Below, piece after piece: positions 1-62,767 of a DNA stretch of 62,767 bases (positions are counted from its first letter, which is position 1; each line of letters begins with the position of its first letter). This stretch comes from an uncultured Porphyromonadaceae bacterium (GTDB lineage: Bacteria; Bacteroidota; Bacteroidia; Bacteroidales; Muribaculaceae): the NCBI GenBank assembly GCA_947175645.1, contig CAMWNP010000014.1, positions 1-62,767 on the forward strand, written 5' to 3'. Under the pieces are notes generated by a model. It saw only the letters and a list, made by a program, of their open reading frames with translations, ran no database searches and was not told the origin of the DNA. The translations under genes were made by a program, and so were the position numbers.

Positions 1-36
1 GGTACTGCGAAAGTGGGAGAGTAGGTAACCGCCCCC
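1..36 (+). rRNA. rrf: 5S ribosomal RNA, 3' end only
   Basis: The first 36 bases match the conserved 3' third of bacterial 5S rRNA: the GCGAAAGTGGGAGAGTAGG helix region, then AACCGCC closing the terminal stem. The 5' part lies before the window, so this is probably the end of an rRNA operon. A terminator follows within 10 nt, which fits. The exact 3' end is uncertain by a few bases. Confidence 0.85.
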
Positions 37-44
37 TATCCGAA

Positions 45-77
45 ACCGGACGAGAAGAATTTCTCGCCCGGTTTTTT
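45..77 (+). terminator. Intrinsic terminator of the rRNA operon
   Basis: ACCGGACGAGAA (45-56) pairs with TTCTCGCCCGGT (61-72), with one A-C mismatch and a 4-nt loop. A T-rich tract follows, so it fits a strong Rho-independent terminator just after the 5S gene. Confidence 0.88.
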
Positions 78-159
78 ATTTTATTATATGCATACATGAA
101 ACTTCTTTCTGCTTTTCGCTCAATATTATATTGTAAAAGTTTGGCAGATAATAGATTTT

Positions 160-190
160 TTGAGAAATTTGTAAAATAGTTTTAATTTTG
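160..190 (+). promoter_or_regulatory. Bacteroidota promoter, probably giving a leaderless mRNA
   Basis: TTG at 160-162, a 20-nt spacer and TAATTTTG at 183-190 match the Bacteroidota -33/-7 consensus (TTG, 19-20 nt, TAnnTTTG). Transcription usually starts about 6 nt after the -7 box. That places +1 at or within a base or two of the ATG at 197, leaving no room for a ribosome binding site. Confidence 0.7.
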
Positions 191-196
191 CAATTT

Positions 197-1378
197 ATGA
201 GAAAGAATCTTTTTGTATTAGCGTTTTTGCTTACAATTACTAATCTGTTTGGACAAGAAGTTAAGGAGATTGTGGATGTCATCAAGAGCAGTGACTTTGA
301 GGGAAGCGGTATTGAGGATTTCTATATAGGAGAGGCTCATTATACTCTGCAATATAATATTCGTGCCAGACTTGATGATGAAACCAATGCACAGAGTTTC
401 TTTTTTTATAATCCGGATTTCCTGGGAGGTCTGCTTATTTCCACTGATAAGAGTGAGGTTACAAATTTGGAAATTAAATGGAACGACTCTGACGGACTTT
501 ATGGTAGTGATATGTGGATGTATGTGTCGGGAAGCAATTCTCCGTGGGAAAGTATTCAGGCTGTAATGGATGCAAAACCGGAATCTAATCCTCAAAAGTT
601 CCGTTACTATGCCTATGATTCCAGATACGACTTTTATGGCGATGAGCCAATAACGGTTGTTATACCCGAAAAATCCTGTAAACACTACGCTATTACTCCC
701 GGATATATTGGTGTCACTCAGGTTAAGAACTATCTGTTTGAGTTCATAATCACTCGTCAGATAACAGTAGAATCAAATAAGGGATTTGCTTATCTATCAG
801 AAGTTGACCTTTCTGACGATGCCGATTATAAGTTTGTTCTGTCAACCCCGAAAGGGAAAGTTCTGACTATTGATGAGGGTGTAGTCTCACATCGTAATGT
901 GGATGTCACCGCGGATAAAGAGATTTACGAATCAGACCAACTGTCAAAATTTGTTCTTTCGTCAGTGAACAATGGAAAATTCCAACTTCTGGATTCAGAA
1001 AATAACAAATATCTCGGACGTGACAACACCGGGAAACTGACACTTGGTGAAATTGGTGTAAACTTCACTCTCACGGATGGGATGCTAAAGGATGAGAATG
1101 ATGCAACGCTTATCCATGACGGCTCTAATTATGTTTTTCAGTCAATTTCACGGTCCATGGTAAATAAGAATGAACCTGTGAATCTTTATCGCTCATCCCA
1201 AACCAATGGTTCAGCGATTATCCAAACTATTACTGATTACGGTCAAGATTTACCAACCGAATACTTCACTACTGACGGTATCCGCCTATCTGGCGAGCCT
1301 TCCGTACCAGGAATTTATCTGCAACGCAAGGGCGGTGAAGTAAAAAAGATTCTTTTCAATCGTAGATATGTGCATTAA
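197..1378 (+). CDS. Secreted hypothetical protein with a T9SS-like C-terminal segment
   Basis: The protein has 393 residues and I do not recognise its family. Residues 1-19 are a signal peptide ending near LFGQ, so export is expected. The middle is rich in beta-type, acidic and aromatic sequence with no catalytic motif I can name. The last ~40 residues have the pattern YFTTDGIRL..PGIYL..KGGEVKKIL, resembling the short C-terminal tails common on secreted Bacteroidales proteins and related to type IX secretion sorting domains; porQ is in this window. An upstream in-frame TTG at 188 would extend the ORF, but it lies inside the -7 promoter box, so the ATG at 197 is chosen. Confidence 0.75.
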   Translation: MRKNLFVLAFLLTITNLFGQEVKEIVDVIKSSDFEGSGIEDFYIGEAHYTLQYNIRARLDDETNAQSFFFYNPDFLGGLLISTDKSEVTNLEIKWNDSDGLYGSDMWMYVSGSNSPWESIQAVMDAKPESNPQKFRYYAYDSRYDFYGDEPITVVIPEKSCKHYAITPGYIGVTQVKNYLFEFIITRQITVESNKGFAYLSEVDLSDDADYKFVLSTPKGKVLTIDEGVVSHRNVDVTADKEIYESDQLSKFVLSSVNNGKFQLLDSENNKYLGRDNTGKLTLGEIGVNFTLTDGMLKDENDATLIHDGSNYVFQSISRSMVNKNEPVNLYRSSQTNGSAIIQTITDYGQDLPTEYFTTDGIRLSGEPSVPGIYLQRKGGEVKKILFNRRYVH

Positions 1379-1457
1379 GCGTGAATTTCAACAATTGAAT
1401 CATAAAAATTGATACACAGTGAGAAGAATTTGTTTAGATTCGGAAAATTATTTTACG

Positions 1458-1465
1458 TAAATTTG
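1458..1465 (+). promoter_or_regulatory. -7 promoter element before the CMD-cupin gene
   Basis: TAAATTTG matches TAnnTTTG and lies 23 nt before the ATG at 1489. The nearest upstream TTTG (1429-1432) is spaced too far at 25 nt, so only the -7 half is convincing. Confidence 0.4.
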
Positions 1466-1488
1466 TATTATTGAAATTACAAATTCTT

Positions 1489-2304
1489 ATGAAACGACCC
1501 ATTATCTTTTTATTTCTTCTGACATTAACTTTAAATATTATGGCACAACAGAAAATCGTGCAGACAGCAGGAAGAACTCAGTTGGGTGAGTTTGCACCGG
1601 AGTTCGCTCACTTGAATGATGATATTCTTTTTGGAGAAGTGTGGAGCAGAAATGATCTGCTTTCGTTACGTGACCGTAGCCTTGTTACAATCACTGCATT
1701 GATCAGTCAGGGTATAACTGACAGTTCTCTCAGTTATCATCTTCAGGAAGCGAAAAAGAATGGAATCACCCGTACAGAGATTGCAGAGATAATAACTCAC
1801 ATTGCGTTTTATGCAGGTTGGCCAAAGGCTTGGGCAGCCTTCAATCAGGCTAAGACTATATGGAGTGATGATATTACATCCGGCAGTGCCAAAGATGAGT
1901 TCCAGAAGCAGATGATTTTCCCGATAGGAGAACCCAATGATGCATATTCTAAATTTTTCATCGGGCAGAGTTATCTCGCTCCGGTGTCAACCGAACAGAT
2001 CAAACTGTTTAACGTCACCTTTGAACCCGGATGTCGCAATAACTGGCATATTCACAAGGCTACTAAAGGTGGAGGACAGATGCTTATTGGAGTCGCCGGA
2101 CGGGGATGGTATCAGGAAGAAGGAAAGGCTGCTGTAGAGATCCTTCCCGGAACAGTTATCCATATTCCTGCCAATGTGAAACACTGGCATGGTGCCGCAG
2201 CAGATGGTTGGTTTTCTCATCTCGCATTTGAAATTGATGGTGAAAACTGTTCTAATGAATGGCTTGAACCTGTGAATGATGAGCAATATAACAAATTAAA
2301 GTAG
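1489..2304 (+). CDS. Secreted carboxymuconolactone decarboxylase-cupin fusion protein
   Basis: The protein has 271 residues. A signal peptide covers 1-20 (ending MAQ). Residues ~35-125 form an AhpD/CMD-like helical domain, without the CxxC pair of peroxidase-type members. Residues ~165-248 form a cupin with candidate metal ligands H187, H189, H232 and H234. CMD-cupin fusions are known in Bacteroidales and other bacteria, but their substrate is generally unassigned. Export to the periplasm is unusual for CMD enzymes, which are mostly cytosolic. The in-frame TTG at 1471 is rejected in favour of the ATG at 1489, which begins a clean signal peptide. Confidence 0.85.
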   Translation: MKRPIIFLFLLTLTLNIMAQQKIVQTAGRTQLGEFAPEFAHLNDDILFGEVWSRNDLLSLRDRSLVTITALISQGITDSSLSYHLQEAKKNGITRTEIAEIITHIAFYAGWPKAWAAFNQAKTIWSDDITSGSAKDEFQKQMIFPIGEPNDAYSKFFIGQSYLAPVSTEQIKLFNVTFEPGCRNNWHIHKATKGGGQMLIGVAGRGWYQEEGKAAVEILPGTVIHIPANVKHWHGAAADGWFSHLAFEIDGENCSNEWLEPVNDEQYNKLK

Positions 2305-2347
2305 ACTTATCACAAGGAAATTAAAACCATTGTTTCGTTCAGTTTGT

Positions 2348-2355
2348 TATATTTG
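2348..2355 (+). promoter_or_regulatory. -7 promoter element before the small acetyltransferase gene
   Basis: TATATTTG fits TAnnTTTG and ends 14 nt before the ATG at 2370, predicting a very short leader of about 8 nt. I see no well-spaced -33 TTG. Confidence 0.4.
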
Positions 2356-2369
2356 TAAACTGAAAGACT

Positions 2370-2672
2370 ATGGATTATATTACAGAAAGAGATAGAATCT
2401 ATGCAAAATCCCCGGAGGGAGAGGTGATAGCCGAGGTGACATTTCCTGCGGTTGACGGTGTAAATGTGATTAACCACACTTTCGTTCATGAATCTTTAAG
2501 GGGTAAAGGAATTGCAGGTGAGTTGGTAAAGTTGGCGGCTGACAGTATATTGTCAGACGGCAGAAAGATTGGAGTCACATGTCCTTATGCGGTTGAGTGG
2601 TTCAAACGGCACCCGGAATATGTGGTGATTCATCCCGGCTCGGCAACATGTAGGATTGACGGCAGAAGATAG
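2370..2672 (+). CDS. Small GNAT-like N-acetyltransferase (YidJ/COG2388 type)
   Basis: At 100 residues this matches the short single-domain GNAT family rather than full-length acetyltransferases. The acetyl-CoA pyrophosphate loop is visible as HESLRGKGIAGEL (about residues 40-52). It is followed by GVTCPYAVEWFKRHPEY, typical of this family. These proteins bind acetyl-CoA, and their acceptor is usually unknown. A hairpin terminator at 2709-2745 ends the unit. Confidence 0.85.
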   Translation: MDYITERDRIYAKSPEGEVIAEVTFPAVDGVNVINHTFVHESLRGKGIAGELVKLAADSILSDGRKIGVTCPYAVEWFKRHPEYVVIHPGSATCRIDGRR

Positions 2673-2708
2673 GGCAATTATTTTCCTGCATAACATAATA
2701 CTATTTGT

Positions 2709-2745
2709 AGAGGGTATGTCAAAACGAAATATTGACATATCCTCT
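2709..2745 (+). terminator. Hairpin terminator of the GAGGsTGTGTCAAAA family
   Basis: AGAGGGTATGTCAA (2709-2722) pairs with TTGACATATCCTCT (2732-2745) over 14 bp with one G-U pair. It lies 37 nt after the acetyltransferase stop. The arms share a consensus with hairpins at 8486, 29547 and 39844. Confidence 0.7.
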
Positions 2746-2857
2746 TAAGTTTTGTTAGAATAGAAGTCAGGTGCTGAATCCGTAAAAACATAACCCGACA
2801 GTCTGTCGTCAATACCGGGATATTCTATATTGATGTTATTTTTTGGGAATTTATTTA

Positions 2858-2865
2858 TATATTTG
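2858..2865 (+). promoter_or_regulatory. -7 promoter element before the TfoX-like gene
   Basis: TATATTTG fits TAnnTTTG and lies 27 nt before the ATG at 2893. No correctly spaced -33 TTG is evident. Confidence 0.4.
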
Positions 2866-2892
2866 CAGATAAATGTATCAGAAACTTGCAAA

Positions 2893-3213
2893 ATGGCCTG
2901 CTCAACAGATTTTATAGAGTCTTTGTGTGACACTCTTGTACCCCTTGGTGAAGTTCGTTACCGTAAGATGATGGGAGACTATGTCATTTATTTAAATGAT
3001 AAGTGTGTCATCACGGCTTGCGACAATATCGCATTCGTAAAGAAACTTCCTTGCATAGAACAGTTATTGAAGGATGCAGAAACCGGATTTCCTTACGCCG
3101 GTGCAAAAGAGGCATTTATTCTAGACCTATCCAATCCTATGAGATTATTAGAGGTGATAAGTGTATTATGGGAGCATCTTCCATTCCCGAAGTCAAAGAA
3201 AAGGAACTCTTAG
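2893..3213 (+). CDS. TfoX/Sxy N-terminal domain protein
   Basis: The protein has 106 residues. It carries only the TfoX N-terminal domain: MACSTDFIE, then VRYRKMMGDYVIYLNDKCV and IAFVKKLP...GFPYAGAKEAFILD. In gammaproteobacteria TfoX/Sxy activates competence genes. Stand-alone N-terminal-domain proteins in Bacteroidota have no established role, so a competence function should not be assumed. comF lies just downstream on the other strand, but nothing in the sequence links them. The upstream in-frame ATG at 2830 is rejected because the -7 box (2858-2865) lies after it and homology begins at MACS. Confidence 0.8.
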   Translation: MACSTDFIESLCDTLVPLGEVRYRKMMGDYVIYLNDKCVITACDNIAFVKKLPCIEQLLKDAETGFPYAGAKEAFILDLSNPMRLLEVISVLWEHLPFPKSKKRNS

Positions 3214-3259
3214 ACTCCGAATATTATAGTCCGCTTAAAAGTTTTAGAAAACAGAGTTT

Positions 3260-3979
3260 TTAATTAAGATGCGTTGCGGCAACGGTGCAGACGCTGATAT
3301 TGATGTTGCTTACAGATTTCGCAAGTGCTTCCGAGCAATGGAGCAGGGTAGAGCCTGTGGTGATGACATCATCAATAAGCATTACGTGTTTCCCCTCGAG
3401 AAGATCCGTTTTACGGACCGAATAGATTCCTTTGGTGTTTTCCCATCGCATTTTTGCAGTCCTGTGAGTTTGTGTTCCATGTTTACGCGCTGCTTTCAGG
3501 TAGTTCCTTACCGGGATACCTGTAACCTTACTTATTCCTCTTGCAATCTCCTCACTCTGGTTATATCCTCTGCGAAGTTTCTTCCACCAATGCATAGGAA
3601 CGGGCAAGAGCATGTCAACTCCATTGAAGAAACCATATTGGTCCGCTTCACGAGCCAACATCATTCCAAGTTTCTCTCCAATATCGGGACGATTACGGTA
3701 TTTCATGGTAAGGATAACTTCGGCGTACTCATCATGCCTGTGATAAGCATAAAGAGCGGCCGCCTTGTCAATATGCGAGTGTGTACTGAAAAGCCGGTGG
3801 TGGATATCGTTAAATTTGTTCGTGAATAGGTTCAGGCGTGGCATTGCATGCAGACAGTGGGAACACAGAAGCATCTCACCCGGAACCAATGTACTTCCGC
3901 AAATCTCGCACACGTCAGGAAAAATCACACTGAGCAGCGGATCTATCCACTCCTTCAGTGATTTCAGTCGTTCTCCCAT
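3260..3979 (-). CDS. comF: ComF family phosphoribosyltransferase-like protein
   Basis: The protein has 239 residues. An N-terminal zinc ribbon has Cys pairs C24/C27 and C39/C42. The C-terminal half is a type I phosphoribosyltransferase fold with the PRPP loop VMLIDDVITTGST near residues 199-211. ComF proteins take part in DNA uptake in transformable bacteria, but many non-competent bacteria carry homologues of unclear function. The start overlaps the recX stop by 16 nt, so it is probably translationally coupled as the last gene of the glyS-lemA-FKBP-prmC-recX-comF run. Confidence 0.9.
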   Translation of the reverse strand: MGERLKSLKEWIDPLLSVIFPDVCEICGSTLVPGEMLLCSHCLHAMPRLNLFTNKFNDIHHRLFSTHSHIDKAAALYAYHRHDEYAEVILTMKYRNRPDIGEKLGMMLAREADQYGFFNGVDMLLPVPMHWWKKLRRGYNQSEEIARGISKVTGIPVRNYLKAARKHGTQTHRTAKMRWENTKGIYSVRKTDLLEGKHVMLIDDVITTGSTLLHCSEALAKSVSNINISVCTVAATHLN

Positions 3980-4455
3980 ATCTCATTTTCTGCGATGAAT
4001 GAGGTAATAAGGGATGACTCATAACCTCTTGAAGCAACAGACCGGAACAATTTTGTTCTCCCTTCAAAACTGTTTCCTTCACGGATTGATCGGGCCTTGG
4101 ATCGCATTACGGAGAACAGAATTTCTATATATTCCTCATTGTCAATCTCATTCAATGCAGCGTTAATTGATTGTTTATCAATATGTTTCTGCATCAGTGC
4201 AAGCATAATCTTCCTGCGTCCCCACTTGCTGAAACGATATTTGTCACGTACGAAGGCCACTGCATATCTTTCATCCGACACAAATTTCCTTTGTATAAGG
4301 CTGGAAAGGATTTTTTCAGCATCATTCCGGTCAATTCCCCATCTGATAAGTTTCTGAGAAATTTCGTGTGTACACTGTTCCGATGTTGCGCATAACGACT
4401 CCAGTCTGGCCATTGCCTGTTGGGGAGATATAGGTTTCCGGGAAATGGGACTCAT
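3964..4455 (-). CDS. recX: RecX family regulatory protein
   Basis: The protein has 163 residues, usual for RecX. It shows the three-helix repeats, e.g. ARLESLCATSEQCTHEISQKLIRWG near the N-terminus and FVSDERYAVAFVRDKYRFSKWGRRKI in the middle. RecX binds RecA filaments and modulates recombination. recA is not in the window. A longer reading from a TTG at 4485 would overlap prmC. The ATG at 4455, 13 nt past the prmC stop, gives the normal RecX length and is preferred. Confidence 0.88.
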   Translation of the reverse strand: MSPISRKPISPQQAMARLESLCATSEQCTHEISQKLIRWGIDRNDAEKILSSLIQRKFVSDERYAVAFVRDKYRFSKWGRRKIMLALMQKHIDKQSINAALNEIDNEEYIEILFSVMRSKARSIREGNSFEGRTKLFRSVASRGYESSLITSFIAENEIWEND

Positions 4456-4468
4456 AACAACTAAATCA

Positions 4469-5320
4469 TCAGCATTGGGTGGCAATCAAGAATCGATACT
4501 GTTTCTGCATATCACGTTCAATAAATACATCATCCCAGTTCTCATTCTTCATGAAATTGACCAGTTCGGATGCATATAAAGGATTGATTTCAAAATACAA
4601 TTTCCCGCCTTGATTGAGCGCTTGCTTTGCAAATACGGAAATTGCTTTATAGAAGACAAGAGGATTTGAATCCGGGACGAAAAGTGCACCATGAGGTTCA
4701 TGTTCCAGAACGTTGGGTTCCATGAAGGCAGCCTCCGAGTCGGCAATATATGGTGGATTACTTACTATGATGTCGTACAACGGATTCACCGGTGGCAACA
4801 TTGCGAAAATATCTTTTTTTTCAAAAATCACCTTTGACCTTAGTCTTTCCGCATTTTCACGCGCTACTAAAAGAGCCTTATCAGAAATGTCGACAGCAGT
4901 GACATTGGAAAACGGGAGATTCCGGGCAAGTGCAATGGCTATGCAACCTGAACCGGTACCCAAGTCAAGAATGTTAAGATCCTGACGGTTGCTCCATTCC
5001 TTGACAATGATGTCAACAAGTTGTGCTGTCTCTTGCCGTGGAATAAGAGTGTCGGGAGTGACATTGAAGTTCATTCCATAGAAATGAGCCGATCCAAAAA
5101 TATATTGGATTGGCTCATCTGCAAGTATTCTGTCAACTGCCTGATCTGCTTTACGGACAATGTAATCCGTCACTTCACGGTTACTGTTAACAAGAGTATC
5201 TGTTACATTCCACCCTTTGAGATTCTCAAAAATTATGCTTACCATCTCACGCACTTCAGAGGGAGGGAATTTCCCTGACAGACGTTGACGCAGATGTGTG
5301 GAAAGTTCTTGTACCAGCAT
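4469..5320 (-). CDS. prmC: Peptide chain release factor N5-glutamine methyltransferase
   Basis: The 283-residue length matches PrmC/HemK. It methylates the Gln of the GGQ motif in release factors using S-adenosylmethionine. An N-terminal helical RF-binding domain (about 1-75) precedes the Rossmann domain. The SAM loop is DLGTGSG (119-125) and the catalytic NPPY motif is at 188-191. It lies 10 nt upstream of the FKBP gene end and just before recX in the same operon. Confidence 0.95.
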   Translation of the reverse strand: MLVQELSTHLRQRLSGKFPPSEVREMVSIIFENLKGWNVTDTLVNSNREVTDYIVRKADQAVDRILADEPIQYIFGSAHFYGMNFNVTPDTLIPRQETAQLVDIIVKEWSNRQDLNILDLGTGSGCIAIALARNLPFSNVTAVDISDKALLVARENAERLRSKVIFEKKDIFAMLPPVNPLYDIIVSNPPYIADSEAAFMEPNVLEHEPHGALFVPDSNPLVFYKAISVFAKQALNQGGKLYFEINPLYASELVNFMKNENWDDVFIERDMQKQYRFLIATQC

Positions 5321-5329
5321 ACGATAAAG

Positions 5330-5884
5330 TTATCTCTTCTCGTAACCTGGAATATCAACAAGTTTGATGCTGAATTTCAAAGCACTGTAAGGAGGAATGG
5401 AAGCCGATCCGGCTGTACCGTAGGCGGCGAAATAGGGTATTACAACATCTACGGAATCCCCCACGTGCATATACTGGAGTGCAATCTGCCAACCTTCGAT
5501 AACATTCGTAAGTTTGGTTGTGTAAAGTGAATCCACTCTTGTATATGAAGAGTCGAAGGGCACACTGTTGTAAAGTTCACCTTTGTATTTTACGGTGACG
5601 GTACTTGACATAAGTGGAACAAGGTTGCCTTCCGTTACGGCCGGGTCAGAGAAATTGTGCATGAGAACGTAGACTCCTGGATTCCAGGATGGAACTATGC
5701 GCTTGTAATAAGCCTTACCGGACGGATCAGAGAGAGCAGCCTGCTGCGTCAGCCAGGCATCGTTTTTCTCACGCCAATCCTTGTAGTCGTTCCAGATGTC
5801 GGAATTGTCATCATCGCTGCATGAAGTGCTTATTCCGGCGATAAATAACGGAAAGAAAAATATAAGATATACTAATTTTCTCAT
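5330..5884 (-). CDS. FKBP-type peptidyl-prolyl isomerase lipoprotein
   Basis: The protein has 184 residues. A lipoprotein signal peptide ends at C22 (ISTSC), followed by the acidic SDDDNSD run that often marks surface-exposed lipoproteins in Bacteroidota. The FKBP_C fold spans about residues 90-180, with VTVKYKGELYN, GWQIALQYMHVGDSVDVVIPYFAAYG and IPPYSALKFSIKLVDI. It probably assists folding in the periplasm or at the outer membrane. It is co-transcribed between lemA and prmC. Confidence 0.88.
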   Translation of the reverse strand: MRKLVYLIFFFPLFIAGISTSCSDDDNSDIWNDYKDWREKNDAWLTQQAALSDPSGKAYYKRIVPSWNPGVYVLMHNFSDPAVTEGNLVPLMSSTVTVKYKGELYNSVPFDSSYTRVDSLYTTKLTNVIEGWQIALQYMHVGDSVDVVIPYFAAYGTAGSASIPPYSALKFSIKLVDIPGYEKR

Positions 5885-5896
5885 TTCTTAGTTTAA

Positions 5897-6517
5897 TTAG
5901 AATTCCACCTTGGGTGCTGACTCAGCACCTGCCTCAGCACGGAACTGAGCACGTGTCGAAAATCCGAAGATACCGGCGAAAATCGCACCGGGGAAACGGC
6001 GGACCTTGATATTATAATCGTTGACCAACTCATTGTAGCGGGTACGTTCGGCGGCGATACGGTTTTCAGTACCTTCAAGTTGAGTCATCAGGTCAAGGAA
6101 TGTCTTATCGGCTTTCAGTTCAGGATATGCTTCGTGAACAGCATTGACATATATGCCAAGCGCCGACTGCAATTTCTCCTGAGCCTGCTGGAATTGCCGG
6201 AGCGAAGCCTCATCAACGTTTGCAATCTCGCTGTTTACTGATTCCGCGTTTTCGTATGCTTTCTGCAAACCGGAACGTGCCTCGGCCAGACCTACGTAGG
6301 TTGACTGCTCATGTTGTGCGTATCCTTTAACGGAAGCAACCAGGTTTGGAATAAGGTCGAGACGACGCTGATACTGGTTCTCTACATTCGCCCAACCGGT
6401 ATTAACCTTTTCATCCATAGTCACTATGCTGTTGTATTGAGAGAATCCCGTAACAACAAGCACCACCACTACGATTATTACTGCTATAAGTCCTAAGGAT
6501 AAACCTTTGTTCTTCAT
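5897..6517 (-). CDS. lemA: LemA family protein
   Basis: The protein has 206 residues. One N-terminal membrane segment spans about 8-28. The LemA helical domain follows, with the hallmark QYQRRLDLIPNLVASVKGYA (about 47-66) and a C-terminal FPGAIFAGIFGF. LemA proteins are inner-membrane anchored with an external four-helix bundle; their biochemical function is not settled. The gene starts 12 nt after the glyS stop, in the same operon. Confidence 0.93.
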   Translation of the reverse strand: MKNKGLSLGLIAVIIVVVVLVVTGFSQYNSIVTMDEKVNTGWANVENQYQRRLDLIPNLVASVKGYAQHEQSTYVGLAEARSGLQKAYENAESVNSEIANVDEASLRQFQQAQEKLQSALGIYVNAVHEAYPELKADKTFLDLMTQLEGTENRIAAERTRYNELVNDYNIKVRRFPGAIFAGIFGFSTRAQFRAEAGAESAPKVEF

Positions 6518-6528
6518 TTTTTGCGGAA

Positions 6529-8073
6529 TTATGAGAGTTTACGGAGAAGAGAATTCAGAGAAACGCGTCCATGAATAATCTTGTGAAGATCGGCAATGGC
6601 TACTCGTTCCTGTTCCATGCTGTCGCGGTGACGCAGAGTGACCGTATTGTCCTCAAGTGTCTGATGGTCAACGGTTATACAGTAGGGAGTTCCTATTGCA
6701 TCCTGACGGCGATAACGTTTGCCTATCGAATCCTTTTCATCGTAGTGTGTTGCAAAATCAAACTTGAGGTCATTAACAATCTCGCGTGCTTTTTCGGGCA
6801 GACCATCCTTGCGTACGAGAGGAAGAACCGCACATTTGACAGGAGCAAGAGCATCGGGCAAATGAAGAACCACGCGGCTTTCGCCACCTTCAAGTTGCTG
6901 TTCCTCATAACTTGAACAGAGAACGGAAAGAAACATTCGGTCAACGCCAATCGATGTCTCGATTACATATGGCACATAACTTTCATTAAGTTCAGGATCG
7001 AAGTACTGGATTTTCTTGCCTGAGAACTTTTCGTGCTGAGAAAGGTCGAAATTTGTGCGTGAATGAATACCTTCCACCTCCTTGAATCCGAAAGGCATCT
7101 CAAACTCTATATCAGTGGCGGCGTTCGCATAATGCGCCAATTTTTCATGATCATGATAACGATACTTGTCGTCTCCCAGTCCGAGAGCCTTGTGCCAGCG
7201 GAGTCGGGTCTGTTTCCAGAATTCAAACCATTTAAGTTCCTCACCCGGACGAACAAAGAACTGCATTTCCATCTGTTCAAACTCACGCATGCGGAAAATG
7301 AACTGACGTGCGACGATCTCGTTACGGAACGCCTTGCCTATCTGTGCAATACCGAAGGGAAGACGCATACGACCGGTTTTCTGTACGTTAAGATAGTTGA
7401 CAAATATACCCTGGGCAGTTTCGGGCCGGAGATATACAGTCATTGCACCGTCGGCGGTTGAACCCATCTCGGTTTTGAACATCAGATTGAACTGGCGGAC
7501 ATCTGTCCAGTTGCGTGTTCCGCTGATTGGGCACACAATTTCCTCATCGATAATAATTTGTTTCAGTTCATCAAGATCGTTTGCATTCATGGCGTCGGAG
7601 AATCGTTGATGAAGTGCTTCACGATGTTTGATATGTTCCTGAACACGCGGGTTTGTCTCGCAGAACATTGCCTCATCAAAAGCCTCGCCAAAACGTTTTC
7701 TGGCTTTCGCAACCTCTTTGTTGATTTTGTCGTCAATCTTAGCAATGGCTTCTTCAATGAGGACATCCGCGCGATAACGTTTTTTAGAGTCGCGGTTGTC
7801 AATCAAGGGGTCATTGAACGCATCAACGTGCCCTGAGGCTTTCCATATTGTCGGGTGCATGAAGATTGCGGAGTCTATACCCACGATATTTTCGTGGAGC
7901 AGTGTCATTGCATCCCACCAGTAACGTTTTATATTATTTTTAAGTTCAACACCGTTCTGACCGTAGTCGTAAACAGCCGCTAAACCGTCATATATTTCAC
8001 TTGATTGAAAAACAAAACCGTATTCCTTGGCATGTGAAACGATTTTTTTGAAAACATCTTCTTGTTGAGCCAT
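6529..8073 (-). CDS. glyS: Glycyl-tRNA synthetase, homodimeric class II type
   Basis: The 514-residue single-chain enzyme charges tRNA-Gly. LRPETAQ (215-221) and motif 2 FRNEI (249-253) are visible. A C-terminal anticodon-binding domain covers about 410-510. This is the alpha2 (archaeal/eukaryotic and Gram-positive-like) form, not the alpha2beta2 GlyQ/GlyS pair. It is first in a six-gene - strand operon with a good promoter at 8121-8151. The leader carries two TTCCGGAA palindromes (8096-8112). I see no T-box. Confidence 0.96.
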   Translation of the reverse strand: MAQQEDVFKKIVSHAKEYGFVFQSSEIYDGLAAVYDYGQNGVELKNNIKRYWWDAMTLLHENIVGIDSAIFMHPTIWKASGHVDAFNDPLIDNRDSKKRYRADVLIEEAIAKIDDKINKEVAKARKRFGEAFDEAMFCETNPRVQEHIKHREALHQRFSDAMNANDLDELKQIIIDEEIVCPISGTRNWTDVRQFNLMFKTEMGSTADGAMTVYLRPETAQGIFVNYLNVQKTGRMRLPFGIAQIGKAFRNEIVARQFIFRMREFEQMEMQFFVRPGEELKWFEFWKQTRLRWHKALGLGDDKYRYHDHEKLAHYANAATDIEFEMPFGFKEVEGIHSRTNFDLSQHEKFSGKKIQYFDPELNESYVPYVIETSIGVDRMFLSVLCSSYEEQQLEGGESRVVLHLPDALAPVKCAVLPLVRKDGLPEKAREIVNDLKFDFATHYDEKDSIGKRYRRQDAIGTPYCITVDHQTLEDNTVTLRHRDSMEQERVAIADLHKIIHGRVSLNSLLRKLS

Positions 8074-8095
8074 TTTTATATTTAGTTTAATTCAA

Positions 8096-8112
8096 TTCCG
8101 GAACTTCCGGAA
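8096..8112. promoter_or_regulatory. Twin TTCCGGAA palindromes at the glyS transcription start
   Basis: Two perfect 8-bp palindromes TTCCGGAA lie at 8096-8103 and 8105-8112, one base apart. Together they can form a CCGGAA/TTCCGG hairpin or a tandem operator. They fall just after the expected start site of the - strand promoter (about 8115), within the glyS leader. Function is inferred from position only. Confidence 0.45.
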
Positions 8113-8120
8113 ATAATATG

Positions 8121-8151
8121 CAAAGGTAATATAATTTATTATATGTGGCAA
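8121..8151 (-). promoter_or_regulatory. Promoter of the glyS-lemA-FKBP-prmC-recX-comF operon
   Basis: On the - strand, TTG (8149-8151), a 20-nt spacer and TACCTTTG (8121-8128) match the Bacteroidota consensus. The expected start near 8115 gives a leader of about 40 nt before the glyS ATG at 8073. Confidence 0.75.
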
Positions 8152-8236
8152 TATCACCTAATGGCTTAATAATAAATAACTGTTAAAAAAACGGAAAGAA
8201 GAGATTGGAAGATGCCGCTGTATAAAAAGTAAAGGC

Positions 8237-8355
8237 GGTGTGTCATAATAGGCCATCTGCGTCGTTGCTTTCGGAAGCGGCTTCGGTCACATACTTATGT
8301 ATGCTCCTATCGTCCTAATCCTCAGTGCCTAACATCTGACCTATTTTAACACACC
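8237..8355. repeat. 119-nt imperfect palindromic repeat, copy 1
   Basis: This copy starts GGTGTGTCATAATAGG and ends CCTATTTTAACACACC, so its ends are inverted repeats. The two halves are imperfectly complementary along most of their length around a central CATACTTATGTATG. A transcript in either direction could fold into one long hairpin. A second copy of identical length, about 90% identical, begins 7 nt later. It has no coding potential. It looks like a dispersed intergenic element (MITE-like or a structured RNA element). Confidence 0.75.
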
Positions 8356-8362
8356 TTAAAAC

Positions 8363-8481
8363 GGTGTGTCATAATAAGCCATCTGCGTCGTTGCTTTCGG
8401 AAGCGGCTTCGGTCACATACTTAGGTATGCTCCCATCAGCCTCATCCTCAGCGCCTTGCATCTGACCTATTCTAACACACC
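8363..8481. repeat. 119-nt imperfect palindromic repeat, copy 2
   Basis: This copy has the same length and termini as copy 1 (GGTGTGTC...AACACACC), with about ten substitutions, mostly in the right arm. The central palindrome is CATACTTAGGTATG. It abuts the hairpin terminator at 8486-8523. The left arm, up to the centre, is nearly identical between copies. Confidence 0.75.
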
Positions 8482-8485
8482 TTAA

Positions 8486-8523
8486 GAGGCTGTGCCAAAA
8501 TTTTTGAATTTTGACACAGCCTC
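8486..8523 (-). terminator. Hairpin terminator downstream of the 59-aa membrane protein gene
   Basis: GAGGCTGTGCCAAAA (8486-8500) pairs with TTTTGACACAGCCTC (8509-8523), with one mismatch in 15 positions. It lies 26 nt past the stop of the - strand small gene and belongs to the hairpin family also seen at 2709, 29547 and 39844. Confidence 0.7.
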
Positions 8524-8548
8524 CTCACCATGATTATGAAGTTGTTTG

Positions 8549-8728
8549 TTACATTGCCGGCAGTATGAACGCGGCTACATCAGTGTCACCGGCCAAATCG
8601 GCAAATGTCAACCATAATATCAATAATATAATAAGGACCACGGCGCCTATGGCAACCCAAATGCTCGTTTTTCCTTTACGTGGTCTGCTTTCTTCTCTTT
8701 CTTCTTCAAAGTAATGTCTGTTGCTCAT
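8549..8728 (-). CDS. Small single-pass membrane protein, 59 residues
   Basis: Read on the - strand from the ATG at 8728, the product starts MSNRHYFEEEREESRPRKGK. A strongly hydrophobic segment follows at about residues 22-42 (IWVAIGAVVLIILLILWLTF), then a short acidic tail ending in FILPAM. This is a charged cytosolic N-terminus, one membrane helix and a short outside tail. I do not recognise the family. Support comes from the protein-like composition, the in-frame stop and a terminator 26 nt downstream. No clear promoter was found between it and the divergent efflux operon. Confidence 0.7.
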   Translation of the reverse strand: MSNRHYFEEEREESRPRKGKTSIWVAIGAVVLIILLILWLTFADLAGDTDVAAFILPAM

Positions 8729-8801
8729 AATTGTAAGTTTTAATGTTTGATATTATAACAACAGTATTAATAAAATAGTTTTCAGGATATTCAAAATTTG
8801 C

Positions 8802-8809
8802 TATCTTTG
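8802..8809 (+). promoter_or_regulatory. -7 promoter element of the RND efflux operon
   Basis: TATCTTTG matches TAnnTTTG. The expected -33 position holds TTTT rather than TTG, so the promoter looks weak. The leader to the ATG at 8894 would be about 78 nt. Confidence 0.5.
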
Positions 8810-8893
8810 CAGGAAATATGTCACCATACACTGTGGTGAACTGATTTAACATTTTTATGTTAATAATATTTATTGTATTCACATCATAAATCT

Positions 8894-10105
8894 ATGCTGA
8901 CAAAAATCTATTCCAATCAGAATCCAAAGAAAAGAAGGATTATAAGAATAATCACTACATCAGTCATAGCCCTTTTGCTCGGCATTGCAGCGTGGCTTAT
9001 TTTCCACAAAAAAGATGCGCCCGCACCTTTCCGTCCTACAGTAACCGTTGCTCCTGTCATTTCTGACGATGTTGAGATTTACGGAGAATACGTAGGTAGC
9101 GTCAAGGCCCAGCAGTTTGTTGAAATCAGGGCACGTGTGGAAGGATATCTCGAGAAGATGCTTTTCGCCGAAGGAAAATACATAAGTAAAGGACAATTAC
9201 TTTTCGTTATCAATCAAGAACAATACAGAGCCAAGGTCAACAGAGCAAAAGCGCAACTTGCAAAAGATGAGGCGCTGGCGCTTAAATCCAAGAGAGATCT
9301 GGAACGCATCCGTCCTCTATATGAACAGAACGCGGCAAGCCGTCTTGATCTTGACAACGCACAGGCTGCTTTTGAAACAGCCAAAGCGCAGGTTGAAATG
9401 AGCAAGGCAGACCTGGCTCAAGCCCAACTTGAACTTGGCTACACCGAGGTGCGTTCACCAATATCAGGATATATCTCCGAACGTAATGTTGACCTTGGGA
9501 CACTCGTCGGTCCGGGTGCCAAATCACTCCTTGCAACTATCGTTAAAAGTGACACCGTTCTTGTTGATTTCAATCTTACAACACTTGACTACCTCAGATC
9601 AAAGGAACGAAACGTGGATCTCAACCGGAATGATGCCACACGCAAGTGGCAACCTAATGTGTCAGTCACTCTTGCCGACAACTCAACATATCCATATAAA
9701 GGTCTGCTTGACTTTGCCGAACAGCAGGTAGACCCTAATACCGGAACATTTTCAGTTCGTGCAAAACTTCCAAATCCGGAAAGTGCCCTGTTGCCCGGTC
9801 AGTTCACAAAAGTGAAACTGCTGCTGGATGTACGCGAAGGTGCTACAGTTGTTCCTCAGCGGGCGGTGAGCCGTGAAAAGGGTGGGGCACATATTTTTAT
9901 CATGCATCCCGATTCCGTTGTAGAAAAGCGGTTCGTGGAACTCGGGCCCGAACGGGGGAACGATGTGGTTGTGGAACGAGGTCTCGCACCTGATGAGATA
10001 GTTGTAGTCGAGGGTTTTCACAAACTCACACCGGGAATGAAAGTTATCCCGGTAACTGTTAATGATGAATCATCTGATCTAACTGCTGACAATAATGAAG
10101 GTTAG
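8894..10105 (+). CDS. RND efflux periplasmic adaptor (membrane fusion protein)
   Basis: The protein has 403 residues. An N-terminal membrane segment (about 17-36) anchors it in the inner membrane. A lipoyl half-motif (EYVGSVKAQQFVEIRARVEGYL) is followed by an alpha-hairpin (about 105-175), the second lipoyl half (VRSPISGYISERNVDLG) and beta-barrel and proximal domains. It links the RND pump to the outer-membrane channel. The ATG at 8894 is preferred over an in-frame TTG at 8873. The last 11 nt overlap the pump gene. Confidence 0.95.
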   Translation: MLTKIYSNQNPKKRRIIRIITTSVIALLLGIAAWLIFHKKDAPAPFRPTVTVAPVISDDVEIYGEYVGSVKAQQFVEIRARVEGYLEKMLFAEGKYISKGQLLFVINQEQYRAKVNRAKAQLAKDEALALKSKRDLERIRPLYEQNAASRLDLDNAQAAFETAKAQVEMSKADLAQAQLELGYTEVRSPISGYISERNVDLGTLVGPGAKSLLATIVKSDTVLVDFNLTTLDYLRSKERNVDLNRNDATRKWQPNVSVTLADNSTYPYKGLLDFAEQQVDPNTGTFSVRAKLPNPESALLPGQFTKVKLLLDVREGATVVPQRAVSREKGGAHIFIMHPDSVVEKRFVELGPERGNDVVVERGLAPDEIVVVEGFHKLTPGMKVIPVTVNDESSDLTADNNEG

Positions 10106-13100
10106 TTTTTTTATTGACCGACCGGTGTTCTCGGCTGTTATATCGGTGGTGATTGTCATCATCGGTATTATTGGTCTTACTATGCTTCCAATTGACCAGT
10201 ATCCCCAGATTACACCCCCCGTTGTCAAAATTTCCGCATCGTATCCGGGAGCGAGCGCACTGACTGTATCTCAGGCTGTTGCCACACCTATAGAACAGGA
10301 ACTTAATGGTACGCCGGGTATGATCTATATGGAAAGTTCAAGTACGAACAGCGGCTCCTTTTCCGCTACTGTTACATTTGACATATCCGCTAATCCAGAC
10401 CTCTCGGCAGTGGAGATTCAGAACCGTGTTAAACTTGCTGAATCACGTTTGCCTGCAGAAGTTGTCCAGAACGGAATTTCCGTTGAAAAGCAGTCTCCGA
10501 GCCAGTTGCTCACGATATGCCTGACCTCATCTGACCCGAAGTTCGATGAAATTTACCTCAGTAATTATGCAACACTGAACGTGCTTGACATGTTGCGGCG
10601 TGTGCCGGGAGTAGGCCGGGTCTCCAACATAGGCTCTCGATACTATGCCATGCAGATTTGGGTGGAACCGGATAAAATGGCAAATCTGGGAATAACGGTT
10701 GCAGACCTTCAGAAGGCTCTCAAAGACCAGAACCGAGAGTCGGCTGCAGGAGTTCTTGGACAACAGCCGGTCGCAGGACTGGATATTACAGTTCCTATTA
10801 CAACCCAGGGGCGACTATCAACCGTGCAGGAGTTTGAAAATATTGTTGTAAGAGCAACTGCCGAGGGGGCGATCATACGTCTGCGCGATGTCGCACGCAT
10901 ATCTCTTGAAGCACAGAGTTACAATACCGAAAGTGCCATAAACGGAGAGAATGCCGCAGTTATGGCAATATATATGCTTCCAGGAGCCAACGCAATGGAA
11001 GTAGCGAAAAATGTCAAGGAGGAGATGAAGCAGATTAGCCGTAATTTCCCCGACGGTCTGACCTACAATATCCCGTTCGACATGACCACATACATCTCGG
11101 AATCAATCCATGAGGTGTACAAAACCCTGTTTGAGGCTCTCTTTCTTGTAATCTTCGTGGTATTCCTTTCGCTTCAAAACTGGCGGGCCACCATTATTCC
11201 GTTAGTTGCCGTCCCTATTTCCCTGATAGGTACATTCGGGTTTATGCTCATCATGGGATTCTCCCTGAATATGTTGACTCTGCTCGGACTTGTGCTTGCC
11301 ATTGGTATTGTTGTCGATGATGCCATAGTGGTAGTGGAGAATGTGGAACGAATAATGGAGGAAGAACAACTTTCCCCTTACGAAGCGACCAAGAAAGCGA
11401 TGCAAGGACTGACAAGTGCCATTATTGCAACTTCACTTGTTCTGGCAGCCGTTTTCGTTCCTGTTTGTTTTCTGGGAGGTATAACCGGTCAGTTATATCG
11501 TCAGTTTGCAGTAACCATTGTGGTGTCAGTTTTACTCTCAGCCGTAGTGGCTCTCACACTGAGTCCGGTTATGTGTTCGTTTATTCTGCGTCCTGCTGAT
11601 TCCACTCACCCGAAGAATATAGTCTTCAGAAAAATCAACGAATGGATAGAATCCGGCAATACAAAATATATCGGCATAGTCAAATGGTGCTTCAGTCACA
11701 GAAGACGAGTGATGGCATGGTTCGGAATGTCAATAATTATCATATTCGTCATCAACCGTTTGATGCCTTCAAGTTTTCTCCCCTCGGAAGACCAGGGCTA
11801 TTTCAAGATTGAGATAGAATTGCCTGAGGGTGCTACTCTGGAAAGGACTCGTGCGGTCACAGAGCGTGCCGTGGATGCTCTTGTAGCGAATCCGGCGGTG
11901 GAGTATGTCCAGAGTGTGGCCGGAAGCAGCGACAGGGTTGGAAGCAGTCAGTCAAGGTCTTCCTTAACGGTGATTCTCAAACCATGGGAAGAAAGGGATT
12001 CCGAGACCATCGAGGATATCATGGCAGAGGTTCGCTCCCAGATGGAGGTATACCCTGAATGTAAAATCTACCTGTCACGACCTCCGGTAATTCCGGGGCT
12101 CGGCAATTCCGGCGGTTTTGAAATGCAACTTGAAGCGCGAGGTGATGCGACCATTGAGGATTTACAGTCGGCGGTGGATACCCTCATGTTTTATGCCGCG
12201 AGGGAAAAATGCATAGGCTCTATTTCATCATCTCTGCAGAATGATATTCCACAGTTATACTTTGATGTGGACCGCGACAAAGTAAAATTCTCAGGAGTAC
12301 CCCTTGCCGATATATTTTCCACAATGAAGGCATATACAGGGTCGGTGTATGTAAATGACTTCAACATGTTCAACCGTGTATACAGGGTTTACATTCAGGC
12401 GGAGTCACCCTATCGTGAACACCGCGACAATCTGAACCTGTTTTATGTGCGAGGAAATAACGGAGCCATGATTCCGCTGACTGCACTCGGAACTACCTCT
12501 TATACAACCGGACCGGGAAGTATTAAACGTTTCAATATGTTTAACAGTTCCCTTATCAACGGGGAACCTGCAAGGGGTTACAGTACAGGACAGGCACTTG
12601 AGAAACTTGAGGAAATAGCCATAGAGCACCTTCCTGACAATATAGGCGTAGAATGGAGCGGATTAAGTTACCAGGAGATGAAAGCCGGCGGAAAAACATG
12701 GGTTGTGCTGTCGCTGGTGTTCATTTTCGTTTTTCTTTTCCTGGCTGCACTATATGAAAGTTGGACTATTCCATGTTCCGTACTTCTCTCACTCCCGATA
12801 GCAGCATTAGGTGCATACCTTGGTGAATGGATCTGTGGACTTGACAATGATGTCTATTTCCAGATAGGTCTGGTGATGCTGATAGGTATGGCCGCGAAGA
12901 ACGGTATCCTTATTGTGGAATTCGCGCGGGAACAGACTGATAAAGGGATTGACCCGGTCACTGCTGCCCTTCATGCCTCACAACTCCGATTCCGCCCCAT
13001 CCTGATGACTTCGCTGGCTTTTATCCTGGGCATGTTGCCAATGGTCATTGCATCAGGACCGGGGTCTGCAAGCCGTCAGTCAATAGGCACGGGAGTTTTC

Positions 13101-13199
13101 TTCGGCATGATTTTCGCCGTGATTTTCGGCATTATGCTCGTACCCTTCTTCTTCGTGCTGATTCACAAAATGTTATCACGCAAACGTAAACGCTCATGA
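10095..13199 (+). CDS. RND multidrug efflux permease, HAE1 (AcrB-like) family
   Basis: The protein has 1034 residues, typical of AcrB-type pumps. The proton-relay acids in TM4 are D408/D409 in GIVVDDAIVVVENVER. The TM10 lysine lies in LIGMAAKNGILIVEFA. Two repeats of six membrane helices with large periplasmic loops are evident. It exports drugs, bile acids or similar amphiphiles by proton antiport. The substrate cannot be read from sequence. It starts inside the adaptor gene and ends in an ATGA overlap with the channel gene. Confidence 0.96.
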   Translation: MKVSFFIDRPVFSAVISVVIVIIGIIGLTMLPIDQYPQITPPVVKISASYPGASALTVSQAVATPIEQELNGTPGMIYMESSSTNSGSFSATVTFDISANPDLSAVEIQNRVKLAESRLPAEVVQNGISVEKQSPSQLLTICLTSSDPKFDEIYLSNYATLNVLDMLRRVPGVGRVSNIGSRYYAMQIWVEPDKMANLGITVADLQKALKDQNRESAAGVLGQQPVAGLDITVPITTQGRLSTVQEFENIVVRATAEGAIIRLRDVARISLEAQSYNTESAINGENAAVMAIYMLPGANAMEVAKNVKEEMKQISRNFPDGLTYNIPFDMTTYISESIHEVYKTLFEALFLVIFVVFLSLQNWRATIIPLVAVPISLIGTFGFMLIMGFSLNMLTLLGLVLAIGIVVDDAIVVVENVERIMEEEQLSPYEATKKAMQGLTSAIIATSLVLAAVFVPVCFLGGITGQLYRQFAVTIVVSVLLSAVVALTLSPVMCSFILRPADSTHPKNIVFRKINEWIESGNTKYIGIVKWCFSHRRRVMAWFGMSIIIIFVINRLMPSSFLPSEDQGYFKIEIELPEGATLERTRAVTERAVDALVANPAVEYVQSVAGSSDRVGSSQSRSSLTVILKPWEERDSETIEDIMAEVRSQMEVYPECKIYLSRPPVIPGLGNSGGFEMQLEARGDATIEDLQSAVDTLMFYAAREKCIGSISSSLQNDIPQLYFDVDRDKVKFSGVPLADIFSTMKAYTGSVYVNDFNMFNRVYRVYIQAESPYREHRDNLNLFYVRGNNGAMIPLTALGTTSYTTGPGSIKRFNMFNSSLINGEPARGYSTGQALEKLEEIAIEHLPDNIGVEWSGLSYQEMKAGGKTWVVLSLVFIFVFLFLAALYESWTIPCSVLLSLPIAALGAYLGEWICGLDNDVYFQIGLVMLIGMAAKNGILIVEFAREQTDKGIDPVTAALHASQLRFRPILMTSLAFILGMLPMVIASGPGSASRQSIGTGVFFGMIFAVIFGIMLVPFFFVLIHKMLSRKRKRS

Positions 13200-14563
13200 A
13201 GAAACTGATTTTTATTCCTGCATTAATCCTGCTTGCACTGACATCCTGTAAGTTAGGACACAAATTTGCTCCGGTTGACACCCGCATCCCCGGAGAGTAC
13301 AAAGAAAAGGGTGGCAATGACAGTTTCTCTATGGCTGATGTCGACTGGTGGAGAATATACACTGATCCCACAATGCGGAGTATTATAGAACGAACTCTGA
13401 AGAATAATCTTGATTTGAAAATCGCAGACGCGAGAATACGTGAAGTTGCTTCACTGAAGCGTATATCCACCGCGGCTTTATTTCCGGAGGTTACCGCAAA
13501 TGCCTATGGTCAGAAGGAAGGTCTTAACTACGGGGGTGACAATTTTAGTCCTGATCCTGAGATTGGAATAAAAGCATCCGCTTCGTGGGAAATTGATCTT
13601 TGGGGAAACCTCAGGTGGTTGCGTGATAAATCGATCGCTGACTATCTGGCTTCAGTTGAGAGCCGACGTGCTTTGCAGGTGAGCCTCGTTGCCCAGACGG
13701 CACAGGCTTATTGCGAACTGATGTCTATGGACAATGAACTAAGGATAGTTCAACATACCCTTACTGCACGACGAGAGCAGGAACGCCTTGCAAAACTTCG
13801 TTTTGAGGGTGGTCTTACATCAGAGATCCCTTACCAGCAGGCAAAAGTGGAGGTGGAGCGAACTGCCACCCGGGTGCCGGTACTGAAACGTAACATAGCA
13901 ATGAAGGAACACCAGATTTCACTTCTGATGGGGGAATTCCCTGGAGAAATAATCCGCCGAGGCGACACCAGAAACCTGCAACTCCCTGAGGAAATTCCGG
14001 TTGGACTTCCTTCGCATCTGCTTGAACGACGTCCGGATATCCGCATGGCTGAACAACAACTCATAGCCGCCAATGCCGCTATGGGAGTTGCTTACACAAA
14101 CCGATTTCCACGGCTCACGCTAACTGCTGTCGGTGGTGTGGAAAGCGATGAGTTCTCCGGCTTTCTCAAGTCGCCCATGTACTTTCTCAGCGGTTCAATA
14201 CTCGGTCCTTTGTTTGATGCCGGTAAACGCCAGGCACAATACCGATCCAAGCAGGCTGCCTACGAACAGGCGATTCTGACATACGAAAAAACGGTAATGA
14301 ATGCGTTCAACGAAGTGATGAACGCCATAGTGGAATTTAATCGTGTGAAGGAAATATACAATTCGGCTTATCAGTTGGAACGTTCAGCCAGAACAACTAT
14401 GGAGAAAGCCCAACTTCAATATATTAACGGCATGATAGTATATCTGGATGTGCTGGATGCTCAACGTATTTATTTCGATGCACAGGTAGGTCTCAGTAAT
14501 GCCATGCTTGCCAAACAACTGTGCATAATCCGTTTGTATTCGGCTTTAGGAGGGGGGTGGTAA
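13196..14563 (+). CDS. RND efflux outer-membrane channel lipoprotein (NodT/OprM type)
   Basis: The protein has 455 residues. A lipoprotein signal peptide ends at C18 (LALTSC). Two outer-membrane efflux protein repeats follow, each giving long helices and two barrel strands. It includes the family motif LPSHLLERRPDIRMAEQQLIAANA near the middle. The gene overlaps the pump gene by 4 nt (ATGA), completing a three-gene tripartite system. Confidence 0.95.
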   Translation: MKKLIFIPALILLALTSCKLGHKFAPVDTRIPGEYKEKGGNDSFSMADVDWWRIYTDPTMRSIIERTLKNNLDLKIADARIREVASLKRISTAALFPEVTANAYGQKEGLNYGGDNFSPDPEIGIKASASWEIDLWGNLRWLRDKSIADYLASVESRRALQVSLVAQTAQAYCELMSMDNELRIVQHTLTARREQERLAKLRFEGGLTSEIPYQQAKVEVERTATRVPVLKRNIAMKEHQISLLMGEFPGEIIRRGDTRNLQLPEEIPVGLPSHLLERRPDIRMAEQQLIAANAAMGVAYTNRFPRLTLTAVGGVESDEFSGFLKSPMYFLSGSILGPLFDAGKRQAQYRSKQAAYEQAILTYEKTVMNAFNEVMNAIVEFNRVKEIYNSAYQLERSARTTMEKAQLQYINGMIVYLDVLDAQRIYFDAQVGLSNAMLAKQLCIIRLYSALGGGW

Positions 14564-14567
14564 GGCT

Positions 14568-15614
14568 TTGAAAAAAATATATGTCGCCGGTGGCTATGGT
14601 AGTGCGGATGATCCTACGATTGCTTTGCTGGAGTTTGACACCGACACAGGGTTGCTACGCAAAATCAGTTCATTAAGTGGCATTCCAAATGCATCATTTA
14701 TCGCACAGAAACAAACTTGTCTTTTGTCCATTAATGAAAGTGGTCCTGACTCATCGCTAACAGTGGTGGAGTTAAGGGATGGCATTTTTGGAGAAACGGT
14801 CAAAATCCCGTTCCCGGGTATTGATCCTTGCCATATTTCCACATCTAAGGTCAATGACGAGATTGCGGTGGCCGATTATAGTAGCGGAGACGTGGCGATC
14901 TTCAAAAATTTGGATGCTTTCAAATCCGGAATCAGTCAAATAATAAATTTTGAGGGAAGCGGACCTGATGGTCGCCGACAGAAGTCATCACATGCGCATT
15001 GTGCGTTATTCTCGCATGATGGAACCAAAATTTATGTTTGTGACCTTGGTTCCGACAGAATTCATATACTTTCGAAAAAGGAAGGAACTTTTGTACATGA
15101 GGTATCTGTGGTTGTGCCTCCGGGCTCCGGGCCACGGATGATGGTTCTTGATGCCGACGGGAAAACGGGATACGTGATTTGTGAATTGTCAGGCAAAGTT
15201 CTTGTTTTAGATTTGAGTGAACCCGTGCCCATGATTACTCAGGAAGTAACGGCTGACAGATGGACGTCACATGGTGCCGGCGATGTCAGACTTTCCCCTG
15301 ACGGCAGATATCTTTATGCTTCGGTACGACTCAAAAACGATGGGATAGCCATTTTCTCGGTTGATTCGAAATCAGGATTTCTTTCTGAAGTCGGCTATCA
15401 ACCTACAGGGAAGCACCCGCGTAATTTTCAAATTACTTCTGACGGCGGATACATGTTGGTAGCATGCCGTGATTCAGACTCTATTGAAGTTTACCGACGT
15501 AATCCCTCAACCGGCCTGTTATTTCCGGTTAGCGTTTGTGAGGGAATACCTCGGGTTGTATGTTTAACGGAACTTAAAGATTCTAAGGATTACAAAATAA
15601 TTTGCGCATGTTGA
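14568..15614 (+). CDS. Lactonase-family beta-propeller protein (6-phosphogluconolactonase-like)
   Basis: The protein has 348 residues, with repeated blades such as SHAHCALFSHDGTKIYVCDLGSDRI and LSPDGRYLYASVRLKNDGIAIFS. This matches the YbhE/PF10282 lactonase family of seven-bladed propellers. Family members hydrolyse 6-phosphogluconolactone in the pentose phosphate pathway, but many are of unknown specificity. The start is a TTG at 14568, preceded 7 nt earlier by a very strong AGGAGGGGGG. No suitable in-frame ATG exists nearby. It begins 4 nt after the channel gene stop, so it is probably the fourth gene of the efflux operon. It has no signal peptide. Confidence 0.85.
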   Translation: MKKIYVAGGYGSADDPTIALLEFDTDTGLLRKISSLSGIPNASFIAQKQTCLLSINESGPDSSLTVVELRDGIFGETVKIPFPGIDPCHISTSKVNDEIAVADYSSGDVAIFKNLDAFKSGISQIINFEGSGPDGRRQKSSHAHCALFSHDGTKIYVCDLGSDRIHILSKKEGTFVHEVSVVVPPGSGPRMMVLDADGKTGYVICELSGKVLVLDLSEPVPMITQEVTADRWTSHGAGDVRLSPDGRYLYASVRLKNDGIAIFSVDSKSGFLSEVGYQPTGKHPRNFQITSDGGYMLVACRDSDSIEVYRRNPSTGLLFPVSVCEGIPRVVCLTELKDSKDYKIICAC

Positions 15615-15632
15615 AAGTTATTACTACCTTTG
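15602..15632 (+). promoter_or_regulatory. Promoter of tatA-tatC
   Basis: TTG (15602-15604), a 20-nt spacer and TACCTTTG (15625-15632) match the consensus exactly. It overlaps the last codons of the lactonase gene. The predicted start near 15639 leaves a leader of about 28 nt. Confidence 0.75.
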
Positions 15633-15666
15633 ACATGGTAAAAAATAATAATCCTAATAATTCAGC

Positions 15667-15897
15667 ATGACACTACAATTCATACCCTTGTTTCTTGGTA
15701 ATATCCGTGGATGGGAATGGCTCATAATTCTTGTAATAGTTCTTTTACTTTTCGGGGGAAAGAAAATTCCCGAACTGATGAAAGGTGTTGGAAAAGGCAT
15801 ATCATCTTTCAGGGAAGGTCTTAACGATGCCAAGAAGGAAATAGAAGAAGAGGTTAAGAAATCAGATAACCCTGACAAAAACACGGATAGCAAATAA
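15667..15897 (+). CDS. tatA: Twin-arginine translocase subunit TatA/E
   Basis: The protein has 76 residues. A short N-terminal membrane helix (about 17-30) is followed by the conserved FGGKKIPEL hinge, an amphipathic helix and a charged tail. TatA forms the protein-conducting assembly for folded proteins carrying RR signal peptides. It is followed 96 nt later by tatC. No separate tatB is visible, as is usual in Bacteroidota. Confidence 0.94.
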
Positions 15898-15993
15898 ATA
15901 ATATTGTTGTTTTAGGGCTCATGCTCTGAAATACTTGATTTCCCCTGGACAAAGGCATATTTGGCCATTCAGGGTTTTCTTGTGTACTGAAAA

Positions 15994-16797
15994 ATGTCAG
16001 ACGAGGATCGTTCGGAAATGTCAATCTGGGCACATCTTGATGAACTACGCAAGGTGCTTTTCAGAATAGGTGCAGTGGTTGTTGTAGCGGCTGTTGTGCT
16101 GTTTATTTTCATGCCCTGGCTTTTTGACAATGTGATAATGGCACCGGCACGCCCCGGTTTTCCCCTTTACCGATTGTTTGACATATTGCAGATTCCGGGT
16201 ACGGTTGAGGAAACTGATGCTCCGTTCTCTATAAGTCTGATTAATACTGAACTTTCGGCACAGTTGTTCACTCACATGTCACTAAGCGGATGGCTTGCTT
16301 TAGTGGTAACTTTCCCGGTGATCATTTATCTGCTATGGACTTTTATCAGTCCTGCACTGTATGAAAATGAGAAGCGTAACGCAACCACCGCATTCCTTTT
16401 CGGCAACATCATGTTCTATATAGGAGTAGCGGTCGGTTACTTTCTGGTTTTCCCTTTGACACTCAGGTTTTTGGCCACATACAGATTAAGTGACCTGATT
16501 GATAATACCTTCACTCTGGAATCCTATATGGATAATTTCACAGGTATATGCCTGATAATGGGGGCGGTATTTGAACTACCTCTTGTAGCATGGTTGATGG
16601 GAAAAATGGGGATTCTGCACCGCAGTTTCTTTCACAAGTATCGCCGTCACGCGATAGTTGCATTACTTATTGTTGCCGCGTTGATAACCCCCACGGGTGA
16701 TCCATTCACTCTTTTTGTGGTATTTTTCCCCCTTTACATGCTCTGGGAATTCAGCGCCTGGATTGTTCCTAAGGATGCCCCTGCTGCGTCATCATAA
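15994..16797 (+). CDS. tatC: Sec-independent translocase subunit TatC
   Basis: The protein has 267 residues and six predicted membrane helices. The conserved N-terminal HLDELRKVLFR carries the Glu that binds twin-arginine signal peptides, and the second conserved segment is FPLTLRFL. It recognises RR signal peptides and works with TatA. Its 3' end overlaps the convergent DUF3298 gene by 64 nt. I see no obvious Tat substrate in the window. Confidence 0.95.
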   Translation: MSDEDRSEMSIWAHLDELRKVLFRIGAVVVVAAVVLFIFMPWLFDNVIMAPARPGFPLYRLFDILQIPGTVEETDAPFSISLINTELSAQLFTHMSLSGWLALVVTFPVIIYLLWTFISPALYENEKRNATTAFLFGNIMFYIGVAVGYFLVFPLTLRFLATYRLSDLIDNTFTLESYMDNFTGICLIMGAVFELPLVAWLMGKMGILHRSFFHKYRRHAIVALLIVAALITPTGDPFTLFVVFFPLYMLWEFSAWIVPKDAPAASS

Positions 16798-18020
16798 GGA
16801 ATTACATAATGAAGGATTCCCTCAGAAAATGATCCGGCTTCGTAGGGCTGATATGAGAATATGATTCCATTATTGGTCAGTGCGGGGCGCGGATAATATC
16901 TGTCATTGAACTTCTCTTTGAGCACAGAAGATATATTGGTGTAGAGATCCTCTTCACCTAACGACACAGGATAAGTCTCTTCAAGTTCCATGAAAGATTC
17001 CTTATAATTGTTCAACTGCCGTCCGACCTCGGCGATAGCCTTTTGGAAATCCTCCTGACTGAATAAATCGTTCCAGCCGAGTAATTTACCTGATACGGCA
17101 TTGAATGTGAGGAAATATTCCTCAGGCATGCCGTGGGCTCCCATAATATAACTGAATGAGTGGAAACGGTAGGTTATAAGCGTGGTGTCAGCATTAACCC
17201 ACACAGGTGTGATTGTCAGCATATAGTCATATTTAGGACCCATACCCGCAGGATTGGCATCATTGTTTTTATACTCTTTAGCGTAAAGACGGCTGTCCAT
17301 GCGGGCATAGTATGCCGCTATGTTCTCCGTTGTGGTTCCGGAAATGTCTAAGCCGTCAATAGTTTTTCCCTCCAGAAGACCATAATAATTGCTCAGGGTT
17401 TTATCCCGGCGGCGGTTACTGTATAATCCGGTTACGTCAGCATTTAGTATTGTGGCAATAAACTGCTTTGTCCAAAGGGGAACAGGGCGGGGCAGATATG
17501 CCTGGAAATAGAATTCGCATGTGAAAGAAGAGTCGCTCAGTGCGAAGTCATAGCGATAGGCGCACCGTTTGAACCCCTTGACCATCAGTGATTTTACCGG
17601 ATCTATTGTTTTCGGTAGTTTTCGCATATCAAGCCTCAGTGTATCTGCCCCAACGTTAACAAGCAAGTGGTTTCCGTTAATCCTGAGGTTAGAATAAGTA
17701 CCAATGATACAGGTATCGGTTGGAATACTGTCGGTTAGGGTTATCAGTATTGTTCCATCAGTAGATTGTACTCCATCACCCGGAATAGCACCTCCGTATT
17801 TCATGCAGACCGTATGGTTGCCATATTGGAAGAGAGTGTCGCCATAATAATGTTCCCAGTCTATAGTCGGACCTGATATGTCTTCGGAAAATTCCTCTTC
17901 AATATCTTCCACTTCCTCTGTAATCTCTCTTTCATCGCTACGGGTGGTCATATAAATTGTTAAAATCACTCCACCGGCAATTATCGCCAGTACAATAATT
18001 GCTGCTGTTATTTTTTTCAT
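16734..18020 (-). CDS. Membrane-anchored DUF3298 domain protein
   Basis: The protein has 428 residues. One N-terminal membrane segment (about 4-25) is followed by a very acidic linker (TEEVEDIEEEFSED) and an extracytoplasmic region. The C-terminal ~200 residues carry the DUF3298/RsiV-like pattern, with SYIMGAHGMPEEYFLTFNAVSGKLLGWNDLF and NNGIIFSYQPYEAGSFSEGILHYVIPYDD. In RsiV this domain senses lysozyme; no sigma factor gene is adjacent here, so that role is not implied. It converges with and overlaps tatC by 64 nt. Confidence 0.8.
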   Translation of the reverse strand: MKKITAAIIVLAIIAGGVILTIYMTTRSDEREITEEVEDIEEEFSEDISGPTIDWEHYYGDTLFQYGNHTVCMKYGGAIPGDGVQSTDGTILITLTDSIPTDTCIIGTYSNLRINGNHLLVNVGADTLRLDMRKLPKTIDPVKSLMVKGFKRCAYRYDFALSDSSFTCEFYFQAYLPRPVPLWTKQFIATILNADVTGLYSNRRRDKTLSNYYGLLEGKTIDGLDISGTTTENIAAYYARMDSRLYAKEYKNNDANPAGMGPKYDYMLTITPVWVNADTTLITYRFHSFSYIMGAHGMPEEYFLTFNAVSGKLLGWNDLFSQEDFQKAIAEVGRQLNNYKESFMELEETYPVSLGEEDLYTNISSVLKEKFNDRYYPRPALTNNGIIFSYQPYEAGSFSEGILHYVIPYDDAAGASLGTIQALNSQSM

Positions 18021-18054
18021 GGTGTCTGCTATTTTATGTTATGGTTATGAAATG

Positions 18055-19263
18055 TTACCTGTCAGTGGCATGTATTGCCTCCATAAATCTTCTTACGGTT
18101 TCAATGTTTCCCGTGTATTTCCCTTTATCCTCGCTCATCTTGCATGTATCGCAGAAAAATGGCCATGACTCGGTGATCTTAACCGCAATAAGTTTAATCA
18201 CTATGTTCATAGGTTTGACGGCAGTAAAATCATTTGTGAAGTGAGTGCCGATGCCGTAAGAAGGGAGGCACTTTCCTTCAACCTTTTTCTGGAGAGCAAT
18301 AGCCGAATCTGTACTCAGAGCATTAGAGAAAATTATCTGTTTTGTGCGTGGATCAATGTTAAGGGAGTTATATTTGTCGGTTATCAACTTGAACTGCTCA
18401 AGGTTGTCTCCGCTATCAACTCTTAGTCCCTTGAACATATTGGCGAAATCTTCGGAGAAGTTTAGTGAAAATATCTGCCAACCGTAAGTATCATAAAGAA
18501 ATGTTCCGAGTGCACCGCGATAGGTCTTAGACCATGTTTCCATTGCAAGATGGTTTGCCATCTGCGGTCCGTACATTCCGGCAATCGCACAAACCAATTC
18601 ATGAGCCATTGTTCCGATGGGAGTAAGATCATACTTCATTGCGAGATACACGTTGCTCGTTCCGGTTAACCGGCCCGGTCCTGACATTGATACGGATTTA
18701 TCTGACAGCGCTCTTACTGCTGTGTCCTGGGCTTCAAACGATGCCCGACGTCTTGTACCGAATTCACTGAAGTAGCATCCGGCTTCAATGAGACGCTCCG
18801 CCTTGTGTGCGGTGCGGTGGTAATAATCGTCGTAATCAAGAAGCACATCCTGACCGGTCATTATATAATACAGTTCTGAAATGATCGCCAATACCTTGAC
18901 TTCCAATAATATGGTATTGCTCCATTCCCCCTGGAATTCTATATGCAGATGGCCTTCTTCATCCTGATTAACGGTTACTGCAGATGCGTCATACCTGTAT
19001 CCCTTGAGGAAACTGTAAAACCAGTTTGGAATGTAGGGACAACGGCGTCGCATGAAGGAAATTTCTTCTTCCGTGATACGTAATCCTTCAAGCAATTTGA
19101 TCTGTTTAAGCAGTTCTACATCGAATCCCGGAGGATAGACCAGATTGGAACGGTCGGTGAACCGGTATTTTACCTGAGTACGGGGAAAATTGTCAATCAC
19201 CGCACAACACATGGTAAACTTATAAAGATCATCGTCAGTGAAATGCTCGATTATCTGTTTCAT
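18055..19263 (-). CDS. pncB: Nicotinate phosphoribosyltransferase
   Basis: The protein has 402 residues. It makes nicotinate mononucleotide in NAD salvage. Recognisable features are YKFTMCCAVIDNFPRTQVKYRFTDR near the N-terminus, SEFGTRRRASFEAQD with the phosphorylated-His region, GTSNVYLAMKYDLTPIGTMAHE, and RVDSGDNLEQF. An upstream in-frame start at 19296 is rejected. The ATG at 19263 gives the standard PncB N-terminus and falls 5 nt after the PCMD gene stop. Confidence 0.95.
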   Translation of the reverse strand: MKQIIEHFTDDDLYKFTMCCAVIDNFPRTQVKYRFTDRSNLVYPPGFDVELLKQIKLLEGLRITEEEISFMRRRCPYIPNWFYSFLKGYRYDASAVTVNQDEEGHLHIEFQGEWSNTILLEVKVLAIISELYYIMTGQDVLLDYDDYYHRTAHKAERLIEAGCYFSEFGTRRRASFEAQDTAVRALSDKSVSMSGPGRLTGTSNVYLAMKYDLTPIGTMAHELVCAIAGMYGPQMANHLAMETWSKTYRGALGTFLYDTYGWQIFSLNFSEDFANMFKGLRVDSGDNLEQFKLITDKYNSLNIDPRTKQIIFSNALSTDSAIALQKKVEGKCLPSYGIGTHFTNDFTAVKPMNIVIKLIAVKITESWPFFCDTCKMSEDKGKYTGNIETVRRFMEAIHATDR

Positions 19264-19267
19264 GGCT

Positions 19268-20230
19268 TTAAGGATATACGAGTGAGATATTGTCAATCCA
19301 AAGGTTAAGTCCGAGGGTTCCTATATACGCTGTTCCACTGCCGGCAGAGGCCATCACAAGCATGTGGGTGGGGGTAGCGTCAGGGGAATCCCATCCAACC
19401 TCTTTAACAGGAACCATTTTCCCGTTGGAGTTACGTGCATAGTATGATTTATCGTCAGATAGGAGTCCCATATAAGGTTTGTAATCGGGTCTGCCGGTGA
19501 TATCACCATACCAGACAGGTATTCTGTATTTGTTTTTCCAACCTTCTGTAGATTTAGTAAGATGGCGGCGACCTGTGCCAACCCGTTTGGCATAAATATT
19601 TCCGTCCTTATCTTCCCATCGTCTTTGCAGGATAATATAGACCTCGGCACAGTCACTGCCGTCATAAGTTTTTTTCTTTCCGAATCCGCTTGAATAGGTT
19701 CTCGTGTTACTATCAGGAATTTCCAGCCGGTAATCGAACTGCAGTGCTGTCGGACGACCGGTAAACGGAACTCCCATCTCCATCTTAGAGTAGGGTTCTG
19801 ACGTACTCTTTACTGGCTCCATAAACTCACCGAGAAAAATTGACCCGGCCACAACCACGTCAACATTTATTATGCCGATTGCCTTACAATGCTCCATGAT
19901 ACATGACAGGCGAGCACATTTATTACCTTCATCGCGTTTGTCAGGGAAAACGGCATTTGAGCCTTTTACTACCCCCATCACATTAGCAAGAATATTTGAG
20001 GTAGCCCATTGTGAACCTCCCATGTTTTTATATGGCTTATTACCTTCAATGGTTGTGGTGGGGGCTATTTCGTAAAGATTTTTTTTATGACCTCCCAGAA
20101 TTCGTGATTCAGGAATCACACGGGTTACCCAGTTTTCAAAGTTCCCGTATTTTATTGGCTCAACATGTTCGGCATGTAGAGAAAGTCCTAATAATGAAAC
20201 TATAAACAGTGATGAAATAAATACTCTCAT
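19268..20230 (-). CDS. Secreted PCMD (putative carbohydrate metabolism) domain protein
   Basis: The protein has 320 residues. A signal peptide covers 1-21 (ending SLHA). The body matches PCMD proteins of Bacteroidales: a jelly-roll-like C-terminal region with PTALQFDYRLEI, DCAEVYIILQRRW and a terminal TLGLNLWIDNISLVY. The name is only predictive; the ligand is unknown. A good promoter lies at 20359-20389. The ATG at 20230 is chosen because it starts a proper signal peptide. pncB follows 5 nt later, probably by co-transcription. Confidence 0.78.
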   Translation of the reverse strand: MRVFISSLFIVSLLGLSLHAEHVEPIKYGNFENWVTRVIPESRILGGHKKNLYEIAPTTTIEGNKPYKNMGGSQWATSNILANVMGVVKGSNAVFPDKRDEGNKCARLSCIMEHCKAIGIINVDVVVAGSIFLGEFMEPVKSTSEPYSKMEMGVPFTGRPTALQFDYRLEIPDSNTRTYSSGFGKKKTYDGSDCAEVYIILQRRWEDKDGNIYAKRVGTGRRHLTKSTEGWKNKYRIPVWYGDITGRPDYKPYMGLLSDDKSYYARNSNGKMVPVKEVGWDSPDATPTHMLVMASAGSGTAYIGTLGLNLWIDNISLVYP

Positions 20231-20610
20231 AAAATGAACAATCTTTGTCACAGGTGAGGTTTTCACATTTGTTCCGGTGCATATTTACAGTGCGGAATAA
20301 AAGTGAAATAACTTTCCCGAATATTTGAAACTGACCTTATTTAATCACTTTCCTTCTGCAAAGTTAATATTTTTTCATATAACGTCCAACTGTCATCTAA
20401 AGTTGAGGTATTTGGGAGAATTTTGCCCCCAAATTCACCAAATAATATAACAGATGGTAAGTGTGACATAGCCGGAATTTTTCCGATCAAACACTATCTC
20501 ATCATCAGAAAATCTAATAATGGCGAATCGGAGAGTGGTCAACGGCTGTTTTGACTTCCAAGCCTTAAGGATATTTTGAGATTGTACAAATACTGGGGAA
20601 GAGTCTATAT
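20231..20610. other. Intergenic region between the PCMD and sugar kinase genes
   Basis: About 380 bp without a supportable gene. It holds the - strand promoter at 20359-20389 and a leader of about 120 nt before the PCMD gene. A weak hairpin TTTGGGAG/CCCCCAAA near 20410-20435 could end the kinase transcript, but it lacks a clear T tract. Nothing else was recognised. Confidence 0.5.
20359..20389 (-). promoter_or_regulatory. Promoter of the PCMD-pncB unit
   Basis: On the - strand, TTG (20387-20389), a 20-nt spacer and TAACTTTG (20359-20366) match the Bacteroidota consensus. Confidence 0.72.
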
Positions 20611-21486
20611 CTATGTAAGTTCTTTGGGCAGAACCGGCATTGCTCCTTTCTTTGAGCAGACAAATGCCGATGTCCTTACAGCAAGGGAATGTGCCTCCGC
20701 TACGTTTTTCCCTTTTAGAATGGCGGCTATGAACGCGGCAGTAAAAGAGTCACCGGCACCAACAGTATCGTCAACGTCAACCTTTGGGGTCGGTTGGAAT
20801 GAAGTTTCTCTCTGAGTAAATACGTAACTGCCGTTTATTCCACAGGTTAGGATAAGAATAGCCAGATTGAATTTATTCATCAGTATACGGCATTTTTCCT
20901 GAATATCTGTTCCGGGAAATCCGAGTAAACGACTTAAGGAGATCAGTTCCTCATCATTGATTTTCAGTATGTTGCAACGCTCCATCGAGTCACAGAGAAT
21001 TTCTTTGTCGTAGAAATCCTGCCGCAGATTGACGTCGAATACAATCAAAGGATTGTTCTCAGAGGGAATGGCGTTTAAAAAGCGACTGATGGTGTTGCGT
21101 GAAACAACACTGCGCTGCCCGAGTGATCCGAAGCAGAATGCATCGGTGTTATTTGCGAGTTGCTCAAGTGCTGGTGTAAAAGGAATGTTGTCCCACGCTA
21201 CATTTTTCTTGATATCATATCGAGGAATTCCGACCTGATCTATTTCAACCTGAACTGTTCCCGTAGGATATGGAACTACTGCAAGAATGTTATTTAGTCC
21301 CTTAGAAATAAAGGTTTCTTCTATTTCCTTACCCAAGTTGTCATCACCTATGGCACTCACAACGCAACTCGGTAACCCGAACTGCGATACATGATATGCA
21401 AAATTCGCGGGGGCACCGCCTATTTTCTTTCCCTCCGGGAGAATATCCCAAAGTGCTTCTCCCATTCCTACAACTGTTCCTTTCAT
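20611..21486 (-). CDS. PfkB-family carbohydrate kinase (fructokinase-like)
   Basis: The protein has 291 residues. The N-terminal sugar-binding GGAPANFA lies at 23-30. The C-terminal signature DTVGAGDSF is at 240-248, with D246 as catalytic base. It phosphorylates a sugar using ATP. The opening GMGEALWDILPEGKKIGGAPANFA is closest to bacterial fructokinases, but substrate is an inference. It lies 8 nt after the GH3 gene stop, so the two form a unit. Confidence 0.88.
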   Translation of the reverse strand: MKGTVVGMGEALWDILPEGKKIGGAPANFAYHVSQFGLPSCVVSAIGDDNLGKEIEETFISKGLNNILAVVPYPTGTVQVEIDQVGIPRYDIKKNVAWDNIPFTPALEQLANNTDAFCFGSLGQRSVVSRNTISRFLNAIPSENNPLIVFDVNLRQDFYDKEILCDSMERCNILKINDEELISLSRLLGFPGTDIQEKCRILMNKFNLAILILTCGINGSYVFTQRETSFQPTPKVDVDDTVGAGDSFTAAFIAAILKGKNVAEAHSLAVRTSAFVCSKKGAMPVLPKELT

Positions 21487-21494
21487 GATACGCT

Positions 21495-22616
21495 TTAAAA
21501 ACCTACTGACTGCTGCAATTTGTGAATCCTGTTGTGCGCCTCTATGATGCGGGACTCTTCAATTTTTCCATCTTTAACTGCATTGGCTATTATTCCAATG
21601 ATTTTTTCCGGCCGGTCAGACTCATATCCAGTGTTGATGTTGTTACCCATTATCATCATGTCGGCACCTGCGTTTATCGCCATGATTATTGCCTGCTCAA
21701 TGCTGTAATTGTCAATGATACCTTTCATATACATATCATCTGTTATGATAACACCGTCAAAGCCTAATTTTTCACGTAAAAGTCCGGTCAGGATCTTTTT
21801 TGACAATGTGGCTGGAAGTTCCTCATCAATATTACGGTTGAAAATGTGTGCCGTCATTATAGCCTTGAGGTCGCCTGAATCAATCAGATTCTTGAAAGGA
21901 ATAAGTTCTTCCTCATTCCATGTGGAAGTAACATCAGTCAGTCCGTAATGGGAGTCGGAAACAGCACTGCCATGACCGGGAAAATGTTTTCCTACGGAAA
22001 CAATCCCCTTGTCAGCCAGTGTGCGGATGGTTATTCCTGAATGTAGAGCCACACTGTCAGGTGAAGATGAATATGCTCTGTCAAGTTTTCCTATTACCGG
22101 GCAATCTGACCTGTGGATATCAAGTTCAGGCGCAAGATTCATGTTGACTCCGGCCTCCCTTAGTTGCCCTGCCATGACTTCAGCATAGTGTAAAGTAGAA
22201 TCCGGATTGTTGATTTCCGTTCCTAAATGTAGTGCCGAGGGTAACGACTCATATCCATATCTTGGCTTTAGACGCTGAACAAGTCCGCCTTCCTGATCTA
22301 CGGCAATAAGTAAAGGGTAATCAGCCGCTTTTTTCATTTCAGCCGTAAGGTGTGCTACTTGCTCCCGCGATCTGATGTTTCTCGTTCCAAGACCTCCTCC
22401 TGATGTAAGGTCAATGTCAAAAAGGATAATTCCTCCGGGCCGTATATCTTTTAAATAGTGTAGTGCGTCCGGATCAGTTTCAAGAGAGTCTCCGCGAAAT
22501 CCTATTATAAGCATTTCTGCGGCGTATCTTCTTATAAGACTATCAGGGAGCGTAGTGGCTGAAATATGGGCTATCGCAATAACTGCAATGCAAGTCAGGA
22601 TCAGACGTAGTTTCAT
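21495..22616 (-). CDS. Secreted glycoside hydrolase family 3 (NagZ-like beta-N-acetylhexosaminidase)
   Basis: The protein has 373 residues. A signal peptide covers 1-20. The GH3 N-terminal barrel shows DQEGG (107-111), KHFPGHG (210-216), the DSH catalytic-dyad region (221-223) and the nucleophile D293 in ITDDMYMKG. The KHFPGHG plus His-dyad arrangement is that of NagZ-type enzymes, which use phosphate-assisted or hydrolytic cleavage of beta-GlcNAc linkages. The signal peptide sets it apart from cytosolic NagZ. A terminator hairpin lies only 23 nt upstream of its start. Confidence 0.9.
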   Translation of the reverse strand: MKLRLILTCIAVIAIAHISATTLPDSLIRRYAAEMLIIGFRGDSLETDPDALHYLKDIRPGGIILFDIDLTSGGGLGTRNIRSREQVAHLTAEMKKAADYPLLIAVDQEGGLVQRLKPRYGYESLPSALHLGTEINNPDSTLHYAEVMAGQLREAGVNMNLAPELDIHRSDCPVIGKLDRAYSSSPDSVALHSGITIRTLADKGIVSVGKHFPGHGSAVSDSHYGLTDVTSTWNEEELIPFKNLIDSGDLKAIMTAHIFNRNIDEELPATLSKKILTGLLREKLGFDGVIITDDMYMKGIIDNYSIEQAIIMAINAGADMMIMGNNINTGYESDRPEKIIGIIANAVKDGKIEESRIIEAHNRIHKLQQSVGF

Positions 22617-22638
22617 GGTATTGATATGGTTTAGGAAA

Positions 22639-22669
22639 ATGGTCGCTCCTGAAGTTATGAAGCGACCAT
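22639..22669 (-). terminator. Hairpin after adk
   Basis: ATGGTCGCT (22639-22647) and AGCGACCAT (22661-22669) form a perfect 9-bp stem with a 13-nt loop. On the - strand it is followed by TTTCC. It is 43 nt past the adk stop and 23 nt before the GH3 start codon. Confidence 0.7.
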
Positions 22670-22711
22670 GTTTGAGACAGCAGATTGAGTGTTATAAATT
22701 ATATGAACGAA

Positions 22712-23287
22712 TTAAAGATTGTCAAGTCGGGTTTTGATTGAATTGAAAATTGAATCGACCGAACCGGATCCCTGAATGGGATGATACAATCCTTTGTCAA
22801 TGTAATACTCCCTGAGTGGTGTGGTCTGATGGTGGTAAACATCCAGACGTTTTTTTACAGTCTCCAGATTGTCATCGGCACGGTGGGTTTCCTGACCTCG
22901 TTTCAGAATCCTGTCAATGAGTTCGTTTTCATTTACCTCAAGACCAACAACTGCATCTACTTTCATATTTCGTTTATCCATCAGTGTGGTCAGTGCCTCT
23001 GCCTGTGGAATGGTTCGGGGAAATCCATCAAATATCACACCCTTGGTTGTGAGATGACTGTTCTTGTCAAGAACATCGTCAAGAATGGAAATCATCAGGT
23101 CATCAGGAATAAGTTGACCTTGCGAAATATATTTATCGGCAATTTTCCCAAGTTCTGTTCCACGCGCAATGTGGTCACGAAGAACTTCTCCTGTTGATAT
23201 ATGATACAAGCCGTAGTTGTCAATAATCTTTTCGCTCTGGGTGCCTTTGCCACTTCCGGGAGCACCAAAAATAATCAAATTAAGCAT
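22712..23287 (-). CDS. adk: Adenylate kinase
   Basis: The protein has 191 residues. It interconverts 2 ADP with ATP and AMP. The P-loop GAPGSGKGT is at 8-16. The AMP-binding STGEVLRDHI, FDGFPRT and the LID arginines in LKRGQETHRADDNLETVKKRL are present. The LID is the short form without zinc Cys. It overlaps hpt by 8 nt, so these two purine nucleotide genes are coupled. Confidence 0.96.
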   Translation of the reverse strand: MLNLIIFGAPGSGKGTQSEKIIDNYGLYHISTGEVLRDHIARGTELGKIADKYISQGQLIPDDLMISILDDVLDKNSHLTTKGVIFDGFPRTIPQAEALTTLMDKRNMKVDAVVGLEVNENELIDRILKRGQETHRADDNLETVKKRLDVYHHQTTPLREYYIDKGLYHPIQGSGSVDSIFNSIKTRLDNL

Positions 23288-23822
23288 TTTCTTTCAGTTG
23301 ATATACATCTTCAAGATTGCGGGCCATTCCATCAAGATCAAGTCCGAAACCTATAACAAATTTCTTCGGGATTTCAAAACCCACATAATCGGGCTTAACA
23401 TCGCAAACAAGCGCTTCCGGCTTAAACAGGAGAGTGGCTATCTTTAACTCTGCCGGTTCTTTCTTTTTGAGATCCTCAATCAGTCGGTGAATGGTTTTGC
23501 CGGTGTCAACGATATCCTCAACAATTATCACTGTGCGATCCTTGATATTTTCGCTCAGTCCAATAACCTCCTTGACAACACCGGTTGATGACATACCTTC
23601 ATAACTTTTCAGGCGGATGAAGGTGATTTCCGCATCCATGTCTACGGCGCGGAACAAGTCTGCAGCAAATGGGAATGCACCATTCAGTACACAGATGAAA
23701 AGTGGAACCTTACCTTCACAATCTTTCTTTATCTGGTCCGCAAGTTCTTTAACGCGAGCCGCGATCCTCTCTTTTTCAATGTATGGCTCAAATGTGAGAC
23801 CATTGTATTGTACTTCCTTCAT
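23280..23822 (-). CDS. hpt: Hypoxanthine phosphoribosyltransferase
   Basis: The protein has 180 residues. It makes IMP or GMP from hypoxanthine or guanine and PRPP. The PRPP loop VIIVEDIVDTGKT is near 98-110, and the C-terminal base-binding region PDYVGFEIPKKFVIGFGLDLDG is conserved. It is first in the hpt-adk pair, with a -7 element at 23924-23931. Confidence 0.95.
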   Translation of the reverse strand: MKEVQYNGLTFEPYIEKERIAARVKELADQIKKDCEGKVPLFICVLNGAFPFAADLFRAVDMDAEITFIRLKSYEGMSSTGVVKEVIGLSENIKDRTVIIVEDIVDTGKTIHRLIEDLKKKEPAELKIATLLFKPEALVCDVKPDYVGFEIPKKFVIGFGLDLDGMARNLEDVYQLKENA

Positions 23823-23923
23823 CAGATAGATGTTTTAATTAGTTTTTCGTTCAGGCTCTTACCTTTCTTTTCCTCATATTTCACCCTTACAGACGTAATA
23901 TGAGTTACCTTAGTAAAATTGTG

Positions 23924-23931
23924 CAAAGTTA
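23924..23931 (-). promoter_or_regulatory. -7 promoter element for hpt-adk
   Basis: The - strand reads TAACTTTG, matching TAnnTTTG. No well-spaced -33 TTG was seen. The leader would be about 95 nt. Confidence 0.45.
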
Positions 23932-24128
23932 ATCATTATATTTCAAATATCTTATATTTCTATCTTACAACATAAATAATTTTTCTGCATTTGACACACT
24001 TTTTAACAGTTGACGGACCTCCTTTCACAACGATTATCCGTTTATCTCGTCATAACGTTTTTGAGAAAGAGTAATCCTGAGAAAGGTTTTTTCCTGCGAA
24101 CAAAGATAAATTATTCCTGAAAAATGCC

Positions 24129-24136
24129 TAAATTTG
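24129..24136 (+). promoter_or_regulatory. -7 promoter element for the men operon
   Basis: TAAATTTG matches TAnnTTTG about 55 nt before menD. The -33 region lacks a clear TTG. Confidence 0.45.
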
Positions 24137-24190
24137 CGTAACAAAACATGAAACATTATCATAAACGGCAAATTCATTTAATAAAGGAGA

Positions 24191-25882
24191 ATGCTTACAA
24201 CAGGAAAATGGCAATGCAGAGAAGTGATAAATCTCCTGGTGGAATACGGAGTAAGGAATATTGTTTTGTGTCCCGGAACACGTAACACACCTCTTATTAT
24301 TGCTGCTGTTCGTAATCCCCGGGTTTCGGTACACACTGTTGTAGATGAGCGTTCTGCATCATTTATTGCTTATGGAATGAGTAAGCAGTCAGGAGAACCT
24401 GTCGCAGTGGTGTGTACATCCGGATCTGCTGTTCTTAACCTTACTCCGGCTATTTCGGAAGCATATTACGCTCATGTGCCTTTGATAGCAGTAACTGCTG
24501 ACCGACCTTCAGAATGGATTGATCAGGATGACAGCCAGACCATGCGTCAGAAAAGTGTAATGAAGGATTTCACTGTTGACTCAGTTAACGTTTCGTGCCA
24601 TTGTGAATCCCCCGAACTTCGGGCTGCCATAAGCAGGGATCTTAACGTTGCGTTGACAAAATGCGTAAATAGTTTCCGAGGACCGGTTCATATTAATGTT
24701 GAGGTAGACGAACCGATATCCGAGGAGGTTGAAATCTCTGATAATGAGGCATTTTCATGTAGAAAAATAAATATTCATTGTGGTCACGGACTTGCTGCAG
24801 ATGGGAAAAAACATATAGTTGACAGACTCTCCAAAGCAGAACGGATAATGCTGGTAGGAGGATTCTCATGCTCACTGACTGACCATGAAAAGAATATTCT
24901 GAATTCATTTGCCTTACGCCCTAATGTTGTTTTCCTGTCAGAAACCATCGGTAACTACAATTCCTCAGGTTCAATAACCATGATTGATGAGGCTCTTGTG
25001 TTTATCAGGAATCGCAAGCAGGAGTATTATCCGGATGTTATCATCACCTTCGGAGGAGCATTGGTAAGCCGTGCATTGAAGGATTTTTTGAGGGATTCGA
25101 AAGCGGAACACTGGATGGTAGGACATCATCAGTCTTATCCTGACTGTTATTCTCGGCTGACCGAGGTATATCCAGAGGCAGATGACTTTATTAACACATT
25201 GAACGATGTTTCTATTATTGACTCTGAATACTCTTTGAAGTGGAAGAGGGTTAATAATGAGATAAAGATTATTCGGAAGAAATATATGACCGATGCCCCA
25301 TGGAGTGATTTGGTTGCCATAGATATGTTATGCCGTAATCTGCCAATAGACTGGAATCTTCAGTTATCTAATGGTATGACGGTCCGATATGCCTTGGGTG
25401 TAAGCGGTTCAAATGCAGCGACAATAAGTTGTAATAGAGGAATCAGTGGCATTGACGGCTCCTTCTCTACAGCGGTAGGCGCGGCTTCGGTAAGTGACAG
25501 AAACACCTTGCTCATTACCGGTGACATGAGTGCCCAATATGATATGGGCGCTATGGCTTCAATATTGATTGACAGTAGATTACGAGTAGCGGTGATGATG
25601 AATGACGGAGGGGAGATATTCCGTTTCATACGAACAACCTGCTCTCTGCCCGAACTTGACGATTACATTGCCACTCATGCCAACTTCCCGGCTGAAAAAC
25701 TTGCCGAGGGGTTCGGGTTCAGGTATCTCAAGTCATCATCAGAGGATGAACTCACCGAAGTTTTACCTGAATTTTTCGGAGAATCAGACCGTCCTGTTCT
25801 TCTTGCAATTTACACTGACGGCACCGAATCAGCACGAATTTTCCACGATTACTTCAAAATATACAAAAACTATACTATATAA
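24191..25882 (+). CDS. menD: SEPHCHC synthase (menaquinone biosynthesis)
   Basis: The protein has 563 residues. It is a thiamine-diphosphate enzyme joining isochorismate and 2-oxoglutarate. The N-terminal ThDP domain shows GVRNIVLCPGTRNTPLI and VDERSASFIAYGMSKQSGEPVAVVCTSGSA. The C-terminal cofactor region shows GISGIDGSFSTAVGAA and ITGDMSAQYDMGAM. AAGGAG lies only 1 nt before the ATG, which is unusually close. It leads menD-B-C-E; menF is not adjacent. Confidence 0.96.
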   Translation: MLTTGKWQCREVINLLVEYGVRNIVLCPGTRNTPLIIAAVRNPRVSVHTVVDERSASFIAYGMSKQSGEPVAVVCTSGSAVLNLTPAISEAYYAHVPLIAVTADRPSEWIDQDDSQTMRQKSVMKDFTVDSVNVSCHCESPELRAAISRDLNVALTKCVNSFRGPVHINVEVDEPISEEVEISDNEAFSCRKINIHCGHGLAADGKKHIVDRLSKAERIMLVGGFSCSLTDHEKNILNSFALRPNVVFLSETIGNYNSSGSITMIDEALVFIRNRKQEYYPDVIITFGGALVSRALKDFLRDSKAEHWMVGHHQSYPDCYSRLTEVYPEADDFINTLNDVSIIDSEYSLKWKRVNNEIKIIRKKYMTDAPWSDLVAIDMLCRNLPIDWNLQLSNGMTVRYALGVSGSNAATISCNRGISGIDGSFSTAVGAASVSDRNTLLITGDMSAQYDMGAMASILIDSRLRVAVMMNDGGEIFRFIRTTCSLPELDDYIATHANFPAEKLAEGFGFRYLKSSSEDELTEVLPEFFGESDRPVLLAIYTDGTESARIFHDYFKIYKNYTI

Positions 25883-25885
25883 TAT

Positions 25886-26707
25886 ATGTCAACACGAATT
25901 TGGAAAAAAATAAAGGATTACCAGGATATCCTTTTTGAGTTTCATGAAGGTATAGCAAAAATCACCATCAACCGTCCTGAAGTATACAATGCTTTCCGTC
26001 CGCAGACAAACTTTGAGATGCTTGATGCGATGAACTATTGCCGCGAAACCCCCGAGGTGGGTGTGGTAATCCTTACCGGTACAGGAGACAAATCATTCTG
26101 TTCCGGAGGTGACCAGAAGGTGAAAGGTATAGGAGGCTACATTGATGAAAATGGTGTACCCCGCCTGAATGTGCTTGATTTGCACAAGGCGATACGATCA
26201 CTTCCCAAGCCTGTAATAGCCATGGTCAACGGCTATGCGGTAGGTGGAGGAAATGTTCTTCAGGTGGTGTGTGACCTCACTATCGCATCGGACAACGCCA
26301 AATTCGGACAGACCGGTCCGAAAGTGGGCAGTTTCGATGCCGGGTTCGGTTCGTCATATCTCGCCCGTTGCGTTGGTCAGAAAAAAGCACGCGAAATATG
26401 GTTCCTTTGTAAACTCTACACCGCCCAGGAAGCACTCGAAATGGGTATGATCAACAAGGTGGTTCCTTTTGAGCGCCTTGAGGATGAGACAGTTGAATGG
26501 TGCAAGATTATGCTGCAGCGTTCACCCATGGCCCTGCGTATGATCAAGCGCGGACTTAACGCGGAACTTGACGGACAGCGCGGTCTGATGGAATTTGCGG
26601 GTGATGCCACACTGATGTATTATCTGATGGCAGAGGCTCAGGAAGGTAAAAACGCATTCCTTGAGAAACGTGATCCCGACTTCGGTCAGTTCCCTAAATT
26701 CCCCTGA
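25886..26707 (+). CDS. menB: 1,4-dihydroxy-2-naphthoyl-CoA synthase
   Basis: The protein has 273 residues of the crotonase fold. It closes the second ring of the naphthoquinone from o-succinylbenzoyl-CoA. [11 protein letters not shown], the oxyanion-hole [11 protein letters not shown] and [38 protein letters not shown] are all MenB-like. It starts 3 nt after menD and shares one base with menC (TGATG). Confidence 0.96.
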
Positions 26708-27735
26708 TGAAACATCCGGAATATTCCCGATATGACCTGGTCTTCAAAGAGCCCGCTATAACTTCACGCTCCACAATGCTGCATAAGGAGACATATTTCA
26801 TCAGGATATTTGATGAAACTGTCCCCGAGGGTAGCGTTGTGGGTGAGGTACCCCTGTTTCGCGGACTCAGTGCCGAGGATACGCCGGGTTTTGAACAGTC
26901 GCTGCGTGAGTATTGCAGCGGTTATCCCGACGCCGGTTATCCTTCAATGAGTTCGTTGGCTTTTGGAATTGACTCTGTCAAACAGCAAATTTCGTTACTG
27001 AATAATCCGGATGAGGATGAAATTCGGATACCGATAAACGGGCTGGTGTGGATGGGTGACAAACGGACCATGTCAGGCAGGATACGGCAGAAACTTGATG
27101 CGGGATTCCGCTGTGTAAAATTGAAAATCGGATGTATAAAGTTTGAAGATGAACTTGATTTGCTGCGATATATTCGCAATGAATTCAGTCCGTCCGACCT
27201 CGAACTGAGAGTTGATGCCAATGGTGCATTCACGCCTGCCGAGGCTCCGGAGAAACTCAAGCGATTGAGTGAGTTCTCTCTACATTCCATTGAACAGCCG
27301 ATACGGCAGGGGCAATGGGAGAGGATGAGAAAATTGTGTGAAACATCCCCCATCCCGATTGCGCTCGATGAGGAACTGATAGGACCCTGGTGTGCTCGAT
27401 CAGATGAGGAGATGGACAATCTTCTTGAATCCATTCGCCCTCAGTACATCATTCTGAAGCCCTCACTTTGCGGAGGTTTCAAGGCTGCCGACCGATGGAT
27501 ATCAAGAGCAGAGAAACTTGGCATAGGGTGGTGGGCTACTTCAGCGTTGGAGTCAAATATAGGACTGACGGCTATAGCGCACTGGGTCAAGAAACATAAT
27601 CCCGTTATACCACAGGGACTTGGAACAGGTGCTCTGTATACCAATAATTTTCCTTCACCCCTGCGCATGGAGGGAGATGAACTGGTTTTAGCCCTCACGG
27701 CTGAGTATATTATTCCCGAACTTGACTGGAAATGA
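26707..27735 (+). CDS. menC: o-Succinylbenzoate synthase
   Basis: The protein has 342 residues of the enolase superfamily. It dehydrates SHCHC to o-succinylbenzoate. The catalytic lysine region is CVKLKIG, metal ligands lie in LRVDANGAF and SIEQPIRQGQ, and the second lysine is in QYIILKPSLCGG. It overlaps menB by 1 nt and menE by 4 nt (ATGA). Confidence 0.94.
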   Translation: MKHPEYSRYDLVFKEPAITSRSTMLHKETYFIRIFDETVPEGSVVGEVPLFRGLSAEDTPGFEQSLREYCSGYPDAGYPSMSSLAFGIDSVKQQISLLNNPDEDEIRIPINGLVWMGDKRTMSGRIRQKLDAGFRCVKLKIGCIKFEDELDLLRYIRNEFSPSDLELRVDANGAFTPAEAPEKLKRLSEFSLHSIEQPIRQGQWERMRKLCETSPIPIALDEELIGPWCARSDEEMDNLLESIRPQYIILKPSLCGGFKAADRWISRAEKLGIGWWATSALESNIGLTAIAHWVKKHNPVIPQGLGTGALYTNNFPSPLRMEGDELVLALTAEYIIPELDWK

Positions 27736-28685
27736 AATTAACCCAAACGACTCCTGAAACTGAGGATTTCCTCAAAGAGTGGTATTCCGACAGTGAATAT
27801 GTGACAGCACATACATCCGGTTCTACAGGTGTTCCAAAAGAGATTAAGTTGCTGAAGCAGGATATGATAGCCTCCGCTTCGGCAACAAATCGTTTTTTTA
27901 ATATAACCGAATCTTCCCGACTCGTATCGCCACTTTCAGCATCATATATTGCCGGTAAGATGATGATAGTCAGAACGGTTCTCGCGGGGGCTACCTTGGA
28001 GATGCTTACTCCGTCCAATCAGTTGAATCTGCATGGCAGGATAACGCTTCTACCTATCGTGCCGTCGCAGATTGAATCGTTGATGACTTATGCGGACAGT
28101 GACGTGAAGATAGATAATGTGATTGTGGGGGGAGCGCCGATGACACCCGACATGGAGTGTAAACTCGAATCTTTTCCTGCAAACTGCTATGCCACATACG
28201 GAATGACCGAGACCTGCAGCCACGTTGCAATTCGTAAGGTAGGCTCGCCATACTTTCGTGCTCTTCCGGGTGTAAGATTTGAAGTGGACACATCATCGAG
28301 ATTACTGCTCCGCCTGCGCAATTTCAGTTTTGATGTACTGCAAACCAATGATGTGGTGGAGTTGCGGAGCCACGACTCATTCCGCTGGCTCGGTAGGTTT
28401 GATAATGTAGTGAACAGTGGAGGAGTGAAACTGTTCCCGGAGGAGATAGAGCAGGAGATTGCCCCATACATAAAGGGAGAGTTTTATCTCGGCGCTATGT
28501 CTCACGCAAAGTGGGGAGAACAGTTGGTTTTATGTGTGACACCTTCCACGGTGGTTGATAGCGAGGCTATGCAAATGGCAGTACCGCATATTAAACTACC
28601 CAAGAAAACTGTAATTCTTGAAAAGTTTGAATATACATCAAACGGTAAAATCAAACGTCTGATTCCCGCCCGATTCAAGGAGTAG
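27732..28685 (+). CDS. menE: o-Succinylbenzoate-CoA ligase, short form
   Basis: The protein has 317 residues of the ANL superfamily. It is clearly shorter than the ~450-490 residues of E. coli or Bacillus MenE, as in many Bacteroidota. The P-loop HTSGSTGVPKEI, the YGMTETCSHVAIR core and the hinge/C-terminal SNGKIKRL are present, so the catalytic parts are kept. It activates o-succinylbenzoate with ATP and CoA. Its last 48 nt overlap the convergent ogt gene. Confidence 0.93.
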   Translation: MKLTQTTPETEDFLKEWYSDSEYVTAHTSGSTGVPKEIKLLKQDMIASASATNRFFNITESSRLVSPLSASYIAGKMMIVRTVLAGATLEMLTPSNQLNLHGRITLLPIVPSQIESLMTYADSDVKIDNVIVGGAPMTPDMECKLESFPANCYATYGMTETCSHVAIRKVGSPYFRALPGVRFEVDTSSRLLLRLRNFSFDVLQTNDVVELRSHDSFRWLGRFDNVVNSGGVKLFPEEIEQEIAPYIKGEFYLGAMSHAKWGEQLVLCVTPSTVVDSEAMQMAVPHIKLPKKTVILEKFEYTSNGKIKRLIPARFKE

Positions 28686-29111
28686 GAGTTTTTTCTTTAT
28701 TTCAATTCCGGGAGTATAGCCACCCAGACCGTGAGCCGCCACAATTCTGTGGCACGGTATGAAAAGGGGTAGGGGATTACGGCCTACTGCTTGTCCTACA
28801 GCACGTGCATGAGAGTTTACGCGGCGTGCCAATTCACCGTATGTTATCAATTTACCGCGTTTCAATTTCATCAGTTCGTTCCAAACCTTCTGTTGAAAAG
28901 GAGTGCCTTCAGGAGCCAGAGGAGGAGGTGTACCCGGATCTTCGCCTGAAAAATATCTGTCAAGCCAAATCTTGGCATCTCTCAATATATCAGTGTGTTG
29001 ATATGATTCTCCATTGAAGGAGTCAACAAATTTCAGTTGCTTGAGGACGTTCTCGTCGCACGTCACCTCAATCAGTCCTATTGGTGAAGAATAATTCAGA
29101 GAATACAACAT
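28638..29111 (-). CDS. ogt: Methylated-DNA-[protein]-cysteine S-methyltransferase
   Basis: The protein has 157 residues. It removes alkyl groups from O6-alkylguanine by irreversible transfer to C120 in IPCHRIV. The DNA-binding helix YGELARRVNSHARAVGQAVGRNP and the family start SPIGLIEV are visible. The 3' end overlaps menE by 48 nt in convergent orientation. The upstream region to the divergent cupin gene is only 65 nt. Confidence 0.95.
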   Translation of the reverse strand: MLYSLNYSSPIGLIEVTCDENVLKQLKFVDSFNGESYQHTDILRDAKIWLDRYFSGEDPGTPPPLAPEGTPFQQKVWNELMKLKRGKLITYGELARRVNSHARAVGQAVGRNPLPLFIPCHRIVAAHGLGGYTPGIEIKKKLLLLESGGNQTFDFTV

Positions 29112-29144
29112 AAGTTAAATATTAAACTATAATTTAGGAGAAAC

Positions 29145-29167
29145 GTTTTAGAGGTATAATCTAAAAC
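29145..29167. promoter_or_regulatory. Inverted repeat before the cupin gene
   Basis: GTTTTAGA (29145-29152) and TCTAAAAC (29160-29167) are perfect 8-bp arms around a 7-nt loop, ending 9 nt before the cupin ATG. It could be an operator or a hairpin in the leader that affects ribosome access. Confidence 0.4.
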
Positions 29168-29176
29168 TTAATTACT

Positions 29177-29503
29177 ATGGAAACGATTTTTGAACTTAAC
29201 AAGCCTGCGAAAATCAATTCAGTAGCAGACTATGTGGAAGGGAAAGTTACAGGTGAAGCAATCTTCAAAACTCTTAACGGCAGCGTTACTCTTGTAGCCG
29301 TAACAAAAGGCACAGACATTAAGGAGCACACCGCTGACACCGATATTATGGTGCAGATGATTGAGGGTGAGATAATCTTTAACGTCAACGGCAATGATAA
29401 TAAGATGGAATCAGGAGATTTTATTCTTGTGAAGAAAGAAACACCTCATTCAGTGAAGGCTTTGAGTAACGCCAAATTTACCATATCAAGAATTAAGGAA
29501 TAG
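29177..29503 (+). CDS. Small single-domain cupin protein
   Basis: The protein has 108 residues. One cupin fold is seen, with IKEHTADTDIMVQMIEGEIIFNVNGN and SGDFILVKKETPHSVKALSNAKF. His residues in EHTAD and PHSV could bind a metal, but the usual HxH pair is missing. The function is unknown. It is monocistronic, ended by the hairpin at 29547-29583. Confidence 0.82.
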   Translation: METIFELNKPAKINSVADYVEGKVTGEAIFKTLNGSVTLVAVTKGTDIKEHTADTDIMVQMIEGEIIFNVNGNDNKMESGDFILVKKETPHSVKALSNAKFTISRIKE

Positions 29504-29546
29504 TTTTTGCCTCCAAGTTGAGGCGTTCATTGATTGTTTAAGTAAG

Positions 29547-29583
29547 GGAGGGTGTGTCGAAATTCAATTTTGACACATCCTCC
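29547..29583. terminator. Bidirectional hairpin terminator between cupin and porin genes
   Basis: GGAGGGTGTGTC (29547-29558) pairs with GACACATCCTCC (29572-29583) with one G-U pair, extended by AAA/TTT. It lies between convergent genes, 44 nt after the cupin and 10 nt after the porin stop. It is a member of the shared hairpin family. Confidence 0.72.
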
Positions 29584-29592
29584 TAAGGTTTG

Positions 29593-30909
29593 TCAGAATG
29601 TGAATGACGCCATGAGGTTAGCACGATGTGCTGCCCGTCCCACTCCAGATATGTTTCTGCGATAGCCGTAGTCAAGTTCAGCCGCAACAGTCACACGTGG
29701 AAGAATGCTCCAGAATATGTTAGCACAGCCGAAGATGCCATATTTGTACTCATCCGGATTCGTACCATCCTTAGGGAGAAAGCGTGTCTCGCTCGCCGAA
29801 ATAGTGGCGAATAGATTAGGACGGAAATTATATTGAACTCCGACATTCCATCCGTAGGAGGTAGGTGCGTAGAGTTTGGTCGGGTCTCCGGGAGTGACCA
29901 CCAGGTCGTATGCTCCATAAAGCAGATCTCCTCCAAGTCCGGCATATCCTTTGCCATAGTTTGCAGTCAGATAGGTGGTTATTCGGTCATGGGGATGTGC
30001 TACGGAACTTAACTGTACGCCCCAGCCTGCAAGGTTGTGGTTGGTTGAAGTCACCATGTCGCGGTAGGACAGAGATCTTACAATTCCGCTCAGTCTCACA
30101 TGTTGTCCTTGTTGCCATTCATACTGAACAAGTGCAGCAAAATCGGGGAGCCACTCGCTGACGGGTCGGGTGTTCTGATTATCTGCCGCAACCATTGTCG
30201 ATGGGGTTTCGGCTGATACTCCGACATACCAATGCTGTTTGAACTGAGGCATATATCTTACGAGAACAGATGTGGCGGAAAACTTATTGTTCGGACCGGC
30301 GGCATCTACTACCGGCGGCAGTGCCGAGGGGTCGGAAAATGTTGAAGCGGCATAACCGAATGTGAAATCATGAACCGTAGCGTATGCTTTTTTCAGTTTG
30401 AAGTCACGACCCTGATAGCCTGTGAAGTCACTTTCGATATATAATTGATACTCACCGAATACGCTGTTTTTGCCTATAACCCTGAAAAAGAGATAAGTGC
30501 CGGAAGGTACTGTGGCAAAGTGGCGCATTCTCGCAGGATCGGCGGGGATAGGTATGGTGTAAGGTGCGAAGGCACTGGATGGAACAGCACCGCCCCAGTC
30601 ATAATAGGCTCGCATACGCACACCTCCACCAATACCCATTGAAAAATTGTTATCCTTGCTCATGAAAAGGAAGTAGGGTGCGTCAGGATCCATGAAGTGA
30701 CGGAATTGATCATAGTAAAACATTGTCACTTTCCTGCGTATGGAATCAATATCATTCTGACGTAAGGTTTCCGATTCCGGACGCCCGTCAATATATACAA
30801 TCTTAGTTGATGCCGCTTTCTCACTGATCTGTGAGTCAGGCATACTCTGTGATACTCCTTGCAAGCATGTAAAGAAGGCAAATGTAGTTGCCAACAGTGA
30901 TGACTTCAT
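29593..30909 (-). CDS. DcaP-like outer-membrane beta-barrel protein
   Basis: The protein has 438 residues. A signal peptide covers 1-20 (ending GVSQ). A periplasmic N-terminal helix region follows (SETLRQNDIDSIRRKVTMFYYDQ). Then come alternating amphipathic beta strands with DNNFSMGIGGGVRMRAYYDWGG, ending in a C-terminal Phe, the outer-membrane assembly signal. The layout fits DcaP-type trimeric porins, which take up dicarboxylates or similar acids in Acinetobacter. The substrate here is unknown. It has no clear promoter motif upstream. Confidence 0.72.
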   Translation of the reverse strand: MKSSLLATTFAFFTCLQGVSQSMPDSQISEKAASTKIVYIDGRPESETLRQNDIDSIRRKVTMFYYDQFRHFMDPDAPYFLFMSKDNNFSMGIGGGVRMRAYYDWGGAVPSSAFAPYTIPIPADPARMRHFATVPSGTYLFFRVIGKNSVFGEYQLYIESDFTGYQGRDFKLKKAYATVHDFTFGYAASTFSDPSALPPVVDAAGPNNKFSATSVLVRYMPQFKQHWYVGVSAETPSTMVAADNQNTRPVSEWLPDFAALVQYEWQQGQHVRLSGIVRSLSYRDMVTSTNHNLAGWGVQLSSVAHPHDRITTYLTANYGKGYAGLGGDLLYGAYDLVVTPGDPTKLYAPTSYGWNVGVQYNFRPNLFATISASETRFLPKDGTNPDEYKYGIFGCANIFWSILPRVTVAAELDYGYRRNISGVGRAAHRANLMASFTF

Positions 30910-31079
30910 AATGTGATTATTTTAGAGGTATTATGTATTTAACAATCATTAAAACAGTATGGTTCATGCATGGTTATTAAAGTTGTATGGCAATTTTATT
31001 TAAAAAAGATTTAAAAAAGATACACCACTTCAAAAATGAAAGATCCGTGAGAAAAACTTCAAATAATTCAATATATCTA
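30910..31079. other. Intergenic region upstream of the aromatic operon promoter
   Basis: This AT-rich stretch lies between the divergent porin gene and the attenuator promoter. No ORF, repeat or -7 match for the porin was found. A regulator site could be here, but none is recognisable. Confidence 0.4.
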
Positions 31080-31109
31080 TTGTGGAATAAAAAAATAATA
31101 CTAACTTTG
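31080..31109 (+). promoter_or_regulatory. Promoter of the aromatic amino-acid operon
   Basis: TTG (31080-31082), a 19-nt spacer and TAACTTTG (31102-31109) match the Bacteroidota consensus. The expected start near 31116 gives a leader of about 165 nt that contains a leader peptide and alternative hairpins. Confidence 0.8.
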
Positions 31110-31134
31110 CACTATAAATTTTAGAAAAGAATTA

Positions 31135-31191
31135 ATGTACTCCCGATTTTGCAAATATTATTACTTTTATTATTTTATTTGTAATAAATAA
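31135..31191 (+). CDS. Leader peptide rich in Tyr and Phe (attenuation)
   Basis: The 18-codon ORF starts at the ATG at 31135, ends with TAA at 31189-31191 and encodes MYSRFCKYYYFYYFICNK. Six of 18 residues are Tyr and three are Phe; codons 8-14 are all Tyr or Phe. It lies about 20 nt after the predicted transcription start and 88 nt before the prephenate dehydratase ATG. The downstream genes make precisely Phe and Tyr. This matches classic leader peptides such as PheL, in which stalling at scarce-tRNA codons controls termination. A-rich GAAAAGA precedes the ATG. It is inferred from sequence only. Confidence 0.82.
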   Translation: MYSRFCKYYYFYYFICNK

Positions 31192-31262
31192 AATCGGGAA
31201 CTAACGCAGTAAAAATTATATTTCATATTAATATAAATCCCGGTTGCTTCCGGGATTTTTTT
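31142..31262 (+). promoter_or_regulatory. Transcription attenuator with mutually exclusive hairpins
   Basis: Segment 1, CCCGATTTT (31142-31150), pairs perfectly with segment 2, AAAATCGGG (31190-31198), reinforced inside by TTATTAC/GTAATAA (31158-31164 with 31181-31187). Segment 2 can instead pair through 31192-31199 with segment 3, TCCCGGTT (31238-31245), 8 bp with one G-U. Segment 3 also forms the terminator stem. A ribosome stalled on the Tyr/Phe codons would mask segment 1, freeing 2 to pair with 3 and block termination. A ribosome reaching the stop would cover segment 2 and allow termination. Confidence 0.78.
31236..31262 (+). terminator. Leader terminator (attenuator hairpin)
   Basis: AATCCCGG (31236-31243) pairs perfectly with CCGGGATT (31250-31257) around a 6-nt loop TTGCTT, followed by a run of Ts to 31262. 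It is a strong intrinsic terminator located upstream of the first structural gene (ATG at 31280), so it must be regulated or read through. Confidence 0.9.
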
Positions 31263-31279
31263 GTGACTAATACTTAAAT

Positions 31280-32131
31280 ATGACAAGTCAGAACTCATAT
31301 AAGGTGGCCATTCAGGGTATCGCAGGATGTTTCCATGATGCCGCTGCGCGTAACTTTTTCGGGGAAAGAATGAGTGATGCTGTTCCTTGTGACACTTTCC
31401 ACCATTTGTTCGATGCCTTGGCTGCCGATGCGTCGCTGCTGGGGATTGTGGCTATCGAGAATACTATTGCAGGCTCGTTGCTTCAGAATCATGAGATGCT
31501 CAGGCAGAGCAATCAGGTGATAGTGGGTGAATACAAGATGCGAATTTCACATGTGCTCTGCGCCCTTCCGGGTGAAACCCTCGAAACTCTATCTGAGGTT
31601 AACTCGCATCCTATGGCTCTTATGCAGTGCGAGCAATATCTGATGCGGCATCCGCAGTTGAAAATGATTGAGAAGTTTGACACTGCCGGCAGTGCTATGG
31701 AAATAGCCCGGGATAAACTTACAGGACATGCTGCCGTGTGTGGCGAGTATGCTGCAAATCTTTACGGACTTGACATTCTTGAAAAAGGGATTGAAACAAA
31801 TAAGCGAAATTTTACCCGTTTCCTGATTCTGGCTGACCCGCTGATGGCCCAGGAACTGACTCCTCGACAGGAGTTGCTTAACAAGGCTTCGCTTGTTTTT
31901 ACTCTCCCGCACACCAATGGTGCCCTATCAAAGGTTCTGACAATTTTCTCATTTTACGATATTAATCTTTCAAAAATTCAGTCTCTTCCTATTGTGGGCA
32001 GGGAGTGGGAATACCGTTTTTATATAGATGTCACATTTGACAGTTATATACGCTATCATCAGGCCATTCAGGCGGTCCGTCCCTTAATGAATGACTTCAA
32101 AATTTTAGGTGAATATGTTGAATTCCAATAA
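31280..32131 (+). CDS. pheA: Prephenate dehydratase with C-terminal ACT domain
   Basis: The protein has 283 residues. It converts prephenate to phenylpyruvate in Phe synthesis. The catalytic domain covers about 8-185, with the family motif KRNFTRFLIL near 174-183, where the Thr is catalytic. An ACT domain (about 200-283) has GALSKVL but reads KIQSLP where feedback-sensitive enzymes have ESRP. This variant may change Phe inhibition. It has no chorismate mutase domain; that activity is fused to DAHP synthase two genes on. It is first in the operon, behind the attenuator. Confidence 0.94.
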   Translation: MTSQNSYKVAIQGIAGCFHDAAARNFFGERMSDAVPCDTFHHLFDALAADASLLGIVAIENTIAGSLLQNHEMLRQSNQVIVGEYKMRISHVLCALPGETLETLSEVNSHPMALMQCEQYLMRHPQLKMIEKFDTAGSAMEIARDKLTGHAAVCGEYAANLYGLDILEKGIETNKRNFTRFLILADPLMAQELTPRQELLNKASLVFTLPHTNGALSKVLTIFSFYDINLSKIQSLPIVGREWEYRFYIDVTFDSYIRYHQAIQAVRPLMNDFKILGEYVEFQ

Positions 32132-33296
32132 GAAAATAAAGCCGGCACGCCGTCTGGACTCGGTTCAGGAATATTACTTCTCAAAGAAGTTGCGTGAGGT
32201 CGCGTCACTGAATGCCAAAGGTATGGATATAATTTCTCTTGGTATCGGAGGTCCGGATCTGCCTCCTCATTCATCTGTGATAGAGACAATGGTTGAGGAA
32301 ACCGTTAAGCCGGACGCTCATAGTTATCAACCTTTCATGGGGCTGCCGGAACTTCGCCAGGGGTTTGCCGACTGGTATAAGATGCACTATGGTGTTACGC
32401 TTGACCCGGCGTCGGAAATACTGCCGCTGATAGGCTCAAAGGAGGGTATACTCCACATCTCGCTCGCTTTCCTTAATCCCGGCGATGGTGTGCTGCTACC
32501 CAATCCCGGCTATCCTACCTATACATCAGTGAGCCGTCTGGTTGAGGCTCAGACATACTACTATGATCTGAAGGAGGAAAATGGCTGGTTGCCTGATTTT
32601 GACCAGTTGGAGTCAATGCCTCTGGAGAAAATAAAACTAATGTGGATAAATTATCCTCACATGCCAACAGGAACACCGGCCTCAATGAATCTGTTTCAGA
32701 AAATTGTGGCGTTTGGTAAAAAGCATGGCATTGTGATAGCACATGACAATCCCTACAGTTTCATTCTGAATGACAATCCTATCAGTCTGTTGCAGGTGCC
32801 GGGGGCGATGGATATTGCTATTGAGATGAACTCACTTAGCAAGAGCCACAACATGGCAGGATGGCGTATGGCAATGCTCGCAACTAATCCGGAGTTCCTC
32901 AATTGGATTGTCAAAGTAAAGTCAAATGTTGATTCCGGCCGCTTCAAACCTGTCATGAAAGCCGCTGCTAAGGCTCTCTCTTTACCGGATCAATGGTATA
33001 AGGATTTGAATGTCACATACGCTTCCCGACGAAAAATCGCCGAGCAGATCATGACAGCATTAGGGTGTTCTTTCCTTCCGTCTCAGAAGGGTATGTTCCT
33101 GTGGGGACGTATACCCGATGATAAGGAGAGTGCCGAACAAATGGCTGATGACATCCTGTATAATGCCAGAGTGTTCATCACTCCGGGATTCATTTTCGGA
33201 TCAAACGGCGAACGCTACATACGTATTTCACTTTGCGCATCAGAAGAGAATCTGAAACGCGCTTTAAAACGAATAGAAGAATATAATCATGAATAA
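32115..33296 (+). CDS. Class I/II PLP-dependent aminotransferase (aromatic operon)
   Basis: The protein has 393 residues of the fold type I aminotransferase family. The PLP lysine is K243 in MNSLSKSHNMAGWRMA. The pyridine-contacting region is INYPHMPTGTP, with Met183 where aspartate aminotransferases have Asn. Its place between prephenate dehydratase and DAHP synthase points to transamination of phenylpyruvate and 4-hydroxyphenylpyruvate. The ATG at 32115, 4 nt after AGGTG, is preferred over the in-frame GTG at 32109. It overlaps the end of pheA by 17 nt. Confidence 0.9.
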   Translation: MLNSNKKIKPARRLDSVQEYYFSKKLREVASLNAKGMDIISLGIGGPDLPPHSSVIETMVEETVKPDAHSYQPFMGLPELRQGFADWYKMHYGVTLDPASEILPLIGSKEGILHISLAFLNPGDGVLLPNPGYPTYTSVSRLVEAQTYYYDLKEENGWLPDFDQLESMPLEKIKLMWINYPHMPTGTPASMNLFQKIVAFGKKHGIVIAHDNPYSFILNDNPISLLQVPGAMDIAIEMNSLSKSHNMAGWRMAMLATNPEFLNWIVKVKSNVDSGRFKPVMKAAAKALSLPDQWYKDLNVTYASRRKIAEQIMTALGCSFLPSQKGMFLWGRIPDDKESAEQMADDILYNARVFITPGFIFGSNGERYIRISLCASEENLKRALKRIEEYNHE

Positions 33297-34362
33297 CTTG
33301 CAACCACTTGCATTTGATGGCGTAGAACTTGAAAAACCCATCATCATTGCCGGCCCATGCTCGGCAGAAACAGAAGAACAGGTACTGACCACTGCACGCG
33401 AACTCGCTTCATACGGGATTAAACTTTTTCGTGCCGGAATATGGAAACCCCGAACCAAGCCGGGTGGCTTTGAGGGCGTTGGCGAAGTTGGTCTGGAATG
33501 GCTGAAGAAAGTTAAGGAAGAAACAGGAATGAGGGTTTCTACCGAAGTGGCTAACCGAGGTCATGTTGAGGCTGCTCTGGGTGCCGGAGTTGATCTTCTC
33601 TGGATTGGCGCCCGAACCTCGGCAAATCCGTTTGCCATGCAGGAAATAGCCGATGCAATAGGCGAGATCAGTCCGGACACTCCTGTTCTGGTCAAAAATC
33701 CGGTGAACCCTGATCTGGAACTTTGGATAGGCGCGCTTGAGCGACTTCATAATGCAGGTGTCACACGTCTGGGTGCTATTCACAGAGGGTTTACCGCCTA
33801 TGGAAAACACCTGTACAGAAATATGCCTCAGTGGCATATCCCTGCGGAACTCCGCCGTCGTATTCCTCAAATTCCCATTATTTCTGACCCTTCACACATA
33901 GGTGGCAAGCGCGAACTTGTAGCACCTCTTGCCCAGCAGGCATTTGATATGGGTTTTGACGGACTGATCGTGGAATCACACTGCAATCCGGACTGCGCTT
34001 GGAGTGACAAAACACAGCAGGTGTCACCCGATGTGCTTAATTATATACTTAACACAATATCACTGCGCAACGAAAAATGCACTACGGAAAACATTACTCT
34101 TCTGCGTCAGGAAATTGACAGGCTTGACAATGACCTGCTTGAGGTTCTGAACAAACGTATGCGTGTATGTCGTGAGATCGGTCAATACAAAAAGGAGCAT
34201 AACATGCAGGTACTCCAGACCGGACGATTTGACTCAATCATCCAGTCACGTGTGAAACTGGCTAACGAGATGGGTATGAGCACTGAATTCATGCGTACCG
34301 TACTTATGGCTATTCATGAGGAATCAGTGCGTCAGCAGTTGGAAATTTTCAATAAACGATAA
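33289..34362 (+). CDS. Bifunctional DAHP synthase / chorismate mutase
   Basis: The protein has 357 residues. The N-terminal barrel (about 1-255) is a KDO8P-synthase-like (AroF/KdsA class) DAHP synthase, with IIAGPCSAE, AGIWKPRTKPGGFEG, RGH, KNPVNPD and SDPSHIGGKRE. The C-terminal ~95 residues are an AroQ-type chorismate mutase (EIDRLDNDLLEVLNKRMRVCREIGQYKKE). One protein thus does the first shikimate step and the first committed Phe/Tyr step. This order and fusion are established for Bacteroidota. It overlaps the aminotransferase by 8 nt. Confidence 0.94.
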   Translation: MNNLQPLAFDGVELEKPIIIAGPCSAETEEQVLTTARELASYGIKLFRAGIWKPRTKPGGFEGVGEVGLEWLKKVKEETGMRVSTEVANRGHVEAALGAGVDLLWIGARTSANPFAMQEIADAIGEISPDTPVLVKNPVNPDLELWIGALERLHNAGVTRLGAIHRGFTAYGKHLYRNMPQWHIPAELRRRIPQIPIISDPSHIGGKRELVAPLAQQAFDMGFDGLIVESHCNPDCAWSDKTQQVSPDVLNYILNTISLRNEKCTTENITLLRQEIDRLDNDLLEVLNKRMRVCREIGQYKKEHNMQVLQTGRFDSIIQSRVKLANEMGMSTEFMRTVLMAIHEESVRQQLEIFNKR

Positions 34363-34373
34363 TTGAAGACAAA

Positions 34374-35147
34374 ATGAAAATACTTATTCTCGGTGCAGGT
34401 AAAATGGGGTCATTTTTTTCTGACCTTCTATCCTTTGATCACGAGGTAGCCGTATTTGATGTTGACCGACACCGTCTGCGCTACTCCTTTAATGCGTTGC
34501 GGTTCACCTCATTGGAGGAGATTAAGGAGTTTGAACCCGAACTTGTCATCAATGCGGTGACAGTCAAATATACCATCCCTGCCTTTGGACAGGTTCTTCC
34601 ATATATTCCCGCCAACGCCATCATCAGCGACATAGCATCCGTGAAAACCGGATTACCGGAGTTTTATGAAAAGTGCGGACATCCGTTTGTGTCTACACAT
34701 CCCATGTTTGGTCCGACCTTTGCATCACTGAGTAACCTTGCTCAGGAAAATGCTATCATCATCACTGAGAGCAGCCATCTTGGAAAAACATTTTTCCGTG
34801 ACCTTTATAACTCCCTGCATCTTCATGTAGAAGAATATTCTTTTGAGGAACATGACCAAACCATAGCCTATTCTCTTTCCATTCCTTTTGCTTCAACTCT
34901 GGTATTTGGATCGATAATGAAACATCAGGATGCTCCGGGAACAACATTTAAACGTCACATGGCTATTGCACAGGGATTGATGAGTGAAGATGATTTCTTG
35001 TTGAGTGAAATCCTTTTTAACCCGAATACTCCAGGTCAACTCAAGCAAATTCAGCAAAAACTTGACGAACTCAGAGAAATTGTTGAGAAGCGTGATTCAG
35101 AGGCCATGAAGAATTTCCTGGAAAAAGTAAGACATAATATAAAATAA
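34374..35147 (+). CDS. tyrA: Prephenate dehydrogenase
   Basis: The protein has 257 residues, with an N-terminal Rossmann fold MKILILGAGKMGSFFSDLL. The prephenate-binding region is DIASVKTGLPEFYEKCGHPFVSTHPMFGPT. It oxidises prephenate to 4-hydroxyphenylpyruvate for Tyr. It has no mutase or ACT domain, so mutase activity comes from the fused DAHP synthase. It is the last gene of the attenuated operon and is followed by the hairpin at 35168-35206. Confidence 0.93.
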   Translation: MKILILGAGKMGSFFSDLLSFDHEVAVFDVDRHRLRYSFNALRFTSLEEIKEFEPELVINAVTVKYTIPAFGQVLPYIPANAIISDIASVKTGLPEFYEKCGHPFVSTHPMFGPTFASLSNLAQENAIIITESSHLGKTFFRDLYNSLHLHVEEYSFEEHDQTIAYSLSIPFASTLVFGSIMKHQDAPGTTFKRHMAIAQGLMSEDDFLLSEILFNPNTPGQLKQIQQKLDELREIVEKRDSEAMKNFLEKVRHNIK

Positions 35148-35167
35148 CCATTTGGGTATAACAATTT

Positions 35168-35206
35168 ATTGGGGCTGTCTAACAACAAAAGTAAGGCAGC
35201 CCCAAT
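35168..35206. terminator. Hairpin after the aromatic operon
   Basis: ATTGGGGCTGTCT (35168-35180) pairs with AGGCAGCCCCAAT (35194-35206) over 13 bp with one G-U. It lies 20 nt past tyrA. No T tract follows on either strand, so it may be a weak terminator or a 3'-end stabiliser. Confidence 0.6.
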
Positions 35207-35310
35207 GACACGTACCTATTGCGGAGCAAGGTCGAGAGTTGGCTGCCACGTGTTCTTTCTACGAAAGCGCCAGAGGCGATGAAACTAAAGCGTGGCGGTA
35301 GTATCGCAAC
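35207..35310. other. GC-rich unexplained block between convergent genes
   Basis: About 100 bp richer in G+C than the flanks, with GCCACG/CGTGGC arms (near 35242 and 35291) that could pair. One + frame is open from about 35224 to the stop at 35338 and reads like an internal protein fragment (ESWLPRVLSTKAPEAMKLKR). It has no proper start or homology I recognise. It may be a dispersed intergenic element or a gene remnant. Confidence 0.4.
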
Positions 35311-35643
35311 CTATCTGTATAACAGACTTTTCTGAAGATTAATGGTGTTTTTCTCACCGTTGACAGTTAGTGTAACTTTACAGTCTTTGAAAAAGGTGAG
35401 TCGTTTGAACTTCAGTTTGTAGGTTGCTACTCCGTTTACCACGTCGCATCTGATTTGTTTTGCAGGGTACTCGCTACCGTTATTTGATAAAACGGCATCG
35501 GTGATTTTGACTGTTTGCGGTGCTTTATCATCCACCAATACGACGTTAGTTCCTTTGATGTTATCCAGACTCTTGAACTTGATTTCAGCAGAAGCCCCTA
35601 AAACTGTAAGGCTGAATACTGCAATTAAAAAGAATTTTTTCAT
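35311..35643 (-). CDS. Small secreted protein of unknown function
   Basis: The protein has 110 residues, with a clean signal peptide 1-19 (MKKFFLIAVFSLTVLGASA). The mature part is short and beta-rich, with no cysteine pairs or catalytic motif apart from one Cys in IRCDVV and one in KDCKV. I do not recognise it. The ATG at 35643 is chosen over 35700 because the upstream extension runs through the promoter (35670-35700). Confidence 0.75.
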   Translation of the reverse strand: MKKFFLIAVFSLTVLGASAEIKFKSLDNIKGTNVVLVDDKAPQTVKITDAVLSNNGSEYPAKQIRCDVVNGVATYKLKFKRLTFFKDCKVTLTVNGEKNTINLQKSLLYR

Positions 35644-35669
35644 GTGATATTTTTTTGAATTTGACACCG

Positions 35670-35700
35670 CAAAATTAGCATCGGCATTTATTCTGCCCAA
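35670..35700 (-). promoter_or_regulatory. Promoter of the small secreted protein gene
   Basis: On the - strand, TTG (35698-35700), a 20-nt spacer and TAATTTTG (35670-35677) match the consensus. The start site near 35664 gives a leader of about 20 nt. Confidence 0.73.
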
Positions 35701-35803
35701 GAAATATCACAAAATAATAGTCCTCATTATGGCGTCTAATCATCTGATAATCAGAATGAAGAATAATTGGAAATTCCTCATTGTGAGAACCAGCCTGTTA
35801 AGA

Positions 35804-36859
35804 CTACATTTTAGACACGAAAAATTCTTTATCCTTTGCGTTAGATTCGAGGATGCGTTCTTTGAGTCGGCTTCGACGGTTGTAAAAATTCTTAATCTTT
35901 ATATCGGTAAAAATACAAACTGCCCGCGGCGAGAAACCGGCATAAAGATAAGTGAGGAATATCAAATCTTTTCCGGTAAGTTCGGGCAACTGCTCACGAA
36001 CCTTTGCGAGAATATTGTCCATGTATTTATTAACAATGGTTTCAAGTTCTGCAATCCTTTTGGTATCTCGTAAAGCCAATATCTGTTTTTCAACCTCATT
36101 ATATAGCGAAAGTTTCACCTTCTCGGAATCACTTTTTTCAAAATACTCATTACATAGCATATTCAGGGTATCAAGCCGACTGCTATATAGAGAATTAACC
36201 TGAGTCTCCAGTTCATAATTGCGATTGGCTCTCTCCGAAATAAGCATTGAAAGTTCTTCAATCTCTCTCTGCTTTCGTGTCAGTCTTCGCTTGACAACAA
36301 TTAAAATGATTGTACCAATGACAATAACAGACGCCAACGTAACAAATAAAAGTATCCATGTATTCCGCACACTCATTTTCGCATTCTCATAGTCGTTGCG
36401 TAGAAGATCCATCTCTACTCTAAGTTTTCCGGTAATAAATGTAGGACATTTTATAATTCCTTTATCAGTGTTTAGAATTAAAACATCACCATCATCAAAT
36501 GTATCAGAAAATGGAAAATCAAGAGAGATGTGCCATTCGGTGTTTTTCCCGGACACCTCATTAGTCTGCGCAATCAGTGAGAAAGGTTCGGATGGGACAA
36601 GTGTTGTGTCACAATTCACCCATCTTGCATCATAAATAGTAAAAGGTACATTGGCACTTTTCAATTTAAAAGAGATTGTGACCTTATCATCCCCATTTGA
36701 AAAACGCTCTAATTCCATATTAAGTTTCTCTGAAGTTAGGTCTATACTATCTGAAACAACATAGGTGACAATATTGGTTGCATTACTTGTAGAGAAATTA
36801 AATAAAGTGACTATAACAATGAACAACCAAAGTTTAGAAAAGTCTTTCATAACATACAT
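35804..36859 (-). CDS. Membrane-anchored regulator-like protein with coiled coil and C-terminal HTH-like region
   Basis: The protein has about 351 residues. A signal or anchor segment covers about 7-26 and a beta-rich extracytoplasmic domain about 30-165. One membrane helix follows (WILLFVTLASVIVIGTIILIVV, about 175-196), then a charged coiled coil. The C-terminal region LTGKDLIFLTYLYAGFSPRAVCIFTDIKIKNFYNRRSRLKERI resembles LuxR-like helix-turn-helix ends of Bacteroidota one-component regulators. This suggests sensing outside and acting inside, which is inference. Starts at 36850 or the TTG at 36874 are also possible. It follows the XRE gene at once. Confidence 0.7.
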   Translation of the reverse strand: MYVMKDFSKLWLFIVIVTLFNFSTSNATNIVTYVVSDSIDLTSEKLNMELERFSNGDDKVTISFKLKSANVPFTIYDARWVNCDTTLVPSEPFSLIAQTNEVSGKNTEWHISLDFPFSDTFDDGDVLILNTDKGIIKCPTFITGKLRVEMDLLRNDYENAKMSVRNTWILLFVTLASVIVIGTIILIVVKRRLTRKQREIEELSMLISERANRNYELETQVNSLYSSRLDTLNMLCNEYFEKSDSEKVKLSLYNEVEKQILALRDTKRIAELETIVNKYMDNILAKVREQLPELTGKDLIFLTYLYAGFSPRAVCIFTDIKIKNFYNRRSRLKERILESNAKDKEFFVSKM

Positions 36860-36866
36860 TTCAGTG

Positions 36867-37133
36867 TTAGCCAACTATAATAATAGGCTGACCAAAAAAT
36901 GAGGATAGCGCTCCAAGCGTAGCAATAGTAAAGTTATGTTGGCCGCTAAGCCACTTTGTTACTTCACAAGGGCGTTTACCGAGAGCATCTGCAAACTGCT
37001 TTTTAGACAGACCGCGTTCCTGCATAAGCACATAGATACGGTCAGAAATCTGAAAAGAAAGTTCGGTTTCCTTCTGCAGACTGTCAGGAATAGTTCCTAC
37101 CAGTTCAGTGAAAGATTTTGCAGTCCGTTTCAT
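36867..37133 (-). CDS. XRE-family helix-turn-helix protein (HigA-like, no toxin partner seen)
   Basis: The protein has 88 residues. A helix-turn-helix of the XRE/Cro type covers about 30-75, with RIYVLMQERGLSKKQFADALGKRPCEVTKWLSGQHNFTIATL. Its length and the ISDRI..LMQERGLSKKQFADALGK pattern are typical of HigA-like antitoxins. No HigB/RelE toxin is on either side. It reads directly into the membrane regulator gene, so the two may act together. Confidence 0.85.
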   Translation of the reverse strand: MKRTAKSFTELVGTIPDSLQKETELSFQISDRIYVLMQERGLSKKQFADALGKRPCEVTKWLSGQHNFTIATLGALSSFFGQPIIIVG

Positions 37134-37192
37134 AACTCATCATCCTACTCATAGCCTCTTATTTGAAAATTCGGATTCTTAACTGAAACGGA

Positions 37193-38470
37193 TTATTCCG
37201 TATAAAATAGAATCAATTCTGTTATCGCTTTACGGCATGCAGGACAGAAACCTTCGGCAGTGTTATTTCTCATACGGCATACATCAGCAGGACGGTAAAT
37301 CCCTTTTGATGAATACCCTCCACCTTCGTACAGCCCAACCGGATAAGTTGTTGACAAGTCGGTCGGGGTAGGCACCGGGAGTTTGTCGGGAAGGAGCGAC
37401 TTCCATTTGCCCGTGAAGTCTACTAATGTGGTGATATTCTGTTCCCATGGTTCAATATCAAGCGGATAAGAGTCAGTCATCACATCATTGTCATAAAAAT
37501 ATTCGTCGGCCAGTCCACCGAAACTGTGACCGAACTCGTGAACTACCACCGGACGGAACATTTTGTGGCGTGCGGTAGTGAGAGTATAACTATTGTATAT
37601 TCCACCACCACCATATTCATCAGTATTTGCAAGTATAATGATATGTTCGTATGGAATACCGGTCAGAAGGTCATGGACGCCATGTACCTTATTGGTGGTC
37701 AGATATCTGTCAGAATAAAAAGTACTGAAATTTGAACCACAGGCAGTATTTTTCCAGTCGGAAAAACGGGGTACGCTTACGCCGGAGTCATTGGATGGCG
37801 ATGCCACGGCAATAAAGTTAAACCGATCAGAATAGGTCTTAAACGGTTCATGGGCAAGAATTGATTCTACAGCAACAGAAGCATGGCGGAAAAAACTATC
37901 CATCTCAGCCACTGTATAACCTTCAGCAAGAATTGCCACATCGATAGCATTCGATTGATCCTTTGCTGTATGGATATATTTATGTGGCTGAGGAGTAGTT
38001 CCGGTTTTATCAATAATCAACACATCATCCGGCCGATATAAATGAGACATCTCTGCAATGGTCTGGTGTCTGGAATCCAGAAGTTTTATGTGAATTTTTG
38101 CACTTCTTCTGGGCAGTGGTATCAGGTAACTGTTTTCAAAAGATGATGGAGTTGTTTCCGCTTCCGGAGTAGAGAGCCATTCAGAAAACAGTGACGAAAA
38201 CGAACTCCGGTAGATTGTGTCGCCGAGTTCGGCATCTGTAACAGTAATAATTCCGGTTCCTTGTAACGGCAATTCCTTTAAGTTATTTTTCCTACCTGCC
38301 CAACCTTTCAATTTATTTTGTTTTGAAAGCATTATGTGGCTTCCGGAGGAATCTGCTCCGAAAATGTAGTCAACTCTTAAAGTTGAATCACAGAAGTTGT
38401 CAGAGAACACCGAGGCATAAGACAGACTGAAAACGCTGGTGAATAAAATGGCAATTATAAGTCTATTCAT
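37193..38470 (-). CDS. Secreted M64-family zinc peptidase (IgA peptidase M64)
   Basis: The protein has 425 residues. A signal peptide covers about 1-19. An N-terminal beta domain (M64_N-like) is followed by the catalytic domain. The zinc site VVHEFGHSFGGLADEY has H311, E312, H315 and an acidic third ligand around D322/E323, as in M64. The C-terminal CRMRNNTAEGFCPACRKAI provides conserved cysteines. The type member from Clostridium ramosum cleaves IgA, but most Bacteroidales homologues have unknown targets. Confidence 0.9.
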   Translation of the reverse strand: MNRLIIAILFTSVFSLSYASVFSDNFCDSTLRVDYIFGADSSGSHIMLSKQNKLKGWAGRKNNLKELPLQGTGIITVTDAELGDTIYRSSFSSLFSEWLSTPEAETTPSSFENSYLIPLPRRSAKIHIKLLDSRHQTIAEMSHLYRPDDVLIIDKTGTTPQPHKYIHTAKDQSNAIDVAILAEGYTVAEMDSFFRHASVAVESILAHEPFKTYSDRFNFIAVASPSNDSGVSVPRFSDWKNTACGSNFSTFYSDRYLTTNKVHGVHDLLTGIPYEHIIILANTDEYGGGGIYNSYTLTTARHKMFRPVVVHEFGHSFGGLADEYFYDNDVMTDSYPLDIEPWEQNITTLVDFTGKWKSLLPDKLPVPTPTDLSTTYPVGLYEGGGYSSKGIYRPADVCRMRNNTAEGFCPACRKAITELILFYTE

Positions 38471-38542
38471 CTTTTTTACATGTTAAAATCAGTTACAAAA
38501 ATACTAAACAGAAAGGTAAATAACAAAAATTGTGGAAAATTA

Positions 38543-38573
38543 TTGTGGTATTGAAAAAAAGTCATTACCTTTG
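38543..38573 (+). promoter_or_regulatory. Promoter of tRNA-Pro
   Basis: TTG (38543-38545), a 20-nt spacer and TACCTTTG (38566-38573) match the consensus, 30 nt upstream of the tRNA 5' end. Confidence 0.75.
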
Positions 38574-38603
38574 CACTCGCAAACGGAAGTTTATGGCTTC
38601 TTT

Positions 38604-38678
38604 CGGGGCGTAGCGCAGTCCGGTTAGCGCACCTGCTTTGGGAGCAGGGGGTCGAAGGTTCGAATCCTTTCACCCCGA
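38604..38678 (+). tRNA. tRNA-Pro (anticodon UGG)
   Basis: The 75-nt cloverleaf runs from acceptor CGGGGCG to CACCCCG plus the discriminator A. The anticodon arm CCTGC-TTTGGGA-GCAGG gives anticodon TGG (38639-38641). The T-loop is TTCGAAT. The acceptor has a C6-A67 mismatch where a pair is expected. CCA is not encoded. Confidence 0.95.
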
Positions 38679-38790
38679 CAAATGGATAAAAAGTTGATGG
38701 TCAATGGTTTACATAATGCTGTTACCCTCAACTTTTCTTTTTATGTCTACATTGTATCGGATATTATTAACTGTTTGCCATTATTTTTTT

Positions 38791-39771
38791 ATGAAAAGAA
38801 TATCGTTTGGTATAATTATACTGCTTGTCCTGGTATGTGATGCCTGTAAAAAACATCCGAAGGATAATCTTACCGATATGGATAGATTACACCCAATAAT
38901 ACGGGTAGACAGTTATCTAATTAATAATCAGGAATCCTCATTGCCGGATTCTATGAGTGAAGTTTCAGATTTTATAGACTATCTTGTTCATCGAACGGTA
39001 ACAGGAGATTCACTTTCAATCGAAAAATATAGGACTTCGGCATCTTTCTCGATTTTCGCTTCTGATGTCAGTGACCGATTCACAAAGCAGGACTCATTAG
39101 AGAAAGTCCTTGGTAAGATAGACTCCGGACTCCGTAAACTTTCAGGAGATACTCTTGGCTTAGGTAAAGTGTATGGTTTAATTATTCCGTATAGTGTTCC
39201 GGTTGTGACAACAGACAGTGCTGTAATCGTTGGTCTTAACCATTATCTGGGTACTGATTATCCCGGATATAGCGGATTCGATAACTATATTCTAAGAGCA
39301 AAACGTCCGGAGCATCTTCCCTATGATGTAGCAGAGGGTAGGATAGTGGCATCATACCCAATGATTTCTAATGAAAACGCCACATTAGTGAATGCCATGT
39401 TATATTGGGGAGCGGTTGCGAATCTGGTTGAGGAGATCATGCCTGATGCAGATCCTAAAGAAATTTTTAATCTTGACAAAGAAGAATTAGAATGGCTTGA
39501 AAGTAATAAGGAAAATGTATGGAATGCAATGATTGAGAAGCAGTTGCTATATTCATCGAATCCTGATTTCGCTGACAGGTTGCTCTTTCCGTCTCCAAAA
39601 AGTTTTATAATCAATCAGGATGCACCGGGTATGACAGGAAGATTTATGGGCTATCTGATTGTCAAATCATATTTGAAAAATAACCCCGGAACGTCGGCTT
39701 TTGATATGTTGAATCCATCAATCTATAATTCTGATCAGACTTTGATTAAGTCTGGATTTACCGGAAAATAA
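38791..39771 (+). CDS. GldB-like lipoprotein
   Basis: The protein has 326 residues. A lipoprotein-type signal peptide ends near C20 (VCDACKK). The body resembles gliding-motility GldB-related proteins, with VVTTDSAVIVGLNHYLGTDYPGY, LPYDVAEGRIVASYPMIS and a C-terminal QDAPGMTGRFMGYLIVKSYLKNNP. In Flavobacterium GldB is needed for gliding; in Bacteroidales the role of homologues is unclear. The ATG at 38791 is chosen over the longer reading from 38704, which lacks a signal peptide at its start and overlaps the tRNA trailer. Confidence 0.75.
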   Translation: MKRISFGIIILLVLVCDACKKHPKDNLTDMDRLHPIIRVDSYLINNQESSLPDSMSEVSDFIDYLVHRTVTGDSLSIEKYRTSASFSIFASDVSDRFTKQDSLEKVLGKIDSGLRKLSGDTLGLGKVYGLIIPYSVPVVTTDSAVIVGLNHYLGTDYPGYSGFDNYILRAKRPEHLPYDVAEGRIVASYPMISNENATLVNAMLYWGAVANLVEEIMPDADPKEIFNLDKEELEWLESNKENVWNAMIEKQLLYSSNPDFADRLLFPSPKSFIINQDAPGMTGRFMGYLIVKSYLKNNPGTSAFDMLNPSIYNSDQTLIKSGFTGK

Positions 39772-39843
39772 GTACGTTGAAGATTCTGGACTTTTTTTAA
39801 ACGTAGCGTTCTGAATTCGGTATTTCCCGTTCCGGCAAATCAA

Positions 39844-39889
39844 GAGGCTGTGTAAAATTATCAATGTTTTGATTCTTTGACACAGCCTC
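39844..39889. terminator. Bidirectional hairpin terminator between the gldB-like gene and pyrD
   Basis: GAGGCTGTGT (39844-39853) pairs with ACACAGCCTC (39880-39889), with an inner ATCAA/TTGAT stem. It sits between convergent genes and belongs to the same hairpin family as 2709, 8486 and 29547. Confidence 0.72.
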
Positions 39890-39910
39890 GAGAATGATAT
39901 CTTTCAGTGA

Positions 39911-40822
39911 TTAAACTTTAAGCGCACCTATCAATTCATTGATGCTGCAAACGCCATGTCGTTTGCAGTAGTCTGCAAGATAGTCAATTATTTCCATGGT
40001 TACCCTTGGATTGAAAAAGTTTGCTGTGCCTACCTGAATGGCCGATGCTCCTGCAAGAATGAATTCCATAGCATCAGCACCGCAAGAAATGCCGCCAAGA
40101 CCGATGACGGGTATTTTTACGGCATGTGAAACTTGCCATACCATCCTCACTGCTACGGGTTTTACTGCAGGCCCGGATAGACCGCCGGTAACTGTTGAAA
40201 GTATTGGACGTTGACGTTCCACATCGACAGCCATACCGAGTAGAGTGTTGATGAGAGATACGGAGTCGGCTCCTTCAGATTCAACCGCACGGGCTATTTC
40301 TGTAATATCGGTTACGTTAGGAGAAAGTTTCACAATCAATGTCTTTGGATAAACCTGACGTATTGCTTTTGTTACCTCTGATGCTCCTGAAGTAGTTGTG
40401 CCAAAAGCCATTCCTCCTTGTTTAACGTTGGGACATGAAATATTAACTTCTATCGCATTAATCTTATCAAGAGTCGCTATTTTTTCCGCTACCGCAACGT
40501 AGTCCGCTACAGACGCACCCGAAACATTGACAATAATTTGAGAGTCAATATCTTTAATCTCAGGATAAATATGATTTATAAAGTAGTCGACACCTTTATT
40601 CTGGAGACCTACAGCATTGAGCATACCCATAGGGGTTTCTGCCATGCGTGGATAATCGTTACCTTCCCTATGATGCAAGGTGGTGCCTTTAACAACAAAT
40701 CCGCCCAGACGGTTCAGATCAATGAAATCTGCAAATTCCGAGCCGTAACCGAATGTGCCGGATGCAGTCATCACGGGGTTCTTTAATTCAAGTTCCCCAA
40801 TTTTCACGTTCAAATCTACCAT
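39911..40822 (-). CDS. pyrD: Dihydroorotate dehydrogenase B, catalytic subunit
   Basis: The protein has 303 residues. This FMN enzyme oxidises dihydroorotate to orotate in pyrimidine synthesis. The class 1B catalytic cysteine lies in [12 protein letters not shown] (about residue 131). The phosphate-binding [32 protein letters not shown] is near the C-terminus. It partners with PyrK and overlaps pyrK by 7 nt. It is the last gene of a seven-gene operon ended by the hairpin at 39844-39889. Confidence 0.96.
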
Positions 40823-41586
40823 GTTAAATCTTTTATATCAAATACCGGACCCTCGGAACAAACACAAACATTACCCCTGACGGTTTTCTCAACACAGCAC
40901 AGACATGCGCCGAGTCCGCATGCCATCATATTTTCAAGAGACACCTCACATGGAACTTGTTTTTCTTTGCATAGAGCAGCCACTGCTTTCATCATTGGTG
41001 AAGGACCACAGCAGTACACATGATCCCATGGCTGATTCCATATTCCTGAATTGACAACAAAACCTTTATCACCTTCAGAACCGTCATCAGTGGTAATCGC
41101 TACAGGGGCAACTTTTTTCATTGCATCAACCAACAGTAATTCAGCAGATGATTTCGCACCTGTAAGAAACGTGACAGTCGCACCATTTTCTTTAAGTTTT
41201 TTACCCAGATATAGCATTGGTGCGGTACCAACCCCTCCACCTACAAGAAGTGTCCTCACTCCCGGTTTGAATGATATGCCATTTGTAGAAAATCCATTTC
41301 CGAGAGGAAGCATGATATTAACTTTTGACCCTACGGGGAGATGAAGCAGTCGGGATGTCCCTTTACCGGCATTCCTTACAAGCAGAAACAGAATATTATT
41401 TTCATAATCAACATCGCAGACCGATATTGGTCGCCGTAGCATCACTGCGTCTATGCTTAATTCCACAAATTGTCCGGGAACAATTTCCGGCAAAGTGTCA
41501 TTTATAGGTTTAAGTGCAATCAGACCACATGAAGGAGTCTGCATCACGGTTGATGTGATGATAAAATCAATGAGTTGTTTTTTCAT
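40816..41586 (-). CDS. pyrK: Dihydroorotate dehydrogenase B, electron-transfer subunit
   Basis: The protein has 256 residues. A ferredoxin-reductase-like FAD/NAD fold has [17 protein letters not shown]-terminal [2Fe-2S] site shows [12 protein letters not shown]...VCSEGPVF. It passes electrons from PyrD's FMN to NAD+. The ATG at 41586 is chosen over a TTG at 41592. The first 20 nt overlap the lipoprotein gene. Confidence 0.95.
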
Positions 41587-41902
41587 AACCAATTACATTT
41601 GTCAATGAATCAGATTCTGATGATAGGACAGTTATGAAACTGTCAATGTAGGCATCGGCTGCTTTTGAGTGTCCGTCCTTTCTTAATTCATATTCATTAC
41701 TCATTATAGTGAGCAATCTGTTTTGCATATCAATTTCTGAGAGGGGCATATCCTCAATCAGTTCATGGGCTGCCTGAGCGCCCTCCTTTTCTGCACGGGA
41801 GATTATAGCGGATTCCTCAGAATCACAAGCATAAAGAAAAGATATAAATATTATTGAGAGAACGGGCAGAAATTTTGAACAGAAGTGAAAATGTCGTTTC
41901 AT
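41567..41902 (-). CDS. Small lipoprotein of unknown function
   Basis: The protein has 111 residues. A lipoprotein signal peptide ends at C26 (SFLYACDSEES). The rest is helical and charged, with no known domain. It overlaps the exonuclease gene by 4 nt (ATGA) and pyrK by 20 nt, so it is firmly part of the operon. I do not recognise it. Confidence 0.75.
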   Translation of the reverse strand: MKRHFHFCSKFLPVLSIIFISFLYACDSEESAIISRAEKEGAQAAHELIEDMPLSEIDMQNRLLTIMSNEYELRKDGHSKAADAYIDSFITVLSSESDSLTNVIGYEKTTH

Positions 41903-42399
41903 AAGATAGTAATGGCAATTTTTGCACATGCTTCAGCATCGGCAAGTGCATTGTGATGATTATTGAATGGGATAGCAAGCGCCTCACATACATAGGGTAG
42001 GGAATAGGATCTGCAGAATGATCTTGGAATCTTTCTACGAGAGGCCTGGAGTGTACAAAGAAAAGTGTAGTCAGGATAATCCATCTGATAAACTCTGTGT
42101 GCGCAACGGATACATTTTTCATCAAACGCCTTGTTATGCGCAACCAATGGGAGTTTCCCAATGAATTCGGATACACGCTTCCAAACCTTGTCGAACGTTT
42201 CAGCATTTTCAGTATCAGTAATTCCTATACCGTGAATATGGTTGGTAAAACGTGAGATATAATACTCAGGTTCAGGTTTCACGAGTTCGTAAAATGAGTC
42301 AACAATTACTCCGTCAATCACCTTTACAGCACCTATAGAACAGATGCTCTCAGGGTTGTAGTTTGCAGTTTCAACGTCGATCGCTACGAAGTTATCCAT
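41899..42399 (-). CDS. DnaQ-like 3'-5' exonuclease domain protein
   Basis: The protein has 166 residues, a stand-alone DEDDh exonuclease. Exo I D8/E10 lie in AIDVETAN, Exo II D93 in HNKAFD, and Exo III H149/D154 in HHNALADAEA. It resembles the epsilon subunit of DNA polymerase III or RNase T-type enzymes, but may act on other nucleic acids. The start overlaps the ispH stop by 8 nt. Confidence 0.9.
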   Translation of the reverse strand: MDNFVAIDVETANYNPESICSIGAVKVIDGVIVDSFYELVKPEPEYYISRFTNHIHGIGITDTENAETFDKVWKRVSEFIGKLPLVAHNKAFDEKCIRCAHRVYQMDYPDYTFLCTLQASRRKIPRSFCRSYSLPYVCEALAIPFNNHHNALADAEACAKIAITIL

Positions 42400-43270
42400 T
42401 GTTTTGAGTATATAACTCTTTTACACGGTTTGAAACCTGCTCCATAAGCCAACGCGGAGTGGATGTTGCTCCACACACACCTATTGATCTGACATCTTTA
42501 AGCCAATGGGAATCAATTTCTTCTGCGTTGGAAATCAGATATGTGACAGGATTCACCTCTTTACATTCGTGGAACAGAACCTTTCCGTTACTGCTCTTTT
42601 TCCCACTGACAAAAAGCACAAGATCATGCCGACCGGCGAATTCCCGGAGATGAGCCACTCGGTTCGATACCTGACGACAGATTGTGTCATAACTATGAAA
42701 AGAGGTATTGGGCGCTTTGCGCCTGTTTATCTCACTTATCATATCATTGAACCCTTCAAGTGACTTTGTGGTTTGTGAATAAAATTCAATGTCGCGGTTA
42801 AAATCAATCTTGTCAAGTTCTTCAACATCTTGAATAACAATGGCTTTCCCATCAGTCTGTCCGACGAGTCCGTTTACTTCAGCATGACCGTGCTTACCAT
42901 AAATCACTATCTGTGCTGATCCGTCAGGGTCAGATGCTTTTGTCTTTATCCTTTTTTGTAGTTGAAGAACCACCGGGCAGGTTGCATCAATAATTTCTAT
43001 GTTGTTTTCCCGGGCAATATTATATGTTGAAGGAGGTTCACCGTGGGCACGAAGCAGAACCTTTACGTTTTTGAGATTAGTCAGGTCTTCGTGAGTGATC
43101 GTTATCAGACCCTTATCACGAAGTCGTTGCACTTCATCACTATTATGAACAATGTCTCCCAGACAGTAGAGTTTTCCACTGCTTTTGAGTTCTTCCTCAG
43201 CCTTTTTGATTGCTGTGACAACTCCGAAACAGAAGCCTGAGGCTTCATCTATTTCAATTATTGGAGTCAC
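42392..43270 (-). CDS. ispH: 4-Hydroxy-3-methylbut-2-enyl diphosphate reductase
   Basis: The protein has 292 residues. This [4Fe-4S] enzyme does the last step of the MEP isoprenoid pathway. Cluster cysteines lie in GFCFGV (C14), DATCPVV and GVCGATSTP. LLRAHGEPPS supplies a substrate His. A GTG at 43270 is chosen because it gives the usual short N-terminus before IEIDEASGFCFG. A TTG at 43300 would add ten residues. It overlaps cmk by 17 nt. Confidence 0.94.
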   Translation of the reverse strand: MTPIIEIDEASGFCFGVVTAIKKAEEELKSSGKLYCLGDIVHNSDEVQRLRDKGLITITHEDLTNLKNVKVLLRAHGEPPSTYNIARENNIEIIDATCPVVLQLQKRIKTKASDPDGSAQIVIYGKHGHAEVNGLVGQTDGKAIVIQDVEELDKIDFNRDIEFYSQTTKSLEGFNDMISEINRRKAPNTSFHSYDTICRQVSNRVAHLREFAGRHDLVLFVSGKKSSNGKVLFHECKEVNPVTYLISNAEEIDSHWLKDVRSIGVCGATSTPRWLMEQVSNRVKELYTQNNG

Positions 43271-43961
43271 TTGAACCTGTGAGTTTATTAAATAAGTCAA
43301 GCAAAAGATTGTTCTGCTCTACGGGAGTCATGTTTGAATTGTCAATTTTTATGGCGTCATCAGCACATCTGAGGGGACTTTCCTCACGGGTGCGGTCAAG
43401 ATGATCACGTTTGACTACATTCGCAAGCACTTCCTCATAGGTTGTGGCTATACCTTTATCAGAAAGTTCCTTGTAACGACGTGTTGCGCGGGTTTCCGGC
43501 GATGCATCAACAAATATCTTCATTTCAGCATCGGGAAATACAGTTGTGCCTATGTCACGACCATCCATTACAATCCCTTTTTCTTTACCAAGTTCCTGTT
43601 GCTTAGCAACAAGATCATGACGAACTTCCGGAATGGCAGCAATGATGGACACGAGGTTTGAAACCTCCATTCGGCGAATTTCCCCTTCAACAATTTCTCC
43701 ATTGAGAACAGTGAGTTGTTTTCCGTCCGTTACCTTGAAATCAATTTTAATGTCGTTGAGAGAATTATTCAGAGATAACTTGTCAACAGAACCGTCTGGT
43801 GTAATGAGATTATGGCGGATGGCGTATAGGGTAACGGCGCGATACATAGCACCGGAATCAATATATCTATATCCTATTTCGGCGGCAAGGCTACGAGCCA
43901 TGGTACTTTTGCCGGAAGAAGAATAACCGTCGATTGCAATTATGATTTTATCTTTATGCAT
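43254..43961 (-). CDS. cmk: Cytidylate kinase
   Basis: The protein has 235 residues. It phosphorylates CMP/dCMP. The P-loop GYSSSGKST is at 12-20, and YIDSGAMYRAVT and MDGRDIGTTVFPDAEMKIF are typical. The start is ambiguous: ATG codons at 43988 and 43985 overlap the porQ stop, but MHKDKIIIAIDG from 43961 matches the family's usual N-terminus. It lies between porQ and ispH, an order often seen in Bacteroidota. Confidence 0.92.
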   Translation of the reverse strand: MHKDKIIIAIDGYSSSGKSTMARSLAAEIGYRYIDSGAMYRAVTLYAIRHNLITPDGSVDKLSLNNSLNDIKIDFKVTDGKQLTVLNGEIVEGEIRRMEVSNLVSIIAAIPEVRHDLVAKQQELGKEKGIVMDGRDIGTTVFPDAEMKIFVDASPETRATRRYKELSDKGIATTYEEVLANVVKRDHLDRTREESPLRCADDAIKIDNSNMTPVEQNNLLLDLFNKLTGSSDSNN

Positions 43962-43984
43962 ACCGTTTTCTTTAATTTCTCTCA

Positions 43985-45001
43985 TCATTGTATAAAATCA
44001 TTGATGTCAAGTGTAAGATTGAGCATGAAAGTGGAGGCACTTTTATGAGGTTGCGCAAATGCAAATCCAATATTGAATTTTTTTACGTCCAATCCTGCAC
44101 CAAGTGACCATCCTGAAAGAAAGTTTCTGTTATAGGTGCTCATGTCAGTGCGTGTTTTGTAATTGTACGCTATTGAGACATAGAATTTTTCAGAGGGAGT
44201 GAAGTCTGCTCCGAATATCAGATGACGGAAAAGATTACTTGAGAAACTATCTTTGAGTTCCGGTTCATCGGATGTTGTTCCATCGCCGGTATGATAGTAG
44301 GGCAGATGCCATTTTGTCAGATTCCATGCTGTTATGGAAAAACGAACAGGGAGAGAACCGAAAGACTGCGACCAACCTAAACGCACGTCAACGGGAAGAC
44401 GATCATACGAGTCATTGAATTTCTTCACCTGTCCGCCAAGATTAGCCACAACTGCAGAAAGAGATAAGTCCCTGTCAGGATCATAGTAATTAATACCGAG
44501 ATCAGTAGCAAGTGCCAGAGCGTTATATTGCTCATAATTGCTATAAAGCAGTTTCACTTTGAAACCTCCCCGGAGATTGTGCGCGAGATCATGAGTATAG
44601 CCTGCTGCAAATGACAAATCCTGTGGTGAAAAATCACCTAAGATGACACCTGATTCATCGGTATGCTTCATTGAACCATAACCGAAATATTGAATGGATG
44701 CTTGCCATGCAGCCTGCTCACCGGCAGATCTGGAATAAGTTATACCTGCAAAATTGCTGTCACCAACATAACGCATGTAGTTGACCGCAATCTGGTTACT
44801 CATTTCCGGGCCAAGAAGTCCGGGGTTCTGGTCAACTGTAGTGATGTTATCCTCTACGGTTGAGATATTGACACCTCCTAATCCAAAAATTCTGGCAGAG
44901 GAGGTGATATTCATGAAATTGTATGCGGTACTGCCATCCTGAGCCATCATGGCAACAGGAAGAACCAGCATGGAAATGAGTATTTTAACGGATAATTTCA
45001 T
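43985..45001 (-). CDS. porQ: Type IX secretion system outer-membrane protein PorQ
   Basis: The protein has 338 residues. A signal peptide covers 1-20. A PorV/FadL-like beta-barrel has the family opening GSTAYNFMNITSSARIFGLGGVNIS and DNITTVDQNPGLLGPEMSNQIAVNYM. In Porphyromonas PorQ is part of the T9SS attachment complex for cargo with C-terminal domains. The terminator-like hairpin 45008-45051 ends only 7 nt upstream of the start codon. Confidence 0.92.
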   Translation of the reverse strand: MKLSVKILISMLVLPVAMMAQDGSTAYNFMNITSSARIFGLGGVNISTVEDNITTVDQNPGLLGPEMSNQIAVNYMRYVGDSNFAGITYSRSAGEQAAWQASIQYFGYGSMKHTDESGVILGDFSPQDLSFAAGYTHDLAHNLRGGFKVKLLYSNYEQYNALALATDLGINYYDPDRDLSLSAVVANLGGQVKKFNDSYDRLPVDVRLGWSQSFGSLPVRFSITAWNLTKWHLPYYHTGDGTTSDEPELKDSFSSNLFRHLIFGADFTPSEKFYVSIAYNYKTRTDMSTYNRNFLSGWSLGAGLDVKKFNIGFAFAQPHKSASTFMLNLTLDINDFIQ

Positions 45002-45007
45002 TGTAAC

Positions 45008-45051
45008 AAATGGATGATGCCCATAATATTTTTAACGGACATCATCCATTT
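45008..45051 (-). terminator. Terminator-like hairpin between the TlpA-like gene and porQ
   Basis: AAATGGATGATG (45008-45019) and CATCATCCATTT (45040-45051) form a perfect 12-bp stem. It is 13 nt after the TlpA-like stop and 7 nt before the porQ start codon. It could end the upstream transcript, or act on porQ expression by limiting read-through or ribosome access. Confidence 0.75.
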
Positions 45052-45063
45052 TTATTGTGTGGA

Positions 45064-46089
45064 TTACATAAAAGCGTTGGCTACAGCCTCACGCAGTTCA
45101 TCGTCATACTTGTCACGTGCCACTATCGTTCCATCAGGTCCGAAGAGGATTATACAGGGTATTCCTGAAATCCCATAAATGTCAGTGGGGATTTTCTGTG
45201 CATTAAGTACGTTCTGCCATGGAAGTTCATAAGTTTCTATGGCCTCTTTTGTATTATCGGGTTCATCCCATACTGCAACTCCCAACACCTTGAGTCCTTT
45301 GGGTTCATATTCTTTATAGATATCTTTAATTACAGCAGTTTCACGGATACAGGGACCGCACCAACTTGCCCAGAAATCTACCAGAACATATTGACCTTTC
45401 CCAACGATATCACTAAGATGGAAAACTTCACCGCTGTCAACAGGCACCGCAAAATCCTTAAACATTTTTCCTTCGCTTGTTTCTGATTTTTTTACCTTCG
45501 CGTCCTTCAGATCTTTGATTCGTGCGTAATCGCCAAGTGAGGGTGTGTTGGCTACGGCCTTGTTAAATTCATCAAGAGACATGTCATAGGCATTCTGCAA
45601 GAAGAAGTAATAACCAATAGGGTTGTCGATATTCTCGTTCATCGCAACATTTTGCGCTGAGTCTATCTTTGCGGCATATATTTCTGAGTACTCTACTTTT
45701 AGTGAGTCATTAATTGACTCATATTCTTCCATGATTTGCGATAGTTGGCTATCTATTTCCTGCAGGCGTCCGTTAAGTTCTCCACCGATGATTGAATCAC
45801 GTGAGGCAACGTTTATGTTTCCTGCTTCGAGAATAAACATACCGTTACGTTTCCCATTTGTGATAATTCTTGCAAGAACAGGTTTTTCGATATTGCCGGT
45901 AAATGTGGCAACACCATCAACCACGGCTGCGCTGTCAATTTTTTCGCCGGTATCATAATTGGTGAGGAACACTAAAGAAGATTCTTGGTCGGAATTGATG
46001 GTTACCGTGTACTCTGTCGACGGTTTTTGTTCCGTAGTACATGCTGTCAGAGCCAATATGGCAGAAGCATATAAAATTTTCTTAATCAT
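45064..46089 (-). CDS. TlpA-like thiol-disulfide oxidoreductase lipoprotein
   Basis: The protein has 341 residues. A lipoprotein signal peptide ends at C17 (LALTAC). A DUF4369-like beta domain covers about 25-105, then a helical linker. A thioredoxin domain from about 205 has the active site WCGPC (C244/C247). This layout is common in Bacteroidales. It probably acts in periplasmic disulfide exchange, with an unknown partner. It starts 20 nt after the antiporter stop, in the same operon. Confidence 0.9.
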   Translation of the reverse strand: MIKKILYASAILALTACTTEQKPSTEYTVTINSDQESSLVFLTNYDTGEKIDSAAVVDGVATFTGNIEKPVLARIITNGKRNGMFILEAGNINVASRDSIIGGELNGRLQEIDSQLSQIMEEYESINDSLKVEYSEIYAAKIDSAQNVAMNENIDNPIGYYFFLQNAYDMSLDEFNKAVANTPSLGDYARIKDLKDAKVKKSETSEGKMFKDFAVPVDSGEVFHLSDIVGKGQYVLVDFWASWCGPCIRETAVIKDIYKEYEPKGLKVLGVAVWDEPDNTKEAIETYELPWQNVLNAQKIPTDIYGISGIPCIILFGPDGTIVARDKYDDELREAVANAFM

Positions 46090-46109
46090 CGGTTAATATT
46101 TTAAGTTGT

Positions 46110-48365
46110 TTATTCGTTGTTCAATTTCTTTAATGCCTTTTTGTCCGCTACAACCCACAGGATGTCACCGGCCTCAAAAGGAGTATCAAGAATATTTTGG
46201 ATATAGTTGCCATCACGTTGTATGGCCACAATATGTGCGGAATAGTTCTTACGGATATCTGCTGTGGTTATGGTCTGACCAATAAGAGGTGACGTAGCGC
46301 GAATTTCCATGCTACGTAGTTTGAAGTCGGCAGTGTTCTGTGAGAAATCCTCTTCTTGTTCCTTGTCAATAATCGGAAGAAGTTTTTGAATCTGTTCATC
46401 ATTGCCGATAATACCCACTACATCTCCAGGGAACAGACGTGTATGACCCGATGGTACGGTCATCGTGTTGTTACCACGCTGAATGTATACAACTGAGACT
46501 CCAAATGTGCTGCGCAATGGGGAATCCATGAGTTTCTCACCAACAAACGGGCATCCGAATCCAACGTGCATGAATGCAAGGTGAAGATTACTAACAAGAT
46601 TATTGTTTCGTCCGGTTTGGCGAAGTTCCCGCTCATTGAGGTTATTCATGAACTTGGTCTCAATTTTTCTCATGCGCTCACGTAACTGACGGGTAAACAC
46701 ACCAAGAATCAATGTCACAACAATTACACCTCCGATTATTCCTATCTTGATAGAGTAAAATATGCTCAGGAGGTAAACTACAAAAGCAAGTACAAGAAGT
46801 ATGCGGAAAACAGACATGATAATTAACGGTGCCTGATAGTTGCGGCGGGATTCCGCAAGCAGTTGCCGCTCACCTTTTTTTGAAGTAGGAAGAGACATTG
46901 CCAGCAGGAACGGTGACATGCAAAGCAGGGTTACCACCATAACCACCGGTTTACCAAATTCAGGGCTCATATTCTGTGCCCAGGGAAGGACAAAGGTTGT
47001 CGCTACCAGAATAATTGCGATGAGAATTATTGCATATAGAATTATTCGCCAAAGATATCTTTTGAGAATTGCCATCCACACGGCATGATTGCCAGAGTGT
47101 GTTTCGTTGTTCTCCTCACAATATCGGTTGATAAGAAAATTGAGTTTGGCCGGCAAGTGACGTTCAACAAATGAATATACTCCGGGTGCCATTCGTATGA
47201 AGTAAGGCGTTGTGAATGTTGTAAGCACCGAAACAGCCACAACAATAGGATAAATTGTTGGATTAAGAACGCCCAGCGACATACCGAGCGATGCGATGAT
47301 AAATGCAAACTCACCAATCTGAGTAAGTGAAAATCCTGATTCAATGGCCACTCTAAGTGATTGACCGGTAACAAGCATACCCGCAGTTCCGAAAATTATC
47401 ATACCCACGATTACCACTGACGACAGAATCAGGATCGGTCCCCAGTAGTCAACAATTACAGTTGGTTGAACCATCATGCCAACTGAAATGAAAAAGACGG
47501 CTCCGAAAAGATCTTTGACCGACATTGTGACACGCTCTATTCGCTCTGCATAACTTGTACCGGCAAGAATAGACCCCATTACGAACGCACCTAACGCCAA
47601 AGAGAATCCACAGAATACTGAGAAAACCGCCATCCCAAGGCACAGACCCATTGATACGATCAGAAGCGTTTCATTATTGAGAAACCGGCGAACTGCGCCA
47701 AGTGCTGAGGGTAGGGCATATACGCCAACCATAAACCATATTATCAGGAAGAATACAAGTTTCGCAATGCTCAGTAGCAACTCTGTTCCCTGCACTGAAT
47801 TATTGATTGCAATTGATGATAGTATAACCATCATGAGCACCGCAAACAAGTCTTCAACAATTAGCACCGCAAACACCAGGCCGGCGAACTTCTGCTGTTT
47901 CAGCCCAAGGTCATTGAATGCCTTGATAATAATTGTGGTTGATGACATTGACAACATTCCTCCGAGGAAAAGGCTGTTTATGTTGGAGAATCCCATGAGA
48001 TGTCCGATAACGAAACCGGTGGCCATCATTCCTATAACGATAATTAAGGCTGTTACTACGGCCGATCCGCCTACGCCAACGAGTTTTTTGAAACTGAATT
48101 CAAGTCCGAGAGAGAACAGGAGTACGACTATACCGATCTGGGCCCAGAATTCGATGTTCGCTTCTGTGGTAACGGATGGAAGCGGTGTGAAATTCGGACT
48201 TGCAAGGAAGCCGGCTACTATGTAACCGAGGACTACCGGTTGTTTGATCCATTTGAACAGTACTGTCACAATGGCGCCGAGAATAAGAATGAAAGCGAGG
48301 TCGCTGATAAGGCTTTCCACGCTCATCGTAGAAACGGCTTCGGGTAAGGCTGAAAGAAGAATCAT
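46110..48365 (-). CDS. CPA2-family cation:proton antiporter with RCK-C domains
   Basis: The protein has 751 residues. About 12 membrane helices (KefB/KefC-like) carry the conserved LLFSLGLEFSFKKL and GGMLSMSSTTIIIKAFNDLGL. Two C-terminal TrkA_C/RCK_C-type domains follow (about 630-680 and 695-750). Such proteins exchange K+ or Na+ for H+ under ligand control. The full nucleotide-binding RCK_N domain is absent. It lies 7 nt after mgtC-like. Confidence 0.9.
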   Translation of the reverse strand: MILLSALPEAVSTMSVESLISDLAFILILGAIVTVLFKWIKQPVVLGYIVAGFLASPNFTPLPSVTTEANIEFWAQIGIVVLLFSLGLEFSFKKLVGVGGSAVVTALIIVIGMMATGFVIGHLMGFSNINSLFLGGMLSMSSTTIIIKAFNDLGLKQQKFAGLVFAVLIVEDLFAVLMMVILSSIAINNSVQGTELLLSIAKLVFFLIIWFMVGVYALPSALGAVRRFLNNETLLIVSMGLCLGMAVFSVFCGFSLALGAFVMGSILAGTSYAERIERVTMSVKDLFGAVFFISVGMMVQPTVIVDYWGPILILSSVVIVGMIIFGTAGMLVTGQSLRVAIESGFSLTQIGEFAFIIASLGMSLGVLNPTIYPIVVAVSVLTTFTTPYFIRMAPGVYSFVERHLPAKLNFLINRYCEENNETHSGNHAVWMAILKRYLWRIILYAIILIAIILVATTFVLPWAQNMSPEFGKPVVMVVTLLCMSPFLLAMSLPTSKKGERQLLAESRRNYQAPLIIMSVFRILLVLAFVVYLLSIFYSIKIGIIGGVIVVTLILGVFTRQLRERMRKIETKFMNNLNERELRQTGRNNNLVSNLHLAFMHVGFGCPFVGEKLMDSPLRSTFGVSVVYIQRGNNTMTVPSGHTRLFPGDVVGIIGNDEQIQKLLPIIDKEQEEDFSQNTADFKLRSMEIRATSPLIGQTITTADIRKNYSAHIVAIQRDGNYIQNILDTPFEAGDILWVVADKKALKKLNNE

Positions 48366-48372
48366 TCTTTAA

Positions 48373-49077
48373 TCAGATATTGACTTGATTAGATAATGTG
48401 ATGGAGAGGGTAGGGCTTAAATCACTTAGTTTCTTAAAAAGACCTACGAAATCAGTCTGTTCTTTTGCCAAAACCGCCAGATTCAAATATGTTGTGTCAT
48501 TGACATAGTCATAATCAACATAAATATTTATAAGATGAATGTGATTGTTGGCAAGTAGTTCTTTATATTGACTGAAATCTTCAAGTATGGTGTTTACTTT
48601 TATGCGTATGATGCGGGTCTGTCCTCCTACATTTATCTTGTGCTCGAATCGTTCGAATTGTACGAGAACAAGTATTATCATTCCGGTAGCGAAAAGAGAG
48701 ATGAAGTAAAGGCCTATGCCTACGGCCAGACCTATTGTTGCCACAATCCATATTCCTGCAGCGGTTGTTAAGCCTCTTACAGAGCCTTTCATCTGGATAA
48801 TGGCTCCAGCACCGAGGAAGCCTATGCCCGATAGTACTTGAGCGGCCATACGTCCGGGATCACCTCCGTGATATTCCTGCATGACATAAACGGACAGGAT
48901 CATTGCCATTGTCGCTCCCATGGAAATTAGGGCAAAAGTCCTGATTCCGGCATTCTGCCCCTTGCTTTTGCGCTCAAATCCTACAATTCCACCCAGCAGC
49001 ATGCTCAACATCAACTTGAAAACTGATGAGGTTGCTGTGATATTCTGTGATTGGATTATGTCAAGCAGGTGTTCCAT
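48373..49077 (-). CDS. MgtC/SapB family membrane protein
   Basis: The protein has 234 residues. The membrane part (about 1-140) has the MgtC motif MLLGGIVGFERKSKGQNAGIRTFALISMGATM and VLSGIGFLGAGAIIQ. A cytosolic C-terminal domain follows. MgtC proteins affect Mg2+ stress and ATP synthase in pathogens, but non-pathogen homologues are poorly defined. It is paired with the cation antiporter downstream. Confidence 0.9.
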   Translation of the reverse strand: MEHLLDIIQSQNITATSSVFKLMLSMLLGGIVGFERKSKGQNAGIRTFALISMGATMAMILSVYVMQEYHGGDPGRMAAQVLSGIGFLGAGAIIQMKGSVRGLTTAAGIWIVATIGLAVGIGLYFISLFATGMIILVLVQFERFEHKINVGGQTRIIRIKVNTILEDFSQYKELLANNHIHLINIYVDYDYVNDTTYLNLAVLAKEQTDFVGLFKKLSDLSPTLSITLSNQVNI

Positions 49078-49102
49078 CGAGATTCGGTGGCAAATTAAGG
49101 GA

Positions 49103-50008
49103 TTATTTCTTCATCAGGAATTTTCGGGAAGCCAGACGATAGTTGTCTGCAAAGAGTTCGACTGTGTACTCTCCCGGGTTAAGAGTGGTATTGACATCGT
49201 AATATATTTTCAGTCCGCCAATTTCCTCGCCGGCATACTCAATATTTAAACGCGATGTGCATTTTACTGATGCCCCTTCAAAATTGAACACTCCGCCATT
49301 TCCGAGTAGATCACCCTCAGGATTGGTTATCCGGAGGTAGATGGTCTTTTCTCCTACCGGAGTAGAATTGTTCTGAGGAATTGTGAAAGTAACCATCAGT
49401 TGTGTTGCCTTGGTAATGTTTTTCTCGGTCTTGCCATTCTTTTTGAGAGCAACCATGTTGATTCCCGTGACGTTCAACTTTTCGGCAAGAGTCATTCGTT
49501 CGTTCAGTTCCTGATTGTCCTTTGAAACTGAGGCCACTCTTTCTGACAAACGTCGGTTTTTATCTTTAATTTCCTCATTTTCCACTCTGAGTCCCTGATT
49601 TTCTTTCGAGAGTGAATCGACCTTTGCAATGTAATGACGGAGAATACCCTTCAAGGTGGCTATCTCATCCTGGAGTTCCTTGATTCTTCTGGCACTCTTT
49701 TTCTTTTCGCTATTCAATTCAGCAATAAGTTTTTCAACTTTGGCCTTGGCGGCCGCGTACTTTTCTGCCAGAGAGTCATTGACCATTATCTGAGTCTGGT
49801 TCTCGTATTGTGCGAATTCGTTGTTGACCGACTGGAATTCATTTGCCAACTGGAGTTGTTCGTTCGTCAGTTTCAGTTGCTCATTCTCGTTGGCAACGCT
49901 TGACAATTTATGGCCCTGAAATCCGATTAATGCTATCGCTGTCAATATAATTACCGCGATTATGATTCCTAAAATGAGAACAGTCTTATTTTTGGGTAAA
50001 GTCGTCAT
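49103..50008 (-). CDS. Single-pass membrane protein with long coiled coil and C-terminal beta domain
   Basis: The protein has 301 residues. A membrane helix (about 9-30) is followed by a heptad-rich coiled coil (about 35-175). A C-terminal domain of ~115 residues has beta-sandwich-like strands, e.g. KTIYLRITNPEGDLLGNGGVFNFEG and NPGEYTVELFADNYRL. I recognise this as a conserved Bacteroidales hypothetical but not its function. It lies 25 nt before mgtC-like, so probably in the same operon. Confidence 0.78.
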   Translation of the reverse strand: MTTLPKNKTVLILGIIIAVIILTAIALIGFQGHKLSSVANENEQLKLTNEQLQLANEFQSVNNEFAQYENQTQIMVNDSLAEKYAAAKAKVEKLIAELNSEKKKSARRIKELQDEIATLKGILRHYIAKVDSLSKENQGLRVENEEIKDKNRRLSERVASVSKDNQELNERMTLAEKLNVTGINMVALKKNGKTEKNITKATQLMVTFTIPQNNSTPVGEKTIYLRITNPEGDLLGNGGVFNFEGASVKCTSRLNIEYAGEEIGGLKIYYDVNTTLNPGEYTVELFADNYRLASRKFLMKK

Positions 50009-50034
50009 TGTTTACTAATATTTATATTATGTTG

Positions 50035-50042
50035 CAAAATTA
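50035..50042 (-). promoter_or_regulatory. -7 promoter element before the coiled-coil protein gene
   Basis: The - strand reads TAATTTTG, matching TAnnTTTG, 27 nt before the ATG at 50008. There is no good -33 TTG. Confidence 0.45.
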
Positions 50043-50058
50043 GTAAGAATAATCGGAT

Positions 50059-50586
50059 TTAAAAAACTATCTGAAATATAAATGCATCGGCAAAACGGTT
50101 GAAGCCTGTAGGTATCCACCGCCGTAGTTTTCCGCATCTTTTGAACGACGCGTTTTCAAGAGTTTTTATGCTTGGAAAATTCTCAACACCAGAATAAGCA
50201 TAAAGTTGTTTCATATTAAGTCTTACCCGGCAAAATTCTTCTACAATCCTGAGTGCGGATGATCCATAGCCATTTCCCCTGAAATTGCTGTCGATAATAA
50301 ATCCTACACCGGCACGTCTGCTTATCGGATCAAAGTCATAAATATCAATGGCTCCTACAACCTCCCCTGTCGACGATAACTCAACCATGAGTCTTAATTG
50401 GCGTGTTACAAATATATCGGGATTATAATTGGCAATATAATCTTCTATTAGATGCAGAGAATAAGGAGCGCAACTGCTACCTGTATCCCAAAGCGATGTG
50501 TCATTATCCCATTTTTTGAAAAATTCAGCATCAGAAGGTTCCGGTGCACGTAGCCTTAAAGTATCGTTGCAAAGCAATGGTTTCAT
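50059..50586 (-). CDS. GNAT acetyltransferase, RimJ/RimL-like
   Basis: The protein has 175 residues. Its GNAT fold has the acetyl-CoA loop [20 protein letters not shown] and the RimL-like end [29 protein letters not shown]. The acceptor is unknown; relatives acetylate ribosomal proteins, antibiotics or small amines. It overlaps recR by 4 nt. Confidence 0.88.
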
Positions 50587-51206
50587 GATTGAAATTGGTC
50601 TGAAAATAGCGTACGGTTAAGAAGAGATCTGCCAAGGGTAACTTCATCGGTGAATTCAATTTCATTGCCAACTGATACTCCTCGCGCAATTTGAGTGATT
50701 TTTACACCCGTTTCGGCCAGCCTGCGATAAATATAGAAGTTTGTGGTATCACCCTCCATGGTGGCGCTGAGTGCCAGAATAACTTCCTTGATATCCTCCT
50801 TGCCGATGCGGTCAATCAATGAACTTATTTCCAGTTTCTCCGGTCCCACACCATCCATAGGTGATATTACTCCACCAAGAACGTGGTAAAGGCCGTGATA
50901 ACTACCCGTGTTCTCAAAACTCATAACATCTTTCACATTCTCCACCACGCACACGGTGGAAGAATCCCTTCTGGGATCAGCGCAGATGCCGCAAATTTCA
51001 CTTTCGGAAATATTGTGGCATTTACGGCAATAAACTACACCATCGCGCAGTTTCATTAAGGCGTTACCAAGCGAGTGTGCCATCTGTGGTTCCTGACGTA
51101 GAATATGAAGTGCGAGCCGCAGAGCGGTTTTTCTACCTATGCCAGGCAACCTTGACATTTCAGTAACGGCATCCTCAAGTAATCTTGATGCAAATTCCTG
51201 TTCCAT
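50583..51206 (-). CDS. recR: Recombination mediator protein RecR
   Basis: The protein has 207 residues. It has a helix-hairpin-helix [11 protein letters not shown] (20-30), a zinc finger with C60, C63, C72 and C75, and a Toprim domain from [14 protein letters not shown]. It loads RecA at gaps with RecO/RecF. The -7 box at 51212-51219 sits so close to the ATG that the mRNA may be leaderless. Confidence 0.96.
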
Positions 51207-51211
51207 AGATA

Positions 51212-51219
51212 CAAAGTTA
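51212..51219 (-). promoter_or_regulatory. -7 promoter element of recR, possible leaderless start
   Basis: The - strand reads TAACTTTG, ending 5 nt before the recR ATG at 51206. That places the start site within a base or two of the ATG. No -33 TTG at the right spacing. Confidence 0.45.
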
Positions 51220-51281
51220 CGAAAAAACTGTCGGAATAGTAATCCGGTACCAAATTTTTAACAAAAGATTAGATTTGATTA

Positions 51282-51311
51282 TTGAAAATTGTCAAAGATT
51301 TTATACCTTTG
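51282..51311 (+). promoter_or_regulatory. Promoter of the panC operon
   Basis: TTG (51282-51284), a 19-nt spacer and TACCTTTG (51304-51311) match the consensus. The leader of about 60 nt contains a small GGCTC/GAGCC hairpin (51326-51343). Confidence 0.75.
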
Positions 51312-51379
51312 CATCCGGTTTCAAAGGCTCGCTTGTCTGAGCCAGAATTTCAAAAGAACTAACGCTCTATTGTAAATCA

Positions 51380-52249
51380 ATGGAAGTAATCAGATCAACA
51401 AAGGCTCTGAAACAGAAAGTTGCAGAGGCAAAAGCAAATAATAAAACTGTTGGGCTTGTTCCCACTATGGGTGCACTCCATCAGGGGCATATCTCACTTG
51501 TGGAACGTGCCCGTAAAGAAAATGACGTAGTTGTTGTAAGCGTATTTGTCAACCCTACGCAGTTCAATAATCCTGAAGATTTAAAAACTTATCCTCGTAC
51601 GGAGGATGCGGATTGCGTCTTGCTGGAGAAAGCAGGAGTGGATTATGCATTCATTCCTTCTGTTGAAGAGGTGTACCCGGAACCTGACACACGTCAGTTC
51701 AATCTTGGAGCAGTCGCAGAAGTTATGGAAGGCGCAATGCGACCCGGGCATTTCAACGGGGTTGCTCAAATAGTCAGCAAACTGTTTGAAATGGTAAACC
51801 CTGACCGTGCATATTTTGGAGAAAAGGATTTTCAACAAATTGCAGTAATCAGAAAGATGGTTGAGTTATGCGGATTCAACATCAACATCATCGATTGCCC
51901 CATCAAGCGTGAGGATGACGGTCTGGCGATGAGCAGCCGTAATGTGAGGCTCACGCCACATCAGCGATCTGTGGCTCCTGCCATTCATAAGACGCTTAAG
52001 GAAAGTGTCTCTATGAAAGATAATCAAACTGTTGGGGAAGTTAAGAAATTCGTAATCGATGCCATAAACGCGGTTGATGAAATGGAGGTGGAATACTATG
52101 AAATAGTTGACCCTCTGACTATGCAGCCTATTGAAAACTGGTCAGATTCCGTGAATGGAAATCCTGTTGGATGTGTTACTGTTTACTGTGGTAATGTCCG
52201 ACTGATTGATAATATAAAGTACCAAAATAATGACAATAGAAGTGCTTAA
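51380..52249 (+). CDS. panC: Pantothenate synthetase
   Basis: The protein has 289 residues. It joins pantoate and beta-alanine using ATP for CoA synthesis. The nucleotide-binding HQGH is at 34-37 in [33 protein letters not shown] and the KMSKS-like [14 protein letters not shown] are present. It overlaps panD by 20 nt, so the two steps are coupled. Confidence 0.96.
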
Positions 52250-52586
52250 ATCTAAGATTCATCGTGTGACTGTAACAGAAGCACGTCTGGATTATATTGG
52301 GAGTATCACTATTGATGAAGCGCTGATTGAGGCTGTCGGAATTATTCCCGGAGAGAGAGTGTTTATCGTAAATAATAATAATGGCGAACGACTTGATACA
52401 TATGTGATTAAAGGGGAACGCAATTCCGGAGTGATTTGTCTGAACGGAGCGGCGGCGCGTAAGGTGCAACCCGGTGATGTCGTTATCATTATGAGTTACG
52501 CGAGAATGACTCCGGAAGAGGCCGTTGACTTCCGGCCGAAAGTAATATTCCCTGACACCAATACTAACCGGCTTATCAAGCCTTAA
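52230..52586 (+). CDS. panD: Aspartate 1-decarboxylase
   Basis: The protein has 118 residues. It makes beta-alanine for PanC. The self-cleavage site is G24-S25 in YIGSITID, which gives the pyruvoyl cofactor. [21 protein letters not shown] is conserved. It is second in panC-panD, with ffh 17 nt later. Confidence 0.96.
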
Positions 52587-52603
52587 CCTAATCACCTTGG
52601 ATT

Positions 52604-53938
52604 ATGTTTGAAAATCTAACAGATAAACTTGAAAAATGTCTTCAAATCCTAAAGGGTGAAGGCAAGATCACCGAGATAAATGTGGCGGACACCCTTAAGG
52701 AAGTCCGCAGGGCGCTGATTGATGCTGATGTGAACTACAAGGTTGCCAAACAGTTCACTGATACTGTTAAGGTTAAAGCGTTGGGACAAAATGTTCTTAC
52801 GGCTTTAAAACCAAAAGAACTGATGCTAAAAATTGTTCATGATGAACTGACTGCCTTGATGGGTGGTGAGCAGGTTCCGGTTAACCTTTCAGGAAATCCT
52901 ACGGTTATTCTGATGTCAGGTCTGCAGGGTTCCGGTAAAACAACTCTTACCGGAAAACTTGCACGTAAACTTAAGAGTGAGAAAGGTAAGCGTCCTTTGC
53001 TTGTTGCAGGTGACGTATATCGTCCTGCCGCAATAGATCAACTTAAGGTTCTCGCAGAACAAATAGATGTCCCGGTCTACACTGAGGAGGGTAATAAAAA
53101 TCCTGTTGAAATTGCAAAGAATGCGATCGCATATGCAAAGGCTCACTATAATGATCTTGTGATTATTGATACGGCGGGCCGTCTGGCTGTTGATGAGCAG
53201 ATGATGAACGAGATTGAGGCCATCAAAAAGGCGGTCAATCCTCAGGAAATACTCTTTGTAGTTGATTCAATGACCGGTCAGGATGCAGTTAATACAGCCA
53301 AGACCTTCAATGACCGCCTCGATTTTGATGGAGTGGTTCTAACAAAACTGGATGGTGACACACGTGGTGGTGCCGCACTTTCAATCCGCGCTGTTGTAAA
53401 CAAGCCTATAAAATTCATTGGTACCGGCGAGAAACTTGATGCCTTGGATTATTTCCATCCCGACCGTATGGCGACACGAATACTTGGTCAAGGTGATATC
53501 ATGTCGCTTGTGGAAAGAGCCCAGAATATCATATCTGAGGATGAGGCTAAGCAGGTTCAGAGTCGTATAGCCAAGAATAAATTTGACTTCAATGATTTCC
53601 TTAACCAGATACATCAGATAAAGAAGATGGGTAACATCAAGGAACTCGCGTCCATGATACCCGGTGTTGGCAAAATGGTTAAGGATATGGATATTGATGA
53701 TAACGCTTTCAAGGGGATTGAAGCAATAATCTACTCGATGACCGCTGAAGAACGTTCTAATCCCGCGATAATCAATAATTCACGCAGACAGAGAATTGCC
53801 AAAGGCTCGGGAACATCGGTTCAGGAGGTAAACAGGCTGCTCACCCAGTTTGAACAAACCCGTAAGATGCTCCGGACCGTAACGCAAATGAAAGGTAACC
53901 CCATGAGTATGATGCGCCGCATGAAAGGTCGCAGATAA
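52604..53938 (+). CDS. ffh: Signal recognition particle protein
   Basis: The protein has 444 residues. The N domain (about 1-85) is followed by the G domain with P-loop GLQGSGKTTLTGKLARKL, DTAGRL and TKLDGDTRGGAALS. The methionine-rich M domain ends in MKGNPMSMMRRMKGRR and binds signal sequences and 4.5S RNA. It targets membrane proteins to FtsY/SecYEG. A terminator-like hairpin follows. Confidence 0.96.
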   Translation: MFENLTDKLEKCLQILKGEGKITEINVADTLKEVRRALIDADVNYKVAKQFTDTVKVKALGQNVLTALKPKELMLKIVHDELTALMGGEQVPVNLSGNPTVILMSGLQGSGKTTLTGKLARKLKSEKGKRPLLVAGDVYRPAAIDQLKVLAEQIDVPVYTEEGNKNPVEIAKNAIAYAKAHYNDLVIIDTAGRLAVDEQMMNEIEAIKKAVNPQEILFVVDSMTGQDAVNTAKTFNDRLDFDGVVLTKLDGDTRGGAALSIRAVVNKPIKFIGTGEKLDALDYFHPDRMATRILGQGDIMSLVERAQNIISEDEAKQVQSRIAKNKFDFNDFLNQIHQIKKMGNIKELASMIPGVGKMVKDMDIDDNAFKGIEAIIYSMTAEERSNPAIINNSRRQRIAKGSGTSVQEVNRLLTQFEQTRKMLRTVTQMKGNPMSMMRRMKGRR

Positions 53939-53953
53939 AATATTGTCAAATTT

Positions 53954-53983
53954 GAGTCGTATTCGTCAGTTCGGATACGACTT
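53954..53983 (+). terminator. Terminator-like hairpin between ffh and folD
   Basis: GTCGTATTCG (53956-53965) pairs with CGGATACGAC (53972-53981), 10 bp with one G-U, extended by flanking A-T pairs. TTCATTATTT follows. It is 16 nt after ffh and 20 nt before the folD ATG. Confidence 0.65.
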
Positions 53984-54002
53984 CATTATTTAAAATATAT
54001 CA

Positions 54003-54884
54003 ATGGAACTGATTGACGGTAAAAAAGTATCACAAGATATAAAGAAAGAGATAGCGGAAAAGGTTAAGGAAATTATTGGTGCAGGTGGACGTCGTCCCAC
54101 ATTGGCGGCAATACTTGTTGGTCACGATGGTGGGAGTGAAACTTATGTTGCTAATAAGATCAAAGCATGTGAGGAATGTGGATTCTATTCCAGGCTGATT
54201 CGTTTTGAAAATGATGTTACTGAAGCGGAGTTACTCAATGCCATAAAAGAACTTAACGAGGATGGGGAAGTGGACGGATTCATCGTTCAACTCCCGCTTC
54301 CCAAGCATATATCTGAACAGAAGGTAATCGAAGCCATAGACTTCAGAAAGGATGTAGACGGATTTCATCCAATTAATGTAGGACGCATGTCAATAGGTCT
54401 GCCATGTTTCAGATCTGCCACTCCTGCCGGAATCATGATGTTGCTTGAACGATACAATATCCCCACGTCAGGCGCCAGGGTAGTAGTGCTTGGTAGAAGC
54501 AATATTGTTGGAAAACCTGTAGCAACCATGCTAATGCAGAAAGGATATCCAGGGAATGCCACGGTTACAGTATGCCACAGCGCAACAAAGGATTTGAATG
54601 CGATCTGCCGTGAGGCGGATATCATTATAGCAGCCCTCGGTCAGCCTGCGTTTGTTACTGCTGATATGGTAAAGCCGGGCGCGGTTATCATTGATGTCGG
54701 TACAACCCGAGTTCCCGACTCCTCAAAGAAGTCTGGGTTCAGACTATCCGGTGATGTTGACTTTGAAAAAGTTGCTCCTTTGTGCAGTTACATTACTCCG
54801 GTTCCGGGTGGAGTTGGTCCCATGACCATTACCTCTCTGATGAATAATACATTGCTTGCGGCTTCAAAGGCAATATATAAGTAA
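54003..54884 (+). CDS. folD: Bifunctional methylene-THF dehydrogenase / methenyl-THF cyclohydrolase
   Basis: The protein has 293 residues. It interconverts one-carbon tetrahydrofolate forms using NAD(P). The catalytic lysine is in [31 protein letters not shown], the NADP loop [18 protein letters not shown] and the C-terminal [20 protein letters not shown] are present. No promoter motif fits between the ffh hairpin and its start, so read-through is likely. Confidence 0.96.
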
Positions 54885-54929
54885 ATGCAAATCAGAAGTA
54901 TATCGTATGTAATCTAAAGCATTTCAGTA

Positions 54930-56027
54930 ATGACGCTCACCGCTGTTTTATGTTTTATATATTCTCTTTTCGGACAATCCTTTTTTGAAAGTATTTTCCC
55001 CGGAGAAGTAAGTGTTATATTCGCAGGAGATGCTATGCAGCATAAGCCTCAGTGCGATGCAGCGCTGCAGAAAGATGGCACATACGATTTCAATCCATGT
55101 TTCACAGAGATTGCTCCGTATGTTTCAAGTGCGGACTATGCCGTAGTAAATCTTGAGACACCGCTTGCAGGAAAACCATATAGTGGATATCCATGCTTCT
55201 GCGCCCCTGACAGTTATGCGGAGGCTTTGAAGAATGCAGGATTTGACATGTGTGTAACGGCTAACAACCATACTCTTGACCGTCGAGACAAAGGACTAAA
55301 GCGAACCATTGCAGTACTTGACTCTCTTGGACTTGATCATGTAGGAACATACGCAAATAGTGATGAAAGAGCCACCAAACTTCCATTTATCAAAACCGTA
55401 AAAGGTATAAGGATTGGATTCCTTAACTATACTTACGGGACAAACGGAATCCCGGTTCAGGGAGATGTTGTGGTGGATTTCATTGACATGAAGAAGATGG
55501 AGCAGGATATAAAGGATCTGCGTGCTGCGGGTGCTGAAATAATAACTGTATTAATACATTGGGGTGTGGAATATGTGATGCTTCCTAATGGGGAGCAAAA
55601 GAAAATCGCTGATTTTCTTTGTAATCAGGGTGTTGACCTGATAATAGGAGGACATCCCCATGTGATACAGCCAATGGAGATCCGTCACAATGAAGCGCTT
55701 GACAAAGATTGCCTGGTGGTTTACTCACTTGGAAATTTCATTTCAAACCAGCAGAAACGCGACACAAAAGGCGGGGCAATGATTGAAGTAAAGTTGAAAC
55801 GTGACCTTTCCGGAAATGTGTCGCTTGTGGGTGCAGACTACTCTCTCGTTTTTTGCCAGCAGCCGTTGAACGGAGTCCGGGTCTATAAAGTCGTGCCGGT
55901 AGAAAATTGTGAGCCTGCCTGGAAAACAATTTGCAATGCCTTTGAGAAATCAGCAATTACCATTCTTGACAAGCACAATGTCAAAGTCAACCGCAAGTCT
56001 GCGGTAGTTGACCATTCTACAAATTGA
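54930..56027 (+). CDS. CapA family metallophosphatase-like protein
   Basis: The protein has 365 residues. An N-terminal membrane or signal segment (about 1-20) is followed by a calcineurin-like fold of the PGA_cap/CapA family, with VIFAGDAMQHKP, VVNLETPLAG, VTANNHTLDR, VLIHWGVEYVMLPNG and DLIIGGHPHVIQPMEI. CapA of Bacillus takes part in poly-gamma-glutamate export. No capBC genes are here, so the role is unknown. Confidence 0.9.
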   Translation: MTLTAVLCFIYSLFGQSFFESIFPGEVSVIFAGDAMQHKPQCDAALQKDGTYDFNPCFTEIAPYVSSADYAVVNLETPLAGKPYSGYPCFCAPDSYAEALKNAGFDMCVTANNHTLDRRDKGLKRTIAVLDSLGLDHVGTYANSDERATKLPFIKTVKGIRIGFLNYTYGTNGIPVQGDVVVDFIDMKKMEQDIKDLRAAGAEIITVLIHWGVEYVMLPNGEQKKIADFLCNQGVDLIIGGHPHVIQPMEIRHNEALDKDCLVVYSLGNFISNQQKRDTKGGAMIEVKLKRDLSGNVSLVGADYSLVFCQQPLNGVRVYKVVPVENCEPAWKTICNAFEKSAITILDKHNVKVNRKSAVVDHSTN

Positions 56028-56030
56028 TAG

Positions 56031-56061
56031 ATTTATCTTTCTGTCGGAAATACAGATAAAT
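56031..56061. terminator. Weak AT-rich hairpin between capA-like and holA
   Basis: ATTTATCT (56031-56038) and AGATAAAT (56054-56061) form a perfect 8-bp but AT-only-type stem with a 15-nt loop between convergent genes. Its strength as a terminator is doubtful. Confidence 0.35.
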
Positions 56062-56064
56062 GGC

Positions 56065-57096
56065 TCAAAGAATAACTCTTCCTGGTGCGGTGATTATCCT
56101 ATAGATCAGGTTATCAAGTAGGTCGTATTCATTCTGACGTGAGCCCACCCCCTTTATCATTCCATCAAATTTTCTTATTTCACTAAGAACTTCTATCACC
56201 TGCCATGCTGAATAATTTGACATGGCAGATTTTATGTTCGTGAGTTGCGACGGCCACTTCAGTCCAAGAGCCTGCATAAGTCCACGCTCCGATTTGTCCG
56301 GAGTGTAATATGCAATCATAAGATTTGTGAAGTGGTTGAAAAGAACGGTTGAAATAATTACTGAGGGATTATTTTTGGGATTTTTCCTGAAATATCGCGC
56401 TATTTTCATGGACTGTCCAAAGTCTTTCCGAGAGATTGCAGCGATAAGTTCATAACTGTTGTAATCCTTGCTTATTCCTATGTTTTGTTCAATAACCGCG
56501 GGGGTCACAGTGGAGTTTGGGGGGAGAATTACGGTAAGTTTGTTTATCTCATTATAAATACGAGATACATCCGTTCCGATATGCTCCTTGAGCATCATTA
56601 ATGCTTTAGGTTCAATGTTCAGATTTTTCTCTTTCAGAAGATCTGAAATAACCGGGTCAACGCTTCGTTCGTTCAACTTTTTCGATTCATAGACCACTCC
56701 TTGCCCCGTTTTTAGTGCAGTCAAGAACTCTTTCCCTTTGAATGTAGCGCCACGGACGCATAAAACAAGCACTGTGGTTGGGGTGGGATGCTCAACATAT
56801 TTACTTAGCCCGTTTAGGAAAGATACTGTTGAAGGAACTTCTTTTACTATAACCACCTGGCGCTCAGCCATCATAGGATAACTTTGACAAGTGCTAACCA
56901 CATCTGCGGGAGTAACTTCCGGTGCGTAGAGTATGAACTGATTGAATTCCTTGTCCTGCTCCGGGAGAACTTCTTCAAACATTTTTTCCAATTTGTCGAT
57001 ATAGAATCCTTCTTCCCCGTGGAGAAGATAAACAGGAGAAAGTTTCTTTTGTTCAATAACCTTTTTTAATGATGCGAATGTAGTTACGTCAGCCAT
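56065..57096 (-). CDS. holA: DNA polymerase III subunit delta
   Basis: The protein has 343 residues. This AAA+-type clamp-loader subunit shows the HolA start SPVYLLHGEEGFYIDKLEKMFEEVL, then VVIVKEVPS and the C-terminal collar helices (SYELIAAISRKDFGQSMKIARYFRKNPKNNPSVIIST). It opens the beta clamp. The ATG at 57096 (MADVTTF) is preferred over 57138. Confidence 0.94.
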   Translation of the reverse strand: MADVTTFASLKKVIEQKKLSPVYLLHGEEGFYIDKLEKMFEEVLPEQDKEFNQFILYAPEVTPADVVSTCQSYPMMAERQVVIVKEVPSTVSFLNGLSKYVEHPTPTTVLVLCVRGATFKGKEFLTALKTGQGVVYESKKLNERSVDPVISDLLKEKNLNIEPKALMMLKEHIGTDVSRIYNEINKLTVILPPNSTVTPAVIEQNIGISKDYNSYELIAAISRKDFGQSMKIARYFRKNPKNNPSVIISTVLFNHFTNLMIAYYTPDKSERGLMQALGLKWPSQLTNIKSAMSNYSAWQVIEVLSEIRKFDGMIKGVGSRQNEYDLLDNLIYRIITAPGRVIL

Positions 57097-57345
57097 CCTC
57101 GGGTGGAAATAGAGTATTAAATATATAATTCCATTCACCGGAATGTATCAAACTATCATTCAAAACCAATATAGTACGGAGGTTACACAACGGATGCGTT
57201 TTAGATAAAACGATTGAAAAATTTTGTAAATACGTAAAAATTGATTGCTAAATGATAAATTTATTTTGATTATTTCCGGTTCATAGAAATATTTTTTGTA
57301 AATTTACAAATATTTTGGTGCTATACCAAAAATTACGGCAATTTT

Positions 57346-57819
57346 ATGACAAACAGAGTTTTCAAAGAACTGAATCTTCCCCCTGCACGGTTGAACTTGT
57401 TTCAGGCGGCGGATGGCAGTCACAAAGTTTATGACTTTCTCCGCAATAGAACCATAACGCTCACACCGGAGGAATGGGTTCGTCAGCATTTCACTCACTA
57501 TCTTGTTGATACTCTTGGATATCCGGCAGGACTGATGGCCAATGAAGTTTCACTTTCTTTGAACGGAACTCAACGTCGCTGTGATACGCTTGTCTATGAC
57601 AGGAATGCGGTCCCGGTCATGCTTATTGAATATAAGGCACCGTCAGTTAACATAACTCAGGAGGTATTTGACCAGATAGTCCGTTATAATATGGTTTTGA
57701 AAGTCAGATTTCTTGCTGTTTCTAATGGTATGAATCATTATTGCTGTGAGGTAAGGTATAATCCTCCCGGCTATAAATTTCTTGAGAATATTCCCACATA
57801 TGAAAACATTATAAAATAA
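57346..57819 (+). CDS. Stand-alone HsdR N-terminal (PD-(D/E)XK nuclease-like) protein
   Basis: The protein has 157 residues. It matches the type I restriction HsdR_N domain, with WVRQHFTHYLVDTLGYPAGLMANEVSLSLNG. The nuclease core is RRCDTLVYDRNAVPVMLIEYKAP, an upstream Glu then D...ExK arrangement. There is no helicase part and no methylase or specificity gene nearby. It lies divergent from holA and 5 nt before asnA, so it may be a core Bacteroidota nuclease of unknown role rather than a restriction fragment. Confidence 0.85.
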   Translation: MTNRVFKELNLPPARLNLFQAADGSHKVYDFLRNRTITLTPEEWVRQHFTHYLVDTLGYPAGLMANEVSLSLNGTQRRCDTLVYDRNAVPVMLIEYKAPSVNITQEVFDQIVRYNMVLKVRFLAVSNGMNHYCCEVRYNPPGYKFLENIPTYENIIK

Positions 57820-57824
57820 AAACA

Positions 57825-58862
57825 ATGGCATTAATTATTCCATCAGACTACAGACTTAAACTGCTGCCTGAGACAACTGAGGTGGCAATTAAACTTATAA
57901 AGGATACCTTCCAGCGAAATCTTGCTAAAGCACTGGATTTACGTCGTGTTACTGCCCCTTTATTCGTGATGGCCGATACAGGTATAAATGACGACTTGAA
58001 TGGAGTGGAAAAGGCTGTCAATTTCAGAATCAAGGCAGTTGACAATAAAAAGGCGGAAGTTGTCCATTCGCTGGCAAAGTGGAAGCGCACGAAACTCGCG
58101 GCATACGGAATATCGGCAGGATATGGTCTGTATACAGATATGAATGCCATACGTGCAGATGAGGAACTTGATAACTTACACTCGTTATATGTGGATCAGT
58201 GGGACTGGGAGAAAACAATACGTCCGGAAGATCGTAATCTTGATTATCTGAAGGATACTGTCCGGAAAATTTACAAGGCCTTGAAGGAAACCGAGGCTGT
58301 AGTATATGAACAGTTCCCTCATATTACTCCGACTTTGCCCGATCAGATTTCTTTCGTTCACTCTGAAGAACTCGTTCGCCGTTTTCCGGGCATGACTCCA
58401 AAACAGCGTGAGAATGAAGTGGCACGTGAAATGGGTGCTGTTTTTATAATTGGGATTGGCGCAGAATTGTCAGATGGAAAACCTCATGACCTGCGTGCTC
58501 CTGATTATGATGACTGGTCGACTGAAAATTCCGACGGATTCAAGGGTTTGAACGGTGATATTATCCTATGGAATAAGGTCCTTGAAACATCCTTTGAACT
58601 CTCGTCAATGGGAATAAGGGTCGACCGTGACGCCATGCTTCTTCAGTTGGAAATCCGAGGTGCTAACGATAGGCTGGAGTTGCAGTTCCATAAGGCTTTG
58701 CTTGAGGGACGCCTGCCTGCGTCAATAGGAGGTGGAATAGGGCAGAGCCGTCTATGTATGTATCTGCTGCAAAAGGCACATATCGGAGAGGTTCAATCAT
58801 CTATATGGCCGGAGGATCAGATAGAACAATGCAGAAAAGCAGGAATTTTCCTGAGTGTCTGA
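57825..58862 (+). CDS. asnA: Aspartate-ammonia ligase
   Basis: The protein has 345 residues. It makes asparagine from aspartate and ammonia with ATP. This class II aaRS-like fold shows LRRVTAPLFVMADTGINDDLNGVEKAVNF, VHSLAKWKR, VDQWDWEK and the C-terminal SIGGGIGQSRLCMYLL. It uses free ammonia, unlike AsnB. It is co-transcribed with the HsdR_N-like gene and ended by the terminator at 58903-58947. Confidence 0.96.
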   Translation: MALIIPSDYRLKLLPETTEVAIKLIKDTFQRNLAKALDLRRVTAPLFVMADTGINDDLNGVEKAVNFRIKAVDNKKAEVVHSLAKWKRTKLAAYGISAGYGLYTDMNAIRADEELDNLHSLYVDQWDWEKTIRPEDRNLDYLKDTVRKIYKALKETEAVVYEQFPHITPTLPDQISFVHSEELVRRFPGMTPKQRENEVAREMGAVFIIGIGAELSDGKPHDLRAPDYDDWSTENSDGFKGLNGDIILWNKVLETSFELSSMGIRVDRDAMLLQLEIRGANDRLELQFHKALLEGRLPASIGGGIGQSRLCMYLLQKAHIGEVQSSIWPEDQIEQCRKAGIFLSV

Positions 58863-58902
58863 CATTGTCTTATAGGTTGAGTCCCAATAGAACATTAAAT
58901 AT

Positions 58903-58947
58903 AAAAAGTCGGGAAAATGAACAAGGTGTCATTTTCCCGACTTTTTT
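58903..58947 (+). terminator. Strong intrinsic terminator after asnA
   Basis: AAAAAGTCGGGAAAATGA (58903-58920) pairs with the perfect complement at 58929-58946 around an 8-nt loop. The 3' arm ends in six Ts. It is the strongest terminator in the window. Confidence 0.93.
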
Positions 58948-58959
58948 AACAATAATCAT

Positions 58960-58990
58960 TTGTTTTTTCCGCTGAAAATTCATAATTTCG
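58960..58990 (+). promoter_or_regulatory. Promoter of the pyruvate:ferredoxin oxidoreductase gene
   Basis: TTG (58960-58962), a 20-nt spacer and TAATTTCG (58983-58990) match the consensus with one change (C for T). It lies 13 nt after the asnA terminator. The leader would be about 68 nt. Confidence 0.65.
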
Positions 58991-59064
58991 CGTGTTATTT
59001 GTGCTTTGACGCAGATTGTAATGATTTGAAAACAACTCTATTCAATTAATAAACCATCTAAGTT

Positions 59065-62000
59065 ATGAGTAAAGAAAAAAAATTCTTGACATGCGACGGT
59101 AACCAGGCTGCGGCTCATGTTGCCTACATGTTCACTGAGGTGGCGGCGATCTATCCCATTACTCCTTCGTCTACAATGGCGGAATATGTGGATGAATGGT
59201 CTGCTGCAGGTCGTAAAAACATCTTCAATGAAACTGTCCTTGTTCAAGAAATGCAGTCAGAAGGTGGTGCAGCAGGTGCTGTTCACGGTTCACTTCAGGC
59301 CGGAGCCTTAACAACCACTTTCACCGCATCGCAAGGTTTGCTCCTCATGATTCCTAACATGTACAAAATTGCAGGTGAACTTCTTCCCTGTGTTTTCCAT
59401 GTTTCCGCTCGTACTATCGCATCTCACGCCCTAAGCATTTTCGGTGACCACCAGGATGTAATGTCAGTGCGTCAGACCGGTTTTGCAATGCTTGCCGAAG
59501 GATCGGTTCAGGAGGTTATGGACCTTGCCGGTGTTGCCCATCTGGCAACAATTAAAAGCCGTGTGCCGTTTGTGAACTTCTTTGACGGATTCCGCACATC
59601 ACACGAAATACAGAAAATTGAGGCTATTGCTCAGGAAGACCTGGCTCCATTAGTAGATATGGAAGCCGTTAAGGAATTCCGTAACCGTGCTCTCAGCCCT
59701 GATGCTCCCGTTGCCAGAGGTATGGCTGAAAACGGAGACGTTTTCTTCCAGCACCGCGAATCATGCAACAAATATTATGAGAATGTACCTGAAATAGTTG
59801 AGGACTACATGGCCAAGATTTCAAATATCACCGGTCGTGAATATCATCTGTTCAACTATTACGGAGCCAAGGATGCCGAACGCATCATCATTGCCATGGG
59901 CTCTGTTACTCAGGCTGCAGAAGAAGCCATTGACTTCCTTATCGAGAAAGGTGAAAAGGTAGGTTTGGTTTCAGTACACCTGTTCCGCCCGTTCTCAACC
60001 AAACATCTGCTTAAAGCGATTCCTTCTACAGTAAAGACTATCGCAGTTCTTGACCGTACAAAAGAACCCGGATCAAATGGTGAACCTCTTCTCCAGGACG
60101 TTAAGGCTACATTCTACGGCAAAGCCGATGCTCCTGTTATCGTAGGTGGTCGTTATGGTCTTGCATCAAAAGATACTACTCCGGCAATGATTATCTCGAT
60201 TTTTGATAATCTTGCACTCCCAACACCTAAAGATGGTTTTACAGTAGGTATCGTTGATGACGTAACATTCACATCTCTTCCCCAGGTTCCCGAAGTCGCT
60301 CTCGGACACAAGTCAACTTACGAAGCAAAGTTCTATGGTCTTGGTGCTGACGGTACAGTAGGCGCGAATAAAAACTCAGTGAAGATTATCGGTGACAACA
60401 CTAATAAGTATTGTCAGGCATATTTCGCTTACGATTCAAAGAAATCAGGCGGTTTCACCTGTTCACACCTCCGTTTCGGTGACTTCCCCATCCGTTCCAC
60501 TTACCTTGTAAACACTCCTAATTTCGTTGCTTGTCATGTTCAGGCTTATCTGCATATGTATGATGTGACACGTGGTCTGCGCGATGGCGGTACATTCCTT
60601 CTCAACACCATCTGGGAAGGTGATGAACTCGCAGAAAATCTGCCTAACAAAGTCAAGAAATACTTTGCTGATCACAATATTAAGGTTTATTACATCAATG
60701 CAACCAAGATCGCACAGGAAATTGGTCTCGGAAACCGCACCAACACCATTCTTCAGAGCGCATTCTTCCGTATTACTGAAGTTATTCCTGTTGACCTCGC
60801 TGTTGAGCAGATGAAGAAATTTATCGTCAAGAGTTATGGTAAGAAAGGCCAGGATGTAGTAGACAAAAACTATGCGGCTGTAGATCGTGGTGGTGAATAC
60901 AAGGAACTCGCTATTGATCCGGCATGGTCACAACTTGTTATTGAGGATACCGTTGCTAACGATGATCCTGAATTCATCAATAAACTGGTTCGTCCGATTA
61001 ACGCACAGGATGGTGATCTTCTGAAGGTTTCGGATTTTGTAGGTATTGAAGATGGTACCTGGATGCAGGGTACTGCTGCTTATGAAAAACGTGGAGTAGC
61101 CGCGTTCGTGCCCGAGTGGATATCAGAAAACTGTATTCAGTGTAACAAATGTGCTTATGTTTGTCCTCACGCAGCAATTCGTCCATTCGTACTTGACGCT
61201 CAGGAAATGGCCGGCGCTCCATTTGAAGATAAAGACACAATCCCCGCTATCGGTAAGCAGTTCGCAGGCATGAGATTCCTTCAGGCTGTAGATGTCCTTG
61301 ACTGTCTGGGTTGTTCTAACTGTGTGGACGTTTGTCCCGGTAAGAAGGGTGTGAAGGCTCTTGAAATGAAGCCTCTGGAAACTCAACTTGAAGTTCAGAA
61401 AGAGTGGAACTATTGCGTCAAGAACGTTGAATCTAAACAGAATCTTGTTGACGTAAAGGCAAATGTAAAGAATAGTCAGTTTGCTACTCCTTACTTTGAA
61501 TTCTCCGGCGCTTGCTCAGGTTGCGGTGAAACTCCTTACGTGAAACTCATCTCTCAACTTTATGGCGATCATGAGATGGTTGCCAATGCAACAGGTTGTT
61601 CTTCAATCTATTCAGGTTCAGTTCCATCAACTCCTTACACCACCAACAAGAAAGGTCAGGGTCCGGCATGGGGTAACTCACTGTTTGAAGACTTCGCAGA
61701 ATTTGGTCTGGGTATGACAATTGCGACAGAGAAGATGGTGGAACGTCTGTCTGATCTATTCACTCAGGCTCAGACTTGCGACTGCTGCTCGGCAGAAATC
61801 AAGGAACTTGCTTCAAAATGGCTTGAAAACAAAAATGATGCTGTCATCACCCGCGAAGTTGCGGACAAGATTGTTCCTCTGTGTGAGAAATGCTCATGCG
61901 ACATTTGCAAAGGTATCGTGGCTCACAAAAACTTCATAGCAAAACGTTCGCAGTGGATCATCGCAGGTGACGGTGCCGCGTACGATATTGGTTTCGGTGG

Positions 62001-62646
62001 TCTTGATCATGTACTTGCATCAGGCAAGAATGTCAATGTCATTGTACTTGATACCGAGGTATATTCCAATACCGGTGGCCAGGCTTCAAAAGCAACTCCT
62101 CTGGGCGCAATCGCCAAGTTTGCTGCAGCAGGTAAACGTATCCGCAAAAAAGACCTTGGTCTTATTGCTTCTACTTATGGATATGTATATGTTGCTCAGG
62201 TTGCAATGGGGGCTGACCAGGCTCAGACCCTCAAGGCTATCCGTGAGGCAGAAGCATACGAAGGACCGTCGCTCATTATTGCTTACTCTCCCTGTATCAA
62301 TCATGGTCTGAAAGCAGGTATGGGCAAATCTCAGCGTGAAGAAGAACGTGCTGTTGAGTGTGGTTACTGGCATCTGTGGCGTTACAACCCCGCTGTAGAA
62401 GAACAGGGTCAGAATCCTTTCACTCTTGATAGCAAGGCTCCTCAGTGGGACAAGTTTGAAGACTTCCTGATGGGTGAGGTTCGTTATGCTACTGTTGTTA
62501 AGCAGTATCCCAAGGAAGCACAGGAACTGTTTGCAGCAGCAAAAGCAAACGCTCAGTGGCGCTACAACAATTACCTCAGACTTGCTCAGCAGCAGTGGGG
62601 AGTTGATCCCGAAGTTGCGGCAGTTGAAAAATCAAACGAGCAGTAA
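59065..62646 (+). CDS. nifJ: Pyruvate:ferredoxin (flavodoxin) oxidoreductase
   Basis: The protein has 1193 residues, a one-chain PFOR. It oxidises pyruvate to acetyl-CoA and CO2, passing electrons to ferredoxin, central to anaerobic energy metabolism. The N-terminal domain shows YPITPSSTMAEYVDEW. Two ferredoxin-type clusters are CIQCNKCAYVCP and CLGCSNCVDVCP (about 690-760). The third cluster cysteines include CSGCGETPY. The ThDP site is GDGAAYDIGFGGLDH...NTGGQASKATP (about 970-1015). It has its own promoter and terminator. Confidence 0.97.
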   Translation: MSKEKKFLTCDGNQAAAHVAYMFTEVAAIYPITPSSTMAEYVDEWSAAGRKNIFNETVLVQEMQSEGGAAGAVHGSLQAGALTTTFTASQGLLLMIPNMYKIAGELLPCVFHVSARTIASHALSIFGDHQDVMSVRQTGFAMLAEGSVQEVMDLAGVAHLATIKSRVPFVNFFDGFRTSHEIQKIEAIAQEDLAPLVDMEAVKEFRNRALSPDAPVARGMAENGDVFFQHRESCNKYYENVPEIVEDYMAKISNITGREYHLFNYYGAKDAERIIIAMGSVTQAAEEAIDFLIEKGEKVGLVSVHLFRPFSTKHLLKAIPSTVKTIAVLDRTKEPGSNGEPLLQDVKATFYGKADAPVIVGGRYGLASKDTTPAMIISIFDNLALPTPKDGFTVGIVDDVTFTSLPQVPEVALGHKSTYEAKFYGLGADGTVGANKNSVKIIGDNTNKYCQAYFAYDSKKSGGFTCSHLRFGDFPIRSTYLVNTPNFVACHVQAYLHMYDVTRGLRDGGTFLLNTIWEGDELAENLPNKVKKYFADHNIKVYYINATKIAQEIGLGNRTNTILQSAFFRITEVIPVDLAVEQMKKFIVKSYGKKGQDVVDKNYAAVDRGGEYKELAIDPAWSQLVIEDTVANDDPEFINKLVRPINAQDGDLLKVSDFVGIEDGTWMQGTAAYEKRGVAAFVPEWISENCIQCNKCAYVCPHAAIRPFVLDAQEMAGAPFEDKDTIPAIGKQFAGMRFLQAVDVLDCLGCSNCVDVCPGKKGVKALEMKPLETQLEVQKEWNYCVKNVESKQNLVDVKANVKNSQFATPYFEFSGACSGCGETPYVKLISQLYGDHEMVANATGCSSIYSGSVPSTPYTTNKKGQGPAWGNSLFEDFAEFGLGMTIATEKMVERLSDLFTQAQTCDCCSAEIKELASKWLENKNDAVITREVADKIVPLCEKCSCDICKGIVAHKNFIAKRSQWIIAGDGAAYDIGFGGLDHVLASGKNVNVIVLDTEVYSNTGGQASKATPLGAIAKFAAAGKRIRKKDLGLIASTYGYVYVAQVAMGADQAQTLKAIREAEAYEGPSLIIAYSPCINHGLKAGMGKSQREEERAVECGYWHLWRYNPAVEEQGQNPFTLDSKAPQWDKFEDFLMGEVRYATVVKQYPKEAQELFAAAKANAQWRYNNYLRLAQQQWGVDPEVAAVEKSNEQ

Positions 62647-62666
62647 TTTTTTCCGGTAAATATAGT

Positions 62667-62703
62667 AAAAGGTGTTCCGATAGCCGGAGCACCTTTTCTT
62701 TTT
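62667..62703 (+). terminator. Intrinsic terminator after nifJ
   Basis: AAAAGGTGTTCCG (62667-62679) pairs with CGGAGCACCTTTT (62685-62697) over 13 bp with one G-U, followed by CTTTTTT. It is 20 nt past the stop codon. Confidence 0.9.
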
Positions 62704-62767
62704 TGACTATTTACGCGAGTTCGGGATAAGAATTGGATCAAAAAAGTTGAATCGGCAGCCTTAAAAA

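Follow-up and report, generated by a model that had tools for sequence, protein, structure and literature searches.

A putative leader-peptide attenuator with mixed tyrosine and phenylalanine codons before the phenylalanine/tyrosine operon of Bacteroidales

The window, by which we mean the whole stretch of 62,767 nt analysed here (forward strand of contig CAMWNP010000014.1, assembly GCA_947175645.1, from an uncultured Porphyromonadaceae bacterium assigned by GTDB to the Muribaculaceae), carries a four-gene operon that begins with pheA (Table 1). A sequence-only reading of this DNA had assigned the operon to Phe and Tyr synthesis, and Pfam agrees with that assignment for all four genes. The position of the aminotransferase gene in the operon, together with the entry for a related operon in PMC1173090, suggests that its product is an aromatic (hisHb-type) aminotransferase. 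In the window's own genome (L296) the sole trpE-family match reaches 61.5 bits against a family cut-off of 517.7 bits, so far below it that the organism may be without tryptophan synthesis. A few kb upstream of the leader, at 26707-28685, lie two adjoining genes that resemble menC and menE of menaquinone synthesis, another pathway that uses chorismate.

Between a divergent ORF (29593-30909) and pheA lies a short leader ORF that starts with ATG at 31135 and ends with TAA at 31189-31191, and whose codons 8-14 read, in order, TAT TAT TAC TTT TAT TAT TTT. No Shine-Dalgarno sequence was seen before it by eye. The promoter that the sequence-only reading had placed upstream is present, but it is not of the sigma-70 consensus type, none of which is listed at that position; it is of the Bacteroidota type, for which we take TTG and TAnnTTTG as the consensus. 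Among relatives, 136 of the 150 leaders with enough sequence have TAnnTTTG no more than 100 nt from their ATG, vs 176 of 3000 mononucleotide shuffles, and the median distance from box to ATG is 23.5 nt. Downstream of the ORF, an intrinsic terminator is formed by a 9-bp stem (31235-31243 with 31250-31258) and seven T residues at 31256-31262, and 17 bases separate its end at 31262 from the pheA start codon at 31280. Two further pairings are possible. CCCGATTTT (31142-31150), which lies within the first leader codons, and AAAATCGGG (31190-31198) form a perfect 9-bp complement between regions 1 and 2, and AATCGGGA (31192-31199) can pair with TCCCGGTT (31238-31245) between regions 2 and 3 over eight positions, one of which is a G-U pair. 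The coordinates that had been given earlier for the leader ORF, the Tyr/Phe codons, the pairings and the terminator hold on direct reading. A scan of the whole window gave no leader-type ORF with a terminator other than the one before pheA, and in the same genome neither the hisG nor the ilvD region yielded, at simple thresholds, a His or Ile/Val/Leu leader of this kind.

Table 1. Features of the leader region and the downstream operon, in positions of the window.
Feature	Position	Strand	Basis or detail
Bacteroidota-type promoter	31080..31109	+	TTG 31080-31082 (-33 region); TAACTTTG 31102-31109 (-7 box, TAnnTTTG)
Leader peptide ORF, MYSRFCKYYYFYYFICNK	31135..31191	+	18 codons, read from sequence
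Region 1 (R1), partner of region 2	31142..31150	+	CCCGATTTT
Regulatory codons 8-14	31156..31176	+	each Tyr or Phe (YYYFYYF)
Region 2 (R2), candidate antiterminator strand	31190..31199	+	AAAATCGGGA; overlaps leader stop codon
Region 3 (R3), terminator 5' arm and partner of region 2	31235..31243	+	
Region 4 (R4), terminator 3' arm with T tract	31250..31262	+	arm 31250-31258; T tract 31256-31262
pheA, prephenate dehydratase	31280..32131	+	Pfam (PDT; ACT match under its cut-off)
Class I/II aminotransferase	32109..33296	+	Pfam for family
DAHP synthase-chorismate mutase fusion (DAHPS-CM)	33289..34362	+	PF00793 + PF01817
tyrA, prephenate dehydrogenase	34374..35147	+	PF02153

Chance tests on the window's sequence gave results of unequal weight. 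When the 300 nt of the leader region were shuffled with dinucleotides preserved, the leader score of 7 Tyr/Phe in 8 residues was reached in 2 of 5000 shuffles; the whole-leader fold had z = -3.8, with none of 200 shuffles as stable; and the duplex of regions 1 and 2 (-15.1 kcal/mol) was equalled in 5 of 2000. The duplex of regions 2 and 3 was equalled in 112 of 2000 shuffles, which is weak from one sequence, and the case for this pairing rests on relatives. At equilibrium the terminator (-13.3 kcal/mol) is stronger in the window than the antiterminator fold (about -10.7 kcal/mol), and antitermination would therefore have to be kinetic.

To follow the leader among relatives, PheA was searched for in genomes of the family (match in 129 of 199), of the order (139 of 295) and of a phylum sample (215 of 247), and named contigs with PheA (Bacteroidales, Muribaculaceae), the best 80 of 167, were taken in addition. 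Altogether 218 upstream stretches at family and order level, duplicates counted, were read, from which 183 unique regions of at least 320 nt and without N formed the shuffle-controlled set. The results showed that 143 of these 183 regions contain an ATG-started ORF with at least six Tyr or Phe in eight residues, a score found in 9 of 3660 dinucleotide shuffles and in none of the 183 reverse complements. All four codons TTT, TTC, TAT and TAC are used at the regulatory positions. With a threshold of five of eight, ATG or GTG starts and regions of at least 200 nt (7 shorter ones excluded), leaders were found in 73 of 105 family-level regions, named contigs included, and in 80 of 84 order-level regions. 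The terminator detector picked up a hairpin downstream of 130 of 154 leaders; in the other 24, by eye only, there is a G+C-rich hairpin, usually with an interrupted T tract. The scan outside the order took in the best 27 of the phylum sample's 212 other matches, allowed TTG starts as well and was run without shuffle control; 24 of these 27 pheA loci reach five of eight and 19 reach six of eight. In the closest relative, L002 (G134), whose PheA is 97% identical to that of the window and whose leader has a GTG start codon in place of the window's ATG, the 9-bp pairing of regions 1 and 2 is kept nearly whole, and region 2 is retained both there and in L003.

Leaders are lacking mainly where genes are close-packed: 32 of 105 regions at family level and 4 of 84 at order level have none, and these include 24 of the 32 regions in which pheA lies at most 70 nt from the preceding frame vs 12 of the 157 other regions. 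At L033, L034, L035, L036, L037, L040 and others, no more than about 70 nt separate pheA from an upstream gene, possibly metH or ychF judging by its C-terminus, and the attenuator seems to have been lost. At another locus, L127 (G362), the pheA copy has two in-frame stop codons, the leader is still Y/F-rich, and the genome gave no DAHPS-CM match at E 1e-40. Of the 199 genomes searched in the window's family, 70 gave no PheA match at E 0.001, among them 56 of the 142 of high quality, and phenylalanine synthesis may thus have been lost widely in this family.

Which amino acids the leader might sense can be asked of genomes in which the operon is split, and these form a natural test of whether codon identity tracks gene content. 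DAHPS-CM was sought in 85 genomes, including the window's own, and its location relative to pheA was judged by eye, the two genes being called linked when no more than about 4.5 kb apart on one contig; among the 86 pheA loci at order level, those of G362, G475, G307 and G249 were left out as unresolved. All 80 order-level leaders have at least two Phe in their best eight residues. Where pheA and DAHPS-CM are linked, one locus has no leader and every one of the 71 leaders found has at least one Tyr in its best eight residues (at least two in 69), whereas of the ten unlinked pheA loci seven have a leader, six of them Tyr-free in the best eight and one with a single Tyr. The difference in Tyr-free leaders (6/7 unlinked vs 0/71 linked) gives a Fisher p = 2.7e-8, uncorrected for kinship, and the six come from three genera in three families. 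The detached DAHPS-CM operon could be read in seven genomes (G221, G403, G323, G464, G212, G295 and G438) and is preceded in each by a separate leader containing 4-6 Tyr and 3-7 Phe codons; inspection by eye shows a terminator hairpin and T tract behind every one of these leaders, and an evident region 2 in all except G438. In G231, G408 and G467, where the detached operon is cut by contig ends, the remaining sequence showed no leader. When tyrA alone is detached (G330, G407, G234) no Y/F leader stands before it, which goes against a simple rule.

In these sequences the codon content of the leader follows the gene content when the operon splits, which supports the dual sensing of Tyr and Phe put forward by the sequence-only reading. 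Tyr outnumbers Phe in six of the seven detached-operon leaders; the exception, G464 (7 Phe, 4 Tyr), would fit an attenuator of the same kind that senses one amino acid only, with the codons of the other as passengers of AT-rich sequence, and such passengers are conceivable given that TTY and TAY are both AT-rich and differ by one letter. This is a highly improbable account of the data as a whole, since all 71 linked leaders hold both Tyr and Phe, Tyr disappears when pheA stands apart, and runs of other residue pairs occur in at most 33 of the 183 shuffle-controlled regions, every pair above 5 including Phe.

The geometry of the leader was analysed in 90 sequences. From the 154 leaders, the 24 without a detected terminator were dropped, as were those lying over 260 nt from pheA or having their terminator over 80 nt beyond the stop codon, leaving 116, and a leader that shared at least 35% of its 8-mers with one already kept was removed. 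Counted from base 1 of the final Tyr/Phe codon, region 2 starts 17 nt (IQR 15-19) downstream, the low end of this range being imposed by a search that started at +12, although a search begun at the first Y/F codon gave the same range for most leaders. With the leading edge of a stalled ribosome at +12, this start is just past the leading edge of a ribosome stalled at the last Tyr/Phe codon. Region 2 floats relative to the stop codon (IQR -22 to 0); its distance from the ATG (IQR 55-60, outliers being more frequent) is almost as constant as its distance from the Y/F run, and the two spacings are not cleanly separated. A ribosome at the stop codon would cover at least half of region 2 in 71 of the 90 leaders and less than half in 19. 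Under another explanation the ORF would code for a small protein with a function of its own, and the hairpin would be an ordinary terminator separating transcription units. This would account for a conserved ORF with its own promoter, and trans-acting leader peptides are reported (peTrpL, PMC7298713). But outside the Y/F run the leader sequence and the position of the stop codon vary between relatives, Y and F interchange, region 2 keeps no fixed position relative to the stop codon, and the hairpin stands between the promoter and the operon and has an arm that pairs alternatively, so that we give this explanation only a very slender chance.

Folding was limited to the RNA exposed before region 4 exists, RNA behind the ribosome being ignored. 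With the ribosome stalled at the Y/F run, region 3 is predicted to be paired upstream in 87 of 90 leaders, and in 3 of 90 once the ribosome has reached the stop codon, one unevaluable leader being set to zero. When spacers were shuffled, region 3 was paired in the stalled state in 911 of 1800 cases, and in 47 of the 90 leaders none of 20 shuffles matched the real value. The letters of regions 2 and 4 vary together with those of region 3 (at one position, C-G-C becomes G-C-G or T-A-T), compensating changes that are descriptive, since region 2 was selected as the best partner. Duplexes of regions 2 and 3 average -13.97 kcal/mol with their own partners vs -10.35 kcal/mol with swapped ones, a real mean that none of 2000 permutations reached, although swapping leaves effects of base composition and kinship in. 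The sequence-only reading had staked itself on finding the Tyr/Phe codons and an alternative pairing conserved in relatives: both are conserved across the order, and the rival pairing that it had described is present, the choice between regions 2 and 3 and regions 3 and 4 being the general alternative.

Of what marks a ribosome-mediated attenuator, a codon run for the product amino acids and an intrinsic terminator between leader and first gene are present here, and folding predicts an antiterminator that excludes the terminator and whose strand a stalled ribosome leaves exposed and a ribosome at the stop codon covers. We consider it very probable that the leader is an attenuator of this type that responds to how fully tRNA-Phe and tRNA-Tyr are each charged and that controls the operon of four genes. 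With Phe and Tyr plentiful, a ribosome translating the leader would reach the stop codon and cover region 2, so that region 3 would pair with region 4 and transcription would end near 31262. If either amino acid ran short, the ribosome would stall within codons 8-14 and leave region 2 free just outside its leading edge; region 2 would then capture region 3 ahead of the synthesis of region 4, and the polymerase would continue into pheA. A riboswitch or T-box, in which the RNA binds a ligand or a tRNA and the ORF is fortuitous, would likewise place a terminator and an antiterminator in a 5' UTR, but its probability is next to nil, as the codon run is the conserved part and no Rfam regulatory family is matched at gathering score by the window or by 20 of the relatives' upstream regions. 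At that score Rfam 15 gave no leader family (neither the Phe leader nor Bacteroid-trp, which we take to be a Trp leader, nor others) in the window or in the upstream regions of 20 relatives, the T-box covariance model matched in neither, and the sole match in the window was one tRNA elsewhere. At a permissive threshold the leader gave sub-threshold matches only, all to unrelated families.

A role for region 1 was considered separately. In the window it could sequester region 2 on a leader free of ribosomes, and termination would then be the default. The 9-bp pairing that the sequence-only reading had described is real in the window, as the shuffles indicate, but it does not appear to be general: across the 90 leaders the region-1 pairing has a mean z of -0.70 against shuffles, with 16% below -2. 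Region 1 was accordingly not retained as a general element, with the reservation that its duplexes average -9.12 kcal/mol with their own partners vs -7.22 kcal/mol with swapped ones (0 of 2000 permutations reach the own mean) and that 13 of 90 leaders have a duplex of regions 1 and 2 of -13 kcal/mol or better. Folding without a ribosome leaves region 3 mostly free in 24 of 90 leaders, the window included, vs a predicted capture of region 3 in 66. From these folds and the results for region 1, the window appears to have the classical four-strand layout and about three quarters of the leaders appear to be three-strand only.

The enterobacterial pheA and pheST leaders have a Phe-rich leader ORF, alternative hairpins and an intrinsic terminator before a Phe gene. 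Judged by this description and by Rfam, the leader described here shares the ORF, the alternative hairpins and the terminator, and it differs in that Tyr and Phe codons are mixed, a whole Phe and Tyr operon lies downstream, the promoter is of Bacteroidota type and Rfam gives no match at gathering score. The sequence-only reading had called such attenuators little described in the phylum. This stands for the leader peptide: in the open-licence PubMed Central literature, no title or abstract start among the matches listed describes a Tyr/Phe leader peptide or dual sensing in Bacteroidota, and an earlier description may exist. It does not stand for attenuation as such. Table 7 of PMC1173090 listed in 2005, from Merino's website, an attenuator before the pheA > hisHb > aroAI-beta-aroQ > tyrA operon of Bacteroides thetaiotaomicron, and this entry, the only mention that we found of control of the Phe/Tyr operon, concerns the same operon in a related organism but gives no leader peptide, codon content or mechanism. 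In addition, the relevant text of PMC9723704 reported in 2021 leader-peptide attenuation of amino-acid operons in Flavobacterium psychrophilum, the same proposed mechanism in the same phylum, and in that text no operon is named and codon content is not compared with gene content. Short ORFs reminiscent of leader peptides are noted in B. thetaiotaomicron 5' UTRs in the pertinent part of PMC7366714, a comparative study of attenuation from 2010 is cited in PMC4833913, and the Bacteroid-trp RNA (RF01692), a cis-regulatory candidate from Bacteroidetes given in Table 1 of PMC2864571, comes from the same phylum but is unmatched by the window.

The kind of control proposed would be classical attenuation, and its dual sensing, the re-division of codons and its breadth would be the new facts. 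Bacteroidales are a dominant order of gut bacteria, and leader-peptide attenuation appears to be widespread in a phylum whose ribosomes generally initiate with no strong Shine-Dalgarno signal. The tight spacing between codon run and antiterminator yields precise predictions for the bench. A broader proposal, that one leader reads Phe and Tyr across the phylum, that its codons are re-divided when the operon splits (Phe only for pheA, Tyr-bearing for the chorismate-mutase part), and that about three quarters of Bacteroidales leaders are three-strand with a default ON state, the rest including the window being default OFF, stands in our estimation at an even chance; if it is true, a three-strand leader left untranslated would read through. 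In 11 of the 151 leaders that reach six of eight (L029, L159, L164, L168, L170, L183, L184, L185, L193, L196 and L198) Trp lies within or beside the Y/F run, and these Trp codons may extend sensing to all three aromatic amino acids in some lineages.
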